Shown here: positions 1-64,000 of the stretch, in pieces
How the letters are laid out: each line of letters starts with the position of its first letter
How positions within the stretch are numbered: the first letter of the stretch is position 1
Assembly: GCA_937128795.1 (NCBI GenBank)
Contig: CAKZMQ010000001.1
Location: 124,001-188,000, forward strand
DNA: 64,000 nucleotides
Direction: 5' to 3'
Source of the DNA: an uncultured Solirubrobacterales bacterium
Lineage (GTDB): Bacteria; Actinomycetota; Thermoleophilia; Solirubrobacterales; JACPNS01
The notes under the pieces: model-generated
Told to the model about the DNA's origin: nothing
The model's input: only the letters and a program-made list of their open reading frames with translations
Databases searched by the model: none
Position numbers and translations under genes: made by a program

Positions 1-702
1 GAAATGGCCCGATCATCCGGGCTGCTTCGCGGCGAACCTGTGGAGTTGACGATCGAGAAGCGCATTCCGGTCGCTGCCGGAATGGGCGGCGGGAGCGCCG
101 ACGCCGCCGCTGCCCTGCGGCTTATTGCCAGCGATCAGGGCGTCGCGATCGACGGGTTCGAATCACTCGCCTTCGAACTCGGCGCCGACGTCCCGAGCCA
201 GCTCACGCCGGGGGCGTCGCTCGTCACCGGCGCAGGCGAACGTGTTGAGCGTCTGGTCGACGACCAGCTGGCCGGAGCTTCGCGTGCATATGTGATCGTC
301 GCGCAAGCGACTGGCCTCTCGACCGCCGATGTCTTTCGTGCAGCCGACGCCGACTCGCTGGGTCGATCGGATTTGACAACCAAGATCGATCAGTTGCGTG
401 CCGCGATCGAGACGCATCCGAACACGAGCGAGCTGAGCAGTTTGGTCGAGAACGACCTGACCGGCGCGATCGTCGGTTTGCGACCCGAGCTGTCAACCGT
501 GATCGAAGCGCTGGTCGACGCAGGGGCCACCGCTGCGGCGATCACAGGTTCTGGGCCGACCTGTTTCGGCGTGTTCGGCGATCGGCCGACGGCTGAACGT
601 GTCGCGCAGTCGATGATCGGTGAGGGCCATATCGCGCTCGTTGCCGAACCAGTCGGAGCCGAATTCGCCGCCGTCAGCGATCTACAGGCGGCGAATCGAT
701 GA
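1..702 (+). CDS. ispE: 4-diphosphocytidyl-2-C-methyl-D-erythritol kinase (5' truncated)
   Basis: This is the C-terminal part of the GHMP-family kinase that phosphorylates CDP-methylerythritol in the MEP pathway of isoprenoid synthesis (cytosol). The glycine-rich ATP loop, read as PVAAGMGGGSADAA, is at about residues 22-35 of the visible part. The closing GHMP motif ITGSGPTCFGVF lies near the C-terminus. The frame is open to the window edge, so the N-terminal third is missing; the ATG at base 4 is internal and is not the start. It overlaps the next gene by four bases (ATGA), which suggests translational coupling. Confidence 0.93.
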   Translation, partial: EMARSSGLLRGEPVELTIEKRIPVAAGMGGGSADAAAALRLIASDQGVAIDGFESLAFELGADVPSQLTPGASLVTGAGERVERLVDDQLAGASRAYVIVAQATGLSTADVFRAADADSLGRSDLTTKIDQLRAAIETHPNTSELSSLVENDLTGAIVGLRPELSTVIEALVDAGATAAAITGSGPTCFGVFGDRPTAERVAQSMIGEGHIALVAEPVGAEFAAVSDLQAANR

Positions 703-2348
703 TCGACATGCCGATCGCGTCAACCGGCGCGCATCTCACCGCGGCGATCGCCGCCGCGATCTGGTTCGTGATCGCCGTGTTTCGTCTGCGCCGCGGCGAG
801 CTCAACACCGAACGCAAGATCATTTCCGTAGTTGGCATTCTCGGCCTCTCACTTTTTGCCGCGGGCGCATTCAGCGGTCTGCCGCAACCGCAACAAGTGC
901 TTGAGGACATCGCCGGAACACTCGGCAAATGGACGTACCTGTTGGTCGGCGTGCTCGCATTCCTCGAAACGGGCGCCTTCGTCGGGTTGATAGCGCCGGG
1001 AGAGGCAGCGGTGATCGTCGGCGGAGTGGTTGCCGGCCAGGGTGAGATCGACATTCGTCTGTTGATCGGGCTCGTGTGGTTCGCGGCGTTTGCCGGCGAC
1101 TCGGTCAGTTTCTACTTCGGCAGGCGGTTGGGCCGAGAATTCATGATCAAGCACGGAAGGCGCGTGATGATCACCGAGGAACGCCTTGTGCAGGTCGAGC
1201 GGTACATGAAAGATCACGGCGGCAAGACGATCCTCATCGGTCGTTTCATCGGACTCGTCCGCGCGCTGGCGCCGTTCATTGCCGGCTCATCGAAGATGCC
1301 CTACCGAAGGTTCATGCCGTACGACATCATCGGGGCCGGCCTATGGGCAACGTTCTTTTGCCTACTCGGGTACGTGTTCTCGAACAACCTCTCCGCCGTC
1401 ATTGACTACACCGAGCGCGGCGTTCTGATTTTCGGTTGGACGATCGGCACGATCGTGGTGGTCGTCTACCTGATCCGTCGGTTCCGAAAACCCGAGGAAC
1501 GAGCGAAGGTCAGCGCATGGCTCGACGCGCAGGAACAGCACCCGCGTCGCGCGCTGCTGATCGTGCCGATCCGGCGAACCGTCCAGAAGCTCGTGCTGCC
1601 CGTTCTCAACTTTTTCGGGCCGCAGTTGCGCTTTGCCTGGGAACGCTTCACACCCGGCCGCCTCGGGCTCGAATTCACCACCGTGATGGCCGTCCTGGCA
1701 GTTGCCGGCTACACGCTCTACTTCTATTTGATCGCTGCGCTCGACTGGCCTGACAATGAGTTCGTCAATCGCTTGAACGATGCGGCATTCCGCGTCGTCG
1801 AGTCGATCCGTTCTGAGTGGCTGAACACGTTGGCGGAGGCGATCACGTTGCTCGGGTCTTTCCCTGTCGCGGCTGCGTTCACGGTGGTCGCTGCTGGCTA
1901 CTGCTTTGCCCGACGCCGCGTGGCCGAGGCGAACGTAATGGTGATCAGCCTGCTGCTCGCGAGCCTGCTGACGGCGATTATCAAGAACTGGACCGAGGTA
2001 CCGCGGCCCGTTGACCCACTGATCACCAGCGAAGGGTGGGCGTTCCCGAGCGGCCACGCCGCATACGCCGTCACTTACGTGGCGATCGCGATTTCGCTCG
2101 AGCGAATTCGCGACATCTTCACCAAAACCGTGCTGGTGATCGGCGCGATCATTCTCGGCGGGGCGATTGCTTTGAGCCGCGTGTACCTGCGCGTCCACTA
2201 TCTGAGCGACGTGATCGGCGGCACGGCTCTGGGGTTCTCGCTGCTCGCGTTTTTCGCCGCGCTGGCCCTGCTGATAAGTCACCTCCGACGGCTGCGCAAA
2301 GAGCGGCAGCCGGAGGCGAACGTCAGCGGCGCGAGTACAGTTGGGTGA
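699..2348 (+). CDS. DedA-family / PAP2 phosphatase fusion membrane protein
   Basis: A 549-residue polytopic membrane protein. The N-terminal half, after an extra membrane segment, is a DedA/SNARE-associated (VTT) domain at about residues 70-220; it includes the typical ETGAFVGLIAPGE stretch and the GRF-G-R-APF-AG pattern. The C-terminal third is a type 2 phosphatidic acid phosphatase (PAP2). All three PAP2 motifs are visible: K-x6-RP near residue 428, PSGHA near 450 and SR-x5-H-x3-D near 492-503. DedA proteins include polyprenyl-phosphate or lipid flippases, and PAP2 enzymes dephosphorylate lipid pyrophosphates. Recycling of undecaprenyl pyrophosphate, or lipid phosphate turnover, is therefore a reasonable inference. 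The ATG overlaps the ispE stop. Fusions of this type are known in actinobacteria. Confidence 0.88.
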   Translation: MIDMPIASTGAHLTAAIAAAIWFVIAVFRLRRGELNTERKIISVVGILGLSLFAAGAFSGLPQPQQVLEDIAGTLGKWTYLLVGVLAFLETGAFVGLIAPGEAAVIVGGVVAGQGEIDIRLLIGLVWFAAFAGDSVSFYFGRRLGREFMIKHGRRVMITEERLVQVERYMKDHGGKTILIGRFIGLVRALAPFIAGSSKMPYRRFMPYDIIGAGLWATFFCLLGYVFSNNLSAVIDYTERGVLIFGWTIGTIVVVVYLIRRFRKPEERAKVSAWLDAQEQHPRRALLIVPIRRTVQKLVLPVLNFFGPQLRFAWERFTPGRLGLEFTTVMAVLAVAGYTLYFYLIAALDWPDNEFVNRLNDAAFRVVESIRSEWLNTLAEAITLLGSFPVAAAFTVVAAGYCFARRRVAEANVMVISLLLASLLTAIIKNWTEVPRPVDPLITSEGWAFPSGHAAYAVTYVAIAISLERIRDIFTKTVLVIGAIILGGAIALSRVYLRVHYLSDVIGGTALGFSLLAFFAALALLISHLRRLRKERQPEANVSGASTVG

Positions 2349-2379
2349 CTCGGATTCCCCGTCGTAATCGTCCTCGCCA

Positions 2380-2619
2380 ATGCATCTCCTAGCCAATTCA
2401 TCGCTCGTACAGATCGCCCAAGGGGTCGGCGCAATCGGCGCCGGAATCGTCTTGATTGCCTTCGTTTCGCTGATCGCGTGGCCGGCTTGGAACTCGTACG
2501 GCCGCAACTGGGAGCGCGCGTCCGCGCTGTTCCTCTCGCTGTACGTTTTGATCGCGATGCTCAGCGTAGGCGGCCTGATCGGTCTGGCGGTTTTTGCTCT
2601 GCTCGGCGAGCGCATCTAG
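2380..2619 (+). CDS. small two-helix membrane protein
   Basis: A 79-residue protein of unknown function. It has two hydrophobic helices at about residues 13-33 and 50-75, joined by a short polar loop with a WNSYGRNWERAS-like stretch. It starts 31 bases after the DedA-PAP2 gene, so it may be cotranscribed. I see no strong Shine-Dalgarno sequence. I do not recognise the family; the short length and lack of motifs leave the function open. Confidence 0.55.
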   Translation: MHLLANSSLVQIAQGVGAIGAGIVLIAFVSLIAWPAWNSYGRNWERASALFLSLYVLIAMLSVGGLIGLAVFALLGERI

Positions 2620-2670
2620 CCAAACGCCGCGCGACCAAACTTCGCGCACGCGGAAGCGTTTTTGCGTTCT

Positions 2671-2676
2671 TATGCT
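2671..2676 (+). promoter_or_regulatory. -10 box TATGCT of leaderless PucR gene
   Basis: TATGCT sits six bases before the GTG at 2683. This places the expected transcription start on the start codon itself and supports that GTG, since no Shine-Dalgarno sequence is present. Confidence 0.6.
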
Positions 2677-2682
2677 TGGTAA

Positions 2683-3936
2683 GTGCCTAAAGCCACGGAA
2701 TCCACTTCAAAGTCCGCCGACAGCGCCATCTCGAGGCTGGCGAAGCTTGACGCCATTTCGGCTGCAGTGGAGTCGGGCACCGGCCTGACGGCGGTCACGC
2801 GAGCGGCGGCGGCGGCGCTCGAATCCTCGCTCGCCGTCATCGACAGCCGCAGCGCGGTGCTTGCAGTCGCCGCCGCGTCTCCCGAGGACGAACGACGTTT
2901 GCTCGCCGGCGAGGGGGGCACCGAGACGCACGAACTGCGTGTCGCGGAGAAACCCGTAGGCAGTCTTCGCGTTCGAGCGAGAGTTAAGGACGGCGTCGAC
3001 GTGGCCACGCTTCGCATGGTTACAACGCTGATCGCCCTTGAGGTCGAGCGCACGCTCGCGCCGGAGCGCGCCGACCAACAAGTCGCGAGCGGTTTCATCG
3101 GTGATCTGATCAACGGCGTCACCAAAGAAGCTGATGCGGTCACGGCACGTACCGAGGAACTCGGCATTGATGTCGAGCGCGGCTGCGCGTTCGTGCTCGC
3201 GCGTGCAACTCCGCGTCGACCGGTGGGCGATGACTGGCGTGCCCGACTGCTGCTCGTGGTCGAACGCGTGGCTCGCTCACTCCACCCCCGGGTGGTCACG
3301 GCGCAGGTCGAACGTGACGGCTCGAAGACCGGTGAAGTCTTCGTGATGATTCCCAGCGCCGAATCGGAGTCGGTAGAGAAGGCGGCGCGCGCAATTCGTG
3401 AGGAACTCGAGGCCACGCTCGAGGAGTTCAGTTTCACCGTCGGCTTCGGCCGGAACACGACCGAGCCGTCCGACCTCTATCGCGCAGGACAGGAAGCGTT
3501 GCTGGCGGTGAACGTTGCCGAGGCCAGCGGCTCCGGCAACCTGATGAGTTTCGAGGACACCGGCGCATACCGACTGCTGCTGCCAGCTCTCTGCGATGAC
3601 CCGGCTGAACTTCGCCGATTCTTCGCCGAGACGATCGAACCCCTGGTCACCTACGACGACCAATACGAGACCAACCTCGTTCAGACCGTGGACACCTTCC
3701 TCGCCGCCGACGGAAACGTCGCGGGCACCGCTCAACGCCTTTTCACGCACCGTCACACGATTCGCTATCGACTGGAGCGCGTGAAGGACCTCACCGGACT
3801 CGACTGCTCGTCGACGGATGGCCGCGAGCGGCTCAGTCTTGGGTTGAAATCGATGCGAGTGCTCGGTATTGCAAATCCCGGCGGTCCGGCCCAGGAAGCC
3901 GGGGTCGAGGGCGGCCGTGTGCCGTCAACCGGCTGA
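2683..3936 (+). CDS. PucR/CdaR-family transcriptional regulator
   Basis: A 417-residue regulator. The C-terminal PucR-type helix-turn-helix (about residues 335-395) contains the diagnostic stretch TVDTFLAADGNVAGTAQRLF followed by HRHTIRYRLERVKDLTG. A GGDEF-like CdaR middle domain lies at about 150-300 (FTVGFGRNTTEPSDLYRAGQEA). The N-terminus looks GAF-like. Such proteins activate catabolic operons in response to small metabolites; the target is not evident here. The start is GTG at 2683, chosen because of the -10 box immediately upstream. Its last 12 bases overlap the end of the opposite-strand SRPBCC gene. Confidence 0.87.
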   Translation: MPKATESTSKSADSAISRLAKLDAISAAVESGTGLTAVTRAAAAALESSLAVIDSRSAVLAVAAASPEDERRLLAGEGGTETHELRVAEKPVGSLRVRARVKDGVDVATLRMVTTLIALEVERTLAPERADQQVASGFIGDLINGVTKEADAVTARTEELGIDVERGCAFVLARATPRRPVGDDWRARLLLVVERVARSLHPRVVTAQVERDGSKTGEVFVMIPSAESESVEKAARAIREELEATLEEFSFTVGFGRNTTEPSDLYRAGQEALLAVNVAEASGSGNLMSFEDTGAYRLLLPALCDDPAELRRFFAETIEPLVTYDDQYETNLVQTVDTFLAADGNVAGTAQRLFTHRHTIRYRLERVKDLTGLDCSSTDGRERLSLGLKSMRVLGIANPGGPAQEAGVEGGRVPSTG

Positions 3937-4434
3937 AGCGAACTCCCGCTCGATCATCTCGCGGCGAAAGTCAAAGATTTTCTTCGTGTCGCGGGCGACA
4001 AGGGTTCGGCGCACGACTTCGCCGATCGGCCCGAACGGAACGCGGTAGCGCACGACGTCGCGGATCAAAGTGCCGCCTTCGGCGTCCTCGAACTCATGAG
4101 TGTGATGCCACAGCGAGTACGGCCCCGACAATTGGACGTCGACAAAGCGCTCGCCCGGTACCCACTCCTCGATCCTCGTCGTCCAGTGCAGCGGCAGCCC
4201 GCGCAACGCCAACCTGTAGCGGATCAACGCACCCTCGGTCAGCCGTTCCGGGATCTCGACGATCCGAAAGTTAAGCCATGGGGGCGTCAGCCGCTCGAGG
4301 TTCTGGGCATCACTGAAGAATTCGAAAACTTCGTCGCGTGGCCTGGCGATGAATTGCTCCTGGCTGAGCGTGCTGGCCCCTTCGAGCTGCACCTCATGTT
4401 TGGCGAAGTTGATTTTTGGGAAGCTAGGAGTCAT
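3925..4434 (-). CDS. SRPBCC-family protein (polyketide cyclase/dehydrase-like)
   Basis: A 169-residue START/SRPBCC-fold protein with a hydrophobic-ligand cavity. The characteristic beginning is FIARPRDEVFEFFSDAQNLERLTPPW, in two parts at about residues 28-53. A central LHWTTRIEEWVPGERFVD strand pair and the C-terminal helix DTKKIFDFRREMIEREF follow. Homologues are annotated as cyclase/dehydrase or ligand-binding SRPBCC proteins, and the ligand is unknown. It converges with and slightly overlaps the PucR gene. The ATG at 4434 is the longest start; no clear promoter box supports it over internal alternatives. Confidence 0.75.
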   Translation of the reverse strand: MTPSFPKINFAKHEVQLEGASTLSQEQFIARPRDEVFEFFSDAQNLERLTPPWLNFRIVEIPERLTEGALIRYRLALRGLPLHWTTRIEEWVPGERFVDVQLSGPYSLWHHTHEFEDAEGGTLIRDVVRYRVPFGPIGEVVRRTLVARDTKKIFDFRREMIEREFASAG

Positions 4435-4463
4435 ATCCAGACGCGGTTCGATTTGGGGGACGG

Positions 4464-4958
4464 ATGCAAGGGGTTACGGAAATGTCTACGTTGGAAGGTG
4501 CGTTGCGGTTGCCGGACGGCGAAGCGGAAACGGCGCAAATCGAAGTTCGAACGCTGGACCATTTGGTCCTGACCGTTGCAGACGTCGAGCGCAGTTTGGA
4601 GTTCTACGCGCAGACGCTGGGTATGCAGCCGATCACGTTCGGTGCAGGACGGCAGGGATTGGCGTTCGGCGAGCAGAAGATCAACCTTCACCAAACGGAC
4701 GATTCGTTTTCACCTGAACCGGGCACTGCAACCGCCGGTTCTGCGGACCTTTGCTTCCTAATCGAGGGCAGCGCCAACCAAGCGGTTCTGCATCTGCAGA
4801 ATTTGGGAATCGCGATCGAACAGGGGCCGGTCGAACGCGAGGGCGCACAGGGCAAGGCGCTTCGGTCGGTGTATTTTCGCGATCCAGACGGCAACCTGAT
4901 CGAGGTGGCCGAACAGGTCGAACAAGCGCGTCCGATCGACGATGACGCCTGGCTCTAA
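4464..4958 (+). CDS. VOC-family (glyoxalase/dioxygenase-fold) protein
   Basis: A protein of about 164 residues with one vicinal-oxygen-chelate module after a 27-residue leader. It shows the beta-alpha-beta pattern LDHLVLTVADVERSLEFY, then KINLHQ, DLCFLIEG and the closing FRDPDGNLIEVAEQ. The His of LDH, the His of NLHQ and the Glu of LIEV are the expected metal ligands. VOC proteins include glyoxalases, dioxygenases and fosfomycin-type thiol transferases; the substrate cannot be deduced. The start is ATG 4464 or ATG 4482. The last codons form the first unit of a 16-base tandem repeat that runs into the intergenic space. Confidence 0.8.
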   Translation: MQGVTEMSTLEGALRLPDGEAETAQIEVRTLDHLVLTVADVERSLEFYAQTLGMQPITFGAGRQGLAFGEQKINLHQTDDSFSPEPGTATAGSADLCFLIEGSANQAVLHLQNLGIAIEQGPVEREGAQGKALRSVYFRDPDGNLIEVAEQVEQARPIDDDAWL

Positions 4959-4991
4959 CGACGTCTGGAGCTAAGGACGTCTGGAGCTAGA
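4944..4991 (+). repeat. three-unit tandem repeat, period 16
   Basis: Three consecutive 16-base units (4944-4959, 4960-4975, 4976-4991) share the core GACGTCTGGAGCTA, and degenerate sequence follows. Unit 1 encodes the last residues and stop of the VOC protein; units 2 and 3 lie in the gap before recQ, which runs toward it. Units 2 and 3 are nearly identical and unit 1 is diverged. Confidence 0.7.
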
Positions 4992-5031
4992 AGTCTGAGC
5001 TCGATCGAAAACGCTACGGACTCGCTCATCA

Positions 5032-6891
5032 CTAGCCAGCGACAGTCTCGACGTCGTCGGCAACCAGTTCTAGAACGGCCGCGCCGTAGCTCTCGAGCTT
5101 TGCGGCCCCGACGCCGCGCACATCGGCAAGCTCGTCCGACGTGCTTGGGCGAGTGCGTGCGATCGCCCGCAGAGTCTTGTTGTCGAAGACCATGTATGCG
5201 GGCAGCGATTTTTCATCGGCCAGACGCTTGCGCCACACACGCAGCTCTTCCAGTAGTCGCTCGTCGTCGGGCGAGAGTTCCGGTTCGTCGTCGGGCACTC
5301 TCGCCGCCCGTTTGGCCGCGGGTGCCGCGCGTTTGACCGCCACACGAAGCTCAAGCGGGTCGCTGCTCTTGACGAAATCTCGCCATTCGCCCGACAGCCG
5401 CAACACGTTGAAGTGGTCGCTGTCCACGCGTACCATCCCGCGCGCAATCAGTTGCCGGAGCACTGCTCGCCACTGTTGGTCGCTGAACTCTGCCCCGATG
5501 CCAAAGGTCGAGAGATTCCAGTGGTTGAAGCGAGCGACCTTGTCTGTCTCCTTGCCGCGGAGGACATCGAAGATGTGGCCGCTGCCGAAGTTCTGTTCGC
5601 AGCGATAGATGCACGAGAGCAACATCCGCGCCTGCTCGCCGGCGTCCCACATTTCCGGCGGCGAGATGCAGTTGTCGCAGTTGCCACATGGTTCCGAGTC
5701 CTCACCGAAGTACGCGAGCAGCCGCTGCCGCCTGCAGTCGGTCGACTCGCAGAGCCCGAGCAGGGCATCCAGCTTGCCGCGCAGCACTTGCTTGTGTTGC
5801 TCATTGGCATCGCCGTTCTCGAGCAGGTTTCGCTGCATGACCACGTCCTGCAGGCCGTAGGCCATCCACGCCTCTGCCGGATCGCCGTCGCGACCGGCGC
5901 GACCGGTCTCTTGGTAATAGCCCTCGATGTTCTTCGGCATGTCGAGGTGCGCGACGAAGCGCACGTCGGGTTTGTCGATGCCCATCCCGAACGCGATCGT
6001 CGCCGTCATCACGATGCCGTCCTCGCGTAGAAAGCGATCCTGATGGCGCTGGCGAACCGCCGAGTCGAGTCCCGCGTGGTAGGGCAGCGCAGTGATGGCC
6101 TGGTCGTTCAAGAACTTCGCGGTCTCCTCGACCTTGCGGCGCGAGAGGCAGTAGACGATTCCGGCTTCGCCGGCGTGGGACTGCGTGATGAAGCGCAGCA
6201 ATTGCTTTCTCGCGTCGCGTTTCTCGTCGATCAGATAGCGAATGTTCGGTCGGTCGAAACTGCTGACGTAGAGCGGCGCGTCGTCGAGGTCGAGCTGGCT
6301 GGCGATCTCCCGCCGTGTCAGTGCGTCGGCCGTCGCGGTCAGCGCGATTCGCGGCACCGCCGGGAAGCGCTCGTGCAGGATCGTCAGCGCCTGGTACTCA
6401 GGCCTGAAATCGTGACCCCATTGAGAAACGCAGTGAGCCTCGTCAATGGCGAACATGCTCAACTTGCCAGCGTCGTCGAGCATCGCGAGGTCGGCGAGAA
6501 AGTTCGCGTTGGTGACGCGCTCGGGTGCGGCGTAGAGCAATGTCAGCTCGCCGGAGAGCATTCGCCTGCGAGTGTGTTCGAACTCCTCCGACGACAGTGC
6601 AGAGTTGAGGAACGCCGCCTCCACGCCCAACTCGTGGAGCGCAAGCACCTGGTCTCGCATCAACGCGATCAACGGTGAGACCACGACGGCTAGGCCCTTG
6701 CCCGCGCGTTGGCGCAGAATCGCGGGCAACTGGTAACAGAGCGACTTGCCCGCGCCTGTCGGCATCAGTACAAGCGCGTCGCCACCGGCGCTGATCTGCT
6801 CGATGATCTCAGCCTGCCGCCCGCGGAAACTGTCATATCCGAAGACCTCGTCGAGCACGTCGATCGGTGTGGTCGGCAGCGGATCGCTCAT
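5032..6891 (-). CDS. recQ: ATP-dependent DNA helicase RecQ
   Basis: A 619-residue 3'-5' superfamily 2 DNA helicase acting in recombination and replication repair. Helicase motif I is [14 protein letters not shown] (about 39-52) and motif II is [17 protein letters not shown] (about 150). Motif VI reads [13 protein letters not shown] RecQ-C-terminal zinc site with the cysteines of CESTDC and CGNCDNC follows. The C-terminal HRDC domain contains [16 protein letters not shown]. The domain set and length are those of a complete bacterial RecQ. The ATG at 6891 is supported by a -10 box six bases upstream. The gene diverges from lemA. Confidence 0.97.
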
Positions 6892-6897
6892 GTCGGC

Positions 6898-6903
6898 AGG
6901 CTA
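6898..6903 (-). promoter_or_regulatory. -10 box TAGCCT of recQ
   Basis: On the minus strand TAGCCT lies six bases before the recQ ATG, predicting a leaderless transcript. It is 18 bases from the oppositely directed lemA -10 box, so the two promoters probably compete. Confidence 0.55.
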
Positions 6904-6921
6904 ACCGCTGCAGTGCGCGTT

Positions 6922-6927
6922 TATAGT
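6922..6927 (+). promoter_or_regulatory. -10 box TATAGT of lemA
   Basis: TATAGT ends eight bases before the lemA ATG at 6936. No Shine-Dalgarno sequence fits in between, so a leaderless or nearly leaderless mRNA is expected. Confidence 0.6.
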
Positions 6928-6935
6928 TTTCCCGC

Positions 6936-7499
6936 ATGGGAAACACGTTGCCGCTGATCATCGTCTTCGCGATCGCCTTCATCGGCATCACAATTCTGCT
7001 GATCTACAACGGTCTGGTCAAAGCCCGCAACATGACGGACGAGAGCTGGTCGGGCGTCGACGTCCAACTCAAGCGTCGTCGCGACCTGATCCCAAACCTT
7101 GTTACGACCGTGCAGGGTTACGCGGCGCACGAGCGCCAAACGCTCGACGCTGTCACCGAGGCACGTGTCGTCGCTGAAGCCGCCGTCGTGGGCGGAGCCC
7201 GTCAGGCAGTCGGAGCCGAGAACGCCCTGACGCGTTCACTGGGCGGACTCTTCCTGGTCGCCGAGCAGTACCCGGATCTCAAAGCAAGCCAGAACTTCTT
7301 GCAGCTCCAGAAGGAACTCGCCAATATCGAGACGAACATCGCCGGAGCTCGCAGCATCTACAACGGCAACGCGCGCAATTACAACGACAAAGTGCAATCG
7401 TTTCCCGCGCTGGTGGTCGCCGGATCGCTCGGGTTCAAAACTCGACCGTATTTCGAGGCGACGCTCGCCGAACGTACGTCGGTGCCGGTCGGTTTCTGA
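6936..7499 (+). CDS. lemA: LemA family membrane-anchored protein
   Basis: A 187-residue LemA protein. It has one N-terminal membrane helix (about residues 5-25) followed by the family signature YNGLVKARNMTDESWSGVDV and QLKRRRDLIPNLV. The rest is a helical bundle (QKELANIETNIAGARSIYNGN). LemA proteins expose the helical domain on one face of the membrane and their biochemical role is unsettled. The next gene starts four bases after the stop and encodes another membrane protein, probably a functional partner. Confidence 0.9.
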   Translation: MGNTLPLIIVFAIAFIGITILLIYNGLVKARNMTDESWSGVDVQLKRRRDLIPNLVTTVQGYAAHERQTLDAVTEARVVAEAAVVGGARQAVGAENALTRSLGGLFLVAEQYPDLKASQNFLQLQKELANIETNIAGARSIYNGNARNYNDKVQSFPALVVAGSLGFKTRPYFEATLAERTSVPVGF

Positions 7500-7503
7500 T
7501 CCG

Positions 7504-8355
7504 ATGCGCTCGTACGACGAATACAAGCGGCTCGCCGACGCCGAGGCCTACGCCAAACACAAGAAGTGGCTACCGATCCTCGGTGTGCTGCTCGGAATCA
7601 TCGGAGTCGCGGTCGGTGCCGGCACAAGCCCCCAGTCGCAAGGACTCGGTGGGTTCGTGGGCCTGGTGGCCGGTTTCGTCGTTGCCTTCGTGATCTACCG
7701 GCTGATCCTGCACCACAGTTCACAGACGTCCGCGGACAAGATGTACACCGCCGACTGGTGCGTAGAGCACGGGCTGACCGACCGTGGCGACGACTACTCA
7801 CCGCCGAACGGCCCATACGCCAACAGCGGAAAGCGCCAGAAGTCCTACCGCGCGATCGAAGGCGAACTGGGCGGCCTGACCACGCTGTTCTACAACTTCA
7901 GTTACTGGACGGAGTCGACTGACAGCGACGGCAACTCGACCGAGACCGAGCACCCCTACAAGATCATGCGGCTGATGGGCACGACGCTGCCGATTGATCG
8001 GCTGTCGATCGCCAAGCGCGGCTTCATGAACCGCTTCGCCGCGATCGACAAGCTCCAGGGAAAGTTGACGCCGGAACGCCCGATCCAGCTCGAAAGCGTG
8101 GAGTTCAACAAGCTATTTGACTTGACGATCGATGACCACGCCGACGACATCTGGATTCGTCGCATCTTCGATCCTGCAACGATCAGCGCGGCGGTCGCCG
8201 GCCAGTTCGAGATCCCGGATCTGCGCTACTACGACGGCGCATGGTGGCTGATCGAGGAGAAGCACTGCCGGGCGCGCGACCTTGACACGCTTTTGCCGTG
8301 GCAGGCAACGGCCGCCACGGCAATCGCGCACCTGGCGCGCGTGCAGAATCTTTAG
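7504..8355 (+). CDS. membrane protein of unknown function, downstream of lemA
   Basis: A 283-residue protein. Two adjacent membrane helices (about residues 23-43 and 50-70) are followed by a soluble domain of about 210 residues rich in aromatic and acidic positions (FYNFSYWTE, DIWIRRIFDPA, YYDGAWWLIE). It starts four bases after the lemA stop, so it is almost certainly cotranscribed with lemA. In other bacteria lemA is often paired with a TPM/HtpX or DUF3137-type protein; this one may be an equivalent partner, but I do not recognise the family. Confidence 0.7.
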   Translation: MRSYDEYKRLADAEAYAKHKKWLPILGVLLGIIGVAVGAGTSPQSQGLGGFVGLVAGFVVAFVIYRLILHHSSQTSADKMYTADWCVEHGLTDRGDDYSPPNGPYANSGKRQKSYRAIEGELGGLTTLFYNFSYWTESTDSDGNSTETEHPYKIMRLMGTTLPIDRLSIAKRGFMNRFAAIDKLQGKLTPERPIQLESVEFNKLFDLTIDDHADDIWIRRIFDPATISAAVAGQFEIPDLRYYDGAWWLIEEKHCRARDLDTLLPWQATAATAIAHLARVQNL

Positions 8356-8382
8356 CTGCGCAGCAGAGTCTTTAGAGACGCT

Positions 8383-9654
8383 TCAGCGCTTGACGATGAA
8401 CGTAATGGCGTTGCCACCATTGCCCGCGCGACCGGTTCGACCGATGCGGTGGATGTAGTCGTCGTAGGTTTCCGGCTCGTCGTAATTGATGACGTGGCTG
8501 ACGTCGGGGATGTCGAGTCCGCGCGCTGCGACGTCGGTCGCCACGAGGATCGCGATCTTGTCGGCCTTGAACGCGTTCAGCGCACGCTGGCGCTGCGGCT
8601 GCGACTTGTTGCCGTGAATCGCCTCTGACTTGAAGCCACGCTTGTTGAGCTGGTCGCTCAACTTCTGCACGCCCCACTTGGTGCGACCGAAGATGATCGC
8701 CTTCTCGACGTCTTCGCGGTTGAGAACGTCGTGGAGCTGTTCGACCTTCTGGTCCTTGCCGCCGGCCTCGATCACGTCTTGCGCGATGTGGTCGTTGTTG
8801 CTGTTGGTGCGGACTGAGCAGACGACGTGGTTGCGCAGCAAGCCGTTGATCAGCTTCTCGATCTCCGGCGTGATCGTCGCTGAGAACGTCAGCGTCTGGC
8901 GCTCTGACGGGACGGCGTCGCAGATGTAGCGCACGTCACGGATGAAGCCCATGTCGAGCATGCGGTCGGCTTCGTCGAGAATCAACGTATCGGTGAAACC
9001 GAGATCGAGCTTGCCCTGCTCCATCAAGTCCTTCAGGCGACCGGGCGTGCCGATCACCACGTGCGGCTCGTTCTTGAGCGCCTTGATCTGCGGATTGATG
9101 TTGGTGCCACCGACGCAGAGCACGCTGTCGAACTTGAGGCCCTTGGCGAAGGTGCGAAAGTCGTCCTGAATCTGGGCGGCGAGTTCGCGAGTCGGGGTGA
9201 CGATGAGCACGTCGTTCTTGCCCTCGGTCGTGATCAGGTGCTGGAGAATCGGCAGCACGAACGCGGCGGTCTTGCCGGTTCCCGTGTTGGCCAGACCGAG
9301 CACGTCGCGACGATCGAGGATCGGCGGGATCGCAACATCCTGAATTTGTGTGGGCGAGCTGTAGCCGTGGGCGGCGATGTTGCGCTGCAGGCGGTCGTCG
9401 AGGGCGAAGTCGGTGAAGGCGTGCTTGGCGACGTATTCGGTCTGCTGAGCGGGCTGAACGTCGGAGTTGATGAACAACGCCGGGTCGATCAGCTTCTTCT
9501 TTTTGTTGCCACGTCCGCCACCACTCTGGTGACGACCGGCCGCCGGATTGTTGCGGCCCGGGCGGGCATTGTGCTTGCCGGCGCCTTTGCGACCGGAGTT
9601 GTTGCGGGAGTTCGAGTTCTTGTTGCGCGACTGCGCGTGAGAGCGATTTGCCAT
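8383..9654 (-). CDS. DEAD-box ATP-dependent RNA helicase
   Basis: A 423-residue DEAD-box helicase. It starts with a basic, low-complexity RNA-binding tail rich in Asn, Arg, Ser and Gly (about residues 2-55), followed by a complete core. The Q motif is PTQIQDVAIPP, motif I ANTGTGKTAAF, Ia PTRELA, motif II LDEADRMLDMGF, motif III SAT and motif VI HRIGRTGRAG. The protein ends right after motif VI, so there is no C-terminal extension. Such enzymes unwind mRNA or rRNA structures in cold adaptation or ribosome assembly (RhlE/CsdA type). ATG 9654 (MANRSH) is chosen over the in-frame start at 9846. The upstream extension has a composition unlike the family, and the leader to a likely promoter is then a plausible 5' UTR. 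Confidence 0.92.
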   Translation of the reverse strand: MANRSHAQSRNKNSNSRNNSGRKGAGKHNARPGRNNPAAGRHQSGGGRGNKKKKLIDPALFINSDVQPAQQTEYVAKHAFTDFALDDRLQRNIAAHGYSSPTQIQDVAIPPILDRRDVLGLANTGTGKTAAFVLPILQHLITTEGKNDVLIVTPTRELAAQIQDDFRTFAKGLKFDSVLCVGGTNINPQIKALKNEPHVVIGTPGRLKDLMEQGKLDLGFTDTLILDEADRMLDMGFIRDVRYICDAVPSERQTLTFSATITPEIEKLINGLLRNHVVCSVRTNSNNDHIAQDVIEAGGKDQKVEQLHDVLNREDVEKAIIFGRTKWGVQKLSDQLNKRGFKSEAIHGNKSQPQRQRALNAFKADKIAILVATDVAARGLDIPDVSHVINYDEPETYDDYIHRIGRTGRAGNGGNAITFIVKR

Positions 9655-9910
9655 CTCGTGGAAAGTCTTTCTTTGGTTGTTGTCCGTGCCCGATTGGCAC
9701 TTGTGTGGACGGTTCGTGTGGTCGGTTTTCGTGAATTCACACAACGAACGCGCGCTTGGAACAACACGGCTGTAACGAGAATGCTCGGAATCGACTGGCG
9801 CAATCTTGCGCTGCGATTCCTCGAAATAAACCACCGCGGGCGGCACGCTTCAATGCGCGCTTTTGCCCGTCGTTGTGTTGATTATCGCAGGCTGAAGAAA
9901 ATCCTTTAGT
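9655..9910 (-). promoter_or_regulatory. long leader and possible promoter of the DEAD-box helicase gene
   Basis: No gene is seen on either strand in this 256-base stretch. On the minus strand an extended -10 element (TGC followed by GATAAT, 9881-9886) would give a 5' UTR of about 220 bases. Long, structured, often autoregulated leaders are known for DEAD-box helicase genes of other bacteria. No convincing -35 box is visible and the function is inferred. Confidence 0.35.
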
Positions 9911-9950
9911 TCGCGACGTCAAGTTGGCGCGGACTAGACCCCCATTCCAT

Positions 9951-10021
9951 CCGAACAACACGAAGTCAACCCTCGCCCAGACAGAACCGTCTCCCCCACC
10001 CACCCGAACAACACGAAGTCA
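9951..10021 (+). repeat. 18-bp direct repeat, two copies
   Basis: CCGAACAACACGAAGTCA occurs at 9951-9968 and again, identically, at 10004-10021. The last four bases of the second copy are the outer end of the large inverted repeat that follows. Confidence 0.8.
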
Positions 10022-10124
10022 GAGAGCCTGTGTGTGTTTTTGACAAGGACGCACAAGGCGAAGCGGCCAATTCGGCCGTGAGCCGCGGAGGACGCAGCTC
10101 AAAAACACACACAGGCACTCTGAC
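10018..10124. repeat. 107-bp element with 26-bp terminal inverted repeats abutting tRNA-Gln
   Basis: The left arm 10018-10043 (GTCAGAG...TTTTTGA) and the right arm 10099-10124 are inverted copies with a single mismatch in 26 bases. The 55-base centre holds a smaller palindrome, CGGCC-aattc-GGCCG. The right end coincides with the 3' end of the tRNA-Gln gene. This could be a miniature inverted-repeat element, an over-large tRNA transcription terminator, or a structured small RNA. The arms contain a (TG)n/(CA)n tract. No open reading frame inside looks genuine. Confidence 0.75.
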
Positions 10125-10195
10125 TGGGGCACCTGGACTCGAACCAGGGATCCCGGGACCAAAACCCGGAGCCTTACCAACTTGGCTATGCCCCA
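10124..10195 (-). tRNA. tRNA-Gln (anticodon UUG)
   Basis: Read on the minus strand the gene folds into a full cloverleaf. The acceptor pairs TGGGGCA with TGCCCCA, and the D stem GCC/GGC encloses AAGTTGGTAA. The anticodon stem CCGGG/CCCGG carries loop TTTTGGT, giving anticodon TTG. The T stem CCTGG/CCAGG carries loop TTCGAGT. The first pair U-A and the overall sequence match bacterial tRNA-Gln. The 3' CCA is not encoded. It reads Gln CAA codons. Confidence 0.96.
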
Positions 10196-10303
10196 TCGAC
10201 CGCCCGCGGCAGCTTGCCGCAGCGATCAAACGACAATCCTAGTGACGAAGTTTCTCCTGCCGACGATCGAAACCGTCCCCGGCAGTTAGGATCCTCGGCG
10301 GGG

Positions 10304-11794
10304 ATGGATCTTCAGGAGTACATGAAGCTCGACGCGACCGATCTGGCAGCGCAGGTTGCCGGCGGAAACGTCACGGCCGCCGAACTTCTCGCGCTGGCTC
10401 GCGATCGTGCCGCGCAGGTCAATCCGAAAATCAATGCGATCGTTCGGTCGATGGATGACATTGCCGAGGCTCGTGCCGCCGGACCATTGACCGGACCGTT
10501 CGCGGGCGTGCCGTTTCTGCTCAAGGACCTCGGTCAGGAATACAAGGGTGTGCCAACCACCTACGGCTCGCGGGCGCTCGTCAAGAACGTTGCAGAGGAA
10601 CACGCCGTACCGGTTCAGCGTTGGCTCGACGCCGGTTTGGTCGTGTTCGGCAAGACGAACTGTCCGGAGTTCGGCGCCAAGGGAATAACCGAGCCTGAGT
10701 TGTTCGGCCCAAGCCGGAATCCGTTTGACATCGGTCACACCCCGGGTGGTTCCTCGGGTGGCTCGGCAGCTGCCGTTGCGGCGGGCATCGTCCCGGCTGC
10801 GGGTGCCAACGACGGCGGTGGCTCGATTCGCATCCCCGCGGCCTGCTGCGGTCTCGTCGGTCTGAAACCGACTCGTGGCCTGGCACCGTATGGGCCGATA
10901 TTCGCCGAACCGCTGCACGGAATGGCAGTCCAAGGGGTCGTGTCGCGCACCGTTCGCGACAGCGCCGGCCTGCTCGACGCGATCGTCGGGCCGGAGCCGA
11001 CCGCGACCTATCTCTCGCAGGTGCCGACGACACCTTTCGCAGAACAGATCCAACAGGCACCGGGGAAGCTACGCATCGGATACTCAGTCAGTTCTGCGAT
11101 CAACAAGTCCCCGGACCGCGAGGCGATTCGCGCCGTCGAGTCCACAGCTGCGCTGCTCAGCGAACTCGGTCACGAGGTCGAAGAAGTCGATCCGCCGTAC
11201 GACGACGCAGCGCTCGCGCGCGACTTTCTGATCATTTGGTTCGCCCAGGCAGCTGCTGAGGTGGCGATGGCGAAACAGGTGTACGGGGCGTCGAGCAAAG
11301 ACTTCGAGTCCGACACCTTGGTGATGGCCGAGCTCGGCCGCGCGGCCGGCGTGATCCCGGCAGCGCAAGCGTTGGAGCGTCGCAACGAATACGTGATCAC
11401 GCTCGCCAAGTTCCACGAGCAGTACGACTACTTCCTGACGCCGACGCTCGCGAAACCGCCGCTGCGCATCGGCGAACTCGACACGCCGGAGAATCTGCAG
11501 AAGGCCAGCCGCGGAATCGTCGCTGCCCGCGCCGGCAAGCTGCTCGCCAAGCTTCCGCTGATCGACGAGATGATCGACGGCAATCTCGGCTGGGTGCCGT
11601 ACACACAGCTAGCGAACCTGACCGGCCGCCCGGCGATCAACGTCCCGCTGCACTGGACCGAAGCCGGCCTGCCGCTCGGAGTTCAGTTCGTCGGCACACT
11701 CGGAGCCGACGGCCCACTCCTCCAGCTCGCAGCACAACTGGAGCAAGCCAAACCCTGGGCCGGCCACCACCCAGGTAGGTCTCGCGTGCGCTAG
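10304..11794 (+). CDS. amidase (amidase signature family)
   Basis: A 496-residue amidase-signature enzyme that hydrolyses an amide C-N bond. The Ser-cisSer-Lys triad is visible: Lys in PFLLKDLG (about residue 75), the cis-Ser in the [14 protein letters not shown] loop (about 148-160) and the nucleophilic Ser in [20 protein letters not shown] (about 172). The C-terminal [14 protein letters not shown] segment is also typical. It most resembles general acylamidases or 6-aminohexanoate-cyclic-dimer hydrolase-like amidases rather than GatA, because no gatB/gatC neighbours are present. The start ATG 10304 follows a -10 box TAGGAT (10287-10292) by 11 bases. An ATG at 10322 with AGGAG only three bases away is less likely. 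Confidence 0.9.
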
Positions 11795-12015
11795 CTAGCC
11801 GTTCTCGAAGTCGAAGTGCGGGCCGGATTTTCCGCAAACCTCAGGCCGATGCGAGCGGCTCACATTGCGAGCGGATTTTTTGGCGTCCACTAGTGCAAGG
11901 ACTCGTATTCAGCTAAACGTCGATAGCTATCGGGCCGATACGAAAAAGAACTTAATATGCAAAAATTCTGTTTAAATGCTTGTTTGTGTGGCTTTTCGGG
12001 CATAATCCGCCCGTA
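11795..12015 (+). other. AT-richer intergenic boundary of the accessory cassette
   Basis: A 221-base gap whose composition drops markedly in GC from about 11,880 onward. It contains a perfect 12-bp palindrome, CGATAGCTATCG at 11921-11932, and a -10-like CATAAT at 12001-12006, nine bases before the ATG of the ATPase gene. On the minus strand a short frame just after the amidase ends in PHFDFENG. This resembles the RFDFKN near the C-terminus of the reductase beyond the cassette (about 14,040), and could mark a duplicated boundary. Confidence 0.45.
11921..11932. promoter_or_regulatory. 12-bp palindrome, possible operator
   Basis: CGATAGCTATCG is a perfect palindrome located 95 bases upstream of the ATPase gene, in AT-rich DNA. 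It could be an operator for the two-gene cassette; no regulator gene is adjacent. Confidence 0.3.
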
Positions 12016-13368
12016 ATGAATAAAATGGCTGAATCTGAACGACACCTACCGTCAGTCCTCTTGGGATTCAATGGCGAGAACATACGGTCGTTTCGCGACC
12101 CGTTTGACGTCTCGCTTCTTGCCACTAGGCAATCTCGACCACAAGTGCCAGTTGACGTACCTTGGCGTGAGGATGGAGCAACGGTAAGCGTTCTTCCGAC
12201 CGTTGGATTCTTTGGTCCCAACGCGTCCGGCAAAACGAACGTTCTCCGTTTTCTTGACGATATGCGGTCGATGGTGCTCCACTCATTTCGGCATGGTGAT
12301 CCGGCTGGCGGCCTTGACCGGCAACCATTCAGACTCGACCCGAATTCGCGAGGTGCACCTTCAAGCTATGAAGTCGACCTAATCGTGAATGGAGTTCGCC
12401 ACGTTTATGGCTTCATTCTCGACGACGAACGTGTTCTTGAAGAGTGGGCGTTTCACTACCCAAAGGGGCGTCCGAAGAATATTTTTCGCCGTGATGGAGA
12501 CAACGTTGAGTTCGGCGCATCGGATCGCGGCAAAGCTCGCTCCATCAAGTCGATCCTTCGTCCAAACGCGCTCGTCCTGTCCACCGCCGCATCCGCAAAT
12601 CATTCTGCTCTGCTTCCCCTGTATGCATGGTTCAGCAGAAACCTGCTGCTGGCGGACGTGAGAACAAGAAACGCCCGGCAGGTCTTCAGCGCTCGGCTCC
12701 TAGATGAAGACTCTCGGCTGCGAGATTCAGTGCTTTCGCTCATGAAATCAGCAGATCTAGGAATCACGGGCGCCCGGCGCGAGGAGCCGGATCCCGCGTT
12801 CGCGGAAAAGGTTGAGAAGGCAATGAGAGTCCTAATAAGCGAGGAACTCGAGAACAATCCAGAGCTGGACGTGCCGCCCGTTGACACCGTTGGAGTAGCG
12901 CTAACGCATCGCGGAGCAGACCAAGAAGTGGAGTTTCCGTTCGAGGACGAGTCTCTGGGCACTCTCGTGTGGTTTGGCCTCGTTGGTCCTGTCATCCAAG
13001 CACTCAGCGACGGTGCCGTACTGCTCGCCGACGAACTTGACGCAAGTATTCATCCTGCGCTAGCTGCACGTGTCGTCGAGTTGTTCCAGAACCATGAGAC
13101 AAATCCGAACCGCGCGCAACTTCTGTTCAACTCCCATGATGTATCGATGCTGGGTGAAGATTCGACTTCAACGCTTCTCGGTCGCGACCAGGTTTGGTTC
13201 ACAGAAAAGCACCATGAAGGAGCAACGCGGATCTACCCGCTGTCAGATTTCGGCCCACGAAAAGACGAAGCAATCGCAAAACGCTACTTGGCTGGTCGAT
13301 ATGGCGCCGTGCCGATTCTCGATCCGGCTGAGTTCGCTGAATCCGCACGCCAAAGCGTGATTGGTTAG
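12016..13368 (+). CDS. AAA ATPase (AAA15/21, OLD-like) of putative anti-phage two-gene cassette
   Basis: A protein of about 450 residues of the ABC/SMC-related AAA15-AAA21 type. Walker A is GFFGPNASGKTN (about residues 64-75), directly after the family-typical N-terminus LLGFNGENIRSF. Walker B is AVLLADELDASIHPALAARVVELF near residue 335-358, followed by the LLFNSHDVSML switch region. There is no membrane segment and no C-terminal TOPRIM domain, so the nuclease-like partner is presumably the next gene, which starts five bases after the stop. This composition (AAA ATPase plus RloB) matches RloA/RloB and AbiL-type defence pairs. ATG 12016 follows the CATAAT box by nine bases; ATG 12025 is an alternative. 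Base composition is lower in GC than the neighbours, suggesting transfer. Confidence 0.85.
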   Translation: MNKMAESERHLPSVLLGFNGENIRSFRDPFDVSLLATRQSRPQVPVDVPWREDGATVSVLPTVGFFGPNASGKTNVLRFLDDMRSMVLHSFRHGDPAGGLDRQPFRLDPNSRGAPSSYEVDLIVNGVRHVYGFILDDERVLEEWAFHYPKGRPKNIFRRDGDNVEFGASDRGKARSIKSILRPNALVLSTAASANHSALLPLYAWFSRNLLLADVRTRNARQVFSARLLDEDSRLRDSVLSLMKSADLGITGARREEPDPAFAEKVEKAMRVLISEELENNPELDVPPVDTVGVALTHRGADQEVEFPFEDESLGTLVWFGLVGPVIQALSDGAVLLADELDASIHPALAARVVELFQNHETNPNRAQLLFNSHDVSMLGEDSTSTLLGRDQVWFTEKHHEGATRIYPLSDFGPRKDEAIAKRYLAGRYGAVPILDPAEFAESARQSVIG

Positions 13369-13373
13369 AACTC

Positions 13374-14012
13374 GTGGCACGTCGACGTGGACCAGGTAAA
13401 CCCAGGAGAAACGCGCGAACCAAGCCAAAACTGCGATCAATACTCGTTTTCACTGAGGGCAGGAGCACCGAGGTTTCATACTTAAAGGCGTGGCACCGAA
13501 AGTTCCGCCAAGACGTAACCGTCACTGTTAGTGAAGAGCACGGAGTGCCGTCGACGTTAGTCGACCTTGCCGCGGTCGCTAAGCGCCAGGAGGCGAGGGC
13601 GGAAAAGCGCGGCGAAGGCCCCGCGCATGACGAATACTGGTGCATGTTTGACATCGATGACCATGTGAAGATTCCAGAAGCGCTCGACAAAGCCAGCGCG
13701 AACGGGATCGGAGTCGCCGTTACCAATCCTTGCGTAGAACTGTGGTTTCTCCTCCACTTCCGCCCTCAGACGGCATACCTCGAACGTGAGGAAGCTCAAA
13801 AACTCTCGAAGGAAGTAACTCGCTGCGACAAGCGACTAACGGAAGGCGCAACCAAGCAGCTAGTCGACAAGTTCCTAGATGCCAAGAGCCGTGCGATTGA
13901 ATTGGACAAGAAGCACGACGGCGATGGTTCGCCGCCACGTTCAAATCCGAGCAGCAACGTGTATGAACTTATTGACCGCATCAGGGCCGGGCCGTCTCGG
14001 AGCGGCAAATAG
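13374..14012 (+). CDS. RloB-like protein (TOPRIM-type motifs), defence effector candidate
   Basis: A 212-residue RloB-family protein. A very basic N-terminus (residues 2-22, many Arg/Lys/Pro) is followed by the signature FTEGRSTEVSYLKAW (about 27-41), corresponding to the usual EGxxTExxY block. An acidic DEYWCMFDIDDH block (about 82-93) and NPCVELWFLLHF (about 115-126) come next. The acidic Glu and DxD positions resemble TOPRIM metal ligands, so nucleic acid cleavage is a reasonable but unproven inference. The start is GTG 13374, five bases after the ATPase stop, so the two are an operon. RloB was first noted as a gene linked to restriction loci. Confidence 0.85.
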   Translation: MARRRGPGKPRRNARTKPKLRSILVFTEGRSTEVSYLKAWHRKFRQDVTVTVSEEHGVPSTLVDLAAVAKRQEARAEKRGEGPAHDEYWCMFDIDDHVKIPEALDKASANGIGVAVTNPCVELWFLLHFRPQTAYLEREEAQKLSKEVTRCDKRLTEGATKQLVDKFLDAKSRAIELDKKHDGDGSPPRSNPSSNVYELIDRIRAGPSRSGK

Positions 14013-14027
14013 CAGAAATATGTCGGC

Positions 14028-14747
14028 CTAGAGGTATTCGGGGTTTTTGAAGTCGAAGCGGGTGCCTGCTTCCCATTTGGCGGCTTGGTTGCCGTGGGCG
14101 GGGATTCCGCCGGCGCGCTTGAGCATGCGCGCGAGGTGCAGGAGGTTCCAGGTCATGAACGTTGTGTTGCGATTGGTGAAATCGTTCTCTGGTCCGCCGG
14201 AGCCTTCGTCCAGGTAAGACGGTCCGGGTCCTGCCTCACCGATCCAACCGGCATCCGCCTGCGGCGGGATCACGTAACCGATGTGCTGCAGCGAATAGAG
14301 GATGTCCATCGCACAGTGCTTGATGCCGTCTTCGTTGCCGGTGATCAGGCAGCCACCCACGCGGCCGTAGTAGGCCCACTGCCCTTCCTCATTTCGCTCG
14401 CCGGAGTGCGCATAGAGACGCTCGATCACCTTCTTCATCTCGGAGCTGTTGTCGCCGAGCCAGATCGGGCCCGCCAATACGAGAATGTCGGAGCTGAAGA
14501 TGCCGGGCCAGAGATCAACCCACGCGTCTTCCTCCCAACCGTGTTCGCGCATGTCGGGATACACGCCGCTGGCGATCCTGTGATCGATCGCGCGGATCTG
14601 AGTGACCGACACCCCGTGCTTGGCCATGATGCCGGCGCTTGCGTCGATCAGGCCCTGCGTGTTCGATACATCGGGCGACCGCTTGAGTGTGCAGTTGATG
14701 AAGGTTGCCGAGAGTTCGCTGAAGTCGAGATCGATTGAGTCATTCAT
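14028..14747 (-). CDS. NAD(P)H-dependent FMN reductase / flavodoxin-fold protein
   Basis: A 239-residue protein with the flavodoxin-like FMN reductase fold. The N-terminal strand ends in NCTLKRSPDVSNTQ (phosphate loop), followed by DILVLAGPIWLGDNSSEMKKVIERL (in parts, about residues 85-108) and YYGRVGGCLITGNEDG (about 125-140). It belongs to the NADPH-dependent FMN reductase/WrbA-like group and is probably cytosolic; the electron acceptor is unknown. ATG 14747 (MNDSIDL) is preferred to the longer start because a -10 box TATCGT lies eight bases upstream. It diverges from glmU and borders the defence cassette. Confidence 0.83.
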   Translation of the reverse strand: MNDSIDLDFSELSATFINCTLKRSPDVSNTQGLIDASAGIMAKHGVSVTQIRAIDHRIASGVYPDMREHGWEEDAWVDLWPGIFSSDILVLAGPIWLGDNSSEMKKVIERLYAHSGERNEEGQWAYYGRVGGCLITGNEDGIKHCAMDILYSLQHIGYVIPPQADAGWIGEAGPGPSYLDEGSGGPENDFTNRNTTFMTWNLLHLARMLKRAGGIPAHGNQAAKWEAGTRFDFKNPEYL

Positions 14748-14755
14748 AGCTGCGC

Positions 14756-14761
14756 ACGATA
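14756..14761 (-). promoter_or_regulatory. -10 box TATCGT of FMN reductase gene
   Basis: TATCGT on the minus strand lies eight bases before the ATG at 14747, giving a nearly leaderless start. Confidence 0.5.
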
Positions 14762-14811
14762 TTGGACACCGCAACCCAATGCATCGCTTCGCGACAATCG
14801 CGGCACGCGGT

Positions 14812-14817
14812 TAGGAT
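14812..14817 (+). promoter_or_regulatory. -10 box TAGGAT of glmU
   Basis: TAGGAT lies seven bases before ATG 14825. It would be inside the coding region if the longer frame from 14762 were used, so it argues for the short start. Confidence 0.6.
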
Positions 14818-14824
14818 GCCTCGC

Positions 14825-16207
14825 ATGTCGCGCGTCGGAGCAGAAGCCAGTTGCGTGGTTGTGTTGGCTGGCGGCAAGGGAACTCGCATGCAGTCGAATG
14901 TCACGAAGGTCCGCCATCCGGTGGCCGGACTGCCGATGCTCGTCTACCCCGTGTTGGCGGCTCAACAGGCGGGCGCCAAGAAAGTCGTCGTGGTCACCAG
15001 CCCGGAAGACGATTTCGCAGACATCCTTCCGAACGGTGCGACTACAGCCACGCAGGCCGAAGCACTCGGAACCGGCGATGCCGTGAAGGCCGCGGAATCC
15101 GCCACCGTCGGCGCCGACCACGTGATCGTCCTCAGCGGCGACACCCCGTTGATCGACTCCGATCTGATCACCGAGCTCGCCGAGGCTCAGTCCGAATCCG
15201 GTGCCGCGATGGTTATAGCGACCGCGCGTCTCGCCGACCCGACTGGATACGGCCGGATCGTGCGCGACGCCCACGGCCACGTCGAGCACGTCGCCGAGAC
15301 CAAGGTCGCCGGCGACGCGAGTACTGCGGAGCTCGCGATCGATGAGGTCAATTCGGGCATCTACGTGTTCGATCGCGACAAGCTCTTCGCGGCGTTGGCG
15401 GAGGTCAAGTCCGACAATGCGCAGGGCGAGTACTACCTGCCGGACGTGCTTCCGATCCTGCGCGCGCAGGGCGACACCGTCATCGCCCACGAACTTGCAT
15501 CGCCCGATCACATGCTGGGTGTGAACGACCGCGCCGACCTCGGACTCGTCCAGCAGTTGATGAATGACCGCATCGTGCGCGACCACCAACTCACCGGCGT
15601 GACGGTGATCGATGCCGAATCAACCTGGATCGAGGCGACGGTGAAGATCGGTGCCGACACCGTCCTCGAACCGGCCACCTACCTGCGCGGGACCACCGAA
15701 ATCGCCGACGGTGCAACGATTGGACCGGGCAGCACGATCATCGACAGCAAGATCGAGAGCGACGCCCGCGTGATCCATTCGTATCTGACCGAGGCAGTCG
15801 TCGGCCCCGGTGCCAGCGTCGGACCGTTCGCATACCTACGACCCGGTGCAGTACTTGCCGAAGGCAGCAAGGTGGGCACGTTCGTCGAGGTGAAGAACTC
15901 CGTGATCGGCCCAGGTGCCAAGGTGCCGCACCTGTCCTACATCGGCGACGCAGACGTCGGCGAAGGCAGCAATCTCGGTGCCGCCACGATCACCGCCAAC
16001 TACGACGGCAAGAAGAAGCACCGAACAACGATCGGCGCAGGAGTTCGCACCGGCGTGGACACGACGCTGGTCGCTCCGGTAACTGTCGGCGACGGTGCCT
16101 ACACTGGAGCAGGAAGCGTGATCACACGAGACGTTCCCGCTGACGCCCTAGCGGTGGCACGGGAGCGCCAGAAAATCATCGAGAACTACGCGAATCGACG
16201 CGCGTAG
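14825..16207 (+). CDS. glmU: bifunctional UDP-N-acetylglucosamine pyrophosphorylase / glucosamine-1-phosphate acetyltransferase
   Basis: A 460-residue bifunctional enzyme for the last two steps of UDP-GlcNAc synthesis, which feeds peptidoglycan. The N-terminal nucleotidyltransferase domain has the loop VVLAGGKGTRM (about residues 11-21), LSGDTPLID near 100 and EVNSGIYVFD near 175. The C-terminal left-handed beta helix (about 250-445) has hexapeptide repeats and ATITANYDGKKKHRT. In the nucleotide loop the usual LAAGxGTRM reads LAGGKGTRM, a mild variant. The start ATG 14825 is favoured by the leaderless -10 box and by the family's normal N-terminal length. prs follows after 29 bases. Confidence 0.96.
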   Translation: MSRVGAEASCVVVLAGGKGTRMQSNVTKVRHPVAGLPMLVYPVLAAQQAGAKKVVVVTSPEDDFADILPNGATTATQAEALGTGDAVKAAESATVGADHVIVLSGDTPLIDSDLITELAEAQSESGAAMVIATARLADPTGYGRIVRDAHGHVEHVAETKVAGDASTAELAIDEVNSGIYVFDRDKLFAALAEVKSDNAQGEYYLPDVLPILRAQGDTVIAHELASPDHMLGVNDRADLGLVQQLMNDRIVRDHQLTGVTVIDAESTWIEATVKIGADTVLEPATYLRGTTEIADGATIGPGSTIIDSKIESDARVIHSYLTEAVVGPGASVGPFAYLRPGAVLAEGSKVGTFVEVKNSVIGPGAKVPHLSYIGDADVGEGSNLGAATITANYDGKKKHRTTIGAGVRTGVDTTLVAPVTVGDGAYTGAGSVITRDVPADALAVARERQKIIENYANRRA

Positions 16208-16236
16208 CTCGAGTAAGTTCAGAGCAAACGCGCGAA

Positions 16237-17301
16237 ATGGAACGGGTAATGGAGCCGACCACCGTGAGCAGTCCAGAGCAGGGCATCGAGATGCAGGCGC
16301 AGTCAGCGACGAGCGTCATCCGAGAGGGCAACAAGCGCTTGATGGTCGTCTCCGGGCGAGCCAGCCAAGAACTCGCGGGCAAGATCGCAGATCGGCTCGA
16401 CGTAGAGCTGTCGCCGGTGACCCTGAAGACCTTCTCCAACGGCGAGGTCTACTGCAGATACGAAGAATCAGTCCGCGGAGCCGACATCTTCATCGTTCAG
16501 TCGACTTGCGGCAACGAGGCCGCCGGAATCAGCGCGAACGACGCCCTGATGGAACTGCTGGTGATGATCGACGCAGCCGTCGGCGCGTCCGCACACCGCG
16601 TGATTGCTGTGACTCCTTGGTACGGATACTCCCGTCAGGACAAGAAATCCGCACCACGTGAACCGATCACGGCGCGACTGGTCGCGAAGATGATGGAACG
16701 CGCAGGGGCCGATCGCGTGCTGACTATGGACCTCCACGCCGGTCAGGTACAGGGCTTCTTCAGCAAGCCGGTCGATCACATGACGGCGATGCCGATCCTC
16801 ACCCAGTACATATCCGACCAGCACATCGGCGACGACCTTGTCGTCGTCTCGCCCGACGCCGGTCGAGTGAAGCTGGCGAAGAAGTTCGCGAGCAAGCTTG
16901 GTGCCGAACTGGCGATTCTCAACAAGGAGCGCCCGGCTCACCAAGTCGCCGAGATCGGCTACGTGATCGGAGATGTAAAGGGCAAGACGGCGATCCTCGT
17001 CGACGACATGATCGATACCGCGGGCACTCTCTGCGCCGCGGCTCAAACCGTCCATGACGAGGGAGCGAGCCGTGTGATCGCCGCAGCGACTCACCCCGTG
17101 CTCAGTGGCAGTGCCTTCGAAAACCTCGACAGCTCGCCGCTCGAGCAGATCGTCGTGACCGACACGATCCCGATGCGCCCAGGCGCGCCGGAGAAAATCA
17201 AGGTGATCACGGTCGCCGACATCCTCACCGACTCGATCCGCCGAATATTCAGCGACGACTCGGTCAGCGAAATCTTCGCCGGCGAGAACCAGCTCTTCTA
17301 G
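16237..17301 (+). CDS. prs: ribose-phosphate pyrophosphokinase
   Basis: A 354-residue PRPP synthetase transferring pyrophosphate from ATP to ribose 5-phosphate for nucleotide, His and Trp synthesis. It has TFSNGEVYCRYEESVRG, a WYGYSRQDKK flexible loop, DLHAGQVQGFF and DAGRVKLAKKFA. The PRPP loop is ILVDDMIDTAGTLC (about residues 250-263). The conserved domain begins near residue 33, so the first 30 residues (MERVMEPTT...) are an extension or the true start lies at ATG 16249 or GTG 16264. A TAAGTT -10-like box at 16214-16219 is a candidate promoter within the glmU-prs gap. Confidence 0.96.
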   Translation: MERVMEPTTVSSPEQGIEMQAQSATSVIREGNKRLMVVSGRASQELAGKIADRLDVELSPVTLKTFSNGEVYCRYEESVRGADIFIVQSTCGNEAAGISANDALMELLVMIDAAVGASAHRVIAVTPWYGYSRQDKKSAPREPITARLVAKMMERAGADRVLTMDLHAGQVQGFFSKPVDHMTAMPILTQYISDQHIGDDLVVVSPDAGRVKLAKKFASKLGAELAILNKERPAHQVAEIGYVIGDVKGKTAILVDDMIDTAGTLCAAAQTVHDEGASRVIAAATHPVLSGSAFENLDSSPLEQIVVTDTIPMRPGAPEKIKVITVADILTDSIRRIFSDDSVSEIFAGENQLF

Positions 17302-17331
17302 GTCGGTCACCACAACAGGCTGCATTCTCTG

Positions 17332-17337
17332 TAGAGT
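17332..17337 (+). promoter_or_regulatory. -10 box TAGAGT of haloalkane dehalogenase gene
   Basis: TAGAGT ends eight bases before ATG 17346, with no Shine-Dalgarno sequence between. This predicts a leaderless or two-base leader mRNA. Confidence 0.6.
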
Positions 17338-17345
17338 CCGCAGCG

Positions 17346-18254
17346 ATGGAGGGGACCGCACCTACAGTCGGCGTTTTCAGGACGCCGGAAGAACGCTTCG
17401 CGAACCTGCCGGACTTTCCCTGGCAGCCGAAGTACACCGAGCACGAGGGCCTGCGCCTCGCCTACATCGACGAAGGCGAGGGACCGACCGTCTTTCTGCT
17501 TCATGGCATGCCGACCTGGAGCTTCCTCTGGCGCAAGGTGATGGTGCCGCTGCTCGACGCCGGGTACCGCTGCGTGGCGCCCGACATGATCGGCTTCGGA
17601 CGTTCCGACAAGCCGACGGCGATTGAGGACTACACGTTCGATCGCCACACAGCTGCGATAACGCAAGTGATCGAACACCTCGACCTCGACGAGATTAACT
17701 TCGTTCTGCACGACTGGGGTGGACCGGTGGGCACACGAGTGGCCGCCGAACACGCTGAGAAGGTCGCCAGTACCGCATTGATGGACACCGGATTCAACAC
17801 CGGCGACTTCAAGATGAGCGACAACTGGCAGGCTTTTCACGATTTCGTCATCAGCACTGAAGACCTGCCGATCGGGTTTCTGATCAAAGGCGCCGTCGCC
17901 AACGATCTGACCGACGACGTGTTCAACGCATACGAAGCGCCATTTCCCAGCCCAGAGTCGAAGGCCGGTGCGCGCGCCTTTCCACCGCTGATTCCACGAA
18001 CGACCGAGCACCCGGACGCCGTGGTCGGCCGCTCGGTGCTGCAGACGTTCATCGACGCGAGCTGGCCCAAACTCGTGCTCTGGGCCGATCGCGATCCTGT
18101 TCTGCCACAGCATCTTGGCGAAGTGCTTGCGAGCAGAATCGGTGCCCCGCCTCCGGTACCGATCAACCAGGCAGGGCATTTCCTGCAAGAGGACCAGGGC
18201 GAACTGATCGGCAAGACGATCGCCGATTGGCTCGACGCCCAGCGCCAGAACTAG
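17346..18254 (+). CDS. haloalkane dehalogenase (alpha/beta hydrolase)
   Basis: A 302-residue alpha/beta hydrolase of the haloalkane dehalogenase type, which hydrolyses carbon-halogen bonds to alcohol and halide. The nucleophile elbow HDWGGPVG (about residues 122-129) has Asp as nucleophile with the halide-binding Trp next to it. HGMPTWSFLWR (about 50-60) is the oxyanion-hole region. Asp in WADRDPVLP and His in QAGHFLQED complete the triad. The acid position after strand beta-7 suggests the DhlA-like HLD-I subgroup. Substrate range cannot be read from sequence. Its stop overlaps the stop of the opposite glycosyltransferase gene (CTAG). Confidence 0.9.
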   Translation: MEGTAPTVGVFRTPEERFANLPDFPWQPKYTEHEGLRLAYIDEGEGPTVFLLHGMPTWSFLWRKVMVPLLDAGYRCVAPDMIGFGRSDKPTAIEDYTFDRHTAAITQVIEHLDLDEINFVLHDWGGPVGTRVAAEHAEKVASTALMDTGFNTGDFKMSDNWQAFHDFVISTEDLPIGFLIKGAVANDLTDDVFNAYEAPFPSPESKAGARAFPPLIPRTTEHPDAVVGRSVLQTFIDASWPKLVLWADRDPVLPQHLGEVLASRIGAPPPVPINQAGHFLQEDQGELIGKTIADWLDAQRQN

Positions 18255-19480
18255 GCCGAATTCACGCGCGCAGCGCGAGCAGCGATAGCGTCGTCATAGA
18301 GGGCCGCAAGCCTGGGCCCGAAGGCCGCCTCGCTGTATACGGCTCGCGCACGATCGAGTGCCGCCGAACCGGCTGCCCGCCGCACACCGCTGTCGGCGAA
18401 CAGCCGCGTCATCACGCCCGCCATCGCTTCGTGGTCACCCGCCGCAAAGACGAGCCCTGGTTCGGTCAGCTCCGGCAGGCCGCCGCGGTCGCTGGTGACA
18501 AGCGGTAGTCCGGCCGACAGAGCCTCGAGAGCAGACAGTGGCAATACCTCGCGCCAGATCGACGGGAGCACCGCGAATGCCGCTCCCATCCTTGCCGCGA
18601 CCATCGCCTGCCCGTCGATCCTGCCGAGGAACTCGACCGGCGCGGCTCGTTCCGCAGCGAGCTGCTGCGCGCGCCTGATGTCGGGGCCGTCGCCCGCGAC
18701 GCGAAGTGGCACGCCAGATGCGGCCGCAGCTTCAATCGCCACAAAGATTCCTTTGTCCTCGGTGACTCGGCCGACGAAGAGTGCGTATTCCCCACTGCCA
18801 GCCTGGGAGGTGTTCGCAAACTCGCTGTCGGGCAGCCAACTTGGCAGCACGCTGACCGGGAGATCGATACCGAGGGCAGTCAGATCCTCGCCGAGCTGCC
18901 TGACCGGGGCCGCGAAACGATCAACGCTCTCGATCGTCGCACTCTGCCAGCGTCCGAGGCCGTATGCGTAGGCGGCGGCCTCCGGCAACGACCCACGGCA
19001 GTTGTGCCGGAGACCTGCGCCGGTGCTCTTGCCCGCGCCGGTATTTTTGGGCGCGCATTCTGTGCAGTCGTGTCCGTCGCGGAATGCGGTGCCGATTGCG
19101 CAGAACAATCGATAGTTGTGAAGGTGAAGCACCACCGCCGCACCGGCCTCGCTGGCCGCCGCGAGTCCTCGCCATCCGAAGCTCGGCAGGATGTTGTGGG
19201 CATGGACGACCGTGATCGAATTATCCCGAACAAAGTCGCCAACTTCGTCCGCGTTCAATCCGCCTCGTACCAGCGCGGAACCCGCCTTGACTGCGCCGGA
19301 CCGGCTGCTTGATCGCTCGAGCAGCGCCGAGAACTCCGCTTCGCGCTGGAGCAGGTCCGCCAACTGTTCGACATACCGCTCTTCGCCTCCGGGCTGTCGG
19401 TAGCGGTTGTGCAGAATGAGTACTCGCTGCTCGCCAAGTGAACTCATGCCGATCTCGCTGCTCCGCTCTCCCGTGCGCAT
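18251..19480 (-). CDS. glycosyltransferase family 4 protein
   Basis: A 409-residue GT-B glycosyltransferase. The N-terminal domain begins LILHNRYRQPGGEERYVEQL and has VVHAHNILPSFGWR. The C-terminal donor domain shows LFVGRVTEDKGIFVAIEAA, PLRVAGDGP, VEFLGRIDGQ and the nucleotide-sugar motif EVLPLSALEALSAGLPLVTSDRGGLPE (in parts, about residues 318-345). A Cys-rich insert (CAIGTAFRDGHDCTECAP) lies between the domains, as in several polysaccharide GT4 enzymes. It is the first gene of the polysaccharide locus. ATG 19480 is supported by a -10 box nine bases upstream; ATG 19447 would be the alternative. Confidence 0.9.
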   Translation of the reverse strand: MRTGERSSEIGMSSLGEQRVLILHNRYRQPGGEERYVEQLADLLQREAEFSALLERSSSRSGAVKAGSALVRGGLNADEVGDFVRDNSITVVHAHNILPSFGWRGLAAASEAGAAVVLHLHNYRLFCAIGTAFRDGHDCTECAPKNTGAGKSTGAGLRHNCRGSLPEAAAYAYGLGRWQSATIESVDRFAAPVRQLGEDLTALGIDLPVSVLPSWLPDSEFANTSQAGSGEYALFVGRVTEDKGIFVAIEAAAASGVPLRVAGDGPDIRRAQQLAAERAAPVEFLGRIDGQAMVAARMGAAFAVLPSIWREVLPLSALEALSAGLPLVTSDRGGLPELTEPGLVFAAGDHEAMAGVMTRLFADSGVRRAAGSAALDRARAVYSEAAFGPRLAALYDDAIAARAARVNSA

Positions 19481-19489
19481 CGTGGCCGC

Positions 19490-19495
19490 ATCCTA
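19490..19495 (-). promoter_or_regulatory. -10 box TAGGAT of GT4 gene
   Basis: TAGGAT on the minus strand, nine bases before the ATG at 19480; it supports the longer N-terminus. Confidence 0.5.
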
Positions 19496-19525
19496 GAGAC
19501 GTGCGGCCGACAAGTCATCTTGCAT

Positions 19526-19550
19526 GTTTGTTTTGTACTCCAAAGGGGTA
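19526..19550 (+). promoter_or_regulatory. possible alternative-sigma (SigB/SigF-like) promoter
   Basis: GTTT at 19526-19529 and GGGTA at 19546-19550 are 16 bases apart, as in GTTT-N14-16-GGGTA stress promoters of actinobacteria. They lie about 120 bases before the secreted-protein gene at 19671. This rests on the motif alone. Confidence 0.3.
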
Positions 19551-19670
19551 GTGAACTGGGGTTGTAACGTCTAATTCCTCGATCGCGACGTTGCTCCGCA
19601 GAAACTTTGCACCAACAATCGGTGTTCAAACAAGAACCAGCTCCGCTCGGTGCTTTGAAGGGGGGACGCT

Positions 19671-20279
19671 TTGGTAGCTTGCCGAGAGATGTCCAACTTG
19701 ACAAAAGTTCGCTTTTCAGCTGTGATCGCCATGCTCACGGTCGCCTTTTCGGCGCTCGCGTCGCCTGCTGGCGCGTCCGTGGATTCGATTCTTCGCGATT
19801 GCAACGACGATGGCGCCCTGTCGGGCAAATACTCGCCGTCCCAACTCAAGGACGCGCTCGACAACATACCTTCCGACCTCAAGCAGTATTCGAACTGCGA
19901 ATCAGTCATCAGACAGGCGCTGCTGAAGAAGGTCACCAAAAACACTTCGCCCAAATTGAAGGGTGGCAACGCCAAAGGGAAGTCAGCAAGCATCAATGCT
20001 CTGACGACCCCCAAGCAGCGCCGTGACATTCGCGAGCAGGTTGATGACGACTCAACGCTCGAACCGGGCGAATCGATCGTCGCCGCCGGTGGTCCGGCGA
20101 TCAAGACGGCCCCCGGCAATACCTTGAAGTCCAGCAAATCGCCAGATGTGCCACTGGCCCTGCTGATCGCTGGCTTGGGACTGCTCTTGCTTTTCGGCAT
20201 CGATCTGGCTGGCAGACTTGGCAAGATGCCCCGCGTGCAAAACCTCTTGCCGAAAACCGGTCGGCGTGGCGACGGCTGA
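19671..20279 (+). CDS. secreted/anchored protein with signal peptide and C-terminal membrane helix
   Basis: A 202-residue protein of unknown family. A signal peptide ends near SALASPAGA (about residue 35). It is followed by a DCNDDGALSGKYSPSQLKDAL-like region (in parts) with two cysteines. A low-complexity Lys/Ser/Gly middle and one C-terminal helix (PLALLIAGLGLLLLFGIDLAG, about 165-185) before a basic tail complete it. The topology suggests an extracellular domain anchored by the C-terminal helix. TTG 19671 has GAAGGGGGGA five bases upstream, the best Shine-Dalgarno match; ATG 19689 is an alternative. It overlaps the ligase gene's start by 14 bases, so it probably works in the same polysaccharide locus. 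Confidence 0.65.
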   Translation: MVACREMSNLTKVRFSAVIAMLTVAFSALASPAGASVDSILRDCNDDGALSGKYSPSQLKDALDNIPSDLKQYSNCESVIRQALLKKVTKNTSPKLKGGNAKGKSASINALTTPKQRRDIREQVDDDSTLEPGESIVAAGGPAIKTAPGNTLKSSKSPDVPLALLIAGLGLLLLFGIDLAGRLGKMPRVQNLLPKTGRRGDG

Positions 20280-22401
20280 GTCGAAGCCCAAATCAACCCA
20301 ACAGTTCGATCGTGACTCAGTTCTGACGCTGATTGGCACGGCACTGTTGCTTGCCGTGCCCGCGTTCACAATCGGCGGTCAACCGACCGGTGTTCGCGCA
20401 GGGACCGTGTTCGCGCTGCTCGTGCTGGCCGCCACAGCGGCATTCGGACGAGCGGCATATCGCGGCACGCTGCCGCGACCGTTCAACGGATCTGGCGTAC
20501 TGATGCTGATGTCCGCGTTTGCGTTGCTGGCGGCGCTGTCGGTCGGATGGTCCCTGCTGCCGAACGACTCGTACTTGGATGCGATTCGACTGATTGCCTA
20601 CACAGCAGTACTTGCGACGGCGGCGTTGGCCGCGCAGCTGCTGCCGAACCGTACGCGCGAGATCATCGCCGGCATCGTCATCGCCGCAGCACTGATTTCT
20701 GGATACGCCCTGCTCAGCCGCGTGATGCCCGGCTGGTTCCCCGAGAGCGACGCATTTGCACGACTGCGCATGCCGTTCGAATACTGGAACGCCGTCGGCT
20801 CAGTCGCCGCGTTCGGCCTGCTGGGCGCACTCTGGCTCGGCACCCAGCGATCGGCAGCGAGCTGGCAGCAGGTGACTTCTTACCCGTTGGGCGGAGTTTT
20901 CTTTGTCACGCTGATGCTCAGTCAATCGCGCGGTGCGCTGCTGGCCGCGATCCTCGGTGTGGCGATCTGGCTATTGATCGTCGACCGACGTCTGCGTTCG
21001 ACGGCATGGCTTGTAGCCGTGGTCGCAGTCGGCTCGATCGTGGTCGCGTGGGCATTCGGCCAGCCCGCTCTTTCGCTCGATGCCGTCGTGTTGAGCGATC
21101 GCCAAAGCACCGGTCGGGTGCTGGCCGTTGCACTGGTTCTGATGTCGGCAGTACTCGCTGCGATCGGCTATGCGGTCGAGCGGCGGAGAACGTCCGTCGC
21201 ACTGCCGCCCGCTCGTCGATACGCGGTGGGCAAGGTTCTGTTGATCGCGTTGGCGATAGCGCCGTTTGCGCTGATCGGTGGCATCGCCGTCACGGCCGAC
21301 AACGGGATCGGTGCAATTCCCGACCGTGCGAGCGCGCTGTTCGAAGGCACGGCGACAGCGCCGACCAACTCACCGGACCGGCTGACGCAGACAACTTCTC
21401 TGCGTGCCCGGTACTGGAACGACGCGTTCAAGGTCTACGACAAACATGCATGGAAAGGCACGGGCGCAGACACGTACTCGGTCGCGCGACTTCCGTACCG
21501 AACGGACATCATCGACGTGCTCCACGCGCACGGATTCGTCCCACAAGTGCTCTCCGATCTCGGCGTGGTCGGGCTGCTGCTCACGCTTGCACTCGCGCTG
21601 TCCTGGTTGGTTTTGGCGTTTCGCGCGGCCGGTGCACGACGCGCCAGCCCAACAAAATGGCTTGAACACGCGGACGATCGAAGGTTGGCCGAGATCGCGA
21701 TATTGCTCGTGGCGGTGGCATTCGGAGTTCAATCGGCGATCGACTGGACATGGTTCATACCCGGAGTCGCACTCTTCGGGCTGATCGCGGCCGGCTGGGT
21801 CGCAGGGTCGCGCTCGGCCCATCCGAATTCCGATGCCTCTGCGATCGACGAGGGAGAGCGGTGGCGTGCCGCTCGTGCAGTCGCCATCGCATTCGTAGGA
21901 GTGGCGGTTGCCTTCGCCGTGTACCAACCGGTGCGCGCGCAGAAGAAGGTCAACGCCGGCTTTGACGTGGTCTCGACGAACCCCGCTGCGGCACTTGGGC
22001 TCGGCCAGGATGCACACGATCTCGACCCAACGTCAGCCGACGCATTCTTTCTGATTTCTACGGCCCAGAACAATCTCGATCAGTCCAAGGCGGCCGACCG
22101 AACGCTGATGGTGGTTGCCACTGAGCAGCCGGGCAATCCCGAGACATGGCTGCGATTGGCCGAGTTTCGCCTGGACGTCACGTCAGACCCGAGCGGCGCG
22201 ATCAGCGCGTTGTTGCCGTTGCTCTACCAAAGCCCCAACAACCAGCGCGGGATCGTATTGCTTGACCTCGCGAAGGCGGCGCGGATCGACGAACTGCTCA
22301 CCGCAGAAGCTGACCGCGCGCGTCGCAAACTCGAGCGTGAGTTGAAGAAGCTGCAACGAGAATTGGAACAACAGGAGCTCGCGGCACCGATCGCTCCCTA
22401 A
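20266..22401 (+). CDS. O-antigen ligase / Wzy polymerase-like membrane protein with C-terminal helical repeats
   Basis: A 711-residue protein. About 12 membrane helices form residues 20-560, containing the Wzy_C/WaaL-like segment from MLSQSRGALLA to WKGTGADTYSVARLPY. The large periplasmic loop precedes ALALSWLVLAFR. A soluble C-terminal domain (about 570-711) has TPR-like helices (NPAALGLGQDAHDLDP-type) and ends in a Lys/Glu-rich coiled coil. Such proteins polymerise or ligate polysaccharide chains on the outer face of the membrane. GTG 20266 lies inside the end of the preceding gene, and the hydrophobic region begins soon after. It converges with a methyltransferase gene, stops overlapping. 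Confidence 0.82.
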   Translation: MATAESKPKSTQQFDRDSVLTLIGTALLLAVPAFTIGGQPTGVRAGTVFALLVLAATAAFGRAAYRGTLPRPFNGSGVLMLMSAFALLAALSVGWSLLPNDSYLDAIRLIAYTAVLATAALAAQLLPNRTREIIAGIVIAAALISGYALLSRVMPGWFPESDAFARLRMPFEYWNAVGSVAAFGLLGALWLGTQRSAASWQQVTSYPLGGVFFVTLMLSQSRGALLAAILGVAIWLLIVDRRLRSTAWLVAVVAVGSIVVAWAFGQPALSLDAVVLSDRQSTGRVLAVALVLMSAVLAAIGYAVERRRTSVALPPARRYAVGKVLLIALAIAPFALIGGIAVTADNGIGAIPDRASALFEGTATAPTNSPDRLTQTTSLRARYWNDAFKVYDKHAWKGTGADTYSVARLPYRTDIIDVLHAHGFVPQVLSDLGVVGLLLTLALALSWLVLAFRAAGARRASPTKWLEHADDRRLAEIAILLVAVAFGVQSAIDWTWFIPGVALFGLIAAGWVAGSRSAHPNSDASAIDEGERWRAARAVAIAFVGVAVAFAVYQPVRAQKKVNAGFDVVSTNPAAALGLGQDAHDLDPTSADAFFLISTAQNNLDQSKAADRTLMVVATEQPGNPETWLRLAEFRLDVTSDPSGAISALLPLLYQSPNNQRGIVLLDLAKAARIDELLTAEADRARRKLERELKKLQRELEQQELAAPIAP

Positions 22402-22988
22402 CTTCTCGTCGCAACGGCCACGAGCGCTCCGTTTGCTGCGTCGACGTCATCGACTTCGAAACCGCATTCGGTCAGCGCATAGCGCAGGGACCGTGCCGTG
22501 TAGTAACGCAGATGCGGCCCGAATGGATCGAAATGCTCGGACCAGCCACTGACGGCAAGCTTCAGCCGCAGTCTCAACGAATGCGACGGAGTGGACACGA
22601 GCATGCGTCCATCGGGCGCGAGCACCCTGCGAGCCTCTGAGAGAAACACCTGCGTATCGACGACATGCTCGATCGTGTCGACACACCAAACGCGCGCCAC
22701 GCAGTTGTCGGGCAACTTCAGGCGGTTGTCGTCGCCGACCAACGAGAGGCTTGCTCCCGGCGCGCGCGCAGCAGCTTTGTCGAGCGCGACTTGGGAGTGG
22801 TCGGCGCCGTGAACTTCGCGGCAGTGACCGAGCAGCACCGGCAAATACAGACCGTCACCACATCCGAGATCGAGCACCGAATCAGCACCATCAAGAAATA
22901 CGTCCGCGCGTTCGACCAGCCCATCGTCCAACGGGCGGTCAACGGCGGGAATCAGCTCCCATATCGAATCGTCGTATGCGTTGGACAT
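22398..22988 (-). CDS. SAM-dependent class I methyltransferase
   Basis: A 196-residue methyltransferase. SAM-binding motif I is VLDLGCGDGLYLP (about residues 38-50), with GADHSQVALDKA, WCVDTIEHV and RRVLAPDGRMLVSTPS (motifs II-III). The C-terminal part HLRYYTARSLRYALTECGFEVDD is typical of Methyltransf_11/23 enzymes that act on small molecules or lipid-linked sugars. Within this polysaccharide locus a sugar or quinone-like acceptor is possible, but the substrate is unknown. Confidence 0.85.
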   Translation of the reverse strand: MSNAYDDSIWELIPAVDRPLDDGLVERADVFLDGADSVLDLGCGDGLYLPVLLGHCREVHGADHSQVALDKAAARAPGASLSLVGDDNRLKLPDNCVARVWCVDTIEHVVDTQVFLSEARRVLAPDGRMLVSTPSHSLRLRLKLAVSGWSEHFDPFGPHLRYYTARSLRYALTECGFEVDDVDAANGALVAVATRS

Positions 22989-23142
22989 GCCATGGTCCGT
23001 CGAGGTCAGAAGTAACTGCGGCGATCAGACAGGTACCGTACCGGTAGACCACCCAACGCGGAAAGCGCGACTTTCGCCCCCGCAAGTAGTTTGTGTTCTG
23101 CATGTAACGAAGGCCGTCGCTCGGCGGCAGTTCGATCATCTG

Positions 23143-24714
23143 ATGACTCAAAGCACCGTAAAGAATCCGCCAGGCTCAAATCCGCGCGGCCCGAAGGCCG
23201 ACTCGGAGATCGAAGATCCGCTCGCCAGAATGGCGACCGAGAGTGCCACGTTTTCTCGCGAAGCAAACGGTCGCGACGTCCGTGCTCAACGCAAGAGCAT
23301 GCTGCGAATGCTGTTCGATCGCCGCCTCGTCATGCGATTCGTCAACGGCGTGGTTCTGGCATTACTGGACCTGGTGCTGCTGTTCAGCGCACTATTGATC
23401 GCGCTGCGCGTGAAGACCTTGCTGGTCGTGGACCCGACGACGTTTGACCAGTCGTTCGATTACGCCGTGGAAGTTCTACCGTTCGCCGCGTTGGTGATGC
23501 TGTTGTTGTTCGCCGGCGACGGGCTCTACAAGCCGCGCAACTTAAGGCCCGGATCGGCTCGCATCCTTGGTGCCCTGTTCAAGGTGACGATCGTGACGTT
23601 GATTTTCGCCGAAATCGAAGGCCAGCAGTTCTCGAGCTACTACGTCTTCTGGGCAACGTTTGCGATCGCCTCCGGATTGATCATCTCAGCGCGTTTCCTC
23701 TACGACCGCGCCGCCGAAGAAGTCGAGGGCGCCTTCGGCCACGAGCGGCGCGCGGTGATCGTCGGCAGCAATGCACAAATTGAAGCTGTCGCCGAGGCGC
23801 TCACACGAGCTCCGGTCATCAAGAGCAAGCCGGTCGGTTTCATTTCACTCGAACCGCGCCCAGCAAATGGATTGAAGGACCTCGGCAGCATCGATGACAT
23901 CGAACAGCATTTCGACGAGATCGATGAAGTGATCATCGCCGATCCGTTCTTCCCGCAGAACGAAGCTGTCGTGCTTGTCGACCGCTGTCACCGGTACGGC
24001 GTGCGCCTGCGCGTCGCACCTACGACTATGGAGATCCTCTTCGCCGACGCTGCCGAGTTCGTTCCCGGCGAAACGCTGCCCCTTTTTGAGTTGAAGGCTC
24101 CGGTGTTCGAGGGTGCGCAGTTCGTTGCCAAACGCATATTCGACATCGTCGTTTCGACGCTGTTGCTGATCGCATTTTCGCCGCTGCTTCTTGCGATCAC
24201 CGTGATCGTGAAGCTGACATCGCGTGGACCGGTTTTCTTCCGTTCGCCCCGACCGGGCCTCGGTGGCGACCCGTTCAGCTGCATCAAGTTTCGAACGATG
24301 GTGACGAACGCCGACTCGATGCAGGACGAACTCGAAGATCTCAACGAGGCCGACGGCGCGATATTCAAGATCCGCGACGATCCGCGACTTACGCGCCCGG
24401 GCGGATTTCTACGCCGCTGGTCACTCGACGAACTTCCGCAGTTGTTCAATGTGCTCAAAGGCGACATGTCCCTGGTCGGACCGCGGCCGCTGCCGCAACG
24501 CGACTTCGACAAGCTCGACGAGTGGCACAAGAAGCGTTACCTGGTACTCCCGGGCCTGACCGGCCTCTGGCAGGTTTCCGGCCGTTCCGAACTCGAGTTC
24601 GACGACCTCGTACGCCTCGATTTCCTCTACATCGAACGCTGGTCCGTGTTTCTCGATGTGGTGATCATGCTGCGCACGATTCCGGCCGTGCTGCGCAAAC
24701 ACGGTGCCTACTAG
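23143..24714 (+). CDS. polyprenyl-phosphate sugar-1-phosphate transferase (WbaP/CpsE-like)
   Basis: A 523-residue membrane enzyme that transfers a sugar-1-phosphate from a nucleotide sugar to undecaprenyl phosphate, starting exopolysaccharide repeat synthesis. It has an N-terminal cytosolic tail, four membrane helices (about residues 60-190) and a Rossmann-like CoA_binding_3 region (RRAVIVGSNAQIEAVAEAL). The catalytic bac_transf domain follows a fifth helix; it has KRIFDIVVSTLLL, SPRPGLGGDPFSCIKFRTM, RRWSLDELPQLFNVLKGDMSLVGPRP (in parts) and the closing PGLTGLWQVSGR. ATG 23143 is chosen because the upstream frame overlaps the divergent methyltransferase region and has no family similarity. 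Confidence 0.93.
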   Translation: MTQSTVKNPPGSNPRGPKADSEIEDPLARMATESATFSREANGRDVRAQRKSMLRMLFDRRLVMRFVNGVVLALLDLVLLFSALLIALRVKTLLVVDPTTFDQSFDYAVEVLPFAALVMLLLFAGDGLYKPRNLRPGSARILGALFKVTIVTLIFAEIEGQQFSSYYVFWATFAIASGLIISARFLYDRAAEEVEGAFGHERRAVIVGSNAQIEAVAEALTRAPVIKSKPVGFISLEPRPANGLKDLGSIDDIEQHFDEIDEVIIADPFFPQNEAVVLVDRCHRYGVRLRVAPTTMEILFADAAEFVPGETLPLFELKAPVFEGAQFVAKRIFDIVVSTLLLIAFSPLLLAITVIVKLTSRGPVFFRSPRPGLGGDPFSCIKFRTMVTNADSMQDELEDLNEADGAIFKIRDDPRLTRPGGFLRRWSLDELPQLFNVLKGDMSLVGPRPLPQRDFDKLDEWHKKRYLVLPGLTGLWQVSGRSELEFDDLVRLDFLYIERWSVFLDVVIMLRTIPAVLRKHGAY

Positions 24715-24733
24715 CGGAGCGAATATTCAGTAC

Positions 24734-24739
24734 TAGACT
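24734..24739 (+). promoter_or_regulatory. -10 box TAGACT of methyltransferase gene
   Basis: TAGACT is eight bases before ATG 24748, in the 33-base gap after the sugar transferase gene; it indicates an independent, nearly leaderless transcript. Confidence 0.5.
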
Positions 24740-24747
24740 GCCGATCG

Positions 24748-25758
24748 ATGTCGAATCAGCCCCAAATGCCTCTAACCGAAAAGGTCCGACGCACGTTGAG
24801 ACGACGCCGATCACACCGCGCCGTCTCTGGCCTGAAAAGCCAATGGTCGGCGTATCCGGCGAAGTGGCGCAAACACGAGTACCTGAACCTCGGCTCCGAA
24901 ACGCTTGGTGAGGAGTGGGGTGGTCCGGAGTTCGCCAGCTTGATCGTTGACGAGCTCGTGGCGGACTATCTGACGCCCGACACGGACGTCGTGGAGCTCG
25001 GTTGCGGTGGCGGCAAGTTCAGCCAACGCATCGCACCGCGCGTGAAGTCGCTCACCTGCTGCGACATCTCGCCACAGATGATCGATCAGACCAAACGCGA
25101 GCTGGCCGATCGTGGCGTCGACGAAAACGTCTCTTTCGAAGTGCTCAACGGCATTGATTTCACCGGGCTCGAGAGCAACAGCGCCGACTTCATCTTCAGC
25201 TACGACGTGCAGCTTCACCTTCAGCCCCAGAACGTCTTCAGCTACTTGGTAGACGCCGTTCGCGTGCTGCGTCCCGGCGGCGTGTTCATGTTGCACCAGA
25301 TCAAGCTTGACTCTCCTGGCGGCATGGATCACTTCCTGTCCCAGTACTACGCGCACACCTGGGACTTCGCATTCGACAGTTCGGAGCGACTAGGACACGT
25401 CTACTTCATGAGTGAGGGCCAGATGCGCGCGTTGGCGACGGCCGCCGGGATGAAAACCCTCGACGTCATCGATGACTTCCCCGGCCGGGATTCGCGCTAC
25501 TACAACGTCACGCGAGACCGCGATCTGTTCGGGTTCTTCGAGGCCGGCAGAAGTCGGTTGACCGGCAAGCAGCGCGTGGTCAAAGCGGAGGGCGACGAAA
25601 CGGTCTGGGCGGTCCTCGACGGTGGCGAACGGGTGGCTATTCGATCCTCCCAGCAGTTCGAACGCGCTGGTTTCGCCTGGGACGACCTGCAGGCGGTCAG
25701 CGCCGAAGAGCTCGCGACAATTCCCGAGTCGGCGAGCCCTCTCGAACACTGGGAGTGA
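24748..25758 (+). CDS. SAM-dependent methyltransferase
   Basis: A 336-residue class I methyltransferase. A basic N-terminal stretch (about 13-23, RRTLRRRRSHR) precedes the domain. Motif I is VVELGCGGGKFSQRIAPRV (about residues 83-101); further motifs are CCDISPQMIDQTKRELADRG, FIFSYDVQLHLQPQNVF and RVLRPGGVFMLHQI. A C-terminal region of about 100 residues (residues 230-336) is unusual for a minimal enzyme and may contact the acceptor. Its place between a sugar transferase and a UDP-sugar decarboxylase suggests modification of a polysaccharide or its precursor; this is inferred. Confidence 0.85.
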   Translation: MSNQPQMPLTEKVRRTLRRRRSHRAVSGLKSQWSAYPAKWRKHEYLNLGSETLGEEWGGPEFASLIVDELVADYLTPDTDVVELGCGGGKFSQRIAPRVKSLTCCDISPQMIDQTKRELADRGVDENVSFEVLNGIDFTGLESNSADFIFSYDVQLHLQPQNVFSYLVDAVRVLRPGGVFMLHQIKLDSPGGMDHFLSQYYAHTWDFAFDSSERLGHVYFMSEGQMRALATAAGMKTLDVIDDFPGRDSRYYNVTRDRDLFGFFEAGRSRLTGKQRVVKAEGDETVWAVLDGGERVAIRSSQQFERAGFAWDDLQAVSAEELATIPESASPLEHWE

Positions 25759-25800
25759 TCTCTGGACGCCGGCGTTCGACGTCGCAGCGTCGGTCCGTCG

Positions 25801-26739
25801 TCAGCGAGCCAGGCGTTCGACGCCGGCGAGATCGAGCGTGAGTTTGAGACCTTCACGCAGATCGATCTTCGGTTCCCAGCCAAGAATGTCCTTGGCGAGC
25901 GTGATGTCCGGCTGGCGGATCTTGGGGTCGTCAATCGGTAGTGGTTCGTAAACGATCTCGCTGCGCGATTCGGTCACCTCGATGACCAGTTTCGCCATCT
26001 CCAGCAGCGAAAGTTCGGTCGGGTTGCCGATGTTGACCGGTTCGCCGTAGCCGCTCTCGGCGAGTGCGATGATCCCCGCGATCAGATCGTCGACGTAACA
26101 GAACGATCGCGTCTGGGACCCATCGCCAAAGACCGTCACCGGCGCATCCTGCAATGCCTGCCGCATGAACGTCGGAATTGCGCGACCGTCGTGCGGGCGC
26201 ATGCGCGACCCGTAGGTGTTGAAAATCCGGACGATGCCGGTATCGACACCCTGCTGACGGCGATACGCCATCGTCAGAGCTTCGGCATAACGCTTGGCTT
26301 CGTCATAGACGCCGCGCGGTCCGATCGGGTTGACGTTTCCCCAGTAGCTCTCGGGCTGCGGGTGGATTTCCGGGTCGCCGTAGACCTCGCTGGTGCTGGC
26401 GATCAGAAAGCGTGCGCGCTTGAATTTGGCCAGTCCCAAGGCGTGATGGGTGCCATAAGACCCGACCTTGAGCGTGTGCAGGGGCAGTCGCAGGTAGTCG
26501 ATCGGGCTTGCAGGCGAAGCCAAGTGGTAAACGAAATCGACTTCCCCGTCGATGAAAAAGGGTTGGGTTATGTCGATATTCAGATAATCGAAGTTTTCGT
26601 CGCGGATGTGCGCGATGTTCTCGAGCGATCCTGTCTCGAGATTGTCGACGCAAATTACGCGATTGCCGCGTGCCAAAAGCGCGTCGCAGAGGTGAGAACC
26701 GAGAAATCCGGCGCCGCCGGTGACCAAACAGGTAGACAT
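25801..26739 (-). CDS. NAD-dependent epimerase/dehydratase, UDP-glucuronate decarboxylase-like
   Basis: A 312-residue extended SDR enzyme. The NAD loop is [12 protein letters not shown] (about residues 5-16). The active site has [24 protein letters not shown] and the YxxxK motif in [13 protein letters not shown] (about 143-155). [16 protein letters not shown] and [16 protein letters not shown] are diagnostic for UDP-glucuronate decarboxylase (UDP-xylose synthase), as opposed to GalE. It would supply UDP-xylose or a related sugar to the neighbouring polysaccharide genes. ATG 26739 is favoured by a TAAAGT box ten bases upstream and by the normal family N-terminus. Confidence 0.9.
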
Positions 26740-26749
26740 GATTGGACGA

Positions 26750-26755
26750 ACTTTA
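26750..26755 (-). promoter_or_regulatory. -10 box TAAAGT of UDP-glucuronate decarboxylase-like gene
   Basis: TAAAGT on the minus strand, ten bases before the ATG at 26739; it fixes the shorter start. Confidence 0.5.
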
Positions 26756-26799
26756 CATAGCGAGCCTCCGCAGGCCTCAGGACACGGGCGCCTGCAAGT

Positions 26800-27900
26800 G
26801 TGATGGCGAGCACTCCGCAACCCGGCGGACCGCACGGCGAGAACCGCGCCGGTGGCGATCCGCTGCCGATTTCGGCTCTACCCGTTCCTGACGACGACGG
26901 CGCACCGGCGACGCCGGCGCCATCGCTGCCGACAGGCAAGAACGGCGAGCTGTCGCCGGCCCAGCGAGCGCGACTCGGGCTCGACGTCTTCGGTGAGCAG
27001 GCCCAGCAGCCCGTCGAAGCGGCGTCGACCGGTCCGAAACCACTGCCCGTACCGGATGATCAGCCGGCAGCGAGCCAGGCCAGAGCCCCGAATGCTGCCC
27101 CGACCGACTTCGGTTTTCGACAGATCGACCCGTTTGGCGGCAGTCCCGCCGGGCCCAATGCGGTCAGTCAGCGGGTGAGTCCCGAAGAGCTGGCGGGCGC
27201 CGCGAACGTTGCGCCGCAGCCTCTACGCCAACGCTCAGGCAGCGACGACGGCATCCCCGAACTCGAGCGCGACCGCAGCGTGCTCACCTATGGCGTAGCT
27301 TGGACCCTTTTCGCAATGCTTGTGTCGGCCGGGATTGCGTTCAGCTCATCGATGAGTCGTGCGACAGGTGAGGCTGCAGGGCCCGGGCCGATCGTGCCTG
27401 CGCTGATCTCGATCGGAATCGGCTGGGTGATCGTTTTCGCGGCTCGCGGAATGGGCCGCAATTGGGGCTACCTGATGATCCTCCCTGCGGTGATCTTGTT
27501 CCTCGGCCCGTTCGCATACGCGAATTACTGGTCGACCTCGCTCGAGGACTCCGCACGCGGTTACCTCAGCCCGATCGGCGCGACCAGTCTGATCGACGTC
27601 GACCAGACCAGCCTCGTCTCTGAAACGATCAACACCGACCGCGGCTGCTTTGCGATCACCCGTGACCGTAAAACAAAGGACACCGAGGTGGCGGTCGTAA
27701 CCCTCGTGCCAGAAACCGCGCGCCAACAGGCCGACTTCGCCCTCGCCCCGCGTTACGCAGGACGGATAACTGCCGGGGGTGCCCGCAGCACGCAACGCGT
27801 GTTCACGTTCAAACGCGGACTCGGCCCAGCGATCGTCTCTGAGGTGATCGCGGCGCCGCTCGATTGCGCCACCTCAGCGGCGCCCGCCAGCGGCAGCTGA
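26800..27900 (+). CDS. proline-rich membrane protein of unknown function
   Basis: A 366-residue protein. The N-terminal region of about 155 residues is rich in Pro, Ala, Gly and charged residues and probably disordered and cytosolic. Three membrane helices follow, near residues 165-185, 195-215 and 225-250 ([55 protein letters not shown]). A C-terminal domain of about 110 residues has single cysteines ([17 protein letters not shown]). I do not recognise the family. GTG 26800 is immediately followed by an ATG at 26803, and either may be used. Confidence 0.6.
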
Positions 27901-27941
27901 TCAGCGCTTTCGGCGAATTTTCACTGCCTGCGAATTGACGC

Positions 27942-27956
27942 GTGATCTACGATCAC
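27942..27956 (+). promoter_or_regulatory. -10 box inside a 15-bp palindrome before the mutase gene
   Basis: GTGATC-TAC-GATCAC is a perfect inverted repeat that contains the -10-like TACGAT (27948-27953), seven bases before ATG 27961. An operator overlapping the promoter is a natural reading. Confidence 0.45.
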
Positions 27957-27960
27957 ATGC

Positions 27961-29610
27961 ATGTCCAGCACCCCTGAAAGCAAGACCCACCCCACTCAGT
28001 CCCTTCCGACGATTGCTCCCCTCGTCGGTCCCGACGACCCGCGTCGCTTCACCGACAGCGGCATCGAGCAGAAGATCCTTTATGACGAGTCCGACATCGC
28101 CGAGCTCGATCTGCCCGAGCGCCTCGGCGTACCGGGCGAGTTCCCGTTCACGCGCGGTGTGCACGGCGAGATGTACCGCTCGCGCCACTGGACGATGCGC
28201 CAGTACGCCGGCTACGCGACGGCGCACGAGACGAACATTCGTTACAAGTATTTGCTTGAGCACGGCTCGACCGGGCTCTCGATGGCCTTCGACCTGCCGA
28301 CGCAGCTCGGTCTCGACAGCGACAACGCACTCTGCGAGGGCGAGGTCGGTCGCACCGGCGTAGCGATCGACACGATCGACGACATGCGCACAGTGTTCGA
28401 CGGCATCCCGCTCGATCAGGTATCGACTTCGATGACGATCAACGCGCCGGCCAGCGTGCTGCTGCTGCTGTACGAATTGGTCGCCGAGGAGCAGGGGGTC
28501 AGCTCTGACAAATTGCGCGGCACGGTCCAGAATGACATTCTCAAGGAGTACATCGCCCGCGGCAACTTCATCTACCCGGCCGAGGCCTCGATGCGGATGA
28601 CCACGGACCTCTTCGCCTACTGCAAAGAGAACGTGCCCAAGTGGAACACGATCAGCATCAGCGGATACCACATCCGCGAGAAGGGCTGTAGCGCTGTCCA
28701 AGAGATCGGTTTCACGATCGCCAACGGCATCGCCTACGTGCAGGCCGCGCTCGACGCCGGCCTCGAGGTCGACGACTTCGCACCGCGCCTGGCCTTCTTC
28801 TTCAACTGTCACAACAACGTCTTCCAAGAGGTGGCCAAGTTTCGCGCCGCCCGCAAGATCTGGGCAGAGGTGATGCGCGATCGCTTCGGCGCCAAGAATC
28901 CAAAGTCGCTGATGCTGCGCTTCCACACCCAGACAGGCGGCGTCACGCTGACCGCCCAGCAGCCGGAGAACAACATCGTCCGCGTAGCCCTGCAGGGATT
29001 CGCCGCCGTCACCGGCGGCACGCAGTCGCTGCACACCAATGGATACGACGAGGCACTCGCATTGCCGACAGAACGTGCCGCGAAGATCGCGCTGCGCACC
29101 CAACAAGTGATCGCCTACGAGAGCGGCGCCGCCGACACCGTCGACCCATTTGCCGGCAGCTACTTCGTCGAGGCTCTGACCAAGGAACTCGAAGACGGCG
29201 CTTGGTCCCTGATCAACAAGGTCGACGAGCTCGGCGGATCGGTCAACGCGCTCTACTTCATCCAGAAGGAGATCGAGGAGTCCTCGTTCGGATACCACAA
29301 GCGTTACGAGACGCAGCAGGACATCGTCGTCGGTGTGAATAAGTTCATCGACGAGAACGAAGAGGTCGACATCGACCTGCTGAAAGTCGAACAGGCCACC
29401 GAGGACGCGCAGGTCGAACGCTTGAAGAAGTTCAAGGCCGACCGCGACCAGGCCGAGGTCGACCGACTGCTCGCCGAACTTGTCGAGGTCGCCAAGACCG
29501 ACGGCAACGTGCTCGTGCCGATGCGCGCGGCGCTGAAGGCTCGTGCGTCGATGGGCGAAGTCTGCGGCGCTCTCAAGGGGCTTTGGGGCGAATTCCGAGA
29601 GCAGCTCTAG
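27961..29610 (+). CDS. coenzyme B12-dependent acyl-CoA mutase, large (catalytic) subunit
   Basis: A 549-residue catalytic TIM-barrel subunit of the methylmalonyl-CoA mutase family. It has no cobalamin-binding domain, so a separate small subunit must exist elsewhere. Family motifs are [57 protein letters not shown] (Arg near 210) and [12 protein letters not shown] (catalytic His near 237). At the position of the MCM active-site Tyr (Tyr89 of P. shermanii, RGPYATMY) this protein has His68 in RGVHGEMY, while the Arg that binds the substrate carboxylate appears retained. It may therefore use a dicarboxylic acyl-CoA other than methylmalonyl-CoA (ethylmalonyl-CoA is one candidate). Propionyl-CoA-type carboxylase subunits lie at 32.4 and 43.1 kb. 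Confidence 0.9.
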
Positions 29611-29620
29611 GACGGGCGTC

Positions 29621-30019
29621 GTGGCCGAATTGCCCGCAAACATCGCGGTGGCAAGTGGCTTCGTTTCGACGCCGAGCGACGCCATCTGGGATTTCGTCAG
29701 CGACGTAGCGAACTGGCCGCGACTGTTCCCGGATTGGATCGCCGCCGTGGTTGCGGATGATGATCGCTTCACGGCAACCGGCCCCGCGAAAGAAAAGGCA
29801 GATCTTTACCCGGCCGCGGACGCCGAATCGCGCTCGCTCGAGGTGGAGGTCGTCGACGAGTTGGGCAGCGCCGACACGCTGCGCCTGCGCGTGCTCGACG
29901 TGTCAGGCGGCAGCATTGTTTTTGTCGTTCACGGTCGCTTGAGCGGCACCTCGGACGCCGCATGGCACGCCAAACGCGATGCAGTCGAATCCGGTCTGCT
30001 TGCGCTGTCGGTAAGTTAG
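29621..30019 (+). CDS. small SRPBCC-fold protein
   Basis: A 132-residue protein with the start of a polyketide-cyclase/START fold: SGFVSTPSDAIWDFVSDVANWPRLFPDW (in parts, residues 12-39) is the typical first strand and helices. It starts at GTG 29621, ten bases after the mutase stop, so it is likely cotranscribed. The longer frame that begins inside the mutase gene has no family similarity there. The ligand is unknown. Confidence 0.65.
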   Translation: MAELPANIAVASGFVSTPSDAIWDFVSDVANWPRLFPDWIAAVVADDDRFTATGPAKEKADLYPAADAESRSLEVEVVDELGSADTLRLRVLDVSGGSIVFVVHGRLSGTSDAAWHAKRDAVESGLLALSVS

Positions 30020-30062
30020 GCGCGTTCCCCCGTCAACGATTGACCCCTCTTGGAGGTGACGC

Positions 30063-30551
30063 ATGTCCACAGTCCCGCTCGCGTTCGACCTGACGTTCTA
30101 CAGCCTGATCGTTTCACTGCACGTGATCTTTGCCGTGATCGGGCTGGGTTCTGCTTTCGCGTTCCCCTTCATCGGCGCGCTTGCGCAGAAGAATCCGCAG
30201 CACACGACGTTCGCACTCGAGGTCAACTACACGATCATCAAGAAGTGGATTTCTCCAATGGCCGTGCTCATCTTGATCACCGGGCTCTACCAAGTGTTCG
30301 ACGGCCCCTACAGCTTCGGCGATGACCATTGGCTTGACATCAGCTTCGCGCTGTTCATCGTCTACATGGGCATTCTCGGTGCGATCACCACGCCCGGCGC
30401 GCGGCGCGCGCTCGAACTCGCCCGCGAGTCCGCCGGTGGACCGCCGCCGCAGGAGATGATCGCCCTGATCCAGCGCAACGCCAAGCTCGGTCCGTTGATG
30501 GGCGGAATCATCATCGTGACGACGTTTTTGATGGAAGCCAAGCCGTTCTGA
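30063..30551 (+). CDS. four-helix integral membrane protein (DUF2269-like)
   Basis: A 162-residue protein with membrane helices near residues 12-42, 62-82, 92-112 and 145-160. It starts with a Leu/Val/His-rich helix (LIVSLHVIFAVIGLGSAF) that recalls the DUF2269 group of predicted membrane proteins; the identification is tentative. GGAGGTGA at 30052-30059 is one of the few strong Shine-Dalgarno sequences in the window and fixes ATG 30063. No function is known. Confidence 0.6.
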   Translation: MSTVPLAFDLTFYSLIVSLHVIFAVIGLGSAFAFPFIGALAQKNPQHTTFALEVNYTIIKKWISPMAVLILITGLYQVFDGPYSFGDDHWLDISFALFIVYMGILGAITTPGARRALELARESAGGPPPQEMIALIQRNAKLGPLMGGIIIVTTFLMEAKPF

Positions 30552-30639
30552 GCGGTTGGTCGTTGTTGTCGCCTGAACAGTGACTTGCGAACCAGCTGGG
30601 CGGAAGGGTCGCGGCACGCGTCAGCGAAGTGATTAGGCG

Positions 30640-31428
30640 ATGCCTGCCTACGACGTCTCACGCACGCTTGTCAAATCGCAGCCCGAAGTCTGGGCTGAAC
30701 TTGAGAAAGTCGAACGACTTGCGGAATTGCTCGGCGACGACGCGATCGAGATCACCCGCAGCGAGCCGGAGACCAAGATTGAGTGGCAGGGCGAATCTGC
30801 CAACGGAACGATCGAGATAGCCGCGTCGGGATGGGGGACGAAGGTACGGCTGACCGCAGAGACGATCGCCGCCGAGCCGCCAATTCCTGAGCCGGAGCCG
30901 GAGCCGGAATCAGAGCCTGAGCCCGAGCCGGAGCCCGAGCCGGAGCCGGTCGCCAAAGTCGAATCCGAACCAGTCGACGAAGACGTTGACGAACTGCCTT
31001 CGACGGGCTTTGACGCGGCACCGTCGGCGGAAATCGTCGGCGAACCCGAGAAAAAGCTCGGCTTCGTGGCGCGCATGAAGGCAGTGTTCGTTTCGAATCC
31101 GGTTTCGCAGGCGGAAGTCCTCGACGAGAAAGAAGCCCGTGAAGACCGCGGCGTCGCAGAAGCACCCGACGCAGGGGCCGAGTCAGAACTGGCGCAGGAA
31201 CCGGAGCCGGAGTCGGAGCCAGAGCCAGAGCCGGAACCCACACCTGAGCCGGAACCCGCACCTGAGCAGGAACCCGCACCTGAGCAGGAACCCGCACCTG
31301 AGCAGGATGCCGAGGCTGAATCGGAACCGATCGACTCGCCGCAACCGATCGACTACGAGGCACGCCTGGCCTCAGTGCTCGACCACCTCGGGTCGGCGCA
31401 CAAGCGGCCGTTCGTGCACAACGACTAG
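30640..31428 (+). CDS. acidic Glu-Pro-repeat protein with SRPBCC-like N-terminus
   Basis: A 262-residue protein. The first 80 residues (YDVSRTLVKSQPEVWAELEKVERLAELLGD...) look like a short START/SRPBCC-type beta sheet domain. Two Glu-Pro repeat tracts follow, at about residues 83-108 and 187-228. Between them is a segment with FVARMKAVFVSNPVSQAEVLDEKEAREDR. The C-terminal end has a helical IDYEARLASVLDHLGSAHKRPF motif. The second tract is encoded by near-identical 18-bp tandem units. EP-repeat tracts form stiff extended linkers, so the protein may tether its C-terminal helix; function unknown. Confidence 0.65.
   Translation: MPAYDVSRTLVKSQPEVWAELEKVERLAELLGDDAIEITRSEPETKIEWQGESANGTIEIAASGWGTKVRLTAETIAAEPPIPEPEPEPESEPEPEPEPEPEPVAKVESEPVDEDVDELPSTGFDAAPSAEIVGEPEKKLGFVARMKAVFVSNPVSQAEVLDEKEAREDRGVAEAPDAGAESELAQEPEPESEPEPEPEPTPEPEPAPEQEPAPEQEPAPEQDAEAESEPIDSPQPIDYEARLASVLDHLGSAHKRPFVHND
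31243..31314 (+). repeat. 18-bp tandem repeat encoding PEQEPA units
   Basis: Consecutive copies of CCTGAGCAGGAACCCGCA at 31261-31278 and 31279-31296 are identical. A one-base variant precedes them at 31243-31260 and a diverged copy follows at 31297-31314. Being in multiples of 18, length changes would keep the frame. Confidence 0.85.
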
Positions 31429-31431
31429 CCG

Positions 31432-32298
31432 CTAGCCCTCGGCACGAGCCGCTGCTTCTGCCCGCTGCAGGGCTTCGAGATCACTCTCGATGTTGTCGAG
31501 GTGCTCGCGAATCCCGTGAATTCGCTCGCGAACGGCTAGCCGCGCCGCTTCCTCATCGGAACGCTTGATGTTCTCGTCGGCGATCTCTGCCTCGGCGCGG
31601 CGAAGTTCAGCAGCGCGCGCTTCTTCCATCGATGTCAGGACGATTCCGATGAAAAGGTTGAACACCAGGAAACTGGCGAGCAGCACATACGAGACGTAGA
31701 ACGGAATTGCCCAATCGGATGACTCGCGCCCAGTTGCCAGGAACTCCGGCAACCCCTCAAGCGTCAGCACCTGGAACATGGTCAGCATCGCCTCGCCGAC
31801 GTTTCCGAACTGCGCCGGATCCTTCTCGCTGAAGATCACCCATCCAACCATCGCGTAGATGTAGACGAGCATCACAGAGGCAAGGGCGAGCGATGACATT
31901 CCCGGTATCGACCGGCCCACCGCGGCGACGATCACGCGAAGGTCTGGCAGCAGGCGGAAGAGGCGAGTCACTCGCAACAGCCGCACCATGCGGATCAGCG
32001 TCGCGTTCTCGCGCAACCCGGGCACGAAGCCGACGGCGACGATCACGAAGTCGAAGACGTTCCAGCCGCTCTTGAAAAAGGAGAACGGCTTCGGGAAGAA
32101 CGCCGTTATTCGGATCGTCAGTTCGACCACGTAGTAGGCGAAGCACAGCTCGTTGATCAGCGTGATTTCGCTGGAGTAGTCACGGTCCAGCCGATCAAAC
32201 GTGCCCAACCCCAGTGCAACCGCGTTGGCGATGATCACCCCGACGGTCAGGAAGTCGAAGCGTTGCGATTCGGCGATTCGGCGTGCCAGGGCGACCAT
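31432..32298 (-). CDS. voltage-gated cation channel, bacterial NaV-like
   Basis: A protein of about 288 residues with the six-helix voltage-gated channel plan. S1-S3 are at about residues 15-95. The S4 sensor is IRMVRLLRVTRLFRLLPDLR (about 102-121), with Arg at every third position. A pore loop FQVLTLEGLPEF and S6 VLLASFLVFNLFIGIVLTSMEEA follow. A C-terminal helical coiled coil rich in Glu/Arg (about 220-288) is the usual tetramerisation tail. The filter Glu of the TLE motif is kept, but the Trp normally found two residues after it (TLESW) is Leu here, so ion selectivity may differ. ATG 32298 is preferred to the longer frame because S1 starts soon after it. It diverges from the carboxylase gene. 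Confidence 0.88.
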   Translation of the reverse strand: MVALARRIAESQRFDFLTVGVIIANAVALGLGTFDRLDRDYSSEITLINELCFAYYVVELTIRITAFFPKPFSFFKSGWNVFDFVIVAVGFVPGLRENATLIRMVRLLRVTRLFRLLPDLRVIVAAVGRSIPGMSSLALASVMLVYIYAMVGWVIFSEKDPAQFGNVGEAMLTMFQVLTLEGLPEFLATGRESSDWAIPFYVSYVLLASFLVFNLFIGIVLTSMEEARAAELRRAEAEIADENIKRSDEEAARLAVRERIHGIREHLDNIESDLEALQRAEAAARAEG

Positions 32299-32407
32299 GA
32301 GGCTGCGGATTGTGGCAAACGATCGGTCATTTCGTGCAAGCGCACGCACCCGACCGCGCTGACCACCTATGATCTGCGCCGCGCGGTGGACACCCGCGCA
32401 ACGATCA

Positions 32408-33970
32408 ATGCGCCAAAAAGTGCCGGAGACATACGACGAGAAGGTCGAACAACTCGACGAGTTGCGCGCCAGCGCGCACCACGACGAAGTCGCGATCGAG
32501 AAGCAGCACGCCAAGGGCAAGCTGACCGCCCGCGAGCGCATCCACAAGCTGCTCGACCCGGGCTCGTTCCAAGAGGTCGACACCTTCGTTCGCCACCGCA
32601 CCTACGACTTCGGTATGGAGAAGAACCGACCGTGGGGCGACGCCGTCGTCACGGGCCACGGCTTGATCGACGGCCGCCCGGTCTGCGTGTTCAGCCAGGA
32701 CTTCACCGTCTTCGGAGGATCGTTGGGTGAAGTCATGAGCGAGAAGATGTGCAAGATCATGGACCTGGCCGAGCGCATCGGTTGCCCGGTGATCGGCATC
32801 AACGACTCCGGCGGAGCGCGCATCCAGGAAGGCGTCGTCTCGCTCGCCAGCTACGGCGAGGTCTTCGCCCGCAACGTCCAGAGCAGCGGGGTCGTGCCAC
32901 AGATCAGCGTGATCATGGGTCCCTGCGCCGGCGGCGCGGTCTATTCGCCCGCGATGACCGACTTCATCTTCATGGTCAAAGAGACCAGCCACATGTTCAT
33001 AACCGGGCCCGACGTGATCAAGACGGTGACGGGTGAAGAGCCGACGTTCGAGGAACTCGGCGGAGCGATGACGCACAACACCAAGTCGGGAGTTGCGCAC
33101 TTCGCCGCGGAGTCCGAGGAGGATTGCCTCGAAGACGTCCGGTACCTGATGGGCTTTCTGCCGCAGAACAACTTGGAGCTGCCGCCCCGCGTGCAGCCGT
33201 CCGACGACCCCGAGCGCATGGACCTCGCGCTTGACTCGATCGTTCCGGACAATCCCAACAAGCCGTACGACATGCGTTCGGTCGTCAAGCTGATTGTCGA
33301 CGACGAGGACTTCTTCGAGGTGCATGAACACCACGCCAAGAACATCATCGTCGGCTTCGCCCGTCTCAACGGCCTGCCGGTCGGCATCATGGGCAACCAG
33401 CCGAGCCAGATGGCCGGCGTGCTCGACATCGATGCATCGGCAAAGGGTGCGCGATTCGTCCGCACCTGTGACGCCTTCAACATCCCGATCATCACCTTCA
33501 CCGACGTCCCGGGCTTCCTGCCGGGTACGGCCCAGGAGTGGGGTGGCATCATCCGCCACGGCGCCAAACTGCTCTACGCGATCACCGAGGCGACGGTGCC
33601 GAAGATCACGGTGATTACGCGCAAGGCCTACGGCGGTGCCTACGACGTCATGGGTTCCAAGCACCTCGGAATCGACTTCAACTACGCCTGGCCGACCGCC
33701 GAAGTCGCGGTCATGGGCCCCGAGGGCGCGGTCAACATCATTTACCGCAAGGACATCGCGTCGTCGCCGACTCCCGAGGATCGCCGTACGAAGCTGATGG
33801 ACGACTACAAGGCGCGCTTCGCCAACCCCTACAGCGCGGCCGAGCGTGGCTACATCGACGACGTGATCGTCCCGCACGAGACGCGCCCGAAGCTGATCAA
33901 GGCGCTCGAGATCCTGCAGAACAAGCGCGTCGAGCGACCGAAGCGCAAGCACGGCAACATTCCGCTCTAA
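32408..33970 (+). CDS. acyl-CoA carboxylase beta subunit (propionyl-CoA carboxylase-like carboxyltransferase)
   Basis: A 520-residue carboxyltransferase subunit. It moves CO2 from carboxybiotin to an acyl-CoA, giving methylmalonyl-CoA from propionyl-CoA. Signatures include [70 protein letters not shown] (in parts) and [16 protein letters not shown]. The Asp that favours propionyl-CoA in actinobacterial enzymes probably lies in the [11 protein letters not shown] region. The biotin carboxylase/BCCP partner is at 43.1 kb. ATG 32408 ([12 protein letters not shown]) fits the family; a TATGAT box at 32368-32373 gives a leader of about 28 bases. Confidence 0.95.
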
Positions 33971-34011
33971 GAACTCCTCTGCTCGCGCGGCGCGTGCGAG
34001 GCCGAGCGACA

Positions 34012-34044
34012 TTCTGGGCCGACCGCGAGGCGGCCGACCCAGAA
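34012..34044. terminator. bidirectional hairpin between carboxylase and katG genes
   Basis: Arms 34012-34026 and 34030-34044 pair over 15 positions with two mismatches and a GAG loop (TTCTGGG...CCCAGAA outermost). They are placed between two converging genes. There is no long T tract, as is common for actinobacterial terminators. Confidence 0.65.
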
Positions 34045-34053
34045 ATCAAATCA

Positions 34054-36378
<2,325 letters not shown>

Positions 36379-36514
36379 TCAGCGGACCGTCTCAACTGTG
36401 TTGGCCGCGTGCACAATCGGCCGTCCAGAAGTTTGGACAAAGAGCAGCACGCCCGTTGTCGATTCTCGCTACGTTGGAGGTGCATCGTCAAAACACGCAC
36501 CGGAGGTCCTACGC

Positions 36515-36781
36515 ATGACCGCATTCGACGAAGCGATGGAGTTCGAGGCCAACGAGATGATGGACGGCATTCTCGAAGAGGCCAGCGATTCCATGAGCCC
36601 AACACTCACTCCGTTCCTCACCCTCGGCACCGACGATCCGGCGCTGGAGATCATGGACGGCCCGACGACCTCACAACAGGCCGAAGCCAAAGACCTTTTT
36701 GAAGCCTTCGATCACGGCAGCGCATCCGAAAGCCGAATGAGAAACTCCGGCTTGTTTCGTTCAGAGGCGCTCGACCTCTAA
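36515..36781 (+). CDS. small acidic protein of unknown function
   Basis: An 88-residue, strongly acidic protein rich in Met, Glu and Asp (FDEAMEFEANEMMDGILEE at the N-terminus, positions 4-22). It has no cysteines or hydrophobic helices. GGAGGT at 36502-36507, seven bases before the ATG, is a strong Shine-Dalgarno sequence, and a TACGTT box at 36470-36475 could be its promoter. It diverges from katG across a 247-base gap. No family is recognised; a role in stress or as an adaptor is only a guess. Confidence 0.6.
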   Translation: MTAFDEAMEFEANEMMDGILEEASDSMSPTLTPFLTLGTDDPALEIMDGPTTSQQAEAKDLFEAFDHGSASESRMRNSGLFRSEALDL

Positions 36782-36783
36782 CG

Positions 36784-36978
36784 TCACCAGACTGAGTCTC
36801 TGTCAGTTGCGCCGACCCCTTCGCTGAGCGCCGCGCGCAACCAACCGGAAACGACCTCGTCGGCCTCGCCGACGGGCGAACTCGTGTCCGCCAGGAAGCG
36901 CTCGATCGCTGCGATCGCCGCCGCGGCCTCCTCGGGCGAGGGGTTTGGCAATAGCGAGTAGTTGGCGTCCGCGGACAT
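36784..36978 (-). CDS. small protein resembling acyl-CoA carboxylase epsilon subunit
   Basis: A 64-residue protein. NPSPEEAAAAIAAIERFLAD at residues 11-30 and the C-terminal WLRAALSEGV follow the pattern of actinobacterial carboxylase epsilon chains (GNPTPEELAAL...W...ARLEGV), which stabilise the alpha-beta complex. The resemblance is short and could be coincidental. ATG 36978 is chosen over 37032 because a TACTCT box lies nine bases upstream. The carboxylase beta chain is 2.8 kb away and the alpha chain 6 kb away. Confidence 0.55.
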   Translation of the reverse strand: MSADANYSLLPNPSPEEAAAAIAAIERFLADTSSPVGEADEVVSGWLRAALSEGVGATDRDSVW

Positions 36979-36987
36979 CAGAAATCC

Positions 36988-36993
36988 AGAGTA
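36988..36993 (-). promoter_or_regulatory. -10 box TACTCT of the epsilon-like gene
   Basis: TACTCT on the minus strand lies nine bases before the ATG at 36978, consistent with a leaderless transcript. Confidence 0.45.
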
Positions 36994-37038
36994 CCGGACA
37001 CCGCTTGAGAAAACGTGGCGGAATGTCGACAATCTCGC

Positions 37039-37084
37039 TATGCTGTAAATACCCTAAAACCGGTCGATTAAGTCGGGTTTAGGG
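37039..37084 (+). promoter_or_regulatory. promoter and inverted-repeat operator of the sulfate assimilation operon
   Basis: A -10 box TATGCT at 37039-37044 is followed at once by an inverted repeat. The arms 37052-37062 (CCCTAAAACCG) and 37074-37084 match in 10 of 11 positions around an 11-base centre. Its position, at or just after the expected transcription start and about 60 bases before the sulfite reductase ATG, suggests an operator. No SAM-type riboswitch consensus is seen in the short leader. Confidence 0.5.
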
Positions 37085-37141
37085 ATTTGACGCTACAGAA
37101 TCTTCATCAGACCCCCTCACATCAGGAGCAACAGGCCAGCA

Positions 37142-38962
37142 ATGCAGCTGACGTCGGAATCAGGAACCAAGACTCACAAGCTCGGAACCGTCGAGAACCC
37201 GGAGTACTTCGAGAACGTCCCCGGACACGTGATCCCGATCATCGCCCAGGAGTTCGACGACTTCGAGAACGAGGCCGATCGTTTCATCGGCGGCGAGATC
37301 GAGGAGCCGCAGTACATCGGCTTCCGCCTCAAGCAGGGCGTTTACGGTCAGCGCCAGCCGGGCGTCAACATGACTCGCGTCAAGCTGCCTTTCGGTGGCA
37401 TCACGGCCGACCAGATGGACGCCTTCGGCGACGTCGCCGAGACACACGCCCCGCTGAAAAAGGCGCACATCACGACGCGTCAAGCCGTGCAGATCCACCA
37501 CATCCCGCTCGCAAAGATGCACGAGGTTCTTCGCCACATCAGCAAGAGCGGACTGTCCAGTCGCGAAGGCTGCGGCAACACCGTCCGCAACGTGACCGGT
37601 GACCCGTTCGCCGGCATTCTCGAAGGCGAAGTCTTCGACCCGTCGCCGTGGGCCGGCGCGTTCGTGCGCTACTTCGTCCGTAACGAGGCAACGCAACTGC
37701 TGCCACGCAAATGCAAGGTCGCCTTCAGCGGGTACCCCGACAACCGCGCACTGACAGACATCCACGACATCGCCTTCGAGTCGAAGATCAACGAAAACGG
37801 TGAACAGGGATTTCGCATGCTCGTCGGTGGCGGTACTTCGATCTTCCCGCGCCTCGCGCCGGAACTCTTCGAGTGGGTCAGCTTCGACGAGTTTCTCAAG
37901 GTAAGCGAAGCGGTGCTGCGCATCTTCAACCGCTGCGACGAGCTTCGCGTGAACCGCGCCCGCGCGCGCATCAAGGTTTACATCGACCGCATCGGGATGG
38001 ACGCCTTCCGTGAAGAAGTGATCGAGGAGATGAAGGGCGACTGGATCAACGAGCGCGACTTCGATCCGACGCCGCTGCTGTTCGTCCCGGACGAGGAGGC
38101 CGGCGCGCCGACCGAAGTCACCGGTCTTTCGAGCCCGAACGGCGACCTCACCGACTTCAACGCTTTTTGCGAGCACAACGTGTTCGAGCAGAAACAGGAC
38201 GGCTACAGCGCCGTGATGCTCAAGGTTTATCGTGGCGACCTCACGCCCGAGCAGTGGCACGGAGTTGCCGACATCACGCGCAAGTACACCAGCGGCTTCG
38301 CGCGCACGACGGTCACTCAAAACTTGGTCCTTCGGTTCGTTCCCGATGAGGCGCTCTACGAGGTCTGGCAGGAACTGCTGAAGCTTGATCTCGGAGACCC
38401 GGGCGCAGACACGCTCCAGGACATCGTCAGCTGCCCCGGAACCGACTCGTGCAAGCTGGGCATCACAGCCTCGATGGGTCTGAACGCGGCGGTGCACGAG
38501 CGGATCAAAGAGATGAACATCACCGACCCGCTGACCAAGAAGGCTGTCGTTCGCATGAGCGGATGCCCGAACGGTTGCTCGCAGCACCACATCGCCTCAA
38601 TCGGTTTCAACGGCGCGTCGATGAAGTTCGACGGCAAGCAGGTCCCGGCCTACCTCGTGCAGGTCGGCGGCCGCGGTGCCGAGGGCAAGGTCAACTTCGG
38701 CCAGCGGCTCAAGCTGCGCCTGCCGGCCAAGCGCGTCCCCGACGCCGTCGAGCGTTGGCTGCGCTTCTATGAGAGCGACCGGCAGGAAAACGAGCAGTTC
38801 AGCGACTTTGTGGAGCGCGTCGGAACCGAACCGTTCGAAGACCTCGCAAAGGACCTCACTCTGGCGGTCGATTTCAACGAAGACACGAAGGAGCTGTTTG
38901 TCGACTGGCAGCGAACCGGCCTCTACAAGATGGAGCGCGGCGAAGGAGAGTGCGCGGTATGA
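37142..38962 (+). CDS. sir: ferredoxin-dependent sulfite (nitrite/sulfite) reductase
   Basis: A 606-residue sirohaem/4Fe-4S enzyme reducing sulfite to sulfide with six electrons. The two-fold ferrodoxin-like repeats are visible: KLPFGGITADQMDAFGDVAE in the first half and LKVYRGDLTPEQWHGVADI in the second. The cluster cysteines are in CPGTDSC and SGCPNGC. REGCGNTVRNVTGDPFAG lies near the sirohaem pocket. The family includes nitrite reductases; the following APS reductase, APS kinase and ATP sulfurylase make sulfite the expected substrate. The ATG overlaps nothing; AGGAG at 37123-37128 is rather far (13 bases). Confidence 0.93.
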   Translation: MQLTSESGTKTHKLGTVENPEYFENVPGHVIPIIAQEFDDFENEADRFIGGEIEEPQYIGFRLKQGVYGQRQPGVNMTRVKLPFGGITADQMDAFGDVAETHAPLKKAHITTRQAVQIHHIPLAKMHEVLRHISKSGLSSREGCGNTVRNVTGDPFAGILEGEVFDPSPWAGAFVRYFVRNEATQLLPRKCKVAFSGYPDNRALTDIHDIAFESKINENGEQGFRMLVGGGTSIFPRLAPELFEWVSFDEFLKVSEAVLRIFNRCDELRVNRARARIKVYIDRIGMDAFREEVIEEMKGDWINERDFDPTPLLFVPDEEAGAPTEVTGLSSPNGDLTDFNAFCEHNVFEQKQDGYSAVMLKVYRGDLTPEQWHGVADITRKYTSGFARTTVTQNLVLRFVPDEALYEVWQELLKLDLGDPGADTLQDIVSCPGTDSCKLGITASMGLNAAVHERIKEMNITDPLTKKAVVRMSGCPNGCSQHHIASIGFNGASMKFDGKQVPAYLVQVGGRGAEGKVNFGQRLKLRLPAKRVPDAVERWLRFYESDRQENEQFSDFVERVGTEPFEDLAKDLTLAVDFNEDTKELFVDWQRTGLYKMERGEGECAV

Positions 38963-39732
38963 ACCCGTCAGAAGCGAGCGCGCTGCAGCTCTCCGAGATC
39001 GAGGCGATCGAGCCGGAGCTCACGACGCCGTTGTTCGACGCCGAGCCGGAGGTGCCGGGTAGTCCCACCGTAGACCTCGACGCAGGCAAGGCGGAGGACA
39101 TTCTTCGTTACGCCGTCGACCAGTTCAGTGACCAGCACCCCGGCGACCGCTTGGTCCAGGCGATCTCGTTCCAGAAAGAGGCGTCGGTGATCCTCGACAT
39201 GTTGATCAAGATCAACCCGAACCAGCGCTTCTTCACGATCGACAACGGCAACCTCTTCCCGGAGACGCTCGAAGTCTGGCGTGCAATCGAGGCCAAGTAC
39301 GACACAAAGATCGAGGTTTTTCGCTCGCTCGAGCTCGCCCCGGCTGCGATCCGTGAGCAGGCCACAGCCGAGAACGCGTGGGCAGGTGCGCCGGACGATT
39401 GCTGCGGTCCCTACAAGGTCGCTTCGCTGGAAGCGGCTCTGCTGGACACCGACGCCTGGATCACCGGGCTTCGCCGCGAGCAGAGCCACACCCGCGCAGA
39501 AACCAGAAAAGTCCAGTGGGATGCCAAGAACGGTCTCTGGAAGGTCTGCCCATTGGCCGACTGGACCGAGCGCGACGTCTGGAACTACATCTTTGAAAAC
39601 GACGTGCCCTACAACAAGTTGCACGACCAGGGCTACTCGTCGATCGGCTGCACCAACTGCACCCAACCCGGCGAAGGCCGCGAGGGTCGCTGGGCCGGCA
39701 GTGACAAAACCGAGTGCGGCCTTCACGGCTGA
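38959..39732 (+). CDS. cysH: adenylylsulfate (APS) reductase, thioredoxin-dependent
   Basis: A 257-residue CysH-family reductase converting APS to sulfite. Beyond the PP-loop-like SFQKEASVILDML segment, it has the cluster-binding pairs CC (PDDCCGPYK) and CTNC, and the C-terminal catalytic ECGLH. The CC...CxxC cysteines bind a 4Fe-4S cluster and mark APS rather than PAPS reductases. The usual LDTGRLFPET reads IDNGNLFPET here, a notable variant at a nucleotide-binding turn. ATG 38959 overlaps the sir stop (ATGA) and has AGGAGAG eight bases upstream. Confidence 0.93.
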   Translation: MNPSEASALQLSEIEAIEPELTTPLFDAEPEVPGSPTVDLDAGKAEDILRYAVDQFSDQHPGDRLVQAISFQKEASVILDMLIKINPNQRFFTIDNGNLFPETLEVWRAIEAKYDTKIEVFRSLELAPAAIREQATAENAWAGAPDDCCGPYKVASLEAALLDTDAWITGLRREQSHTRAETRKVQWDAKNGLWKVCPLADWTERDVWNYIFENDVPYNKLHDQGYSSIGCTNCTQPGEGREGRWAGSDKTECGLHG

Positions 39733-39761
39733 CTCCAACCCCAATCCAAGGAAATACAAGA

Positions 39762-40328
39762 ATGAGCAACAACCAAAAGGGATTCGTCCTGTGGTTCACC
39801 GGCCTCTCCGGCGCGGGCAAGACCACGATCGCCGACATCGTCGAGGCACGCCTCAAGGATCGCGGCAGCAAGATTGAAGTTCTCGACGGCGACGTCGTGC
39901 GCACCAACCTCTCGAAGGGCCTCGGCTTTTCGCGCGAGGACCGCGACACGAACATCGCCCGCATCGCCTTCGTAGCCAACCTGTTGGCGCGAAACGAGGT
40001 GCCGGTGATCACCGCCGCGATCTCGCCCTACGCCGAGACCCGCGACGCCGCTCGCGACCTGATCGGTGACGAGAAGTTCATCGAGATCCACGTCGCCACG
40101 TCGCTCGAAGAGTGCGAGGCGCGTGACACGAAAGGTCTTTACGCGAAGGCGCGTTCTGGCGAGATCAAGGAATTCACCGGCATCAGCGACCCGTACGAGG
40201 CGCCGACAAGCCCGGAGATCACGATCCAGACCGAGGGTTCCACGCCCGACGAGTCGGCCGACCAGATCTTCGAGTACCTCGAGGCCAATGGCTTCTTGGC
40301 GTCTGAGCTTGAGGGAGCTGTCGCGTAA
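39762..40328 (+). CDS. cysC: adenylylsulfate kinase
   Basis: A 188-residue APS kinase that phosphorylates APS to PAPS. The P-loop is [10 protein letters not shown] (about residues 14-23), followed by [27 protein letters not shown], the substrate loop, and [21 protein letters not shown], the lid. It is complete and single-domain. AAGGAAA precedes ATG 39762 at a suitable distance. Because the operon reductase appears to use APS, this kinase probably serves sulfotransferases or sulfated products rather than assimilation. Confidence 0.95.
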
Positions 40329-41395
40329 TGCCCAGCATCGAACTTTCTTCCAAGCAGACTGCCGATTTTGAGCTGCTGGCCAACGACGGCTTCGCGCCGC
40401 TGACTGGATTTCAGGGAAAGGCCGACTACGACGCCGTTGTTGAAACGATGCGGCTCGCAGACGGTGCTCCGTGGTCGATCCCGGTTGTGCTCGGCGCCGA
40501 GACCGGCGAAGTCGGCGAGACCGTTGACTTGATCGGCAGCCAGGGCGAAGCTCTCGGCACGATCACGATCGAAGAGGTCTATGAGCGCGACCTCAAGAAC
40601 GAGGCCGAGAAGGTCTACCGCACGACCGACGACGCGCACCCGGGTGTGGCCGCGCTCTACAGCGAGAACTCGCGTGTGATCGCCGGTCCGATCGAGGCAA
40701 ACACACTGCCGGACCACATCGACATCGTCAAGCCGTACCTGCTCACTCCGGCCGAGACCAAGGCGGAGTTCGCGAAGCGCGGCTGGAAGACGGTCGTCGG
40801 TTTCCAGACTCGTAACCCGATCCACCGTGCGCACGAGTACATCACGAAGGTCGCGCTCGAGGGTGTCGATGGGCTGTTCCTGCACCCGCTTGTCGGCGAG
40901 ACCAAGAGCGATGACATCGACGCCGAGACGCGTATGCGTTGCTACGAGGTGCTGATCGACGGTTACTACGTCAAGGAGCGCGTGCTGCTCGGCGTCAACC
41001 CCGCGGCGATGCGTTACGCCGGTCCGCGCGAGGCGATTTTCCACGCGCTGGTTCGTCGCAACTACGGCTGCACGCACTTCATCGTCGGCCGCGACCACGC
41101 AGGCGTTGGCGACTACTACGGGACCTTCGACGCGCAGCACATATTCGACGAGTTCGAGCCCGGCGAGTTGGGCATCGAGCCGCTGAAGTTCGAGCACAGC
41201 TTCTGGTGCAACTTGACCGGTTCGATGGCGACGAGCAAGACGTCACCGGCCGGCCCGGAGGACAAGGTTTTCCTCTCCGGCACCGCTGTTCGCGAAATGC
41301 TCACGCGTGGCGAACGCCCGCCGGTCGAGTTCACCCGTCCCGAAGTCGCAGATGTTCTGATCGAGGCAATGGCTGGCGCGGAGGTTCCCGCGTAA
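40328..41395 (+). CDS. sat: sulfate adenylyltransferase (ATP sulfurylase)
   Basis: A 355-residue single-chain ATP sulfurylase that activates sulfate to APS. The ATP-binding [12 protein letters not shown] (His-x-x-His, about residues 159-170), [12 protein letters not shown] and the C-terminal [18 protein letters not shown] are all present. It is the Sat type, not CysDN. Its ATG shares a base with the cysC stop (TAATG), so the two are translationally coupled. Sequence is full length for bacterial Sat without a kinase domain. Confidence 0.95.
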
Positions 41396-41430
41396 GTCTC
41401 GCTATCGCGAGGCAGAAGGAAATGTGAGTC

Positions 41431-42402
41431 ATGGATCCGCTGCTCATCGCATTCGGTTTCGGCGTCGGCGTGATGGTCGGAATGACCGGCATGGGCGGCG
41501 GATCCCTGATGACTCCACTCCTCGTGCTGTTGTTCGGCGTCAAGCCGACGCTCGCCGTAGGTACCGACATCGGCTACCAGGCAATCACCAAGACCGTCGG
41601 CGGCTTCAAGCACTTCAAGCTGAAGACCGTCAACTTCGGCGCGGTCATCTGGCTCGCGCTTGGCAGCGTTCCCGGCGCGATCTTCGGCGTTTGGGTGATC
41701 CGGCTACTCACGCGCGCCTGGGGTGACGATGTTGAGACCTTCACGCTGATCGCGCTCGGTGCGGTGCTGGCACTGGTCGGGATCATCACGCTCACGCGGT
41801 CACTGCTGTTTCCTGAGTTCCGCTCCAGCGAGGGTCAGGACCATGTTCAGCTGAAGGGATGGCAGAAGCTCGTCGCGATCATCGTCGGCGTAGTCACGGG
41901 CTTCGTAATCGGCATCACCTCTGCCGGTAGCGGCACCGTGATCGCCGTCGCCCTGATCGCGATCTTCAAGCTGCCGCCGCGCTTCGTCGTCGGCACCGAC
42001 GTCTTCCAAGCAGCGATCCTGCTGTGGGCCGCCGGTATCGCGCACTTTGCCAGCGGCAACATCGACTTCGGCCTGATGGGCACGCTGCTGATCGGCTCGA
42101 TCCCAGGCGTATACATCGGTTCGAACTTCTCTGTGAAGGTGCCCGAGTCGACGCTTCGCACGGCGCTTGGCGTGGTGCTGATCGCCTCGGCCGCGGCCAC
42201 GCTGACCAAGGCAGAGGTCCCGATTGTTCCGAACGTGCTGATCGCCGCCACGGCAATCGCGTTCATCACCTTCCTCGCTGCGATGAAGCGCGGCAAGCTG
42301 GCAAATCCGTGGAAGAAGGGCGCCGACCAAGACGAGCTTCTCGAAGCAGCACTCGAGTCCGAGTTCGGCACCGGCCCACGGCACAGCCCAGCAGCAAGCT
42401 AG
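41431..42402 (+). CDS. TauE/SafE-family sulfite/anion transporter
   Basis: A 323-residue membrane protein with eight or so helices. The duplicated TauE/SafE motif is seen as GFGVGVMVGMTGMGGGSLMTPLLVL near the N-terminus and GVVTGFVIGITSAGSGTVIAVALI in the second half, with VGTDIGYQAITKTVGG and VGTDVFQAAILLWAAG. Family members export sulfite or organosulfonates, or import sulfate-like anions. As last gene of the sulfate assimilation operon it may import sulfate or expel excess sulfite. AGAAGGAAA precedes ATG 41431. Confidence 0.88.
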   Translation: MDPLLIAFGFGVGVMVGMTGMGGGSLMTPLLVLLFGVKPTLAVGTDIGYQAITKTVGGFKHFKLKTVNFGAVIWLALGSVPGAIFGVWVIRLLTRAWGDDVETFTLIALGAVLALVGIITLTRSLLFPEFRSSEGQDHVQLKGWQKLVAIIVGVVTGFVIGITSAGSGTVIAVALIAIFKLPPRFVVGTDVFQAAILLWAAGIAHFASGNIDFGLMGTLLIGSIPGVYIGSNFSVKVPESTLRTALGVVLIASAAATLTKAEVPIVPNVLIAATAIAFITFLAAMKRGKLANPWKKGADQDELLEAALESEFGTGPRHSPAAS

Positions 42403-42406
42403 CTCC

Positions 42407-42470
42407 CTGCAAGGTCCGAGGTTGCAAGCGGGATCAGCAGAGAATCCGCTTGCAACCTCGGACCTTGCAG
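42407..42470. terminator. 25-bp perfect inverted repeat between convergent genes
   Basis: Arms 42407-42431 (CTGCAAGGTCCGAGG...) and 42446-42470 are perfect inverted copies of 25 bases with a 14-base loop. It lies between the TauE gene and the convergent gene at 42474, four bases from each. There is no T tract. It should act as a bidirectional terminator; the length and perfection exceed what termination needs. Confidence 0.75.
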
Positions 42471-42473
42471 TGG

Positions 42474-42902
42474 TCAGCGGTGGGCGGAACCGGCCCAGTC
42501 GATCCAGACGAGCGAGGTGTCTTCGGGGTCGAACTTGACTTTCACGCTTTGGCCGGCGACCGCGACGCCAACGTACTGCTCGGCCACGGGTTGAATCACG
42601 CGGGCCGTGAACGATTCGCCCTCGGCAGGAACCACGGTCAATTCAACGTCAAAAGTGTCCTGCAAATTGATCTCCTGAGCGGCCCGCCTGATCGAATCGA
42701 TCGTTCCAGACGCTGCAACGCCGCCCATGATCAGTGCCGTGGCGTCGACGATCTTCCCGCCAGCGCCTGGAGCATCCTTCCGTGCTGCCATCGCCGACCG
42801 AACCTGCTCCCGCGGATCAGGACCCGCACCGATCGGATCAGGCCCATCGCCAGTCTTCCCACCCCCCGGCGTCGGGTCAGTCATCTTCTTGAAAAGGCTC
42901 AT
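42474..42902 (-). CDS. conserved hypothetical protein with C-terminal beta domain
   Basis: A 142-residue soluble protein. A Gly/Pro/Asp-rich N-terminus (about 1-45) is followed by a beta-rich domain with FDVELTVVPAEGESFTARVIQPV and VKVKFDPEDTSLVWIDW (last 25 residues). This closing pattern (V-K/R-F/Y-DP-D...V-x-ID) occurs in many small actinobacterial proteins of unknown function. TAGCCT lies nine bases before ATG 42902. It converges with the sulfate operon. Confidence 0.65.
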   Translation of the reverse strand: MSLFKKMTDPTPGGGKTGDGPDPIGAGPDPREQVRSAMAARKDAPGAGGKIVDATALIMGGVAASGTIDSIRRAAQEINLQDTFDVELTVVPAEGESFTARVIQPVAEQYVGVAVAGQSVKVKFDPEDTSLVWIDWAGSAHR

Positions 42903-42911
42903 AAGACCCTC

Positions 42912-42917
42912 AGGCTA
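42912..42917 (-). promoter_or_regulatory. -10 box TAGCCT of hypothetical gene
   Basis: TAGCCT on the minus strand, nine bases before the ATG at 42902. Confidence 0.45.
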
Positions 42918-43103
42918 CCGCCCCAGCTCACGAAACGCGACCCCTTTCGGCCCCCCACCCACCCCAACGCCGAAGGCGCGCAGTCCATCGCGCAATCTCG
43001 GTCGTACGGCGCGCGGGTGGAATGCATTCACGCCCGCAGGCGGCCCCTGCCGCCGAGGACGTGAATCTTTCCGCCCGCAGAGACCGCACAACCGCCAACT
43101 GGC

Positions 43104-43109
43104 TAGACT
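43104..43109 (+). promoter_or_regulatory. -10 box TAGACT of biotin carboxylase gene
   Basis: TAGACT, nine bases before ATG 43119 with only pyrimidine-rich sequence between; a leaderless start is likely. Confidence 0.55.
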
Positions 43110-43118
43110 CCCGCCCTC

Positions 43119-44897
43119 ATGTTTAAGAAGGTTTTGGTCGCGAATCGCGGCGAAATCGCGATTCGCGTTTTTCGTGCGCTCAAAGAACTAGATGTCCAGT
43201 CCGTAGCCGTCTACTCAGACGCAGACAAGGACGCCCTCTTCGTCCAGCACGCCGACGAGGCTTACGGTCTCGGCGAAGGCGCAGCCAACGAGACCTACCT
43301 AGTGATCGACAAGATCATCGACGTCGCGAAACGCAGCGGCGCCGAGGCAATCCACCCCGGCTACGGCTTTCTCGCAGAGAACGCCGAGTTCGCGCAGCGC
43401 TGCCAAGACGAGGCAATCGTTTGGATCGGCCCGCCGCCGAGCGCCATCGACTCGATGGGAAGCAAGACGAACGCCCGCGAACTGATGGCTGCGGCCGGCG
43501 TACCAATCGTGCCGGGCACGACCGAGCCCGTCGACACCGTTGACGACGCGCGCGCGCTCATCGACGCCGAGATCGGTTACCCGGTCGCCGTGAAGGCCGC
43601 AAGCGGCGGAGGCGGCAAGGGCTTCCGTGTCGCGCTGACGGCCGACGAACTCCAGGAGGCCTTCGAGGGCGCCTCCCGCGAGGGGGAGAAGTTCTTCGCC
43701 GACGGAACGGTGTACCTCGAGCGCTATCTGCCAAACCCGCGCCACGTTGAGGTCCAGGTCATCGCCGACAACGAGGGAAACGTCATCCACCTCGGCGAGC
43801 GCGACTGCTCGGTGCAGCGCCGCCATCAGAAGCTGATCGAAGAAGCACCTGCCCCGGCCGTCGACGCTGAGATGCGCGCGCGAATCGGTGAAATTGGCGT
43901 AAATGCCGCCAAAGCCGTCAACTACCGCGGCGCAGGCACCATCGAGGGCATGCTGCAGGACGGCGAGTATTACTTCCTCGAGATGAACACGCGTGTGCAG
44001 GTCGAGCATTGTGTGACCGAAGAGGTCACCGGCATCGACATCGTCAAGGAAGGCATTCGCGTCGCATCCGGCCAAGCGCTGTCGGTCAAGCAGGAGGACG
44101 TCGAGTTGCGCGGCCACTCGATCGAATGCCGCATCAACTTTGAAGACGCCGCCAAGAACTTTGCGCCCGCTCCGGGCAAGATCGGCAACTTCGTCGGCGC
44201 ATACGTCGAGCCGAGTGGTCCTGGCATCCGGGTGGATTCGGGCGTGACAAACGGAAGCGAGATCTCGCCGCTGTACGACCCGATGGCAGCCAAGCTGATC
44301 GTCTGGGCCGAGTCGCGTGAAGAAGCGACCAAGCGCATGATCCGCGCGCTCAACGAATACAAGATCGATGCCACCACGTTGATCCCGTTCCACATCGGCT
44401 TGCTGGAAAGCGAGCAGTGGAACAACGGCGAAACCTGCAAGGACCTCACGGAGGACAAGAAGTGGCTCAAGCAGTTCGCCAAGCCCAAACCGGCCGCACC
44501 GGCCGACGGCGAGGAGCCGGCCGAGCTCGTCAAGAAGACGTACACCGTCGAAGTATCTGGCAAACGATTCGACGTCAAGGTCGAGGGCGAGGCCGGTGGA
44601 TTCGGTGGTGGCGGCAGCGCTCCCTCTGGGAAAAAGGCACCCAAGCGTGCCGAGCGTGCCGGGGGCAGCAACAATGGTGCTTCGAGCGAGGCCCTCACTT
44701 CGCCGCTGCAAGGCTCGGTCTTCAAAGTGCAGACGGAAGTCGGCGCCGACGTATCGGAGGGCGATGTGCTCTTCATCATCGAGGCGATGAAGATGGAGAA
44801 CGAGATCACCGCCCATCGCTCTGGCAAGGTTGAGTCGCTGAGCGCTGGTGAAGGCGATTCCGTGTCGGCCGGCGACACCCTCGCGATCATCAAGTAG
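43119..44897 (+). CDS. acyl-CoA carboxylase alpha subunit (biotin carboxylase + biotin carrier)
   Basis: A 592-residue two-domain subunit. Biotin carboxylase occupies residues 1-450, with KVLVANRGEIAIRVFRA at the start. Other signatures are HPGYGFLAENAEFA, the ATP-grasp loop KAASGGGGKGFRV, ERDCSVQRRHQKLIEEAPAP and EMNTRVQVEHCVTE. A Gly/Ser/Lys-rich linker (about 490-525) leads to the biotin carrier domain, whose EAMKM carries the biotinyl-lysine (about residue 560). It supplies carboxybiotin to the beta subunit at 32.4 kb and perhaps others. A methyltransferase gene follows after four bases. Confidence 0.96.
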   Translation: MFKKVLVANRGEIAIRVFRALKELDVQSVAVYSDADKDALFVQHADEAYGLGEGAANETYLVIDKIIDVAKRSGAEAIHPGYGFLAENAEFAQRCQDEAIVWIGPPPSAIDSMGSKTNARELMAAAGVPIVPGTTEPVDTVDDARALIDAEIGYPVAVKAASGGGGKGFRVALTADELQEAFEGASREGEKFFADGTVYLERYLPNPRHVEVQVIADNEGNVIHLGERDCSVQRRHQKLIEEAPAPAVDAEMRARIGEIGVNAAKAVNYRGAGTIEGMLQDGEYYFLEMNTRVQVEHCVTEEVTGIDIVKEGIRVASGQALSVKQEDVELRGHSIECRINFEDAAKNFAPAPGKIGNFVGAYVEPSGPGIRVDSGVTNGSEISPLYDPMAAKLIVWAESREEATKRMIRALNEYKIDATTLIPFHIGLLESEQWNNGETCKDLTEDKKWLKQFAKPKPAAPADGEEPAELVKKTYTVEVSGKRFDVKVEGEAGGFGGGGSAPSGKKAPKRAERAGGSNNGASSEALTSPLQGSVFKVQTEVGADVSEGDVLFIIEAMKMENEITAHRSGKVESLSAGEGDSVSAGDTLAIIK

Positions 44898-44901
44898 CAC
44901 C

Positions 44902-45993
44902 ATGGGCGAGCTACGACGCAAGGCCGGTGTGGCAAAGCGTCGGTTGCTCAACGCCAAGGCCGAGCTCTTCCCCTCCGACGAGTCCTACGACGGAAAATTC
45001 ACGCGTGAGATCGGCCCGAGCGACTACACGATCGACAAGAACCCGGCGACCAAGCTGATCCACGCCCGGCTGGACGATGCTGCGCTGACTGCAATTGAAT
45101 CGGCGATCGGTGCCGCGGACGACGAGGTGGATCTTCCCGTGCCGCCCGGTGCCGCGCCCAAGCGCGTTTCACTGAACGAGCACTGGAGCGCCGCCACCGG
45201 GATCGAGCGCATGCGTCTCGATCTGGTTTTGGGCGCCTACCTCGAAGTCCCCGAACTGCTCGATGCAACTGGGCTGAGCACCGCGCAGCCGCCCAGCGAG
45301 ATCCACGCAATGTCGCACACGCCGTTCGCGGCCGGTGGCGGCTTTTACCAAGCGGACATGATCGCCGGAGCACTCGAATCGGTCGGCACTCCGATTGCCG
45401 AAGGGCAACGCGTTTTGGACTTTGGATGCTCATCGGGCCGCGTCGCGCGTGCCCTCGCCGCGGCCTATCCGGAAGCCAAAATCCTTGGCTGCGACCCGAA
45501 CGGTCCGGCGGTCGAATGGGCGGCGGCGAATCTGCCAATGGCCGAGTTCAGCAAGAGCGAGAACGATCCTCCGCTCAGCTATCCAGACTCCCACTTCGAC
45601 GCGGTCTTCGGCGTCTCGATCTGGTCTCACTACTCCGAGCGACTGGCGCTGAAGTGGTACGACGAGATGCACCGTGTGATCAAGCCGGGAGGACATCTGA
45701 TCTCGACGACACACGGTCCGGAATCGGTGGCGTTCTACGCCGAGCAAGGCCTGCGGACGACCAACCAACTCAGTGAGATTCTCGACGCGATGTACAGAAG
45801 CGGCTACTGGTATGCGGCCGAGTTCGGCGAAGCCGGCGACTGGGGCGTCGTCAATTCCGACTGGGGAACTTCGTTCGTGAGTGCCGAGTGGATGCTCGAC
45901 AATCTGAGACCGAAGTGGCAAGTGGCTGAGTACGCGTCGGGCCGAAACGAACGCAACCAGGACGTCTACGTTCTACGCAAGCCGGTCAGCTAG
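44902..45993 (+). CDS. SAM-dependent methyltransferase
   Basis: A 363-residue protein. The C-terminal two thirds is a class I methyltransferase with VLDFGCSSGRVARALAAAYP (about residues 171-190), GCDPNGPAVEWAA, FGVSIWSHYSE and RVIKPGGHLISTTHG. The N-terminal 150 residues are of unknown fold and may bind the acceptor. It starts four bases after the carboxylase alpha stop, so it is probably translated from the same mRNA; a link to carboxylase function is not evident. Its stop overlaps that of the rhomboid gene. Confidence 0.85.
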   Translation: MGELRRKAGVAKRRLLNAKAELFPSDESYDGKFTREIGPSDYTIDKNPATKLIHARLDDAALTAIESAIGAADDEVDLPVPPGAAPKRVSLNEHWSAATGIERMRLDLVLGAYLEVPELLDATGLSTAQPPSEIHAMSHTPFAAGGGFYQADMIAGALESVGTPIAEGQRVLDFGCSSGRVARALAAAYPEAKILGCDPNGPAVEWAAANLPMAEFSKSENDPPLSYPDSHFDAVFGVSIWSHYSERLALKWYDEMHRVIKPGGHLISTTHGPESVAFYAEQGLRTTNQLSEILDAMYRSGYWYAAEFGEAGDWGVVNSDWGTSFVSAEWMLDNLRPKWQVAEYASGRNERNQDVYVLRKPVS

Positions 45994-46958
45994 CCGGTTG
46001 CCTGCTGCGAAGCCTGCTGCGGCGGCGCGAATGGATCGCGAGCCGGCATCGGCGCGCGAACGAACTGCTGCGGCTGGACGGGCTGCGATTGCTGCGCCGG
46101 GTGCGGTGCGACGTAGCGCTGACCCGCCGGAACTGCCGCAACTTCGGGTGATTGGGCGGATCCGTGCGGTGGATCGATTTGATCGACGAACAATCCGCCG
46201 GCAACTCGCGCGCTCCGCCTGAACCCGGCAATCTCGTCGCGGTTTACGAGAACGTATGTCAGTGCCGCACCGGCGGCGAAGCCCCCGAGGTGAGCCCATA
46301 CTGCGACGCCGCCCGACTGCCCCGCCCCGGCGGATTCCCAGGCCAGCAGGATCTGCATGACGAGCCAAGTGCCCAGCACCCAGACAGCGCGTATATGAAC
46401 GGGGAAGATGATGAACAACGACCAGACCTTGGCGCTCGGAAAGAGCACCAAGTAGGCAGCGAGTACTGCCGCGATCGCGCCCGATGCGCCGACCATCGGG
46501 ATCGGTGAGCCCGTGTCCCACAGCGTCTGACCGAGTACTGCAGCAGTACCGCCGACGACGTAGAAGAGCAGGAAGCTGAGCCGCCCAAGTGCGTTCTCCA
46601 ACGCGCCGCCGAAGACGAACAGAAAGAGCATGTTTCCGATCAGGTGGGCAAGACCGCCGTGGAGGAACATCGACGTTCCCACTGTCAGCCAGGTCGGCGG
46701 AAGATCGATGCCCGGATAGATCGCCTGAATCTCCGCCGTCGTGCCGCATGCCATCGCCGTCATGTTCTCGACCGGAACGCACTGCACGCCACTGTGCATC
46801 AACTCATACGGAATGACCCCGTAGAGAATTGCTGCGTTCGTGGCTGCCATCGGCGTGCTCGAGGCCATTAGATAGACCGCGATGTTCAGCGCGATCAGCA
46901 CGAACGTCATCATCGGAAAGCTGGCCTTGGGCAGGTTGTCCTTGAGCGGTAAGAACAT
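45990..46958 (-). CDS. rhomboid family intramembrane serine protease
   Basis: A 322-residue membrane protease with six helices. The HGGLAHLIGNMLFLFVFG segment (helix 2, about residues 100-117) contains the conserved His and Asn. The catalytic Ser is in the GASGAIAAVLAAY helix (about 158-170) and the catalytic His in WAHLGGFAAGAALT (about 222-235). A Gln/Pro/Ala-rich cytosolic tail fills residues 265-322. Rhomboids cleave transmembrane substrates; the substrate is unknown. An extended loop with two Cys (VQCVPVENMTAMACG) lies between helices 1 and 2. Confidence 0.92.
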   Translation of the reverse strand: MFLPLKDNLPKASFPMMTFVLIALNIAVYLMASSTPMAATNAAILYGVIPYELMHSGVQCVPVENMTAMACGTTAEIQAIYPGIDLPPTWLTVGTSMFLHGGLAHLIGNMLFLFVFGGALENALGRLSFLLFYVVGGTAAVLGQTLWDTGSPIPMVGASGAIAAVLAAYLVLFPSAKVWSLFIIFPVHIRAVWVLGTWLVMQILLAWESAGAGQSGGVAVWAHLGGFAAGAALTYVLVNRDEIAGFRRSARVAGGLFVDQIDPPHGSAQSPEVAAVPAGQRYVAPHPAQQSQPVQPQQFVRAPMPARDPFAPPQQASQQATG

Positions 46959-46998
46959 CGCTAACCGCAGTTGTCGGCCAATTTTCGGTATTCCTCAA

Positions 46999-48228
46999 AT
47001 GCGTAACCAAAAACCGAAGCTTCGACTACGCCAAACTTCGCCGGTGAGCCGCAGCCCAGATCGCGATATTCGCCTGCTTTTCCCGCTACCGATCGCGACG
47101 ATCGCTTCGCAGTCGAGCATGGCGAGCGTGCCGCCGCTTTTCGTCGGGATCGGCAGCGAATTCAACGCGTCGATCGGCACGGTCGGGCAGGTTCGCAGCG
47201 TAAGTGCCTTCTCGGCGGTGCTCACTGCCCTTCTCGTCGGCGGTTGGATCCATCGACACGGCGCCCGCGTGGTGATGATCGCCGGGGGCCTGCTTGCCGC
47301 CACCGGAGCCTTGATCAGCGGACTTGCACCTTCACTGTTGGTGCTCGGTGCCGGACAGGCGGTGGTCGGTGTCGGTATCGCCTGTTTGCTGTCCTCGGGA
47401 TTCGCAGGCGCCGGCGAGTTCTTCTCGCTTGAGGCCCGTGACTGGGCGATCGGCTGGGTGGTCGCGCTTCAATCACTGGCGTGGATCGTCGGTGTTCCGC
47501 TCGTGGGACTGCTCGCCGACGCGTTCGACTGGCGCGCCGGATTCGCGGTTCCGATCGCGTTCTGCCTGATCGCGGCTGCCAGCGCGATGCTGTTTGCGCC
47601 GAAGGTCGCGAAGCGGCCAATGGCGATCGACGAGCGATCCGGGCTATTGGCGGTGCTTGCCGACCGAAACGGGCGTAGGTGGACACTCGGTGAACTGCTC
47701 GCCTTCGGCGTGTGGACCGGCGAGATCACCTACATCGCGGCGTTCTACATCGAAACGTTCGATCTCAGCACCGCAGTCGTCGGGCTGCTCTTGCCGACGG
47801 GTTCACTCGCCTTCCTGGTCGGATCGGCGATCGCCGAACGAACCGCGCGGCGCTTCTCCAGGCGGACGACGCTGCTGGTTTCCTCGGTCGGGATGGGCCT
47901 GATGGCGGCGCTGATCTTCAACTTCCATCCCGCGGTCGGCATCACGGTGAGTCTCGGCCTGATCATGGGCGTGTTTGCCGGACTGCGTGCCGCTTCGTCG
48001 AGCACCCTCGCGCTCGACCAGATCCCCGACCAACCCGGCGCGATGATGGCCGCACGCACGTTCGCGGTGCAGATCGGCTACCTCGTGGGCGCCGCCGCGG
48101 GTGGGGTCGTGGTCGACCTCGCGGGTTACGGAGCACTCGGCGCATGGATGATCATCGGAATGGCGGCCAGCGCTTGGGTGATGTCGCGCGTGCCGTCACG
48201 CCCGAACGCTCCGACAGCAGCTGCATAG
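46999..48228 (+). CDS. MFS transporter
   Basis: A 12-helix major facilitator of about 409 residues. The DHA1-like pattern is seen in GGWIHRHGARVVMIAGG (loop 2-3 motif), a GAGQAVVGVGIACLLSSGFAGAG helix 4 and GFAVPIAFCLIAAASAMLF. A central loop (about 210-230) separates the halves. Likely an exporter of small molecules; the substrate cannot be inferred. The N-terminus is uncertain: ATG 46999 or GTG 47044 are both possible, and the longer frame from 46882 overlaps the divergent rhomboid gene. Confidence 0.85.
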   Translation: MRNQKPKLRLRQTSPVSRSPDRDIRLLFPLPIATIASQSSMASVPPLFVGIGSEFNASIGTVGQVRSVSAFSAVLTALLVGGWIHRHGARVVMIAGGLLAATGALISGLAPSLLVLGAGQAVVGVGIACLLSSGFAGAGEFFSLEARDWAIGWVVALQSLAWIVGVPLVGLLADAFDWRAGFAVPIAFCLIAAASAMLFAPKVAKRPMAIDERSGLLAVLADRNGRRWTLGELLAFGVWTGEITYIAAFYIETFDLSTAVVGLLLPTGSLAFLVGSAIAERTARRFSRRTTLLVSSVGMGLMAALIFNFHPAVGITVSLGLIMGVFAGLRAASSSTLALDQIPDQPGAMMAARTFAVQIGYLVGAAAGGVVVDLAGYGALGAWMIIGMAASAWVMSRVPSRPNAPTAAA

Positions 48229-48241
48229 CTTGGCGTGTTAT

Positions 48242-48291
48242 TGCCGCATGCCCTGTCCATGCAGCGCGCCGCTTGGACAGGGCATGCGGCA
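48242..48291. repeat. palindromic repeat, copy 1 (18-bp perfect arms)
   Basis: Arms 48242-48259 (TGCCGCATGCCCTGTCCA) and 48274-48291 are perfect inverted copies with a 14-base loop. It lies between the convergent MFS and HAD genes. Almost the same sequence recurs at 56202-56249, so this is a dispersed palindromic element that may also terminate transcription both ways. Confidence 0.85.
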
Positions 48292-48313
48292 GATTCCAGC
48301 TATACGAAAGCGG

Positions 48314-48997
48314 CTAAGCCTTCAGCTTGTCCGCCAGCTCACGCAGGTTCTTGACCTCGAGATCCGGCTTCTTCGACTTCGCTTCGGGGAGCTTCTCTTT
48401 CTTGCGATTGACCCATACAGTCGGGAGCTTGGCCTTGAGCGAGGGGCCGACGTCGTAGTAGTACGAGCTGCCGACGTGGATCCAGCCCTTCTTGCCGCCG
48501 ATGCGGCGGGCGGTCTCGGTGAAGTGGGCGGCCTCCGGCTTGTAGCTGCGGACCTGCTGCGCGGTTACGACGATGTCGAAGTCGCTGCGGATGTGGCGGC
48601 GGCTGGCGACCAGGAGCTTGTCGTCGATGTTGACGACGAGTCCCACTTGATACTTCTTGGCGATGCGGTCGAGCGCAGCGTTGGCCTCGCGAAACGGCTT
48701 CCAGCGGGCGACGCTGTCGGGCAGGAAGTTAGTGCGTGACGGCTCGAGATCCCACTCAAGATCCTCGGAAACCTTCAACGCGATACGACGAAGCACTTCG
48801 GCGTAGAGCTCGTAGGAGCCGGACTTGATCTCAGCCTGGTGCGTGTTGAAAAGCTCGATCACCGTCGCTTTGTCGGGAAGCGCGAAGTCGGATCGCTCCG
48901 CCTCCGCCTGAAAAGCCTCGTACACGCCGGTTTCCCAGTCGATAAGGGTGCCGTAAACGTCGAACGTGACCCACTTGATGTCTTTTGGTAGTGCCAT
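48314..48997 (-). CDS. HAD-superfamily hydrolase, haloacid dehalogenase type II-like
   Basis: A 227-residue HAD protein. Motif I reads TFDVYGTLIDWE (DxYGT, as in L-2-haloacid dehalogenases rather than DxDGT phosphatases), with Asp as nucleophile. The motif III Lys is in RSYKPEAAHF. The motif IV region reads HVGSSYYYDVGPSLKA. These features fit the haloacid dehalogenase type II branch; the usual VGDS reads VGSS, so activity on 2-haloacids is plausible but unproven. It converges with the MFS gene across the palindromic repeat. Confidence 0.82.
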   Translation of the reverse strand: MALPKDIKWVTFDVYGTLIDWETGVYEAFQAEAERSDFALPDKATVIELFNTHQAEIKSGSYELYAEVLRRIALKVSEDLEWDLEPSRTNFLPDSVARWKPFREANAALDRIAKKYQVGLVVNIDDKLLVASRRHIRSDFDIVVTAQQVRSYKPEAAHFTETARRIGGKKGWIHVGSSYYYDVGPSLKAKLPTVWVNRKKEKLPEAKSKKPDLEVKNLRELADKLKA

Positions 48998-49134
48998 TGA
49001 TTCCTAGCTGGATGGTGCATTGAATGGGCGATGTTGCCCTGATACGGTTCTGCGCGCGCCGGAGCTGAGCTACATACTACGAATTGCTTTCGGCATACCG
49101 CATTCGCGTTTCACCTAACTGAGGTATCTCCAAG

Positions 49135-50280
49135 ATGGATCTTCTCGAGTATCAGGGCAAGCAATTGTTTGCCAAACACGGCTTGGTCGTTTCCGACGGC
49201 AAGGCGGTCACGACGGTCGATGATGCCGTCGCTGCAGCCAACGAAATCGGCTACCCGGTCGTAGTCAAGGCGCAAGTTTTGATCGGCGGCCGCGGCAAGG
49301 CTGGCGGTGTCAAGTTGGCGGCCAACGAGCAAGAGGCGCGAGAGCACGCCACGAACATCCTCGGGCTCGATATCAAGGGCCACGTCACACGCACCGTTTG
49401 GATCGAGCACGCGTCGGACATCGACACCGAGTACTACGCCTCGGTCCTGCTCGACCGTTCCGAGAAGCGCCCGCTCGTGATGTTCTCCGTCGAAGGCGGA
49501 ATCGACATCGAAGAGGTCGCCGAGAACACGCCCGAGAAATTGATCAAGCACCACGTCGACCCGCTCGTCGGCCTCACCAAGGAAGAGGCCGTCCGCATCG
49601 CAACTGATGGCAGGGCCGACGCCGACGTGATCGACGGCGTCGCCGACGCTTTGGTCGCGCTCTACGAAGTTTGGATCGAGGAGGACGCGACGCTCGCAGA
49701 GATCAACCCATTGATCATCACGCCGGATCGCGAGGTCAAGGCGCTCGACGCGAAGGTTTCGCTGGACGGAAACGCCGCCTTCCGCCACCCCGAGCATGAA
49801 GGCCTCGGCGACCAGGAAAACGCCGACCCGATCGAGGTCAAGGCGAAGGAACAGGACGTCGTCTACGTCAAGCTCGACGGAAACATCGGCATCCTCGGCA
49901 ACGGTGCCGGCCTGGTGATGAGCACGCTTGATGTTGTCGCCCAACACGGCGGCGAGCCCGCCAACTTCCTCGACGCCGGCGGCGGATCGGACGCGGCCAA
50001 GGTCAAGCAGGCCGTTGAATTGATCCTCAGCAACGAAAGCGTCGACGCAGTGCTGTTCAACATCTTCGGCGGCATCACGCGTTGCGACGAAGTCGCCAAC
50101 GGATTGGTCGCTGCGTTCGAAGACCTCAAGCCCGAAGTCCCGTTCGTGGTTCGCCTTGACGGCACCAACGACGTACAGGGTCGCGAAATTCTTGAAGCGG
50201 CCGCGCTGCCGAATGTGTACGCGGCCAAGACGATGGACGGGGCCGCCGAGCAAGTGGTTGCCCTCGCAAAGGAGAATTAG
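49135..50280 (+). CDS. sucC: succinyl-CoA synthetase beta subunit
   Basis: A 381-residue ATP-grasp subunit of succinyl-CoA synthetase (TCA cycle). The start MDLLEYQGKQLFAKHGL is typical. VVKAQVLIGGRGKAGGVK (ATP binding) lies near residues 42-59. The C-terminal ligase domain has NGAGLVMSTLDVV, GGEPANFLDAGGGSDAAKV and FNIFGGITRCDEVANG. It binds nucleotide and succinate. GAGGT lies nine bases before the ATG. sucD follows after two bases. Confidence 0.97.
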   Translation: MDLLEYQGKQLFAKHGLVVSDGKAVTTVDDAVAAANEIGYPVVVKAQVLIGGRGKAGGVKLAANEQEAREHATNILGLDIKGHVTRTVWIEHASDIDTEYYASVLLDRSEKRPLVMFSVEGGIDIEEVAENTPEKLIKHHVDPLVGLTKEEAVRIATDGRADADVIDGVADALVALYEVWIEEDATLAEINPLIITPDREVKALDAKVSLDGNAAFRHPEHEGLGDQENADPIEVKAKEQDVVYVKLDGNIGILGNGAGLVMSTLDVVAQHGGEPANFLDAGGGSDAAKVKQAVELILSNESVDAVLFNIFGGITRCDEVANGLVAAFEDLKPEVPFVVRLDGTNDVQGREILEAAALPNVYAAKTMDGAAEQVVALAKEN

Positions 50281-50282
50281 TC

Positions 50283-51167
50283 ATGTCGATCCTGATTGAC
50301 AAGGACACCCGCCTGGCCGTTGCCGGAATCACCGGCCGCGAAGGCTCGTTCCACACGCTCAACAACCGCGCCTATGGCACCAACGTCGTCGGCGGCATCA
50401 ACCCGAAGAAGGCCGGCACCGACGTTGAGGGGATCCCGGTCTTCGCCGACTGGGCGACCACCGTTGAAGAGACTCAGGCCAACACGGCGATGATCTTCGT
50501 CCCACCGCCGTTCGCCGCGCAATCGGCACTGGAGGCCGCAGAGGCCGGCGTTGAGTTGGTCGTGATCATCACCGAGGGCATCCCCGCACACGACGAACTC
50601 AAGCTCTACAACCGTGTGCAGGCCGACTTCCCGAATACGCGAATCATCGGACCCAACTGCCCGGGCATCCTCTCGCCGGACAAGGCCAACGTCGGCATCA
50701 TCCCGGCGTCGTTCTTCAAGGAGGGCAACGTTGGCGTGGTATCGCGTTCCGGCACGCTGACGTACCAAATCGGCAACGAGCTGGCGCAGAAGGGCTTCGG
50801 CAACTCCTCGATCGTCGGCATCGGCGGCGACCCGGTTCCCGGCAGCTCGTTCGTCGACATCATCTCGCTGTTCGAGCAGGACGACCAGACCGAGCTGATC
50901 GTGATGGCCGGTGAGATCGGTGGCTCGGCCGAAGAAGAGGCCGCCCACTACATCGCCGAGTTCGTCAGCAAGCCCGTCGTTGCCTACATCGCGGGCTTCA
51001 CCGCGCCAGAAGGCAAGCAGATGGGCCACGCCGGGGCAATCGTTTCTGGCTCTGCCGGAACCGCCAAGGCGAAGGCCGAGGCACTCGAAGCCAACGGTGT
51101 TCGCGTCGGCCACACGCCAACGCAGACGGCCGAAATCGCGATGGAGCTGATCGGCGCGCCTGCCTGA
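50283..51167 (+). CDS. sucD: succinyl-CoA synthetase alpha subunit
   Basis: A 294-residue CoA-binding subunit. Residues GITGREGSFHT (CoA site), NCPGILSP, SRSGTLTYQIG and the active-site phosphohistidine in GKQMGHAGAIV (about residue 252) are all present. With sucC it makes the heterotetramer interconverting succinyl-CoA and succinate, the exit for carbon from methylmalonyl-CoA. It is the end of the operon; a strong terminator follows. Confidence 0.97.
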   Translation: MSILIDKDTRLAVAGITGREGSFHTLNNRAYGTNVVGGINPKKAGTDVEGIPVFADWATTVEETQANTAMIFVPPPFAAQSALEAAEAGVELVVIITEGIPAHDELKLYNRVQADFPNTRIIGPNCPGILSPDKANVGIIPASFFKEGNVGVVSRSGTLTYQIGNELAQKGFGNSSIVGIGGDPVPGSSFVDIISLFEQDDQTELIVMAGEIGGSAEEEAAHYIAEFVSKPVVAYIAGFTAPEGKQMGHAGAIVSGSAGTAKAKAEALEANGVRVGHTPTQTAEIAMELIGAPA

Positions 51168-51195
51168 TCTCCCCCCTACATCGAAGTGATTCGAG

Positions 51196-51226
51196 ACGGC
51201 GTGCCTTCGGGTGCGCCGTTTCTTTT
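51196..51226 (+). terminator. intrinsic terminator of sucCD
   Basis: A ten-pair stem (51196-51205 with 51210-51219, including two G-T pairs) carries a TTCG tetraloop and is followed by TTTCTTTT. This is the clearest classical terminator in the window. Confidence 0.9.
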
Positions 51227-51245
51227 CGCTCACTCAGCATGTCTG

Positions 51246-51251
51246 TAGAGT
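51246..51251 (+). promoter_or_regulatory. -10 box TAGAGT of small CxxC gene
   Basis: TAGAGT, seven bases before ATG 51259, just after the sucCD terminator. It shows that the small gene is a separate transcription unit and supports the 63-residue protein over the longer frame from 51211. Confidence 0.55.
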
Positions 51252-51258
51252 GGGCCGG

Positions 51259-51450
51259 ATGAGAGTCGGATTCGACAACGCCCTTGAGAATTTCTCAACA
51301 CTCGTCGAGCTGGCCGAATTGGGTCGCTCCGTCGAGACCGAGGGACGCGACGGCACCGTGGTGCGTCTTGTTCCGATCGATAGCCCGGTCGCCAACCACG
51401 AAGTCGTAGACGACTGCCCGATCTGCGAGAAGCAGCACAAATCGGCCTGA
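51259..51450 (+). CDS. small protein with C-terminal CxxC
   Basis: A 63-residue protein of unknown function. FDNALENFSTLVELAELG (residues 5-22) could form a helix. DGTVVRLVPI forms a strand, and the end is DDCPICEKQHKSA with a CPIC pair that could bind metal or be redox active. It is followed, with a four-base overlap (CTGA), by the SGNH hydrolase frame, so the two genes appear translationally coupled. Confidence 0.6.
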   Translation: MRVGFDNALENFSTLVELAELGRSVETEGRDGTVVRLVPIDSPVANHEVVDDCPICEKQHKSA

Positions 51451-52043
51451 ACTCACGAGTCCACTTCTACGGCGACAGCTTTGTCGCCGGGTTCGGCGAT
51501 CCGCTCGGCGCAGGATGGGTTGGGCGGATCTCGGCGCGCTGCGCCGAGGCAGGATCACCGATCGAGGTTGCCAATCATGGCGTGCCGGGCGAGACGTCGG
51601 TGCAGGCGGTGGCGCGGTTCTTCAACACGCGGATCGATCCACCGGAGTTGCGTGATCGAGCCGAGTCCGTCGTGATGTCGTTCGGCACCAACGACGTCAT
51701 CACGGAGACGACTGCCGAGCAGTCACAGGCGAGCCTGAGGTCGGCGCTCGATCTTGCCGGTCAGTTGTCGTTGCCCGCGTTTGTGGTCGGGCCTCCGCCG
51801 GTCGGGGACCTGCCGGACGCAGACGCGAAACTGGTCGAGCTTTCAAATGCTTTCGCGGCAATCTGCGCCGAACGCGAGGTGCCGTTCGCCGAAACGCACG
51901 GCTCGCTCGCCGCCGGTGGGGCGTGGTCGGAGGAAGCCGCCGCGGGCGACGGTTCGCACCCTCAGGGTGGCGGCTACGACCAGTTGGCCGAGCTGCTTCA
52001 TCAGGCCGGTCTTGTCGCCTGGCTAAGCGAACTTTCTCGATAG
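51447..52043 (+). CDS. SGNH/GDSL-type esterase with apparent CTG start
   Basis: The open frame encodes about 198 residues with all four SGNH blocks. These are FYGDSFVAG (catalytic Ser, block I, at about residue 10), NHGVPGET (Gly, block II), SFGTNDV (Asn, block III) and DGSHPQGGGYDQLAE (Asp and His, block V). The first ATG/GTG/TTG in frame is at 51582, which would delete block I and leave no nucleophile. CTG 51447, overlapping the preceding stop as CTGA, gives a normal family N-terminus. A non-AUG, coupled start is the simplest reading; a sequence error is the alternative. The enzyme is probably a small-molecule or lipid esterase. Confidence 0.75.
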   Translation: MNSRVHFYGDSFVAGFGDPLGAGWVGRISARCAEAGSPIEVANHGVPGETSVQAVARFFNTRIDPPELRDRAESVVMSFGTNDVITETTAEQSQASLRSALDLAGQLSLPAFVVGPPPVGDLPDADAKLVELSNAFAAICAEREVPFAETHGSLAAGGAWSEEAAAGDGSHPQGGGYDQLAELLHQAGLVAWLSELSR

Positions 52044-52046
52044 TCT
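52041..52046 (+). promoter_or_regulatory. -10 box TAGTCT of aminotransferase gene
   Basis: TAGTCT overlaps the stop codon of the SGNH gene and lies eight bases before ATG 52055. It excludes the longer frame from 51923. Confidence 0.55.
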
Positions 52047-52054
52047 GCCCGCCC

Positions 52055-53146
52055 ATGACCACCGATGTGAAGACAATCTCCTTTGCCCGCGGCGCGCCGT
52101 CGCTCGACCTGATTCCCGTGGAGGAACTCAAGCAGTCTGCCGATCGCGCCTTCACCAACGACCCAGCCGGTGCATTCGGCTACGGCACCGCCGTCGGCTA
52201 CCAACCGCTGCGCGAGTGGATCGCCGACCAGCACGACGTCGACGTCGACCGCGTGATCGTCACCAATGGCTCGCTGCACGCCTGCGCGTTGATGTTTGAC
52301 CGTCTCGTCGCGCCGAGCGACAAAATCGCGATCGAGTTGCCGCTCTACGACCGTTCGCTACTGATGTTGCGCCAGCGCGGTGCCGACCTGATCGGCTTTC
52401 CGCTACAGGAAGACGGCTTCGACCTCGACGCGCTCGAAGCCGAGCTCAACGGCGGCCTCAAGCCCAAGTTCGTCTACACAATCCCCCACTTCCACAATCC
52501 CGGCGGCTGCACGATGCCGCTCGAGAAGCGTCAGCGCCTGGTTGCACTCGCCAACGAGTACGACTTCCTGATCGTCGAGGACGACCCGTACCGCGATGTC
52601 TCGTTCGAGGGCGAACCGCTGCCGACGATGCTGTCAATGGACCCATCGGGTGAGCGCGTTTTCTACATGTGTTCGTTCACCAAGACCGTCTGTCCCGGCC
52701 TGCGCGTTGGCTACGCGATCGCCAGCACGGCGATCACCAAGGACATGGTCATCGCGGGGACAAACACCTATATCTCGCCCGGCCAGGCCAGCGAGGCGAT
52801 CCTCAACGACTACGTGCGCTCGGGCAAGCTAGAAGGCTCGATCACGACGATCCGCAACGCGCTGCGCGAACGCCGCGACGCGCTCACTGCCTCATTGACC
52901 GAGTTTCTACCCCAGTCCAAGTTCGTCGTGCCCGCTGGCGGCTACTTCCTATGGGTCGACCTTGGCGAGGGCGTGAACACCGACGAGATCGCAGCGAAGG
53001 CTGCCGAGGCCGGCGTTCCTGTCACCAAGGGCAGCGACTTCATGATCGAGGGCGGCACGACCAGCCTGCGCATGTCGTTCAGCAGCGCCACGCCCGAGGA
53101 CATCCGCGAGGGCGTCGAGCGGCTCGCGGGCATTGTCAACGGATAG
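52055..53146 (+). CDS. PLP-dependent aminotransferase, class I/II (2-aminoadipate transaminase-like)
   Basis: A 363-residue fold-type I aminotransferase. FARGAPSLDLIPVEEL at the start, FGYGTAVGYQPLREWIA, VTNGSLHACALMFDRLV, the IPHFHNPGG turn with its conserved Asn-Pro-x-Gly, EDDPYRD and SFTKTVCPGLRVGY (PLP-lysine near residue 209) match the LysN/MocR-domain-like group of broad-range aminotransferases. There is no N-terminal GntR domain, so it is an enzyme and not a MocR regulator. Substrate unknown; aromatic amino acids or 2-aminoadipate are usual. Confidence 0.92.
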   Translation: MTTDVKTISFARGAPSLDLIPVEELKQSADRAFTNDPAGAFGYGTAVGYQPLREWIADQHDVDVDRVIVTNGSLHACALMFDRLVAPSDKIAIELPLYDRSLLMLRQRGADLIGFPLQEDGFDLDALEAELNGGLKPKFVYTIPHFHNPGGCTMPLEKRQRLVALANEYDFLIVEDDPYRDVSFEGEPLPTMLSMDPSGERVFYMCSFTKTVCPGLRVGYAIASTAITKDMVIAGTNTYISPGQASEAILNDYVRSGKLEGSITTIRNALRERRDALTASLTEFLPQSKFVVPAGGYFLWVDLGEGVNTDEIAAKAAEAGVPVTKGSDFMIEGGTTSLRMSFSSATPEDIREGVERLAGIVNG

Positions 53147-53153
53147 CTGAGAA

Positions 53154-54335
53154 TCACGCGCGTTCGCTGCTCTGGCGGCGGCGCTCGCGTTGTTCGCGTT
53201 CGACCTTGCGCGCGCCCAGCTTGCGCACACGCCAAATCGAAACGGGCTTCTCGATCCCCTTGAATCGGCGCCTGCCGATGCTCGTCCAGTCGTAGTCATC
53301 TTTGAAGCGGTCGTGAAGTTCGCTGGAGACAAGCACCGCGCCGGCCCGAGCCACGTCGCTCAATCGACTTGCAAGGTTGACTGGTGGCCCGTAGATGTCA
53401 CCGCTGCGATCGAGCGCCTCGCCGAAGTCGAGGCCAACCGAGAGCTGCGGAAATCCCTCGCCCTCATTCTCGATCGCCTCGACCAGATCCAGCGAGGTGT
53501 CAAGCAGTGACTTTGCGTCTGGGGAGGTGAGCATCACGGCATCGCCGATCGTCTTGACCATCCGCACCGGTGCTTCGATCAACTCGACCGTGATCGCGCT
53601 CAATCGCTCGGCGATCGCGCCGAGTTGGTCCGCCGGGATCTGTTCTCCCAATGAGGTGAACCCAACTAGATCGGCGAAGCAAACTGCGACCTCGCGGGTG
53701 TCGGACAACAGGTCGATTACCGCTTCATTGCCGAGAATGTCCGTACGCAGCGAATCGCGCATGTGCAGGTTGAAGAGGTGTTGGAGCACGAACGCGAACT
53801 CCGGCGAAGTGGCACGAGTGATCGCCGCGTAGCGCTTGGCCATCTCGGCTTCGTCCTCGTCGGGATCGATGAAGGTGGTGAGAAACCGACGCTCGACGGT
53901 GACCGCCAGCTGCGACAGAGAGGCACCGAGCACGCGATTGATCTCACGGATGCTCTCCAACGACATTCCCATTTCCATGTTCCAACGGACCGCCTGCATC
54001 GTTTTGACGTCCTCGTCGCTGTAGTACTTGATCTCTCCCCCGGGGTCCGCCAGGCCGAGTGAGCGGCGGAGCTCGAGAAACAATTCGAGATCGAAGTTCG
54101 AGAGTTCAGCCACCTCTGCCGCTGTGTATTTGGGCTCTCCGCCGAGCGCGCGCTCGACCGGCAACAAGAACAGTCGTTTCTCGGAGTGGGCGAGTTTGAT
54201 CTCCTCAAGTTCCACCCCCTCCTCGGTAACCAGGTAGTCGAGCAGGCGCTTGCGCGCCTCGCGCGCCTCGTCGCCAACGACGTCGTCGAGCAACCCTTCG
54301 GACTGAAAGTCGATGTTCGCGGAATCGTCGCTCAC
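53154..54335 (-). CDS. class III adenylate cyclase with Rv1264-like regulatory domain
   Basis: A 393-residue protein. The N-terminal all-helical region (about 10-190) resembles the pH-sensing regulatory domain of mycobacterial Rv1264 (EAREARKRLLDYLVTEEGVELEEI, in parts). The catalytic domain follows. The first metal Asp is in VCFADLVGFTSLGEQI and the adenine-selecting Lys plus second metal Asp are in VKTIGDAVML. The transition-state Asn and Arg are in GPPVNLASRL. All catalytic residues seem present, so it should form a homodimer with two active sites making cAMP. The C-terminus is a basic tail of about 25 residues. The start GTG 54335 is preferred over TTG 54344 because of the TAGGTT box seven bases upstream. 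Confidence 0.9.
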   Translation of the reverse strand: MSDDSANIDFQSEGLLDDVVGDEAREARKRLLDYLVTEEGVELEEIKLAHSEKRLFLLPVERALGGEPKYTAAEVAELSNFDLELFLELRRSLGLADPGGEIKYYSDEDVKTMQAVRWNMEMGMSLESIREINRVLGASLSQLAVTVERRFLTTFIDPDEDEAEMAKRYAAITRATSPEFAFVLQHLFNLHMRDSLRTDILGNEAVIDLLSDTREVAVCFADLVGFTSLGEQIPADQLGAIAERLSAITVELIEAPVRMVKTIGDAVMLTSPDAKSLLDTSLDLVEAIENEGEGFPQLSVGLDFGEALDRSGDIYGPPVNLASRLSDVARAGAVLVSSELHDRFKDDYDWTSIGRRRFKGIEKPVSIWRVRKLGARKVEREQRERRRQSSERA

Positions 54336-54342
54336 GAGCGGC

Positions 54343-54348
54343 AACCTA
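54343..54348 (-). promoter_or_regulatory. -10 box TAGGTT of adenylate cyclase gene
   Basis: TAGGTT on the minus strand lies seven bases before the GTG at 54335. It would overlap the alternative TTG at 54344, which decides the start. Confidence 0.55.
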
Positions 54349-54383
54349 TCGCCGACGCGCGATACATCAACCGGTGACGCTCG

Positions 54384-55097
54384 CTAGCGGCCGTAACGTT
54401 CCTTGGCAAGTACGAGCTGCTCGGGCAGCGCGGTGCGCGGCGGCGGCGACGGTTCCGCGAGTACGGAGACTGTTTCGGCGACAGATCGGGTCAGAGTGTG
54501 CGACCCATCTTCAGACATGTAAGTGATCTCTGCTTCGTCTACGGCTGTGATCTCGCCGGTCTGCCCTGGCTCGACGCCAGCGTCCTTCAGATAATGGAGC
54601 AGATCCTCGGCCTCGTTCTCGAATCGCAGCACGGTGATCTTCGCCGCTTCGGCGCAGTCGCCAAGCGGTACCCCTTGGATGCGATCTGCCGGGTCGATCG
54701 GGTGGCCGTGCGGGCAGGTCTTTGCGTCGCCGATCGCCGCGAGCATCTTCTCCTCCATCAACGGAGACATCGCGTGCTCCATCAGCTCGGCCTGTTCGTG
54801 AACGTCGTCCCACGGAATGTCGAGCACGTCGGTGAGGAAGCGCTCGATCAGTCGGTGGCGACGCACGATCGTTTCGGCGTGCGCCAAGCCGTGTTGGGTG
54901 AACTGCCACGACTTGTCAGGGCGACGGCTGACGTAACCGTCGTTCTCGAGTCGCGCGACCATCTCGTGAACCGTCGGAGCGGAGAGCTGCATCGCACGGG
55001 CAATATTGGCGCCGGTTATCGGCAGCCCAGCTTCCTGAAGCCAGAAAATCGTCTGGAGGTACTCCTCCTCAGCGACTGTTGCGTGATCGTGCGACAT
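54384..55097 (-). CDS. DtxR/MntR-family metal-dependent repressor
   Basis: A 237-residue iron- or manganese-dependent repressor. The winged helix-turn-helix spans about residues 8-70 (EEYLQTIFWLQEAGLPITGANIARAM, in parts, then SAPTVHEMVARLENDGYVSR). The dimer/metal domain has HRLIERFLTDVLDIPWDDVHEQAELMEHAM and the ancillary CPHGHPI. A C-terminal SH3-like FeoA domain (about 150-225) is present, so it is full-length like DtxR/IdeR. Its targets are not in the immediate neighbourhood. ATG 55097 is fixed by TAGGAT eight bases upstream; it diverges from the glycerate kinase gene. Confidence 0.93.
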   Translation of the reverse strand: MSHDHATVAEEEYLQTIFWLQEAGLPITGANIARAMQLSAPTVHEMVARLENDGYVSRRPDKSWQFTQHGLAHAETIVRRHRLIERFLTDVLDIPWDDVHEQAELMEHAMSPLMEEKMLAAIGDAKTCPHGHPIDPADRIQGVPLGDCAEAAKITVLRFENEAEDLLHYLKDAGVEPGQTGEITAVDEAEITYMSEDGSHTLTRSVAETVSVLAEPSPPPRTALPEQLVLAKERYGR

Positions 55098-55105
55098 CGA
55101 GCGGC

Positions 55106-55111
55106 ATCCTA
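55106..55111 (-). promoter_or_regulatory. -10 box TAGGAT of dtxR-like gene
   Basis: TAGGAT on the minus strand, eight bases before the ATG at 55097. Confidence 0.55.
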
Positions 55112-55160
55112 CCGCAGCCCCTGCGAGCCGCGGCTGCCGACGATGCCGGGCCGACGCGGT

Positions 55161-55166
55161 TACGCT
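55161..55166 (+). promoter_or_regulatory. -10 box TACGCT of glycerate kinase gene
   Basis: TACGCT, eight bases before ATG 55175; it rules out the longer frame from 55079, which would run through the opposing promoter. Confidence 0.55.
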
Positions 55167-55174
55167 GGCGCCCG

Positions 55175-56188
55175 ATGAATCCACGACCGGTGCTCGTTGC
55201 GCCAGACAAATTCAAGGGAACATTTTCGGCGGCGGAGGTGGCTGATGCGGTCGCGGACGGGTTGACGCGCATCGACGTGTCGGCCGACATTTGCCGGATT
55301 GCCGACGGTGGCGAAGGCACGATCGACGTTGTGCGCGAGGTCGTCGAGGGTGAACTGACGGAGGTCGAGGCGGTCGACGCGCTCGGCAATCCGGCGAATG
55401 CTCGCGTGTTGGTTTTTGAAAACGGCGACTCGGCGTTGGTCGAAGTTTCCGACGCGATCGGTCTTGCGCAGATTCCACATCAACGTCGCGACGCGGTCGC
55501 CGCGAGTTCGGCCGGGGCCGGGCAATTGATCGCCGGAGCGGCTGCGCTCGGAGTACGCGACCTTTTCGTCGGAATCGGCGGAACCGCCACGACGGACGGT
55601 GGAGCCGGCGCGCTGGAGTTGATGCGAGATGCGCGACTGATCGGCAAGCGCGGGCCGCTTAAGAGGTGCCCGCGTCTGACAGTTCTGTGCGACGTGCGCG
55701 CAGCCTGGGAACAGGCATCAACGGTGTTTTCGCCTCAGAAAGGTGCAAGCGCTGAGCAAGTGAAGCTGCTTTCGATGCGGATGGACGAGTTTGCTCGCAC
55801 GCTGCCCAGCGACCCGCGCGGCAAGTTGATGACCGGCTCCGGAGGCGGACTTTCTGGAGGATTGTGGGCCGCCGCCGACGCGGCGTTGAAATCGGGTGCC
55901 GGATGGGTACTCGACCAGGTCGGTTTCAATCCGCGAATGACTTCGGCGCGCGCCGTCATCACTGGCGAGGGTTCACTGGATCGCCAAACGCTGCTGGGCA
56001 AAGCCGTCGGCGAGGTCGCCACGCGGGCACGACAGTCCGGCGTGCCCTGCCATGCGATCGTTGGGCAGATGGGGATGACCGAATTCGACGCACGCATCCT
56101 CGACTTTGAATCTTGGACCGACGCGACGACGCTCGATGCGATCTCAACCGCGGCAGCCGCGCTCGGTGGCCAGCTCGCCCCGCGATGA
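55175..56188 (+). CDS. glxK: glycerate kinase
   Basis: A 337-residue glycerate kinase of the GlxK/GarK family, phosphorylating D-glycerate (to 2-phosphoglycerate in characterised members). Family signatures: VLVAPDKFKGTFSAAEVADA at the N-terminus, RIADGGEGTIDV, VGIGGTATTDGGAGAL, GSGGGLSGGLWAA and VITGEGSLDRQTLLGKAVGEVA. Full length. It lies near the gpgS/HAD-phosphatase pair, whose product glucosylglycerate would release glycerate when hydrolysed; this link is an inference. Confidence 0.94.
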   Translation: MNPRPVLVAPDKFKGTFSAAEVADAVADGLTRIDVSADICRIADGGEGTIDVVREVVEGELTEVEAVDALGNPANARVLVFENGDSALVEVSDAIGLAQIPHQRRDAVAASSAGAGQLIAGAAALGVRDLFVGIGGTATTDGGAGALELMRDARLIGKRGPLKRCPRLTVLCDVRAAWEQASTVFSPQKGASAEQVKLLSMRMDEFARTLPSDPRGKLMTGSGGGLSGGLWAAADAALKSGAGWVLDQVGFNPRMTSARAVITGEGSLDRQTLLGKAVGEVATRARQSGVPCHAIVGQMGMTEFDARILDFESWTDATTLDAISTAAAALGGQLAPR

Positions 56189-56201
56189 CAAGCCACATTT
56201 T

Positions 56202-56249
56202 GCCGCATGCCCTGTCCATGCGGCGCACTGCATGGACAGGGCATGCGGC
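56202..56249. repeat. palindromic repeat, copy 2 (20-bp perfect arms)
   Basis: Arms 56202-56221 and 56230-56249 are perfect inverted copies with an eight-base loop. Outer sequence GCCGCATGCCCTGTCCATGC is shared with copy 1 at 48.24 kb. It lies between the convergent glycerate kinase and HAD phosphatase genes. Confidence 0.85.
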
Positions 56250-56294
56250 GGAATCGCCTATCGCAGTGCGGTCGCTGAAAACGCCGGAATGATT

Positions 56295-57110
56295 TCAGCG
56301 GGTGACGAGCGTGCTGATCACCGCTTCGTAGACGCCGCTGCCGTGCGTCGCTTCTGTGACGGTGACGTTGTCGAAGCCGCCGGCAACCGTGCCGAGATCC
56401 GGGTTTCGATCAACGGCGTTGCGCATCAAGAAGAATTGCCCCACGACGGCTGCGACCTCGAGGTCTTCGCGTGAATCACCACAGGCGATCACCTCTTCGC
56501 GCGTGTATCCGCGGATCTGCATATGGCGGGCAACGCCATTGGCCTTGCTCGCGGCGTGCGGAATCAGGTGGTACGCGTGCAGGTGCTCAAACTTGAGCTT
56601 CTCCGATTTGCGTCGGATGCGACCGTTGTCGACCAGCCGAAGATGGCCGTGGCCGGCGTCGCGCAGAAAGGCGTCGATCTCGGCAGTGTCGACCCAGCCA
56701 CGGTAAAGATGTGAGACGTCGCGATCGAGGTGCCAGGGCGCGTGGTATTCGAGGCGATCACCGAATTCCTCGAGCAACAGCGCAGGTACACCCGCCGCCT
56801 CGATCTGTTGGTAGATGTTGCCGGTCTCGTCGGGTTCGAGACCGCCGGTCAACCATTCGACGTCGTCGTCGATCACGATGCCGCTGCCGACTTCGAAGAT
56901 GTAGCTGCGCTGCCCCAGCAGGCGTGCATCTTCGAGCACCTGTGCCTGACGTCGTCCGCTGAAGATGCAGATCTCGACATCGGCGCGCAGACAGGCTTCG
57001 ATCGCGCGTACGCCGTCGGTCGTGATGTTGCCCTCGCCATCATGAAACAAGGACGCGCCCCAGCCGAGCAGCGTGCCATCGAGGTCGACGTATACGCACC
57101 TAAGTGCCAT
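56295..57110 (-). CDS. HAD-IIB phosphatase, probable glucosyl-3-phosphoglycerate phosphatase
   Basis: A 271-residue HAD phosphatase. Motif I is VDLDGTLLGWG (residues 8-18), motif II IFSGRR, the motif III Lys is in RRKSEKLKFEH and motif IV is ACGDSREDLE (about 218-227). A C2-type cap domain lies between motifs II and III. Length and cap resemble mannosyl-3-phosphoglycerate phosphatases (MpgP). Its start lies inside the end of gpgS (11-base overlap), so the most likely substrate is the GpgS product, giving glucosylglycerate. This assignment is by context. Confidence 0.8.
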   Translation of the reverse strand: MALRCVYVDLDGTLLGWGASLFHDGEGNITTDGVRAIEACLRADVEICIFSGRRQAQVLEDARLLGQRSYIFEVGSGIVIDDDVEWLTGGLEPDETGNIYQQIEAAGVPALLLEEFGDRLEYHAPWHLDRDVSHLYRGWVDTAEIDAFLRDAGHGHLRLVDNGRIRRKSEKLKFEHLHAYHLIPHAASKANGVARHMQIRGYTREEVIACGDSREDLEVAAVVGQFFLMRNAVDRNPDLGTVAGGFDNVTVTEATHGSGVYEAVISTLVTR

Positions 57111-58104
57111 CGCCGACCTTCGCCAGGCTGTTCAGGGGCGGGCGCTCGACGAGCGGAACGGATTTCAGTTCCTGCTGCGAACCCACGAGCGCCATGAAGT
57201 CGTCGCTGCCCGGCGCGAGTTCCAAGTTGAGTCGATCCACCCGCGAGAGTAAAGCGCGAGCAACGGCGAACGCCATCGGTCCGAGCGAAGCGAGCGACTG
57301 ATGCCGGTTGATGCGCTCGCCCAGATCGCATTGAGCGATCGCGTCGAGCCCGAACTTCAGATACGTGTCGACCAGAAGTTGGATCTCCGTTCCGTAGCCG
57401 GTGCAGAACGGCAGAGCCTCCAGCGCAGAACGACGCGCTGCGAACTCCCCCGCAAGCGGCTGCCGCAGCGCAGACAACTCCGGAAAGAAGATGTTCAGGA
57501 GCGGGCGGGCCATCAGTTCGTTCACGCGTCCGCCTCCGCCCTCGACGCGCAACGCGCCGCTCACAAAAGGTCGTTTGAACGCACCTTTCACGAGTTGCAG
57601 TCGGCGATCGGCGATCAACGGGCCGGCAAGACCGACGACGAACTGCCGATCAAAACCCTCGGTGTCGCCGTCAACGAATACGACGATCTCGCCGGTCGTG
57701 GCAGAGAGCGATCGCCACATCGCGTCTCCCTTGCCGAGCACTTCACCGACGCCAGGCAGCAGGTCCGCCTCGTCCTCAACGCTTGCTCCGGCCGCTGCTG
57801 CGAGCTCTCCGGTGCCGTCAGTGGACCCGGCGTCGACCACCACGACCTCGTCGACCGCGCCAGATTCGTGAAGTGCGACGCACTCAGCGACGACTGCCTC
57901 AATCGTGCCGGCGACTTGCTTGGCCGGTATCACCACACTGATCGACGGGCGCGCCTGCGCATGCTTGGCGCTGAATTGCTCGGCGCTGAAATTCTCGGCC
58001 GCGAAGGAGTTGGTCGTTGCCCACGCACGCGCGCGATCGAAAGCCGCTCGCTGACCGGCGGCCGCGATGTACTGCTCCCCCTCTTGCTGCTGCGTGCGAC
58101 CCAT
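57100..58104 (-). CDS. gpgS: glucosyl-3-phosphoglycerate synthase
   Basis: A 334-residue GT-A glycosyltransferase of the GT81 type that transfers glucose from a nucleotide sugar to 3-phosphoglycerate. Motifs: ISVVIPAKQVAGTIEAVV (about residues 53-70), VVVDAGSTDGTGELA, GKGDAMWRSL, VVFVDGDTEGFD (metal-binding DGD) and VKGAFKRPF. CTGYGTEIQLLVDTYLKFG and RINRHQSLASLGPMA also match the family. The product is the precursor of glucosylglycerate, a compatible solute, and in mycobacteria of methylglucose lipopolysaccharides. ATG 58104 gives the expected length; the longer frame enters the divergent helicase promoter. Confidence 0.92.
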   Translation of the reverse strand: MGRTQQQEGEQYIAAAGQRAAFDRARAWATTNSFAAENFSAEQFSAKHAQARPSISVVIPAKQVAGTIEAVVAECVALHESGAVDEVVVVDAGSTDGTGELAAAAGASVEDEADLLPGVGEVLGKGDAMWRSLSATTGEIVVFVDGDTEGFDRQFVVGLAGPLIADRRLQLVKGAFKRPFVSGALRVEGGGGRVNELMARPLLNIFFPELSALRQPLAGEFAARRSALEALPFCTGYGTEIQLLVDTYLKFGLDAIAQCDLGERINRHQSLASLGPMAFAVARALLSRVDRLNLELAPGSDDFMALVGSQQELKSVPLVERPPLNSLAKVGDGT

Positions 58105-58117
58105 GGAAACCTCGGCG

Positions 58118-58127
58118 AGCGTACTAT
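58118..58127. promoter_or_regulatory. overlapping divergent -10 boxes of gpgS and helicase gene
   Basis: On the minus strand TACGCT (58118-58123) lies 13 bases before the gpgS ATG. On the plus strand TACTAT (58122-58127) lies seven bases before the helicase GTG at 58135. The boxes share two bases, so RNA polymerase can occupy only one at a time. Confidence 0.5.
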
Positions 58128-58134
58128 TCGGCGC

Positions 58135-60465
58135 GTGGTAGGCAGCCGCTGGGAGCACCTGGTCGCGGGCAGCGCCGCGGCCAAAGGCGGCACGCGCCCG
58201 GAGCAGCTCGTAGAGCTGGCGCATGAGGACGGCCAGGCGCCCCTGCTCGTCGACATGCCGGATGAGCTACACCCGGCGGTGGCCGACGGATTGGCCGCGG
58301 CCGGGATCTCGCAGCTATACGGCCACCAATTGCAGTGCTTCGACGAGGCGATGGGCGTCGGCGATTCACCAGGGGGCAACGTGATCGTCACCACCGGCAC
58401 AGCCAGCGGCAAGTCGCTGTGCTTCAACTTGCCGGTGCTGCATACGCTCGCAGTCGACTCGCGGGCCCGCGCGCTTTACCTTTACCCGACCAAGGCGCTC
58501 GCCCAGGACCAGGCACGCAAGATTGGCGAACTCGGCACCGGGATGAGGCGCGGCGCGAAGACGCCGATCGTCCGTCATGCGATCTACGACGGCGACACAC
58601 CGAGTGGAGAGCGACGGGCGATCCGTGAGCGTTCGAATCTCGTGCTCAGCAATCCGGACATGCTCAATCAGGGTGTACTCCCCAACCACAAGCAGTGGGC
58701 CGAGTTCTTCGCCAATCTCGCCTGGATCGTCGTCGACGAGGCGCACGTATATCGCGGCGTATTCGGCTCACACGTGGCCAACGTGCTGCGACGGCTGCGC
58801 CGGATTGCCGCGGCCTACGGAACCGCTCCGAGGATCATCCTGACGAGCGCCACGATCGCCAATCCGCTGCAGCTGGCCGAAAATCTGACCGGCGAGGACT
58901 TCGCACTCATTGACCGCGACAGCGGCCCGCGCGCCGATCGCGAGATCGCGATCTGGAACACACCACTGCTCGACGAGGCGAGCGGTCGTCGCGCAAGTGC
59001 GCTCGGCGAGGCCGCGTCGCTACTCGTGCAGCTCGTTCGCAGCGACGTGCGCACGATCGTCTTCATGAAGTCGCGCCGCGGCGTCGAGCTGATCCGGCGC
59101 TTCGCCGTCGAAGCGCTGGCCGACCGTCCCGACCTTGCCGAGGCGATCATGCCCTACCGCGCCGGCTACACGGTCGGTCAACGCCGCGAGATCGAGAAGC
59201 AGCTGATGGCCGGCGAGCTGAAGGCGGTCGTGGCCACCAGTGCCCTCGAGCTCGGTATCGACATCGGCTCGCTCGACGCGGCGATCTGCACGACCTTTCC
59301 CGGCACGGTCGCCTCGCTGCGTCAGATGTGGGGACGCGCCGGTCGCGATGACGAGGGCCTGGCGGTTTTCGTCGCCGGCGAGGACGCACTCGACCAGTTC
59401 TTCTGCCGCCATCCGGATGAGTTTCTCGCTCGGCCGGTCGAGGCGGCGATTCTCGACCCGTTCAACGACACCATCCACATGCGCCACCTGCATGCCGCGG
59501 CCTACGAGTTGCCGTTGCGCCGCAGCGACGTCGAGTTCTTCGGCGAAACGATGGACCAATTCGCCAATCGCTTGGTCACAGCCGGTGTGTTGCGCGAGCA
59601 CGGCGGCCGCTACCTGCCGCGCGGCGAGGACTTCCCGGCCGCTCGCATCGCACTGCGGTCGGCAAGCGCCGACAACTTTCACATCGTCGACTCGGAGAAC
59701 GGTGAGGTGATCGGCACGGTCGAGGCCGAACGAGCGTTCACCACGACGCACCCCGGCGCGATCTATCTGCACGTCGGGAGATCGTTCGAGATCGACGAGC
59801 TCGACGTCGAGGCTCGCACGGTCGTCGCGCGACCGTTCGAGGGAGATTGGTATACCCAGCCGAAGTTCGAGATCGACACGTTCATCGAGGAGGTTCTTGA
59901 AACGAGGCGGATCGGTAACGCCACGCTGCACTTCGGCCACGTCTCGGTGAGCGAGCAGGTGATCGCCTTTCAGCGAAAGAAGATCAGCGATCACGAGGTC
60001 CTGGCACTTGAGGCACTCGACCTGCCGGCACAGAACTTTTTCACGCAGGCGCTCTGGTACACCATCGGCGACGATCCGATTGCGGAGGAGCTACCGCTCA
60101 ATGTGCTCCAGGGTTCATTGCACGCCGCCGAGCACGGGCAGATCGCCGTGCTCCCGCTGATCGCGATGTGCGACCGCTGGGACATCGGCGGACTGTCGAC
60201 CGCTTTTCATCCCCAGACGGGACAGCCGACGATCTTCATCTACGACGGGCACCCCGGTGGTGTAGGCATTGCGCGACGCGGCTACGACCAGTTCGAGCGG
60301 CTCACCGCCGACGCCCTACGTCTGATCGGTGAATGCAAATGCGAGAGCGGCTGCCCGAGCTGTGTGCAGAGCCCGAAATGCGGAAACCTCAACGAGCCGC
60401 TGCACAAGGCCGGTGCCAAACGCCTGCTCTCGGCACTTACTGCCGCGGCTTCTGCTGCAAGCTGA
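58135..60465 (+). CDS. DEAD/DEAH-box helicase of the MrfA/YprA family (DUF1998)
   Basis: A 776-residue superfamily 2 helicase. Motif I is TGTASGKSLCFNLP (about residues 86-99) and motif Ia YPTKALAQDQ. Motif II is VVDEAHVYRGVFGSHVANVLRRL, motif III TSATIANP, motifs V-VI ATSALELGIDIGSLD and QMWGRAGRDDEG. The C-terminal DUF1998/MZB region has four Cys in CKCESGCPSCVQSPKCG (three or four zinc ligands). B. subtilis MrfA of this family repairs mitomycin-type crosslinks. The start is GTG 58135; the 278-codon upstream frame lies antisense within gpgS and has no homology, while the -10 box fits this GTG exactly. Confidence 0.92.
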   Translation: MVGSRWEHLVAGSAAAKGGTRPEQLVELAHEDGQAPLLVDMPDELHPAVADGLAAAGISQLYGHQLQCFDEAMGVGDSPGGNVIVTTGTASGKSLCFNLPVLHTLAVDSRARALYLYPTKALAQDQARKIGELGTGMRRGAKTPIVRHAIYDGDTPSGERRAIRERSNLVLSNPDMLNQGVLPNHKQWAEFFANLAWIVVDEAHVYRGVFGSHVANVLRRLRRIAAAYGTAPRIILTSATIANPLQLAENLTGEDFALIDRDSGPRADREIAIWNTPLLDEASGRRASALGEAASLLVQLVRSDVRTIVFMKSRRGVELIRRFAVEALADRPDLAEAIMPYRAGYTVGQRREIEKQLMAGELKAVVATSALELGIDIGSLDAAICTTFPGTVASLRQMWGRAGRDDEGLAVFVAGEDALDQFFCRHPDEFLARPVEAAILDPFNDTIHMRHLHAAAYELPLRRSDVEFFGETMDQFANRLVTAGVLREHGGRYLPRGEDFPAARIALRSASADNFHIVDSENGEVIGTVEAERAFTTTHPGAIYLHVGRSFEIDELDVEARTVVARPFEGDWYTQPKFEIDTFIEEVLETRRIGNATLHFGHVSVSEQVIAFQRKKISDHEVLALEALDLPAQNFFTQALWYTIGDDPIAEELPLNVLQGSLHAAEHGQIAVLPLIAMCDRWDIGGLSTAFHPQTGQPTIFIYDGHPGGVGIARRGYDQFERLTADALRLIGECKCESGCPSCVQSPKCGNLNEPLHKAGAKRLLSALTAAASAAS

Positions 60466-60535
60466 TTCCCACCGCCAATCCGGCCGCTGCATCTGGCCGA
60501 CAATCGTGTTGTAGGCAGTTGACCGCAGAACTCGG

Positions 60536-61690
60536 ATGCAGCTCTCGAATTCACAACCACGACCTGATCTGACCAAGCACTTGGCGGTGATTTGCGCCTG
60601 CGCGCTGGCCATGCTCGCGACCTGCCTGACTGCGAAGGCATCGGCCGACACAGGCGGTGCCAAGTACTGGTCGGCAAGCACAGGTGGCTCGAATCCAGTC
60701 GAGCCCGCCGTGCCCACCGCCAATGAACGCAAAAAAGCCAAACGCAAGCGCGCGGCGGCGCGGCGCGCGCCGGTGCTGACGGGCTTCAAACTCAGCTCGA
60801 CCACACTGCTCGCTCACGGCCGACCGCTCACGTTGCGATACCGCGTTCGGGCCGGTGCAAAGCGCGTACGAGTGCGGCTGGTCATCCGAACTGCCCGCGG
60901 AAAATACGTAAAGACTGCGCAGCTCGGCGTCCATCGAACGGCGGTTCTCCAGACCACCAAGCTCACACAGGAAGAGCTCGGTGTGAAGAGGGCTGGCCGA
61001 TACAAGCTTCGACTGGTCGTGCGCGACGGTCGCGGTCGCAAGGCGGCACGCGCCGCCGGTGTGCGTCCGTGGCTTCGCTTCACGCTCTCCGCCCACCGCT
61101 TTCCGGTGGTCGGACTGTTCAGTTTCGGTGGTGATGACGCGCGCTTCGGCGCCGGACGACCGGGCCACAAACACCAAGGCCAGGACGTCGTCGCCGATGA
61201 AGGCACGCCGCTGGTCGCACCGCACGCCGGAACGATCGCCTGGGTTCGCTACCAGGCCGACGGGGCTGGCTACTACGTCGTGCTCGATGGACGTGACGGC
61301 CGCGACTACGTCTTCATGCACCTGAAGAAGGGTTCGATCAACGTCAAGCAGGGCGACGTCGTACCGACCGGCAAGTTGCTCGCCCGGGTCGGCTCGACCG
61401 GTCGATCGAGCGGACCACACCTGCATTTCGAAATTTGGACCGGCGGCCCCTGGCAGTTCGGTGGTAAACCGGTCGACCCATTGCCGCTGCTCAAGAACTG
61501 GTTCGCATCGGCGCCCGGGGGAGCGACGCAGCTCGGAATCGCCCGTAGCGCCAATAACGCCCGCAAATCGTCGATCTCCCGAAAATCGTCGCTCGCCCGC
61601 CATGGCCTGACTCGCTCGTCAATCCACGAGCACGACCACTCGTATCACGACTCGTTCGATCCGCGCAACGACCAACCTGTCAATCGGTAG
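60536..61690 (+). CDS. secreted M23-family metallopeptidase
   Basis: A 384-residue protein. A signal peptide covers about residues 15-38 (LAVICACALAMLATCLTAKASA). A basic linker and an Ig-like beta domain (about 80-170) precede the peptidase domain. The zinc site includes HKHQGQDVVADEGTPLVAP (HxxxD) and HLHFEIW (HxH), with YVVLDGRDGRDYVFMHLKKGSI between. The C-terminal tail is Ser/Arg/His-rich. It is probably a peptidoglycan endopeptidase or an LytM-type activator; the catalytic His and Asp look complete. ATG 60536 has no clear promoter or Shine-Dalgarno sequence. Confidence 0.88.
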   Translation: MQLSNSQPRPDLTKHLAVICACALAMLATCLTAKASADTGGAKYWSASTGGSNPVEPAVPTANERKKAKRKRAAARRAPVLTGFKLSSTTLLAHGRPLTLRYRVRAGAKRVRVRLVIRTARGKYVKTAQLGVHRTAVLQTTKLTQEELGVKRAGRYKLRLVVRDGRGRKAARAAGVRPWLRFTLSAHRFPVVGLFSFGGDDARFGAGRPGHKHQGQDVVADEGTPLVAPHAGTIAWVRYQADGAGYYVVLDGRDGRDYVFMHLKKGSINVKQGDVVPTGKLLARVGSTGRSSGPHLHFEIWTGGPWQFGGKPVDPLPLLKNWFASAPGGATQLGIARSANNARKSSISRKSSLARHGLTRSSIHEHDHSYHDSFDPRNDQPVNR

Positions 61691-61713
61691 CCAGTCGTTC
61701 GGAGTCGCTCACG

Positions 61714-61719
61714 TAGGCT
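61714..61719 (+). promoter_or_regulatory. -10 box TAGGCT of GNAT gene
   Basis: TAGGCT, six bases before ATG 61726. It selects ATG 61726 over the TTG at 61720. Confidence 0.5.
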
Positions 61720-61725
61720 TTGGCC

Positions 61726-62220
61726 ATGGCCATCGTGCGCCCAGAACAATCCGGCGACGAGCCGGCGATCGCCGCGATTCACGTGGCTGCGTTCGAGGAC
61801 GCCTCGGAGGCCGATCTTGTCTCGCGACTACGCGCCAGCGAGGCCTGGGTGCCGGAATTGTCGCTGGTGGTCCAGCAAGAGGAACAGCTCGTCGCCCACG
61901 CGTTGTTTTCGCGCGTGACTGCAGGAGAGTCGGAGGCGCTCGTACTCGGCCCAATCGCAATCCTTCCCGACCACCAGCGCGGTGGTCTGGGGACGGCGCT
62001 CGTGCGAATGGGGCTCGAGCGCGCCCGCGGCCTCAAATTTGAATGCGTAGTGGCGATCGGGCCACCGGCGTTTCTTGCCTCCTGCGGATTCAGGCCGGCC
62101 GCTGCACGAGGATTGACGACCGAAATGGAGCTCCCTGACGAGGTTTTTCAGGTCGCCGAGCTCGCGCCGGCCGGAATCAGTCCCGGTCCGGTGCTCTGGC
62201 CGTCCGAGTGGGATTCCTGA
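61726..62220 (+). CDS. GNAT N-acetyltransferase (YhbS-like)
   Basis: A 164-residue GNAT protein. The N-terminal IVRPEQSGDEPAIAAIHVAAF is typical of the YhbS/COG3153 group. VVQQEEQLVAHALFSRV, LGPIAILPDHQRGGLGTALVRMGL (acetyl-CoA loop Q-RGGLG-A, about residues 83-95) and ASCGFRPAAARGL follow. The acceptor is unknown. Start as fixed by the promoter box. Confidence 0.87.
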   Translation: MAIVRPEQSGDEPAIAAIHVAAFEDASEADLVSRLRASEAWVPELSLVVQQEEQLVAHALFSRVTAGESEALVLGPIAILPDHQRGGLGTALVRMGLERARGLKFECVVAIGPPAFLASCGFRPAAARGLTTEMELPDEVFQVAELAPAGISPGPVLWPSEWDS

Positions 62221-62261
62221 GCGCCGCGCGACCCACTGTCGGCACTCAACTAAACAAGCAA

Positions 62262-62293
62262 TTGACATTCCGTCAGAGTGCCGTGCTTATGCT
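62262..62293 (+). promoter_or_regulatory. promoter of glycerophosphodiesterase gene (TTGACA / TATGCT)
   Basis: TTGACA at 62262-62267 and TATGCT at 62288-62293, with a spacer of 20 bases (long for a sigma-70-type promoter). The -10 box ends six bases before ATG 62300. Confidence 0.5.
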
Positions 62294-62299
62294 GGAGCG

Positions 62300-63037
62300 A
62301 TGAAACGAATCGGCCACAAGGGTGCTCACACCGTCGAACACGGCAACACCGTCGCGAGCTTCAACGTCGCGCGCGAACTCGGCGTGGACATGATCGAGTT
62401 CGACATCATGCGACATCCGTATGAGGACCGCGATCGTGGCGAACTAGTGATCGCGCATGATCCCGACGATGCGGCTGCCCGCGCCGAAACCAGCCTGCTG
62501 ACGATGGAGCAGGGGCTCGATCTGTTGGCGAGCGCGCAGTTCTCGAACATCGATCTCGACGTCGACATGAAGCACCGCGGATTCGAATTGCAGTTGATCG
62601 ACGCCCTTCAATCGCGTGACCTGATGGATCGCACGATCATCACCACGATGCATCTCGAGAGCCTGCGGTTGATCCGCGAGCACACCAAGAACGTAAAGCT
62701 CGGACTGACGATCCCGAAGGTGTCCCGCGACTGGCTCAACATGCCGCGAGCGGTCAAACCGATCCTCGCCGCCGGAATCATCGAGCACCGCCTACGCCAG
62801 CCGCCTCGCGTGGCGAAGCTGCTTGAGGCGGGCGAGATCGACGCCGTAATGGCGTTTCATGCAGTGGTCACACCGCGGCTCGTCAAAGCCGTCCACGAGT
62901 CCGGTGGCGAGCTCTACAGCTGGACCGTCGACGACAGCGAAACGATCGAGCGGCTGTTCTCGATGGGCGTCGATGGCGTCGTCAGCAACGATCCACGGCT
63001 GTTCGATGACGTGGCAGTGCAGACCGCCGTCGCCTGA
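62300..63037 (+). CDS. glycerophosphodiester phosphodiesterase
   Basis: A 245-residue GDPD-fold enzyme that hydrolyses glycerophosphodiesters. The first strand RIGHKGAH and LGVDMIEFDIMRHP supply the catalytic His and the metal Glu-Asp pair, followed by LVIAHDPDD (second His). SNIDLDVDMKHRG, GGELYSWTVDD and GVDGVVSNDPRLF complete the barrel. It is cytosolic because there is no signal peptide; the N-terminal Met is immediately followed by the first strand. It could recycle phospholipid headgroups. Confidence 0.9.
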   Translation: MKRIGHKGAHTVEHGNTVASFNVARELGVDMIEFDIMRHPYEDRDRGELVIAHDPDDAAARAETSLLTMEQGLDLLASAQFSNIDLDVDMKHRGFELQLIDALQSRDLMDRTIITTMHLESLRLIREHTKNVKLGLTIPKVSRDWLNMPRAVKPILAAGIIEHRLRQPPRVAKLLEAGEIDAVMAFHAVVTPRLVKAVHESGGELYSWTVDDSETIERLFSMGVDGVVSNDPRLFDDVAVQTAVA

Positions 63038-63100
63038 GTTTCGGTAGCTGAACTCGTCGATCTTCGGCGGACTACTGAGCAGCCGAGGCCGCTACGCGGA

Positions 63101-63106
63101 TATAAA
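63101..63106 (+). promoter_or_regulatory. -10-like box TATAAA of baeRF3-like gene
   Basis: TATAAAT, seven bases before ATG 63114, one base away from the TANNNT pattern. Confidence 0.45.
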
Positions 63107-63113
63107 TCCTGCA

Positions 63114-64000
63114 ATGCCCACACATACGGATATTCCAACACAGGCCGACGTCGCCAGTTTGATGAGTTCGCCGGCCCGGACATGCGCCTCGCTCTATCTC
63201 CCCACCTCGAACCTGCCAACTGAGGCCGAAGCGAACCGGATCGAATACAAGAATCTCGCCCACACGGCCGTTGAGCGATTGACCGCGTCCGGCGCGGACA
63301 AGCACGAAGTGCACGCGATCGCCGAAGCCTTCGACGAACTCGAACACGACGAGGACTTCTGGCGCCTGCAGGCCAGAAGTCTTGCTGTCTTCGCGACCGC
63401 AGACGGATTGCGAGCGTTTCGTCTGCCAAACAACTTGAGTTCGGCCGTCGAGGTCGCCGACCGATTTTTCGTGAAGCCGCTGTTACGCACGGTCGCATTC
63501 CCGCAGGCTGCATTCGTACTCGCGCTGTCGGTCAACGGAGTTCGATTGCTACAGATCTCCCCCGAGCCACCGGCGAAGTTGGTCAGTGTTCCGAACATGC
63601 CAGCCGATGCGCTGTCCGCCGTCGGGCGAACGTCACTCAAGGACAACGCACCGACTTCGCGCACACAGGGTGACGCAGGGCGCAAGCTTCGCCTCAGGCA
63701 GTACGCCCGCCGTGTCGAATCCGCGCTGCGTCCGATCCTCAGCGGGCGAAATCTTCCGCTGATCCTGGCGGCAACTGAGCCACTCGAATCGATCTATCGC
63801 GCGACGACCACCTACCCGGGACTCGCGAATCTGGTGATCGAGGGAAATCCCGACGAGATCCCCGACGAGCAACTGGACCAACGCGCGCGCAAAGTACTTG
63901 ACGATGTCTACGCCCACCAGGTGGCCGAAATAGCAGAGCTTTATGAGGTCCGCGCAAACGACGATCGAGCAACGTCTGATCTTGCTCGGGTGGCCCGCGC
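63114..64000 (+). CDS. baeRF3-like protein (bacterial archaeo-eukaryotic release factor family), 3' truncated
   Basis: About 295 residues are visible before the window ends, with no stop. The N-terminus has TCASLYLPTSNLPTEAEANRIEYKNLAHTAVERL (in parts, about residues 24-57). Then come EDFWRLQARSLAVFATADGLRAFRLP, DRFFVKPLLRTV and FVLALSVNGVRLLQ. YPGLANLVIEGNPDEI lies near the end. These blocks match the bacterial release-factor-like (baeRF3) proteins, often annotated as chemotaxis proteins. The family is proposed to act at stalled ribosomes. It would normally be about 360-390 residues, so some 70-100 residues are missing. Confidence 0.82.
   Translation, partial: MPTHTDIPTQADVASLMSSPARTCASLYLPTSNLPTEAEANRIEYKNLAHTAVERLTASGADKHEVHAIAEAFDELEHDEDFWRLQARSLAVFATADGLRAFRLPNNLSSAVEVADRFFVKPLLRTVAFPQAAFVLALSVNGVRLLQISPEPPAKLVSVPNMPADALSAVGRTSLKDNAPTSRTQGDAGRKLRLRQYARRVESALRPILSGRNLPLILAATEPLESIYRATTTYPGLANLVIEGNPDEIPDEQLDQRARKVLDDVYAHQVAEIAELYEVRANDDRATSDLARVAR

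What the first reader, a model, noticed from the sequence alone, without database searches (positions are those of the whole stretch)
10018..10124. 107-bp inverted-repeat element whose end coincides with the 3' end of tRNA-Gln
26-base arms differ in a single position, the interior has a second palindrome, and the outer right end is the tRNA discriminator base. An identical 18-base direct repeat (9951-9968 and 10004-10021) lies beside it and overlaps the left arm end. Options: a miniature inverted-repeat element that targets a tRNA end, a tRNA-derived structured RNA, or a terminator far larger than needed. The integrity of the arms suggests recent origin or selection.
Basis: seen in the sequence. 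Interest (0 to 1): 0.55.

Follow-up and report, generated by a model that had tools for sequence, protein, structure and literature searches.

The report
Gene-end hairpins with a conserved core
The inverted repeat beside this tRNA is one copy of an apparently undescribed family of hairpin elements that sit right behind genes in one bacterial order: the middle of the hairpin is shared by the copies, while the arms differ from place to place and often match the end of the gene in front.

Summary
They occur once in this genome; the 67-nt interior is the repeated part. A covariance model finds it in 110 of 232 genomes of the window's order (Solirubrobacterales by contig titles), 20-22 copies in some, and rarely outside that order. 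In the window's genus the 8 strong copies and 1 decayed copy all directly follow a tRNA; elsewhere most follow protein genes. 64 of 71 copies follow a co-directional gene. Arms differ between loci and species yet stay complementary, often into the gene itself. At ten orthologous sites without the core there is no palindrome either. The strand antisense to the gene folds better in 63 of 71 copies, and wobble mismatches in trimmed arms agree (66 to 17), though untrimmed counts are weaker; this speaks against an ordinary terminator. A sister family with another core behaves alike. No Rfam family matches, and seven literature searches showed no description. What it is and where it sits are well supported; what it does (3'-boundary element, mobile hairpin, or both) is inference.

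The parts
10017..10125 (+). whole hairpin element, given on the strand that folds better in the family (antisense to tRNA-Gln)
   Evidence: strand
10017..10043 (+). arm distal to the tRNA (locus-specific sequence)
   Evidence: no further copy in own genome
10099..10125 (+). arm that abuts and overlaps the tRNA-Gln 3' end by two bases
10036..10105 (-). conserved core (match to model R1, 75.5 bits; modelled in gene sense; this copy is one of the 19 the model was built from)
10064..10078 (+). inner stem CGGCC/GGCCG, covarying across copies
10057..10084 (+). inner hairpin with GGC/GCC pairs and the GAAG/TGA internal loop (possible sheared G-A pairs, inference)
   Evidence: sequence, consensus
10124..10195 (-). 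tRNA-Gln (TTG), no encoded CCA
9951..9968 (+). 18-base direct repeat, copy 1 (unexplained)
10004..10021 (+). 18-base direct repeat, copy 2, overlapping the arm end (unexplained)

Best explanation
SHOWN: the inverted repeat is one copy of a dispersed family of long hairpin elements of one bacterial order. Each has a conserved core of about 67 nt between two arms whose sequence belongs to the locus. They sit immediately 3' of tRNA or protein genes, nearly always in one orientation. In most copies the better-folding strand is the one antisense to the upstream gene. The arms keep pairing while their sequence turns over, and often pair into the gene's own last bases. INFERRED: the element acts in cis at the 3' border of the gene. 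Its antisense strand, as RNA in transcripts that read into the gene from downstream (or as single-stranded DNA), folds into a stable hairpin whose core is recognised by a cellular factor, and so blocks or marks polymerases approaching the gene from behind. New copies arise when a core lands behind a gene and the second arm is made by snap-back or template-switch copying of the gene end. Identity and strand about 0.85; cis boundary role about 0.4; copying route about 0.35.
For: The core without its arms recurs in the own genome and order-wide: 110 of 232 genomes, 41 of 54 genera. Arm duplex energy over 71 copies: matched mean -40.4, swapped -26.1 kcal/mol. Covariation in 56 matches (52 distinct): 12 of 13 pairs with two-sided changes, 125 such cells against 38 in shuffles; slid structures 24-41% paired against 94% (the alignment was fitted to the model). 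Position and orientation: 64 of 71 follow a co-directional gene, 57 of these 64 with the core at most 22 nt from the gene end. At least 3 Watson-Crick pairs with gene bases in 39 of 58 copies, at least 10 in 15 of 58. Strand: antisense fold more stable in 63 of 71 (control gene ends 108 antisense to 141 sense); trimmed-arm wobbles on the gene strand G-T 17, A-C 66; by copy 4 against 33, 34 ties, where tRNA stems show 63 to 3 the other way. Ten sites lacking the core lack a palindrome. Copies persist behind the same gene while arms change (tRNA-Lys in 3 species, tRNA-Arg in 2; genes I read as rpsG and L31 within a genus and nusG and NAD kinase across two genera). Convergent neighbour in 30 of 64 against 32% expected, p = 0.015.
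Against: No transcript data. No sigma-70-like -10 box on the antisense side (0 of 71; shuffles 2.3). The wobble asymmetry depends on how arms are trimmed: 65 to 129; 48 to 68 for isolated mismatches (p = 0.08; copies 19 against 23); 68 to 68 outside genus g6; 89 to 107 with permissive extension, where swapped arms give 325 to 396; in the core-model pairs gene-strand G-U cells (11) outnumber A-C cells (6). The inverted-repeat score does not separate all occupied sites from empty ones: L177 8, L164 10, L184 12, and in G010 S7 8, glutaredoxin 8, nusG 10. Enrichment at convergent genes is weak; in type B 20 of 24 downstream neighbours are co-directional. No protein partner was found. 7 of 71 copies do not follow a co-directional gene. 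A pure roadblock does not explain the conserved core.
Confidence: 0.5

Rival explanations
1. A selfish, non-autonomous mobile hairpin that targets the 3' ends of genes. The core is what moves; the arms are by-products of integration (inverted copy of the target), and there is no benefit to the host.
For: Dispersed behind unrelated genes; presence and absence differ between species of one genus; tandem copies; 15 and 22 gene bases paired with the opposite arm in the two longest cases (L168, L179); a second core type in the same kind of place.
Against: Some loci keep the element across species or genera with the arms re-paired, which a decaying selfish copy would not do; no Y1/RAYT transposase in the 9 genomes tested outside the own genus; none in viral contigs by one exact pattern. 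Direct target duplications were not searched for systematically.
Confidence: 0.3
2. An unusually large transcription terminator or 3' stabiliser of the upstream tRNA or mRNA, acting in the sense transcript.
For: Position directly behind genes and tRNAs in one orientation; great stability; housekeeping genes upstream (my reading); gene-strand G-U slightly ahead of A-C in the core pairs.
Against: Sense strand folds worse than antisense in 63 of 71; wobble mismatches in trimmed arms are A-C rather than G-U on the sense strand; no terminator-like site at the element in the window; a terminator does not need a conserved interior.
Confidence: 0.12
3. A mutational artefact: template switching keeps perfecting a quasi-palindrome around a repeated core, with no function.
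For: Two-sided changes far outnumber one-sided (125 to 9 cells); template switching is a described route to perfect inverted repeats (passage in PMC6649704).
Against: Does not predict fixed orientation behind genes, conserved core loops, or the strand asymmetry.
Confidence: 0.08

Closest known systems
REP/BIME elements and RAYT-mobilised repeats (recalled)
   Same: short dispersed palindromes in extragenic space, often behind genes
   Different: here the arms differ between copies and the loop is conserved; no Y1 transposase in the 9 genomes tested outside the own genus
Intrinsic terminators without U-tract proposed for high-GC actinobacteria (recalled)
   Same: GC-rich hairpin directly behind the stop codon or tRNA
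   Different: conserved interior, multicopy family, better fold on the antisense strand
MITEs and palindromic repeats such as ERIC, NEMIS, Rickettsia palindromic elements (recalled; the last named in PMC6649704 passages)
   Same: non-coding, palindromic, dispersed, over 100 nt
   Different: those have conserved terminal repeats; here the termini are locus-specific and often match the host gene end
Integron attC sites (recalled)
   Same: sit behind genes, structure matters more than arm sequence, bottom strand folds
   Different: no GTTRRRY core sites at the ends of the window copy; housekeeping genes upstream rather than cassettes (my reading)
Concerted coding palindromes of nematomorph mitochondria (PMC6649704, passages read)
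   Same: arms of an inverted repeat overlap coding sequence and are kept matched
   Different: mitochondrial, inside genes; no conserved dispersed core is mentioned in the passages I saw

Membership tests
REP/RAYT repeats | conserved palindromic arm sequence | tested here: not met
   arms not repeated in own genome; arms differ between copies, though several g6 copies share a CTGACGG..CGTCAG base
REP/RAYT repeats | Y1 (RAYT) transposase in the genome | tested here: not met
   PF01797 at E<=0.01 in 0 of 9 genomes tested outside genus g1; matches in all 5 g1 genomes, over the cut-off in 3
Intrinsic terminator | hairpin followed by a T-run | tested here: not met
   none at the element on either strand in the window (sequence); other copies not scanned
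Intrinsic terminator | fold of the sense transcript under selection | tested here: inconclusive
   favour the antisense strand; core pairs and the looser counts do not or do so weakly
MITE | conserved terminal inverted repeats | tested here: not met
   arms locus-specific
MITE | direct target duplications on both sides | tested here: inconclusive
   in the window the 18-base direct repeat lies on one side only; other copies not searched for duplications
Rfam RNA family | match to a covariance model | tested here: not met
   window at gathering gives tRNA only; 8 loci at E<=1 give tRNA, tmRNA and 4 sub-threshold matches, of which one (sX4, E 0.31, L057:1380-1529) overlaps an element's edge
Integron attC | GTTRRRY core sites at the hairpin ends | tested here: not met
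   inspected by eye in the window copy only
Antisense structured RNA | transcript from that strand | not testable with these tools
   no RNA-seq; no -10 box seen

The most novel reading that the evidence does not exclude
A new class of genetic element: a conserved structured core, folded on the strand antisense to its neighbour, that lands behind genes and is completed there by copying the gene's own 3' end into a second arm. The element thus carries a mirror of its host gene and keeps re-copying it as the gene evolves. At least two core types share the habit.
Probability: 0.3. Interest if true: 0.88.

Novelty: new variant of a known kind. Interest (0 to 1): 0.68.

Why it matters
It marks 3' gene borders across an order of bacteria in a way that fits neither an ordinary terminator nor a known repeat. 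It gives a natural series of compensatory changes in which one arm is pinned by a tRNA or a coding sequence, so it can test whether palindromes are kept by selection or by template switching. It also shows a cheap test (wobble direction and strand energy) for which strand of a palindrome is the working one.

Tried and rejected
Arms as the repeated unit: rejected, only the interior recurs in the own genome. Insertion of the core into pre-existing terminators: not supported. Where the G010 orthologue lacks the core (6 protein loci: L172, L052, L179 twice, L182, L054) or a sister species lacks it (tRNA-Arg in G000 and G004, tRNA-Gly in G001 and G004), the inverted-repeat score is 5-8, against 12-25 at the same loci where occupied; background gene ends mean 8, 95th percentile 11, maximum 18. 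The score is crude: other occupied sites reach only 8-12 (L177, L164, L184, and in G010 S7, glutaredoxin and nusG). Gln in G004 is a decayed copy (6). One search's yes/no motif flag missed the G010 copy behind NAD kinase (L168 row), which is present.

RAYT mobilisation: rejected for the 9 genomes tested outside the own genus. Phage origin: none in viral contigs by one exact pattern. Antisense promoter: none seen. A first gene caller gave mixed strands, in my view because it was trained on antisense ORFs; I retrained it on codon-position GC and used only. It is home-made. An ungapped palindrome survey of gene ends led nowhere; the arms carry bulges. One search failed (missing key) and was repeated.

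Copies used for statistics: 77 listed, 71 kept (2 near contig ends dropped, 4 dropped as duplicates). Left out before that: 12 matches under 35 bits; the duplicate records L173, L191, L198 and L060, one truncated match (L185) and one 22-bit match. In one search, 16 of 25 rows score under 24 bits; I took them as chance, printed 5 of them (two misplaced at contig ends) and saw no tRNA there. In one search locus L271 was misplaced (contig end; its fold went the other way), so type-B strand counts are 23 of 23 placed loci out of 24, some of them used to build the model. The tRNA wobble control used 109 of 127 tRNAs.

Literature: searches gave 0 papers; one search gave 1; others (12 of 94 listed; 10 of 31 listed) showed nothing on this element in the listings. 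One paper was seen in passages only (PMC6649704).

Full report
OBSERVATION. The inverted repeat is real. Arms 10017-10043 and 10099-10125 are 27 nt, 96% complementary, and the right arm covers the tRNA-Gln(TTG) 3' end at 10124. The fold is -64.0 kcal/mol on the tRNA strand (z -6.5) and -64.6 on the plus strand (z -9.9); no shuffle of 200 does as well. The 18-base direct repeat is present.

THE REPEATED PART IS THE INTERIOR. A search of the window's own genome (2.43 Mb, 26 contigs) found no second copy of the arms but a 90% copy of 67 nt of the interior at C15:102915-102980. It sits directly behind tRNA-Gly(TCC), between two different but mutually complementary arms. Among 60 relatives plus the own genome, DNA search found the interior in 6 of 61. 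A covariance model R1 from 19 copies found it in 110 of 232 genomes of the order at E<=0.01, 41 of 54 genera. In a sample of the class it was in 62 of 399 genomes at E<=1e-5, 60 in the window's order and 2 in one other genus; in a sample of the phylum in 2 of 396, both of the own order. These large searches score only the best 12-22 candidates per genome with strict filters, so counts are lower bounds; the 20-22 copies seen in three g6 genomes reach that ceiling. One exact pattern over the genome-contig collection gave 36 contigs: 24 titled as Thermoleophilia, Solirubrobacterales, one of their families or Conexibacter, 9 only as Actinomycetota, 3 (one genome, G010) as Actinomycetes. The order's name rests on these titles. 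One contig of 1.15 Mb of G010, searched whole, holds 14 copies of at least 35 bits. Rfam has no such family.

PLACE. In the window's genus the five genomes hold 8 strong copies (at least 47.9 bits) and 1 decayed one (29.4 bits). All 9 lie directly behind a tRNA on its strand: Gln in G000, G001 and (decayed) G004; Lys in G000, G001, G004; Gly in G000; Arg in G002 and G003. Across 71 non-redundant copies from many genera, 64 follow a co-directional gene: 11 tRNAs (8 of this genus, 3 tRNA-Ser elsewhere) and 53 CDS. In 57 of these 64 the gene ends at most 22 nt before the core. One copy of 71 lies between divergent genes; six have both called neighbours on the opposite strand. The downstream neighbour is convergent in 30 of 64, against 32% genome-wide in G010 C1 (p = 0.015; 7 of 14 in G010 C1 itself, p = 0.16). 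Upstream proteins look like housekeeping genes by my own reading (L31, NusG, S7, NAD kinase, SecA, DnaN, LexA; no family search was run).

ARMS. Matched arms pair at a mean of -40.4 kcal/mol, swapped arms at -26.1. In 56 aligned matches (52 distinct) 94% of cells pair, 12 of 13 pairs have two-sided changes, and 125 cells are changed on both sides against 38 in shuffles; sliding the structure drops pairing to 24-41%. The alignment was fitted to the model and the rows are related, so these numbers flatter the structure somewhat. One-sided changes are rare (9 cells). At tRNA-Lys the three species share the core signature and the stem base CATTT/AAATG, but the 23-24 nt between differ in each and are complementary in each. 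At tRNA-Arg (G002, G003) the pairing runs 10-11 bases into the tRNA. In 39 of 58 copies at least 3, in 23 at least 6 and in 15 at least 10 Watson-Crick pairs involve gene bases; behind one gene of L179 there are 22. 40 of 58 real arm scores exceed the 99th percentile of swapped arms; the other 18 do not, among them some with many gene-base pairs.

SITES WITHOUT THE ELEMENT. Ten orthologous gene ends without the core show no palindrome: six protein genes in G010, tRNA-Arg in G000 and G004, tRNA-Gly in G001 and G004 (where the next ATG starts after one base). Scores are 5-8 there and 12-25 at the same loci where occupied, although a few other occupied sites score only 8-12. So the element did not drop into a ready-made terminator at these loci; core and arms come or go together. 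Loss in the empty lineages cannot be excluded without an outgroup.

WHICH STRAND. The strand antisense to the gene folds better in 63 of 71 copies (mean 7.5 kcal/mol); control gene ends split 108 antisense to 141 sense. Mismatches inside well-trimmed arms are A-C 66 and G-T 17 on the gene strand, by copy 33 against 4 with 34 ties, that is, wobble pairs on the other strand. The same kind of count on tRNA stems gives 63 G-U to 3 A-C. The size of the effect depends on trimming: G-T to A-C is 65:129; 48:68, p = 0.08; 21:39 in genus g6 and 68:68 elsewhere; 7:35, 17:66 and 89:107, where swapped arms give 325:396. The few varying core pairs lean the other way (11 to 6). Unpaired core bases are 75% purine on the antisense strand; I read GGAC/GGAC and GAAG/TGA as possible tandem G-A pairs (inference). 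RNA and single-stranded DNA cannot be told apart here. No -10 box precedes the antisense hairpin (0 of 71).

SISTER FAMILY. Five other tRNAs of G001 and G004 (Cys twice, Ile, Val, Ser) are followed by a longer hairpin with a related inner motif. Model R2 from these five finds it in 16 of 232 genomes, 4 of 54 genera, 16 copies in G003 and 1 in G000. Of 24 fetched loci, 19 were called as following a co-directional gene or tRNA; in the 23 correctly placed ones the antisense strand is the more stable.

MECHANISM. Shown: a dispersed core, gene-end position, orientation, paired arms that follow the gene sequence, antisense preference. Inferred: a 3'-border function in cis, recognition of the core by a factor, and arm formation by snap-back or template switching (the latter described for quasi-palindromes; passage in PMC6649704). 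The main rival, a selfish mobile hairpin, explains dispersal well but not the upkeep of pairing at the same locus between species and genera. A sense terminator explains position but not the strand data or the conserved core.

NOVELTY. Not in Rfam; the paper searches showed no description, within an open-licence library and, within the listed part. Closest kinds are dispersed extragenic palindromes and terminators; at least one defining feature each of REP/RAYT, MITE, intrinsic terminator and attC was tested and not met. I call it a new variant of a known kind, with a chance of about 0.3 that it is a class of its own.

Noticed in passing
L153:953-1050, L118:1926-2026, L128:776-873, L147:599-699, L146:4543-4635: A second hairpin family with another core (model R2) directly behind tRNA-Cys, Ile, Val and Ser genes in sister species; 16 copies in G003, 1 in the window's genome (G000:C18:57479-57579).
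   Followed up: partly
L118, L119, L130 (G004): Three tRNAs (Gly-GCC, Leu-TAA, Ser-GCT) are followed by the same stretch of about 105 nt with a long hairpin, as if one element had entered three tRNA 3' ends.
   Followed up: no
L105, L097, L091, L111 (window's genome): Four tRNAs (Ala-GGC, Asn, Val-CAC, Val-TAC) are followed by similar short hairpin repeats of the kind GTCGCCGCC..GGCGAC or, for Val-TAC, a diverged form.
   Followed up: no
L013:4735-4834: A 31-bp tandem repeat (3 copies) ends in the first bases of tRNA-Gly(TCC), as if the tRNA 5' end had been duplicated in tandem.
   Followed up: no
window:9951-9968 and 10004-10021: The 18-base direct repeat lies only on the side away from the tRNA; no role found.
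   Followed up: no
L042 (G010:C4:268330 and 268431), L188:2235 and 2319, L255:5755 and 5853: Tandem pairs of the element about 80-100 nt apart behind one gene.
   Followed up: no
L072 (G004:C10:5013-5074): A decayed copy behind tRNA-Gln: left arm still like the G001 copy, core and right arm eroded; hairpin lost.
   Followed up: partly
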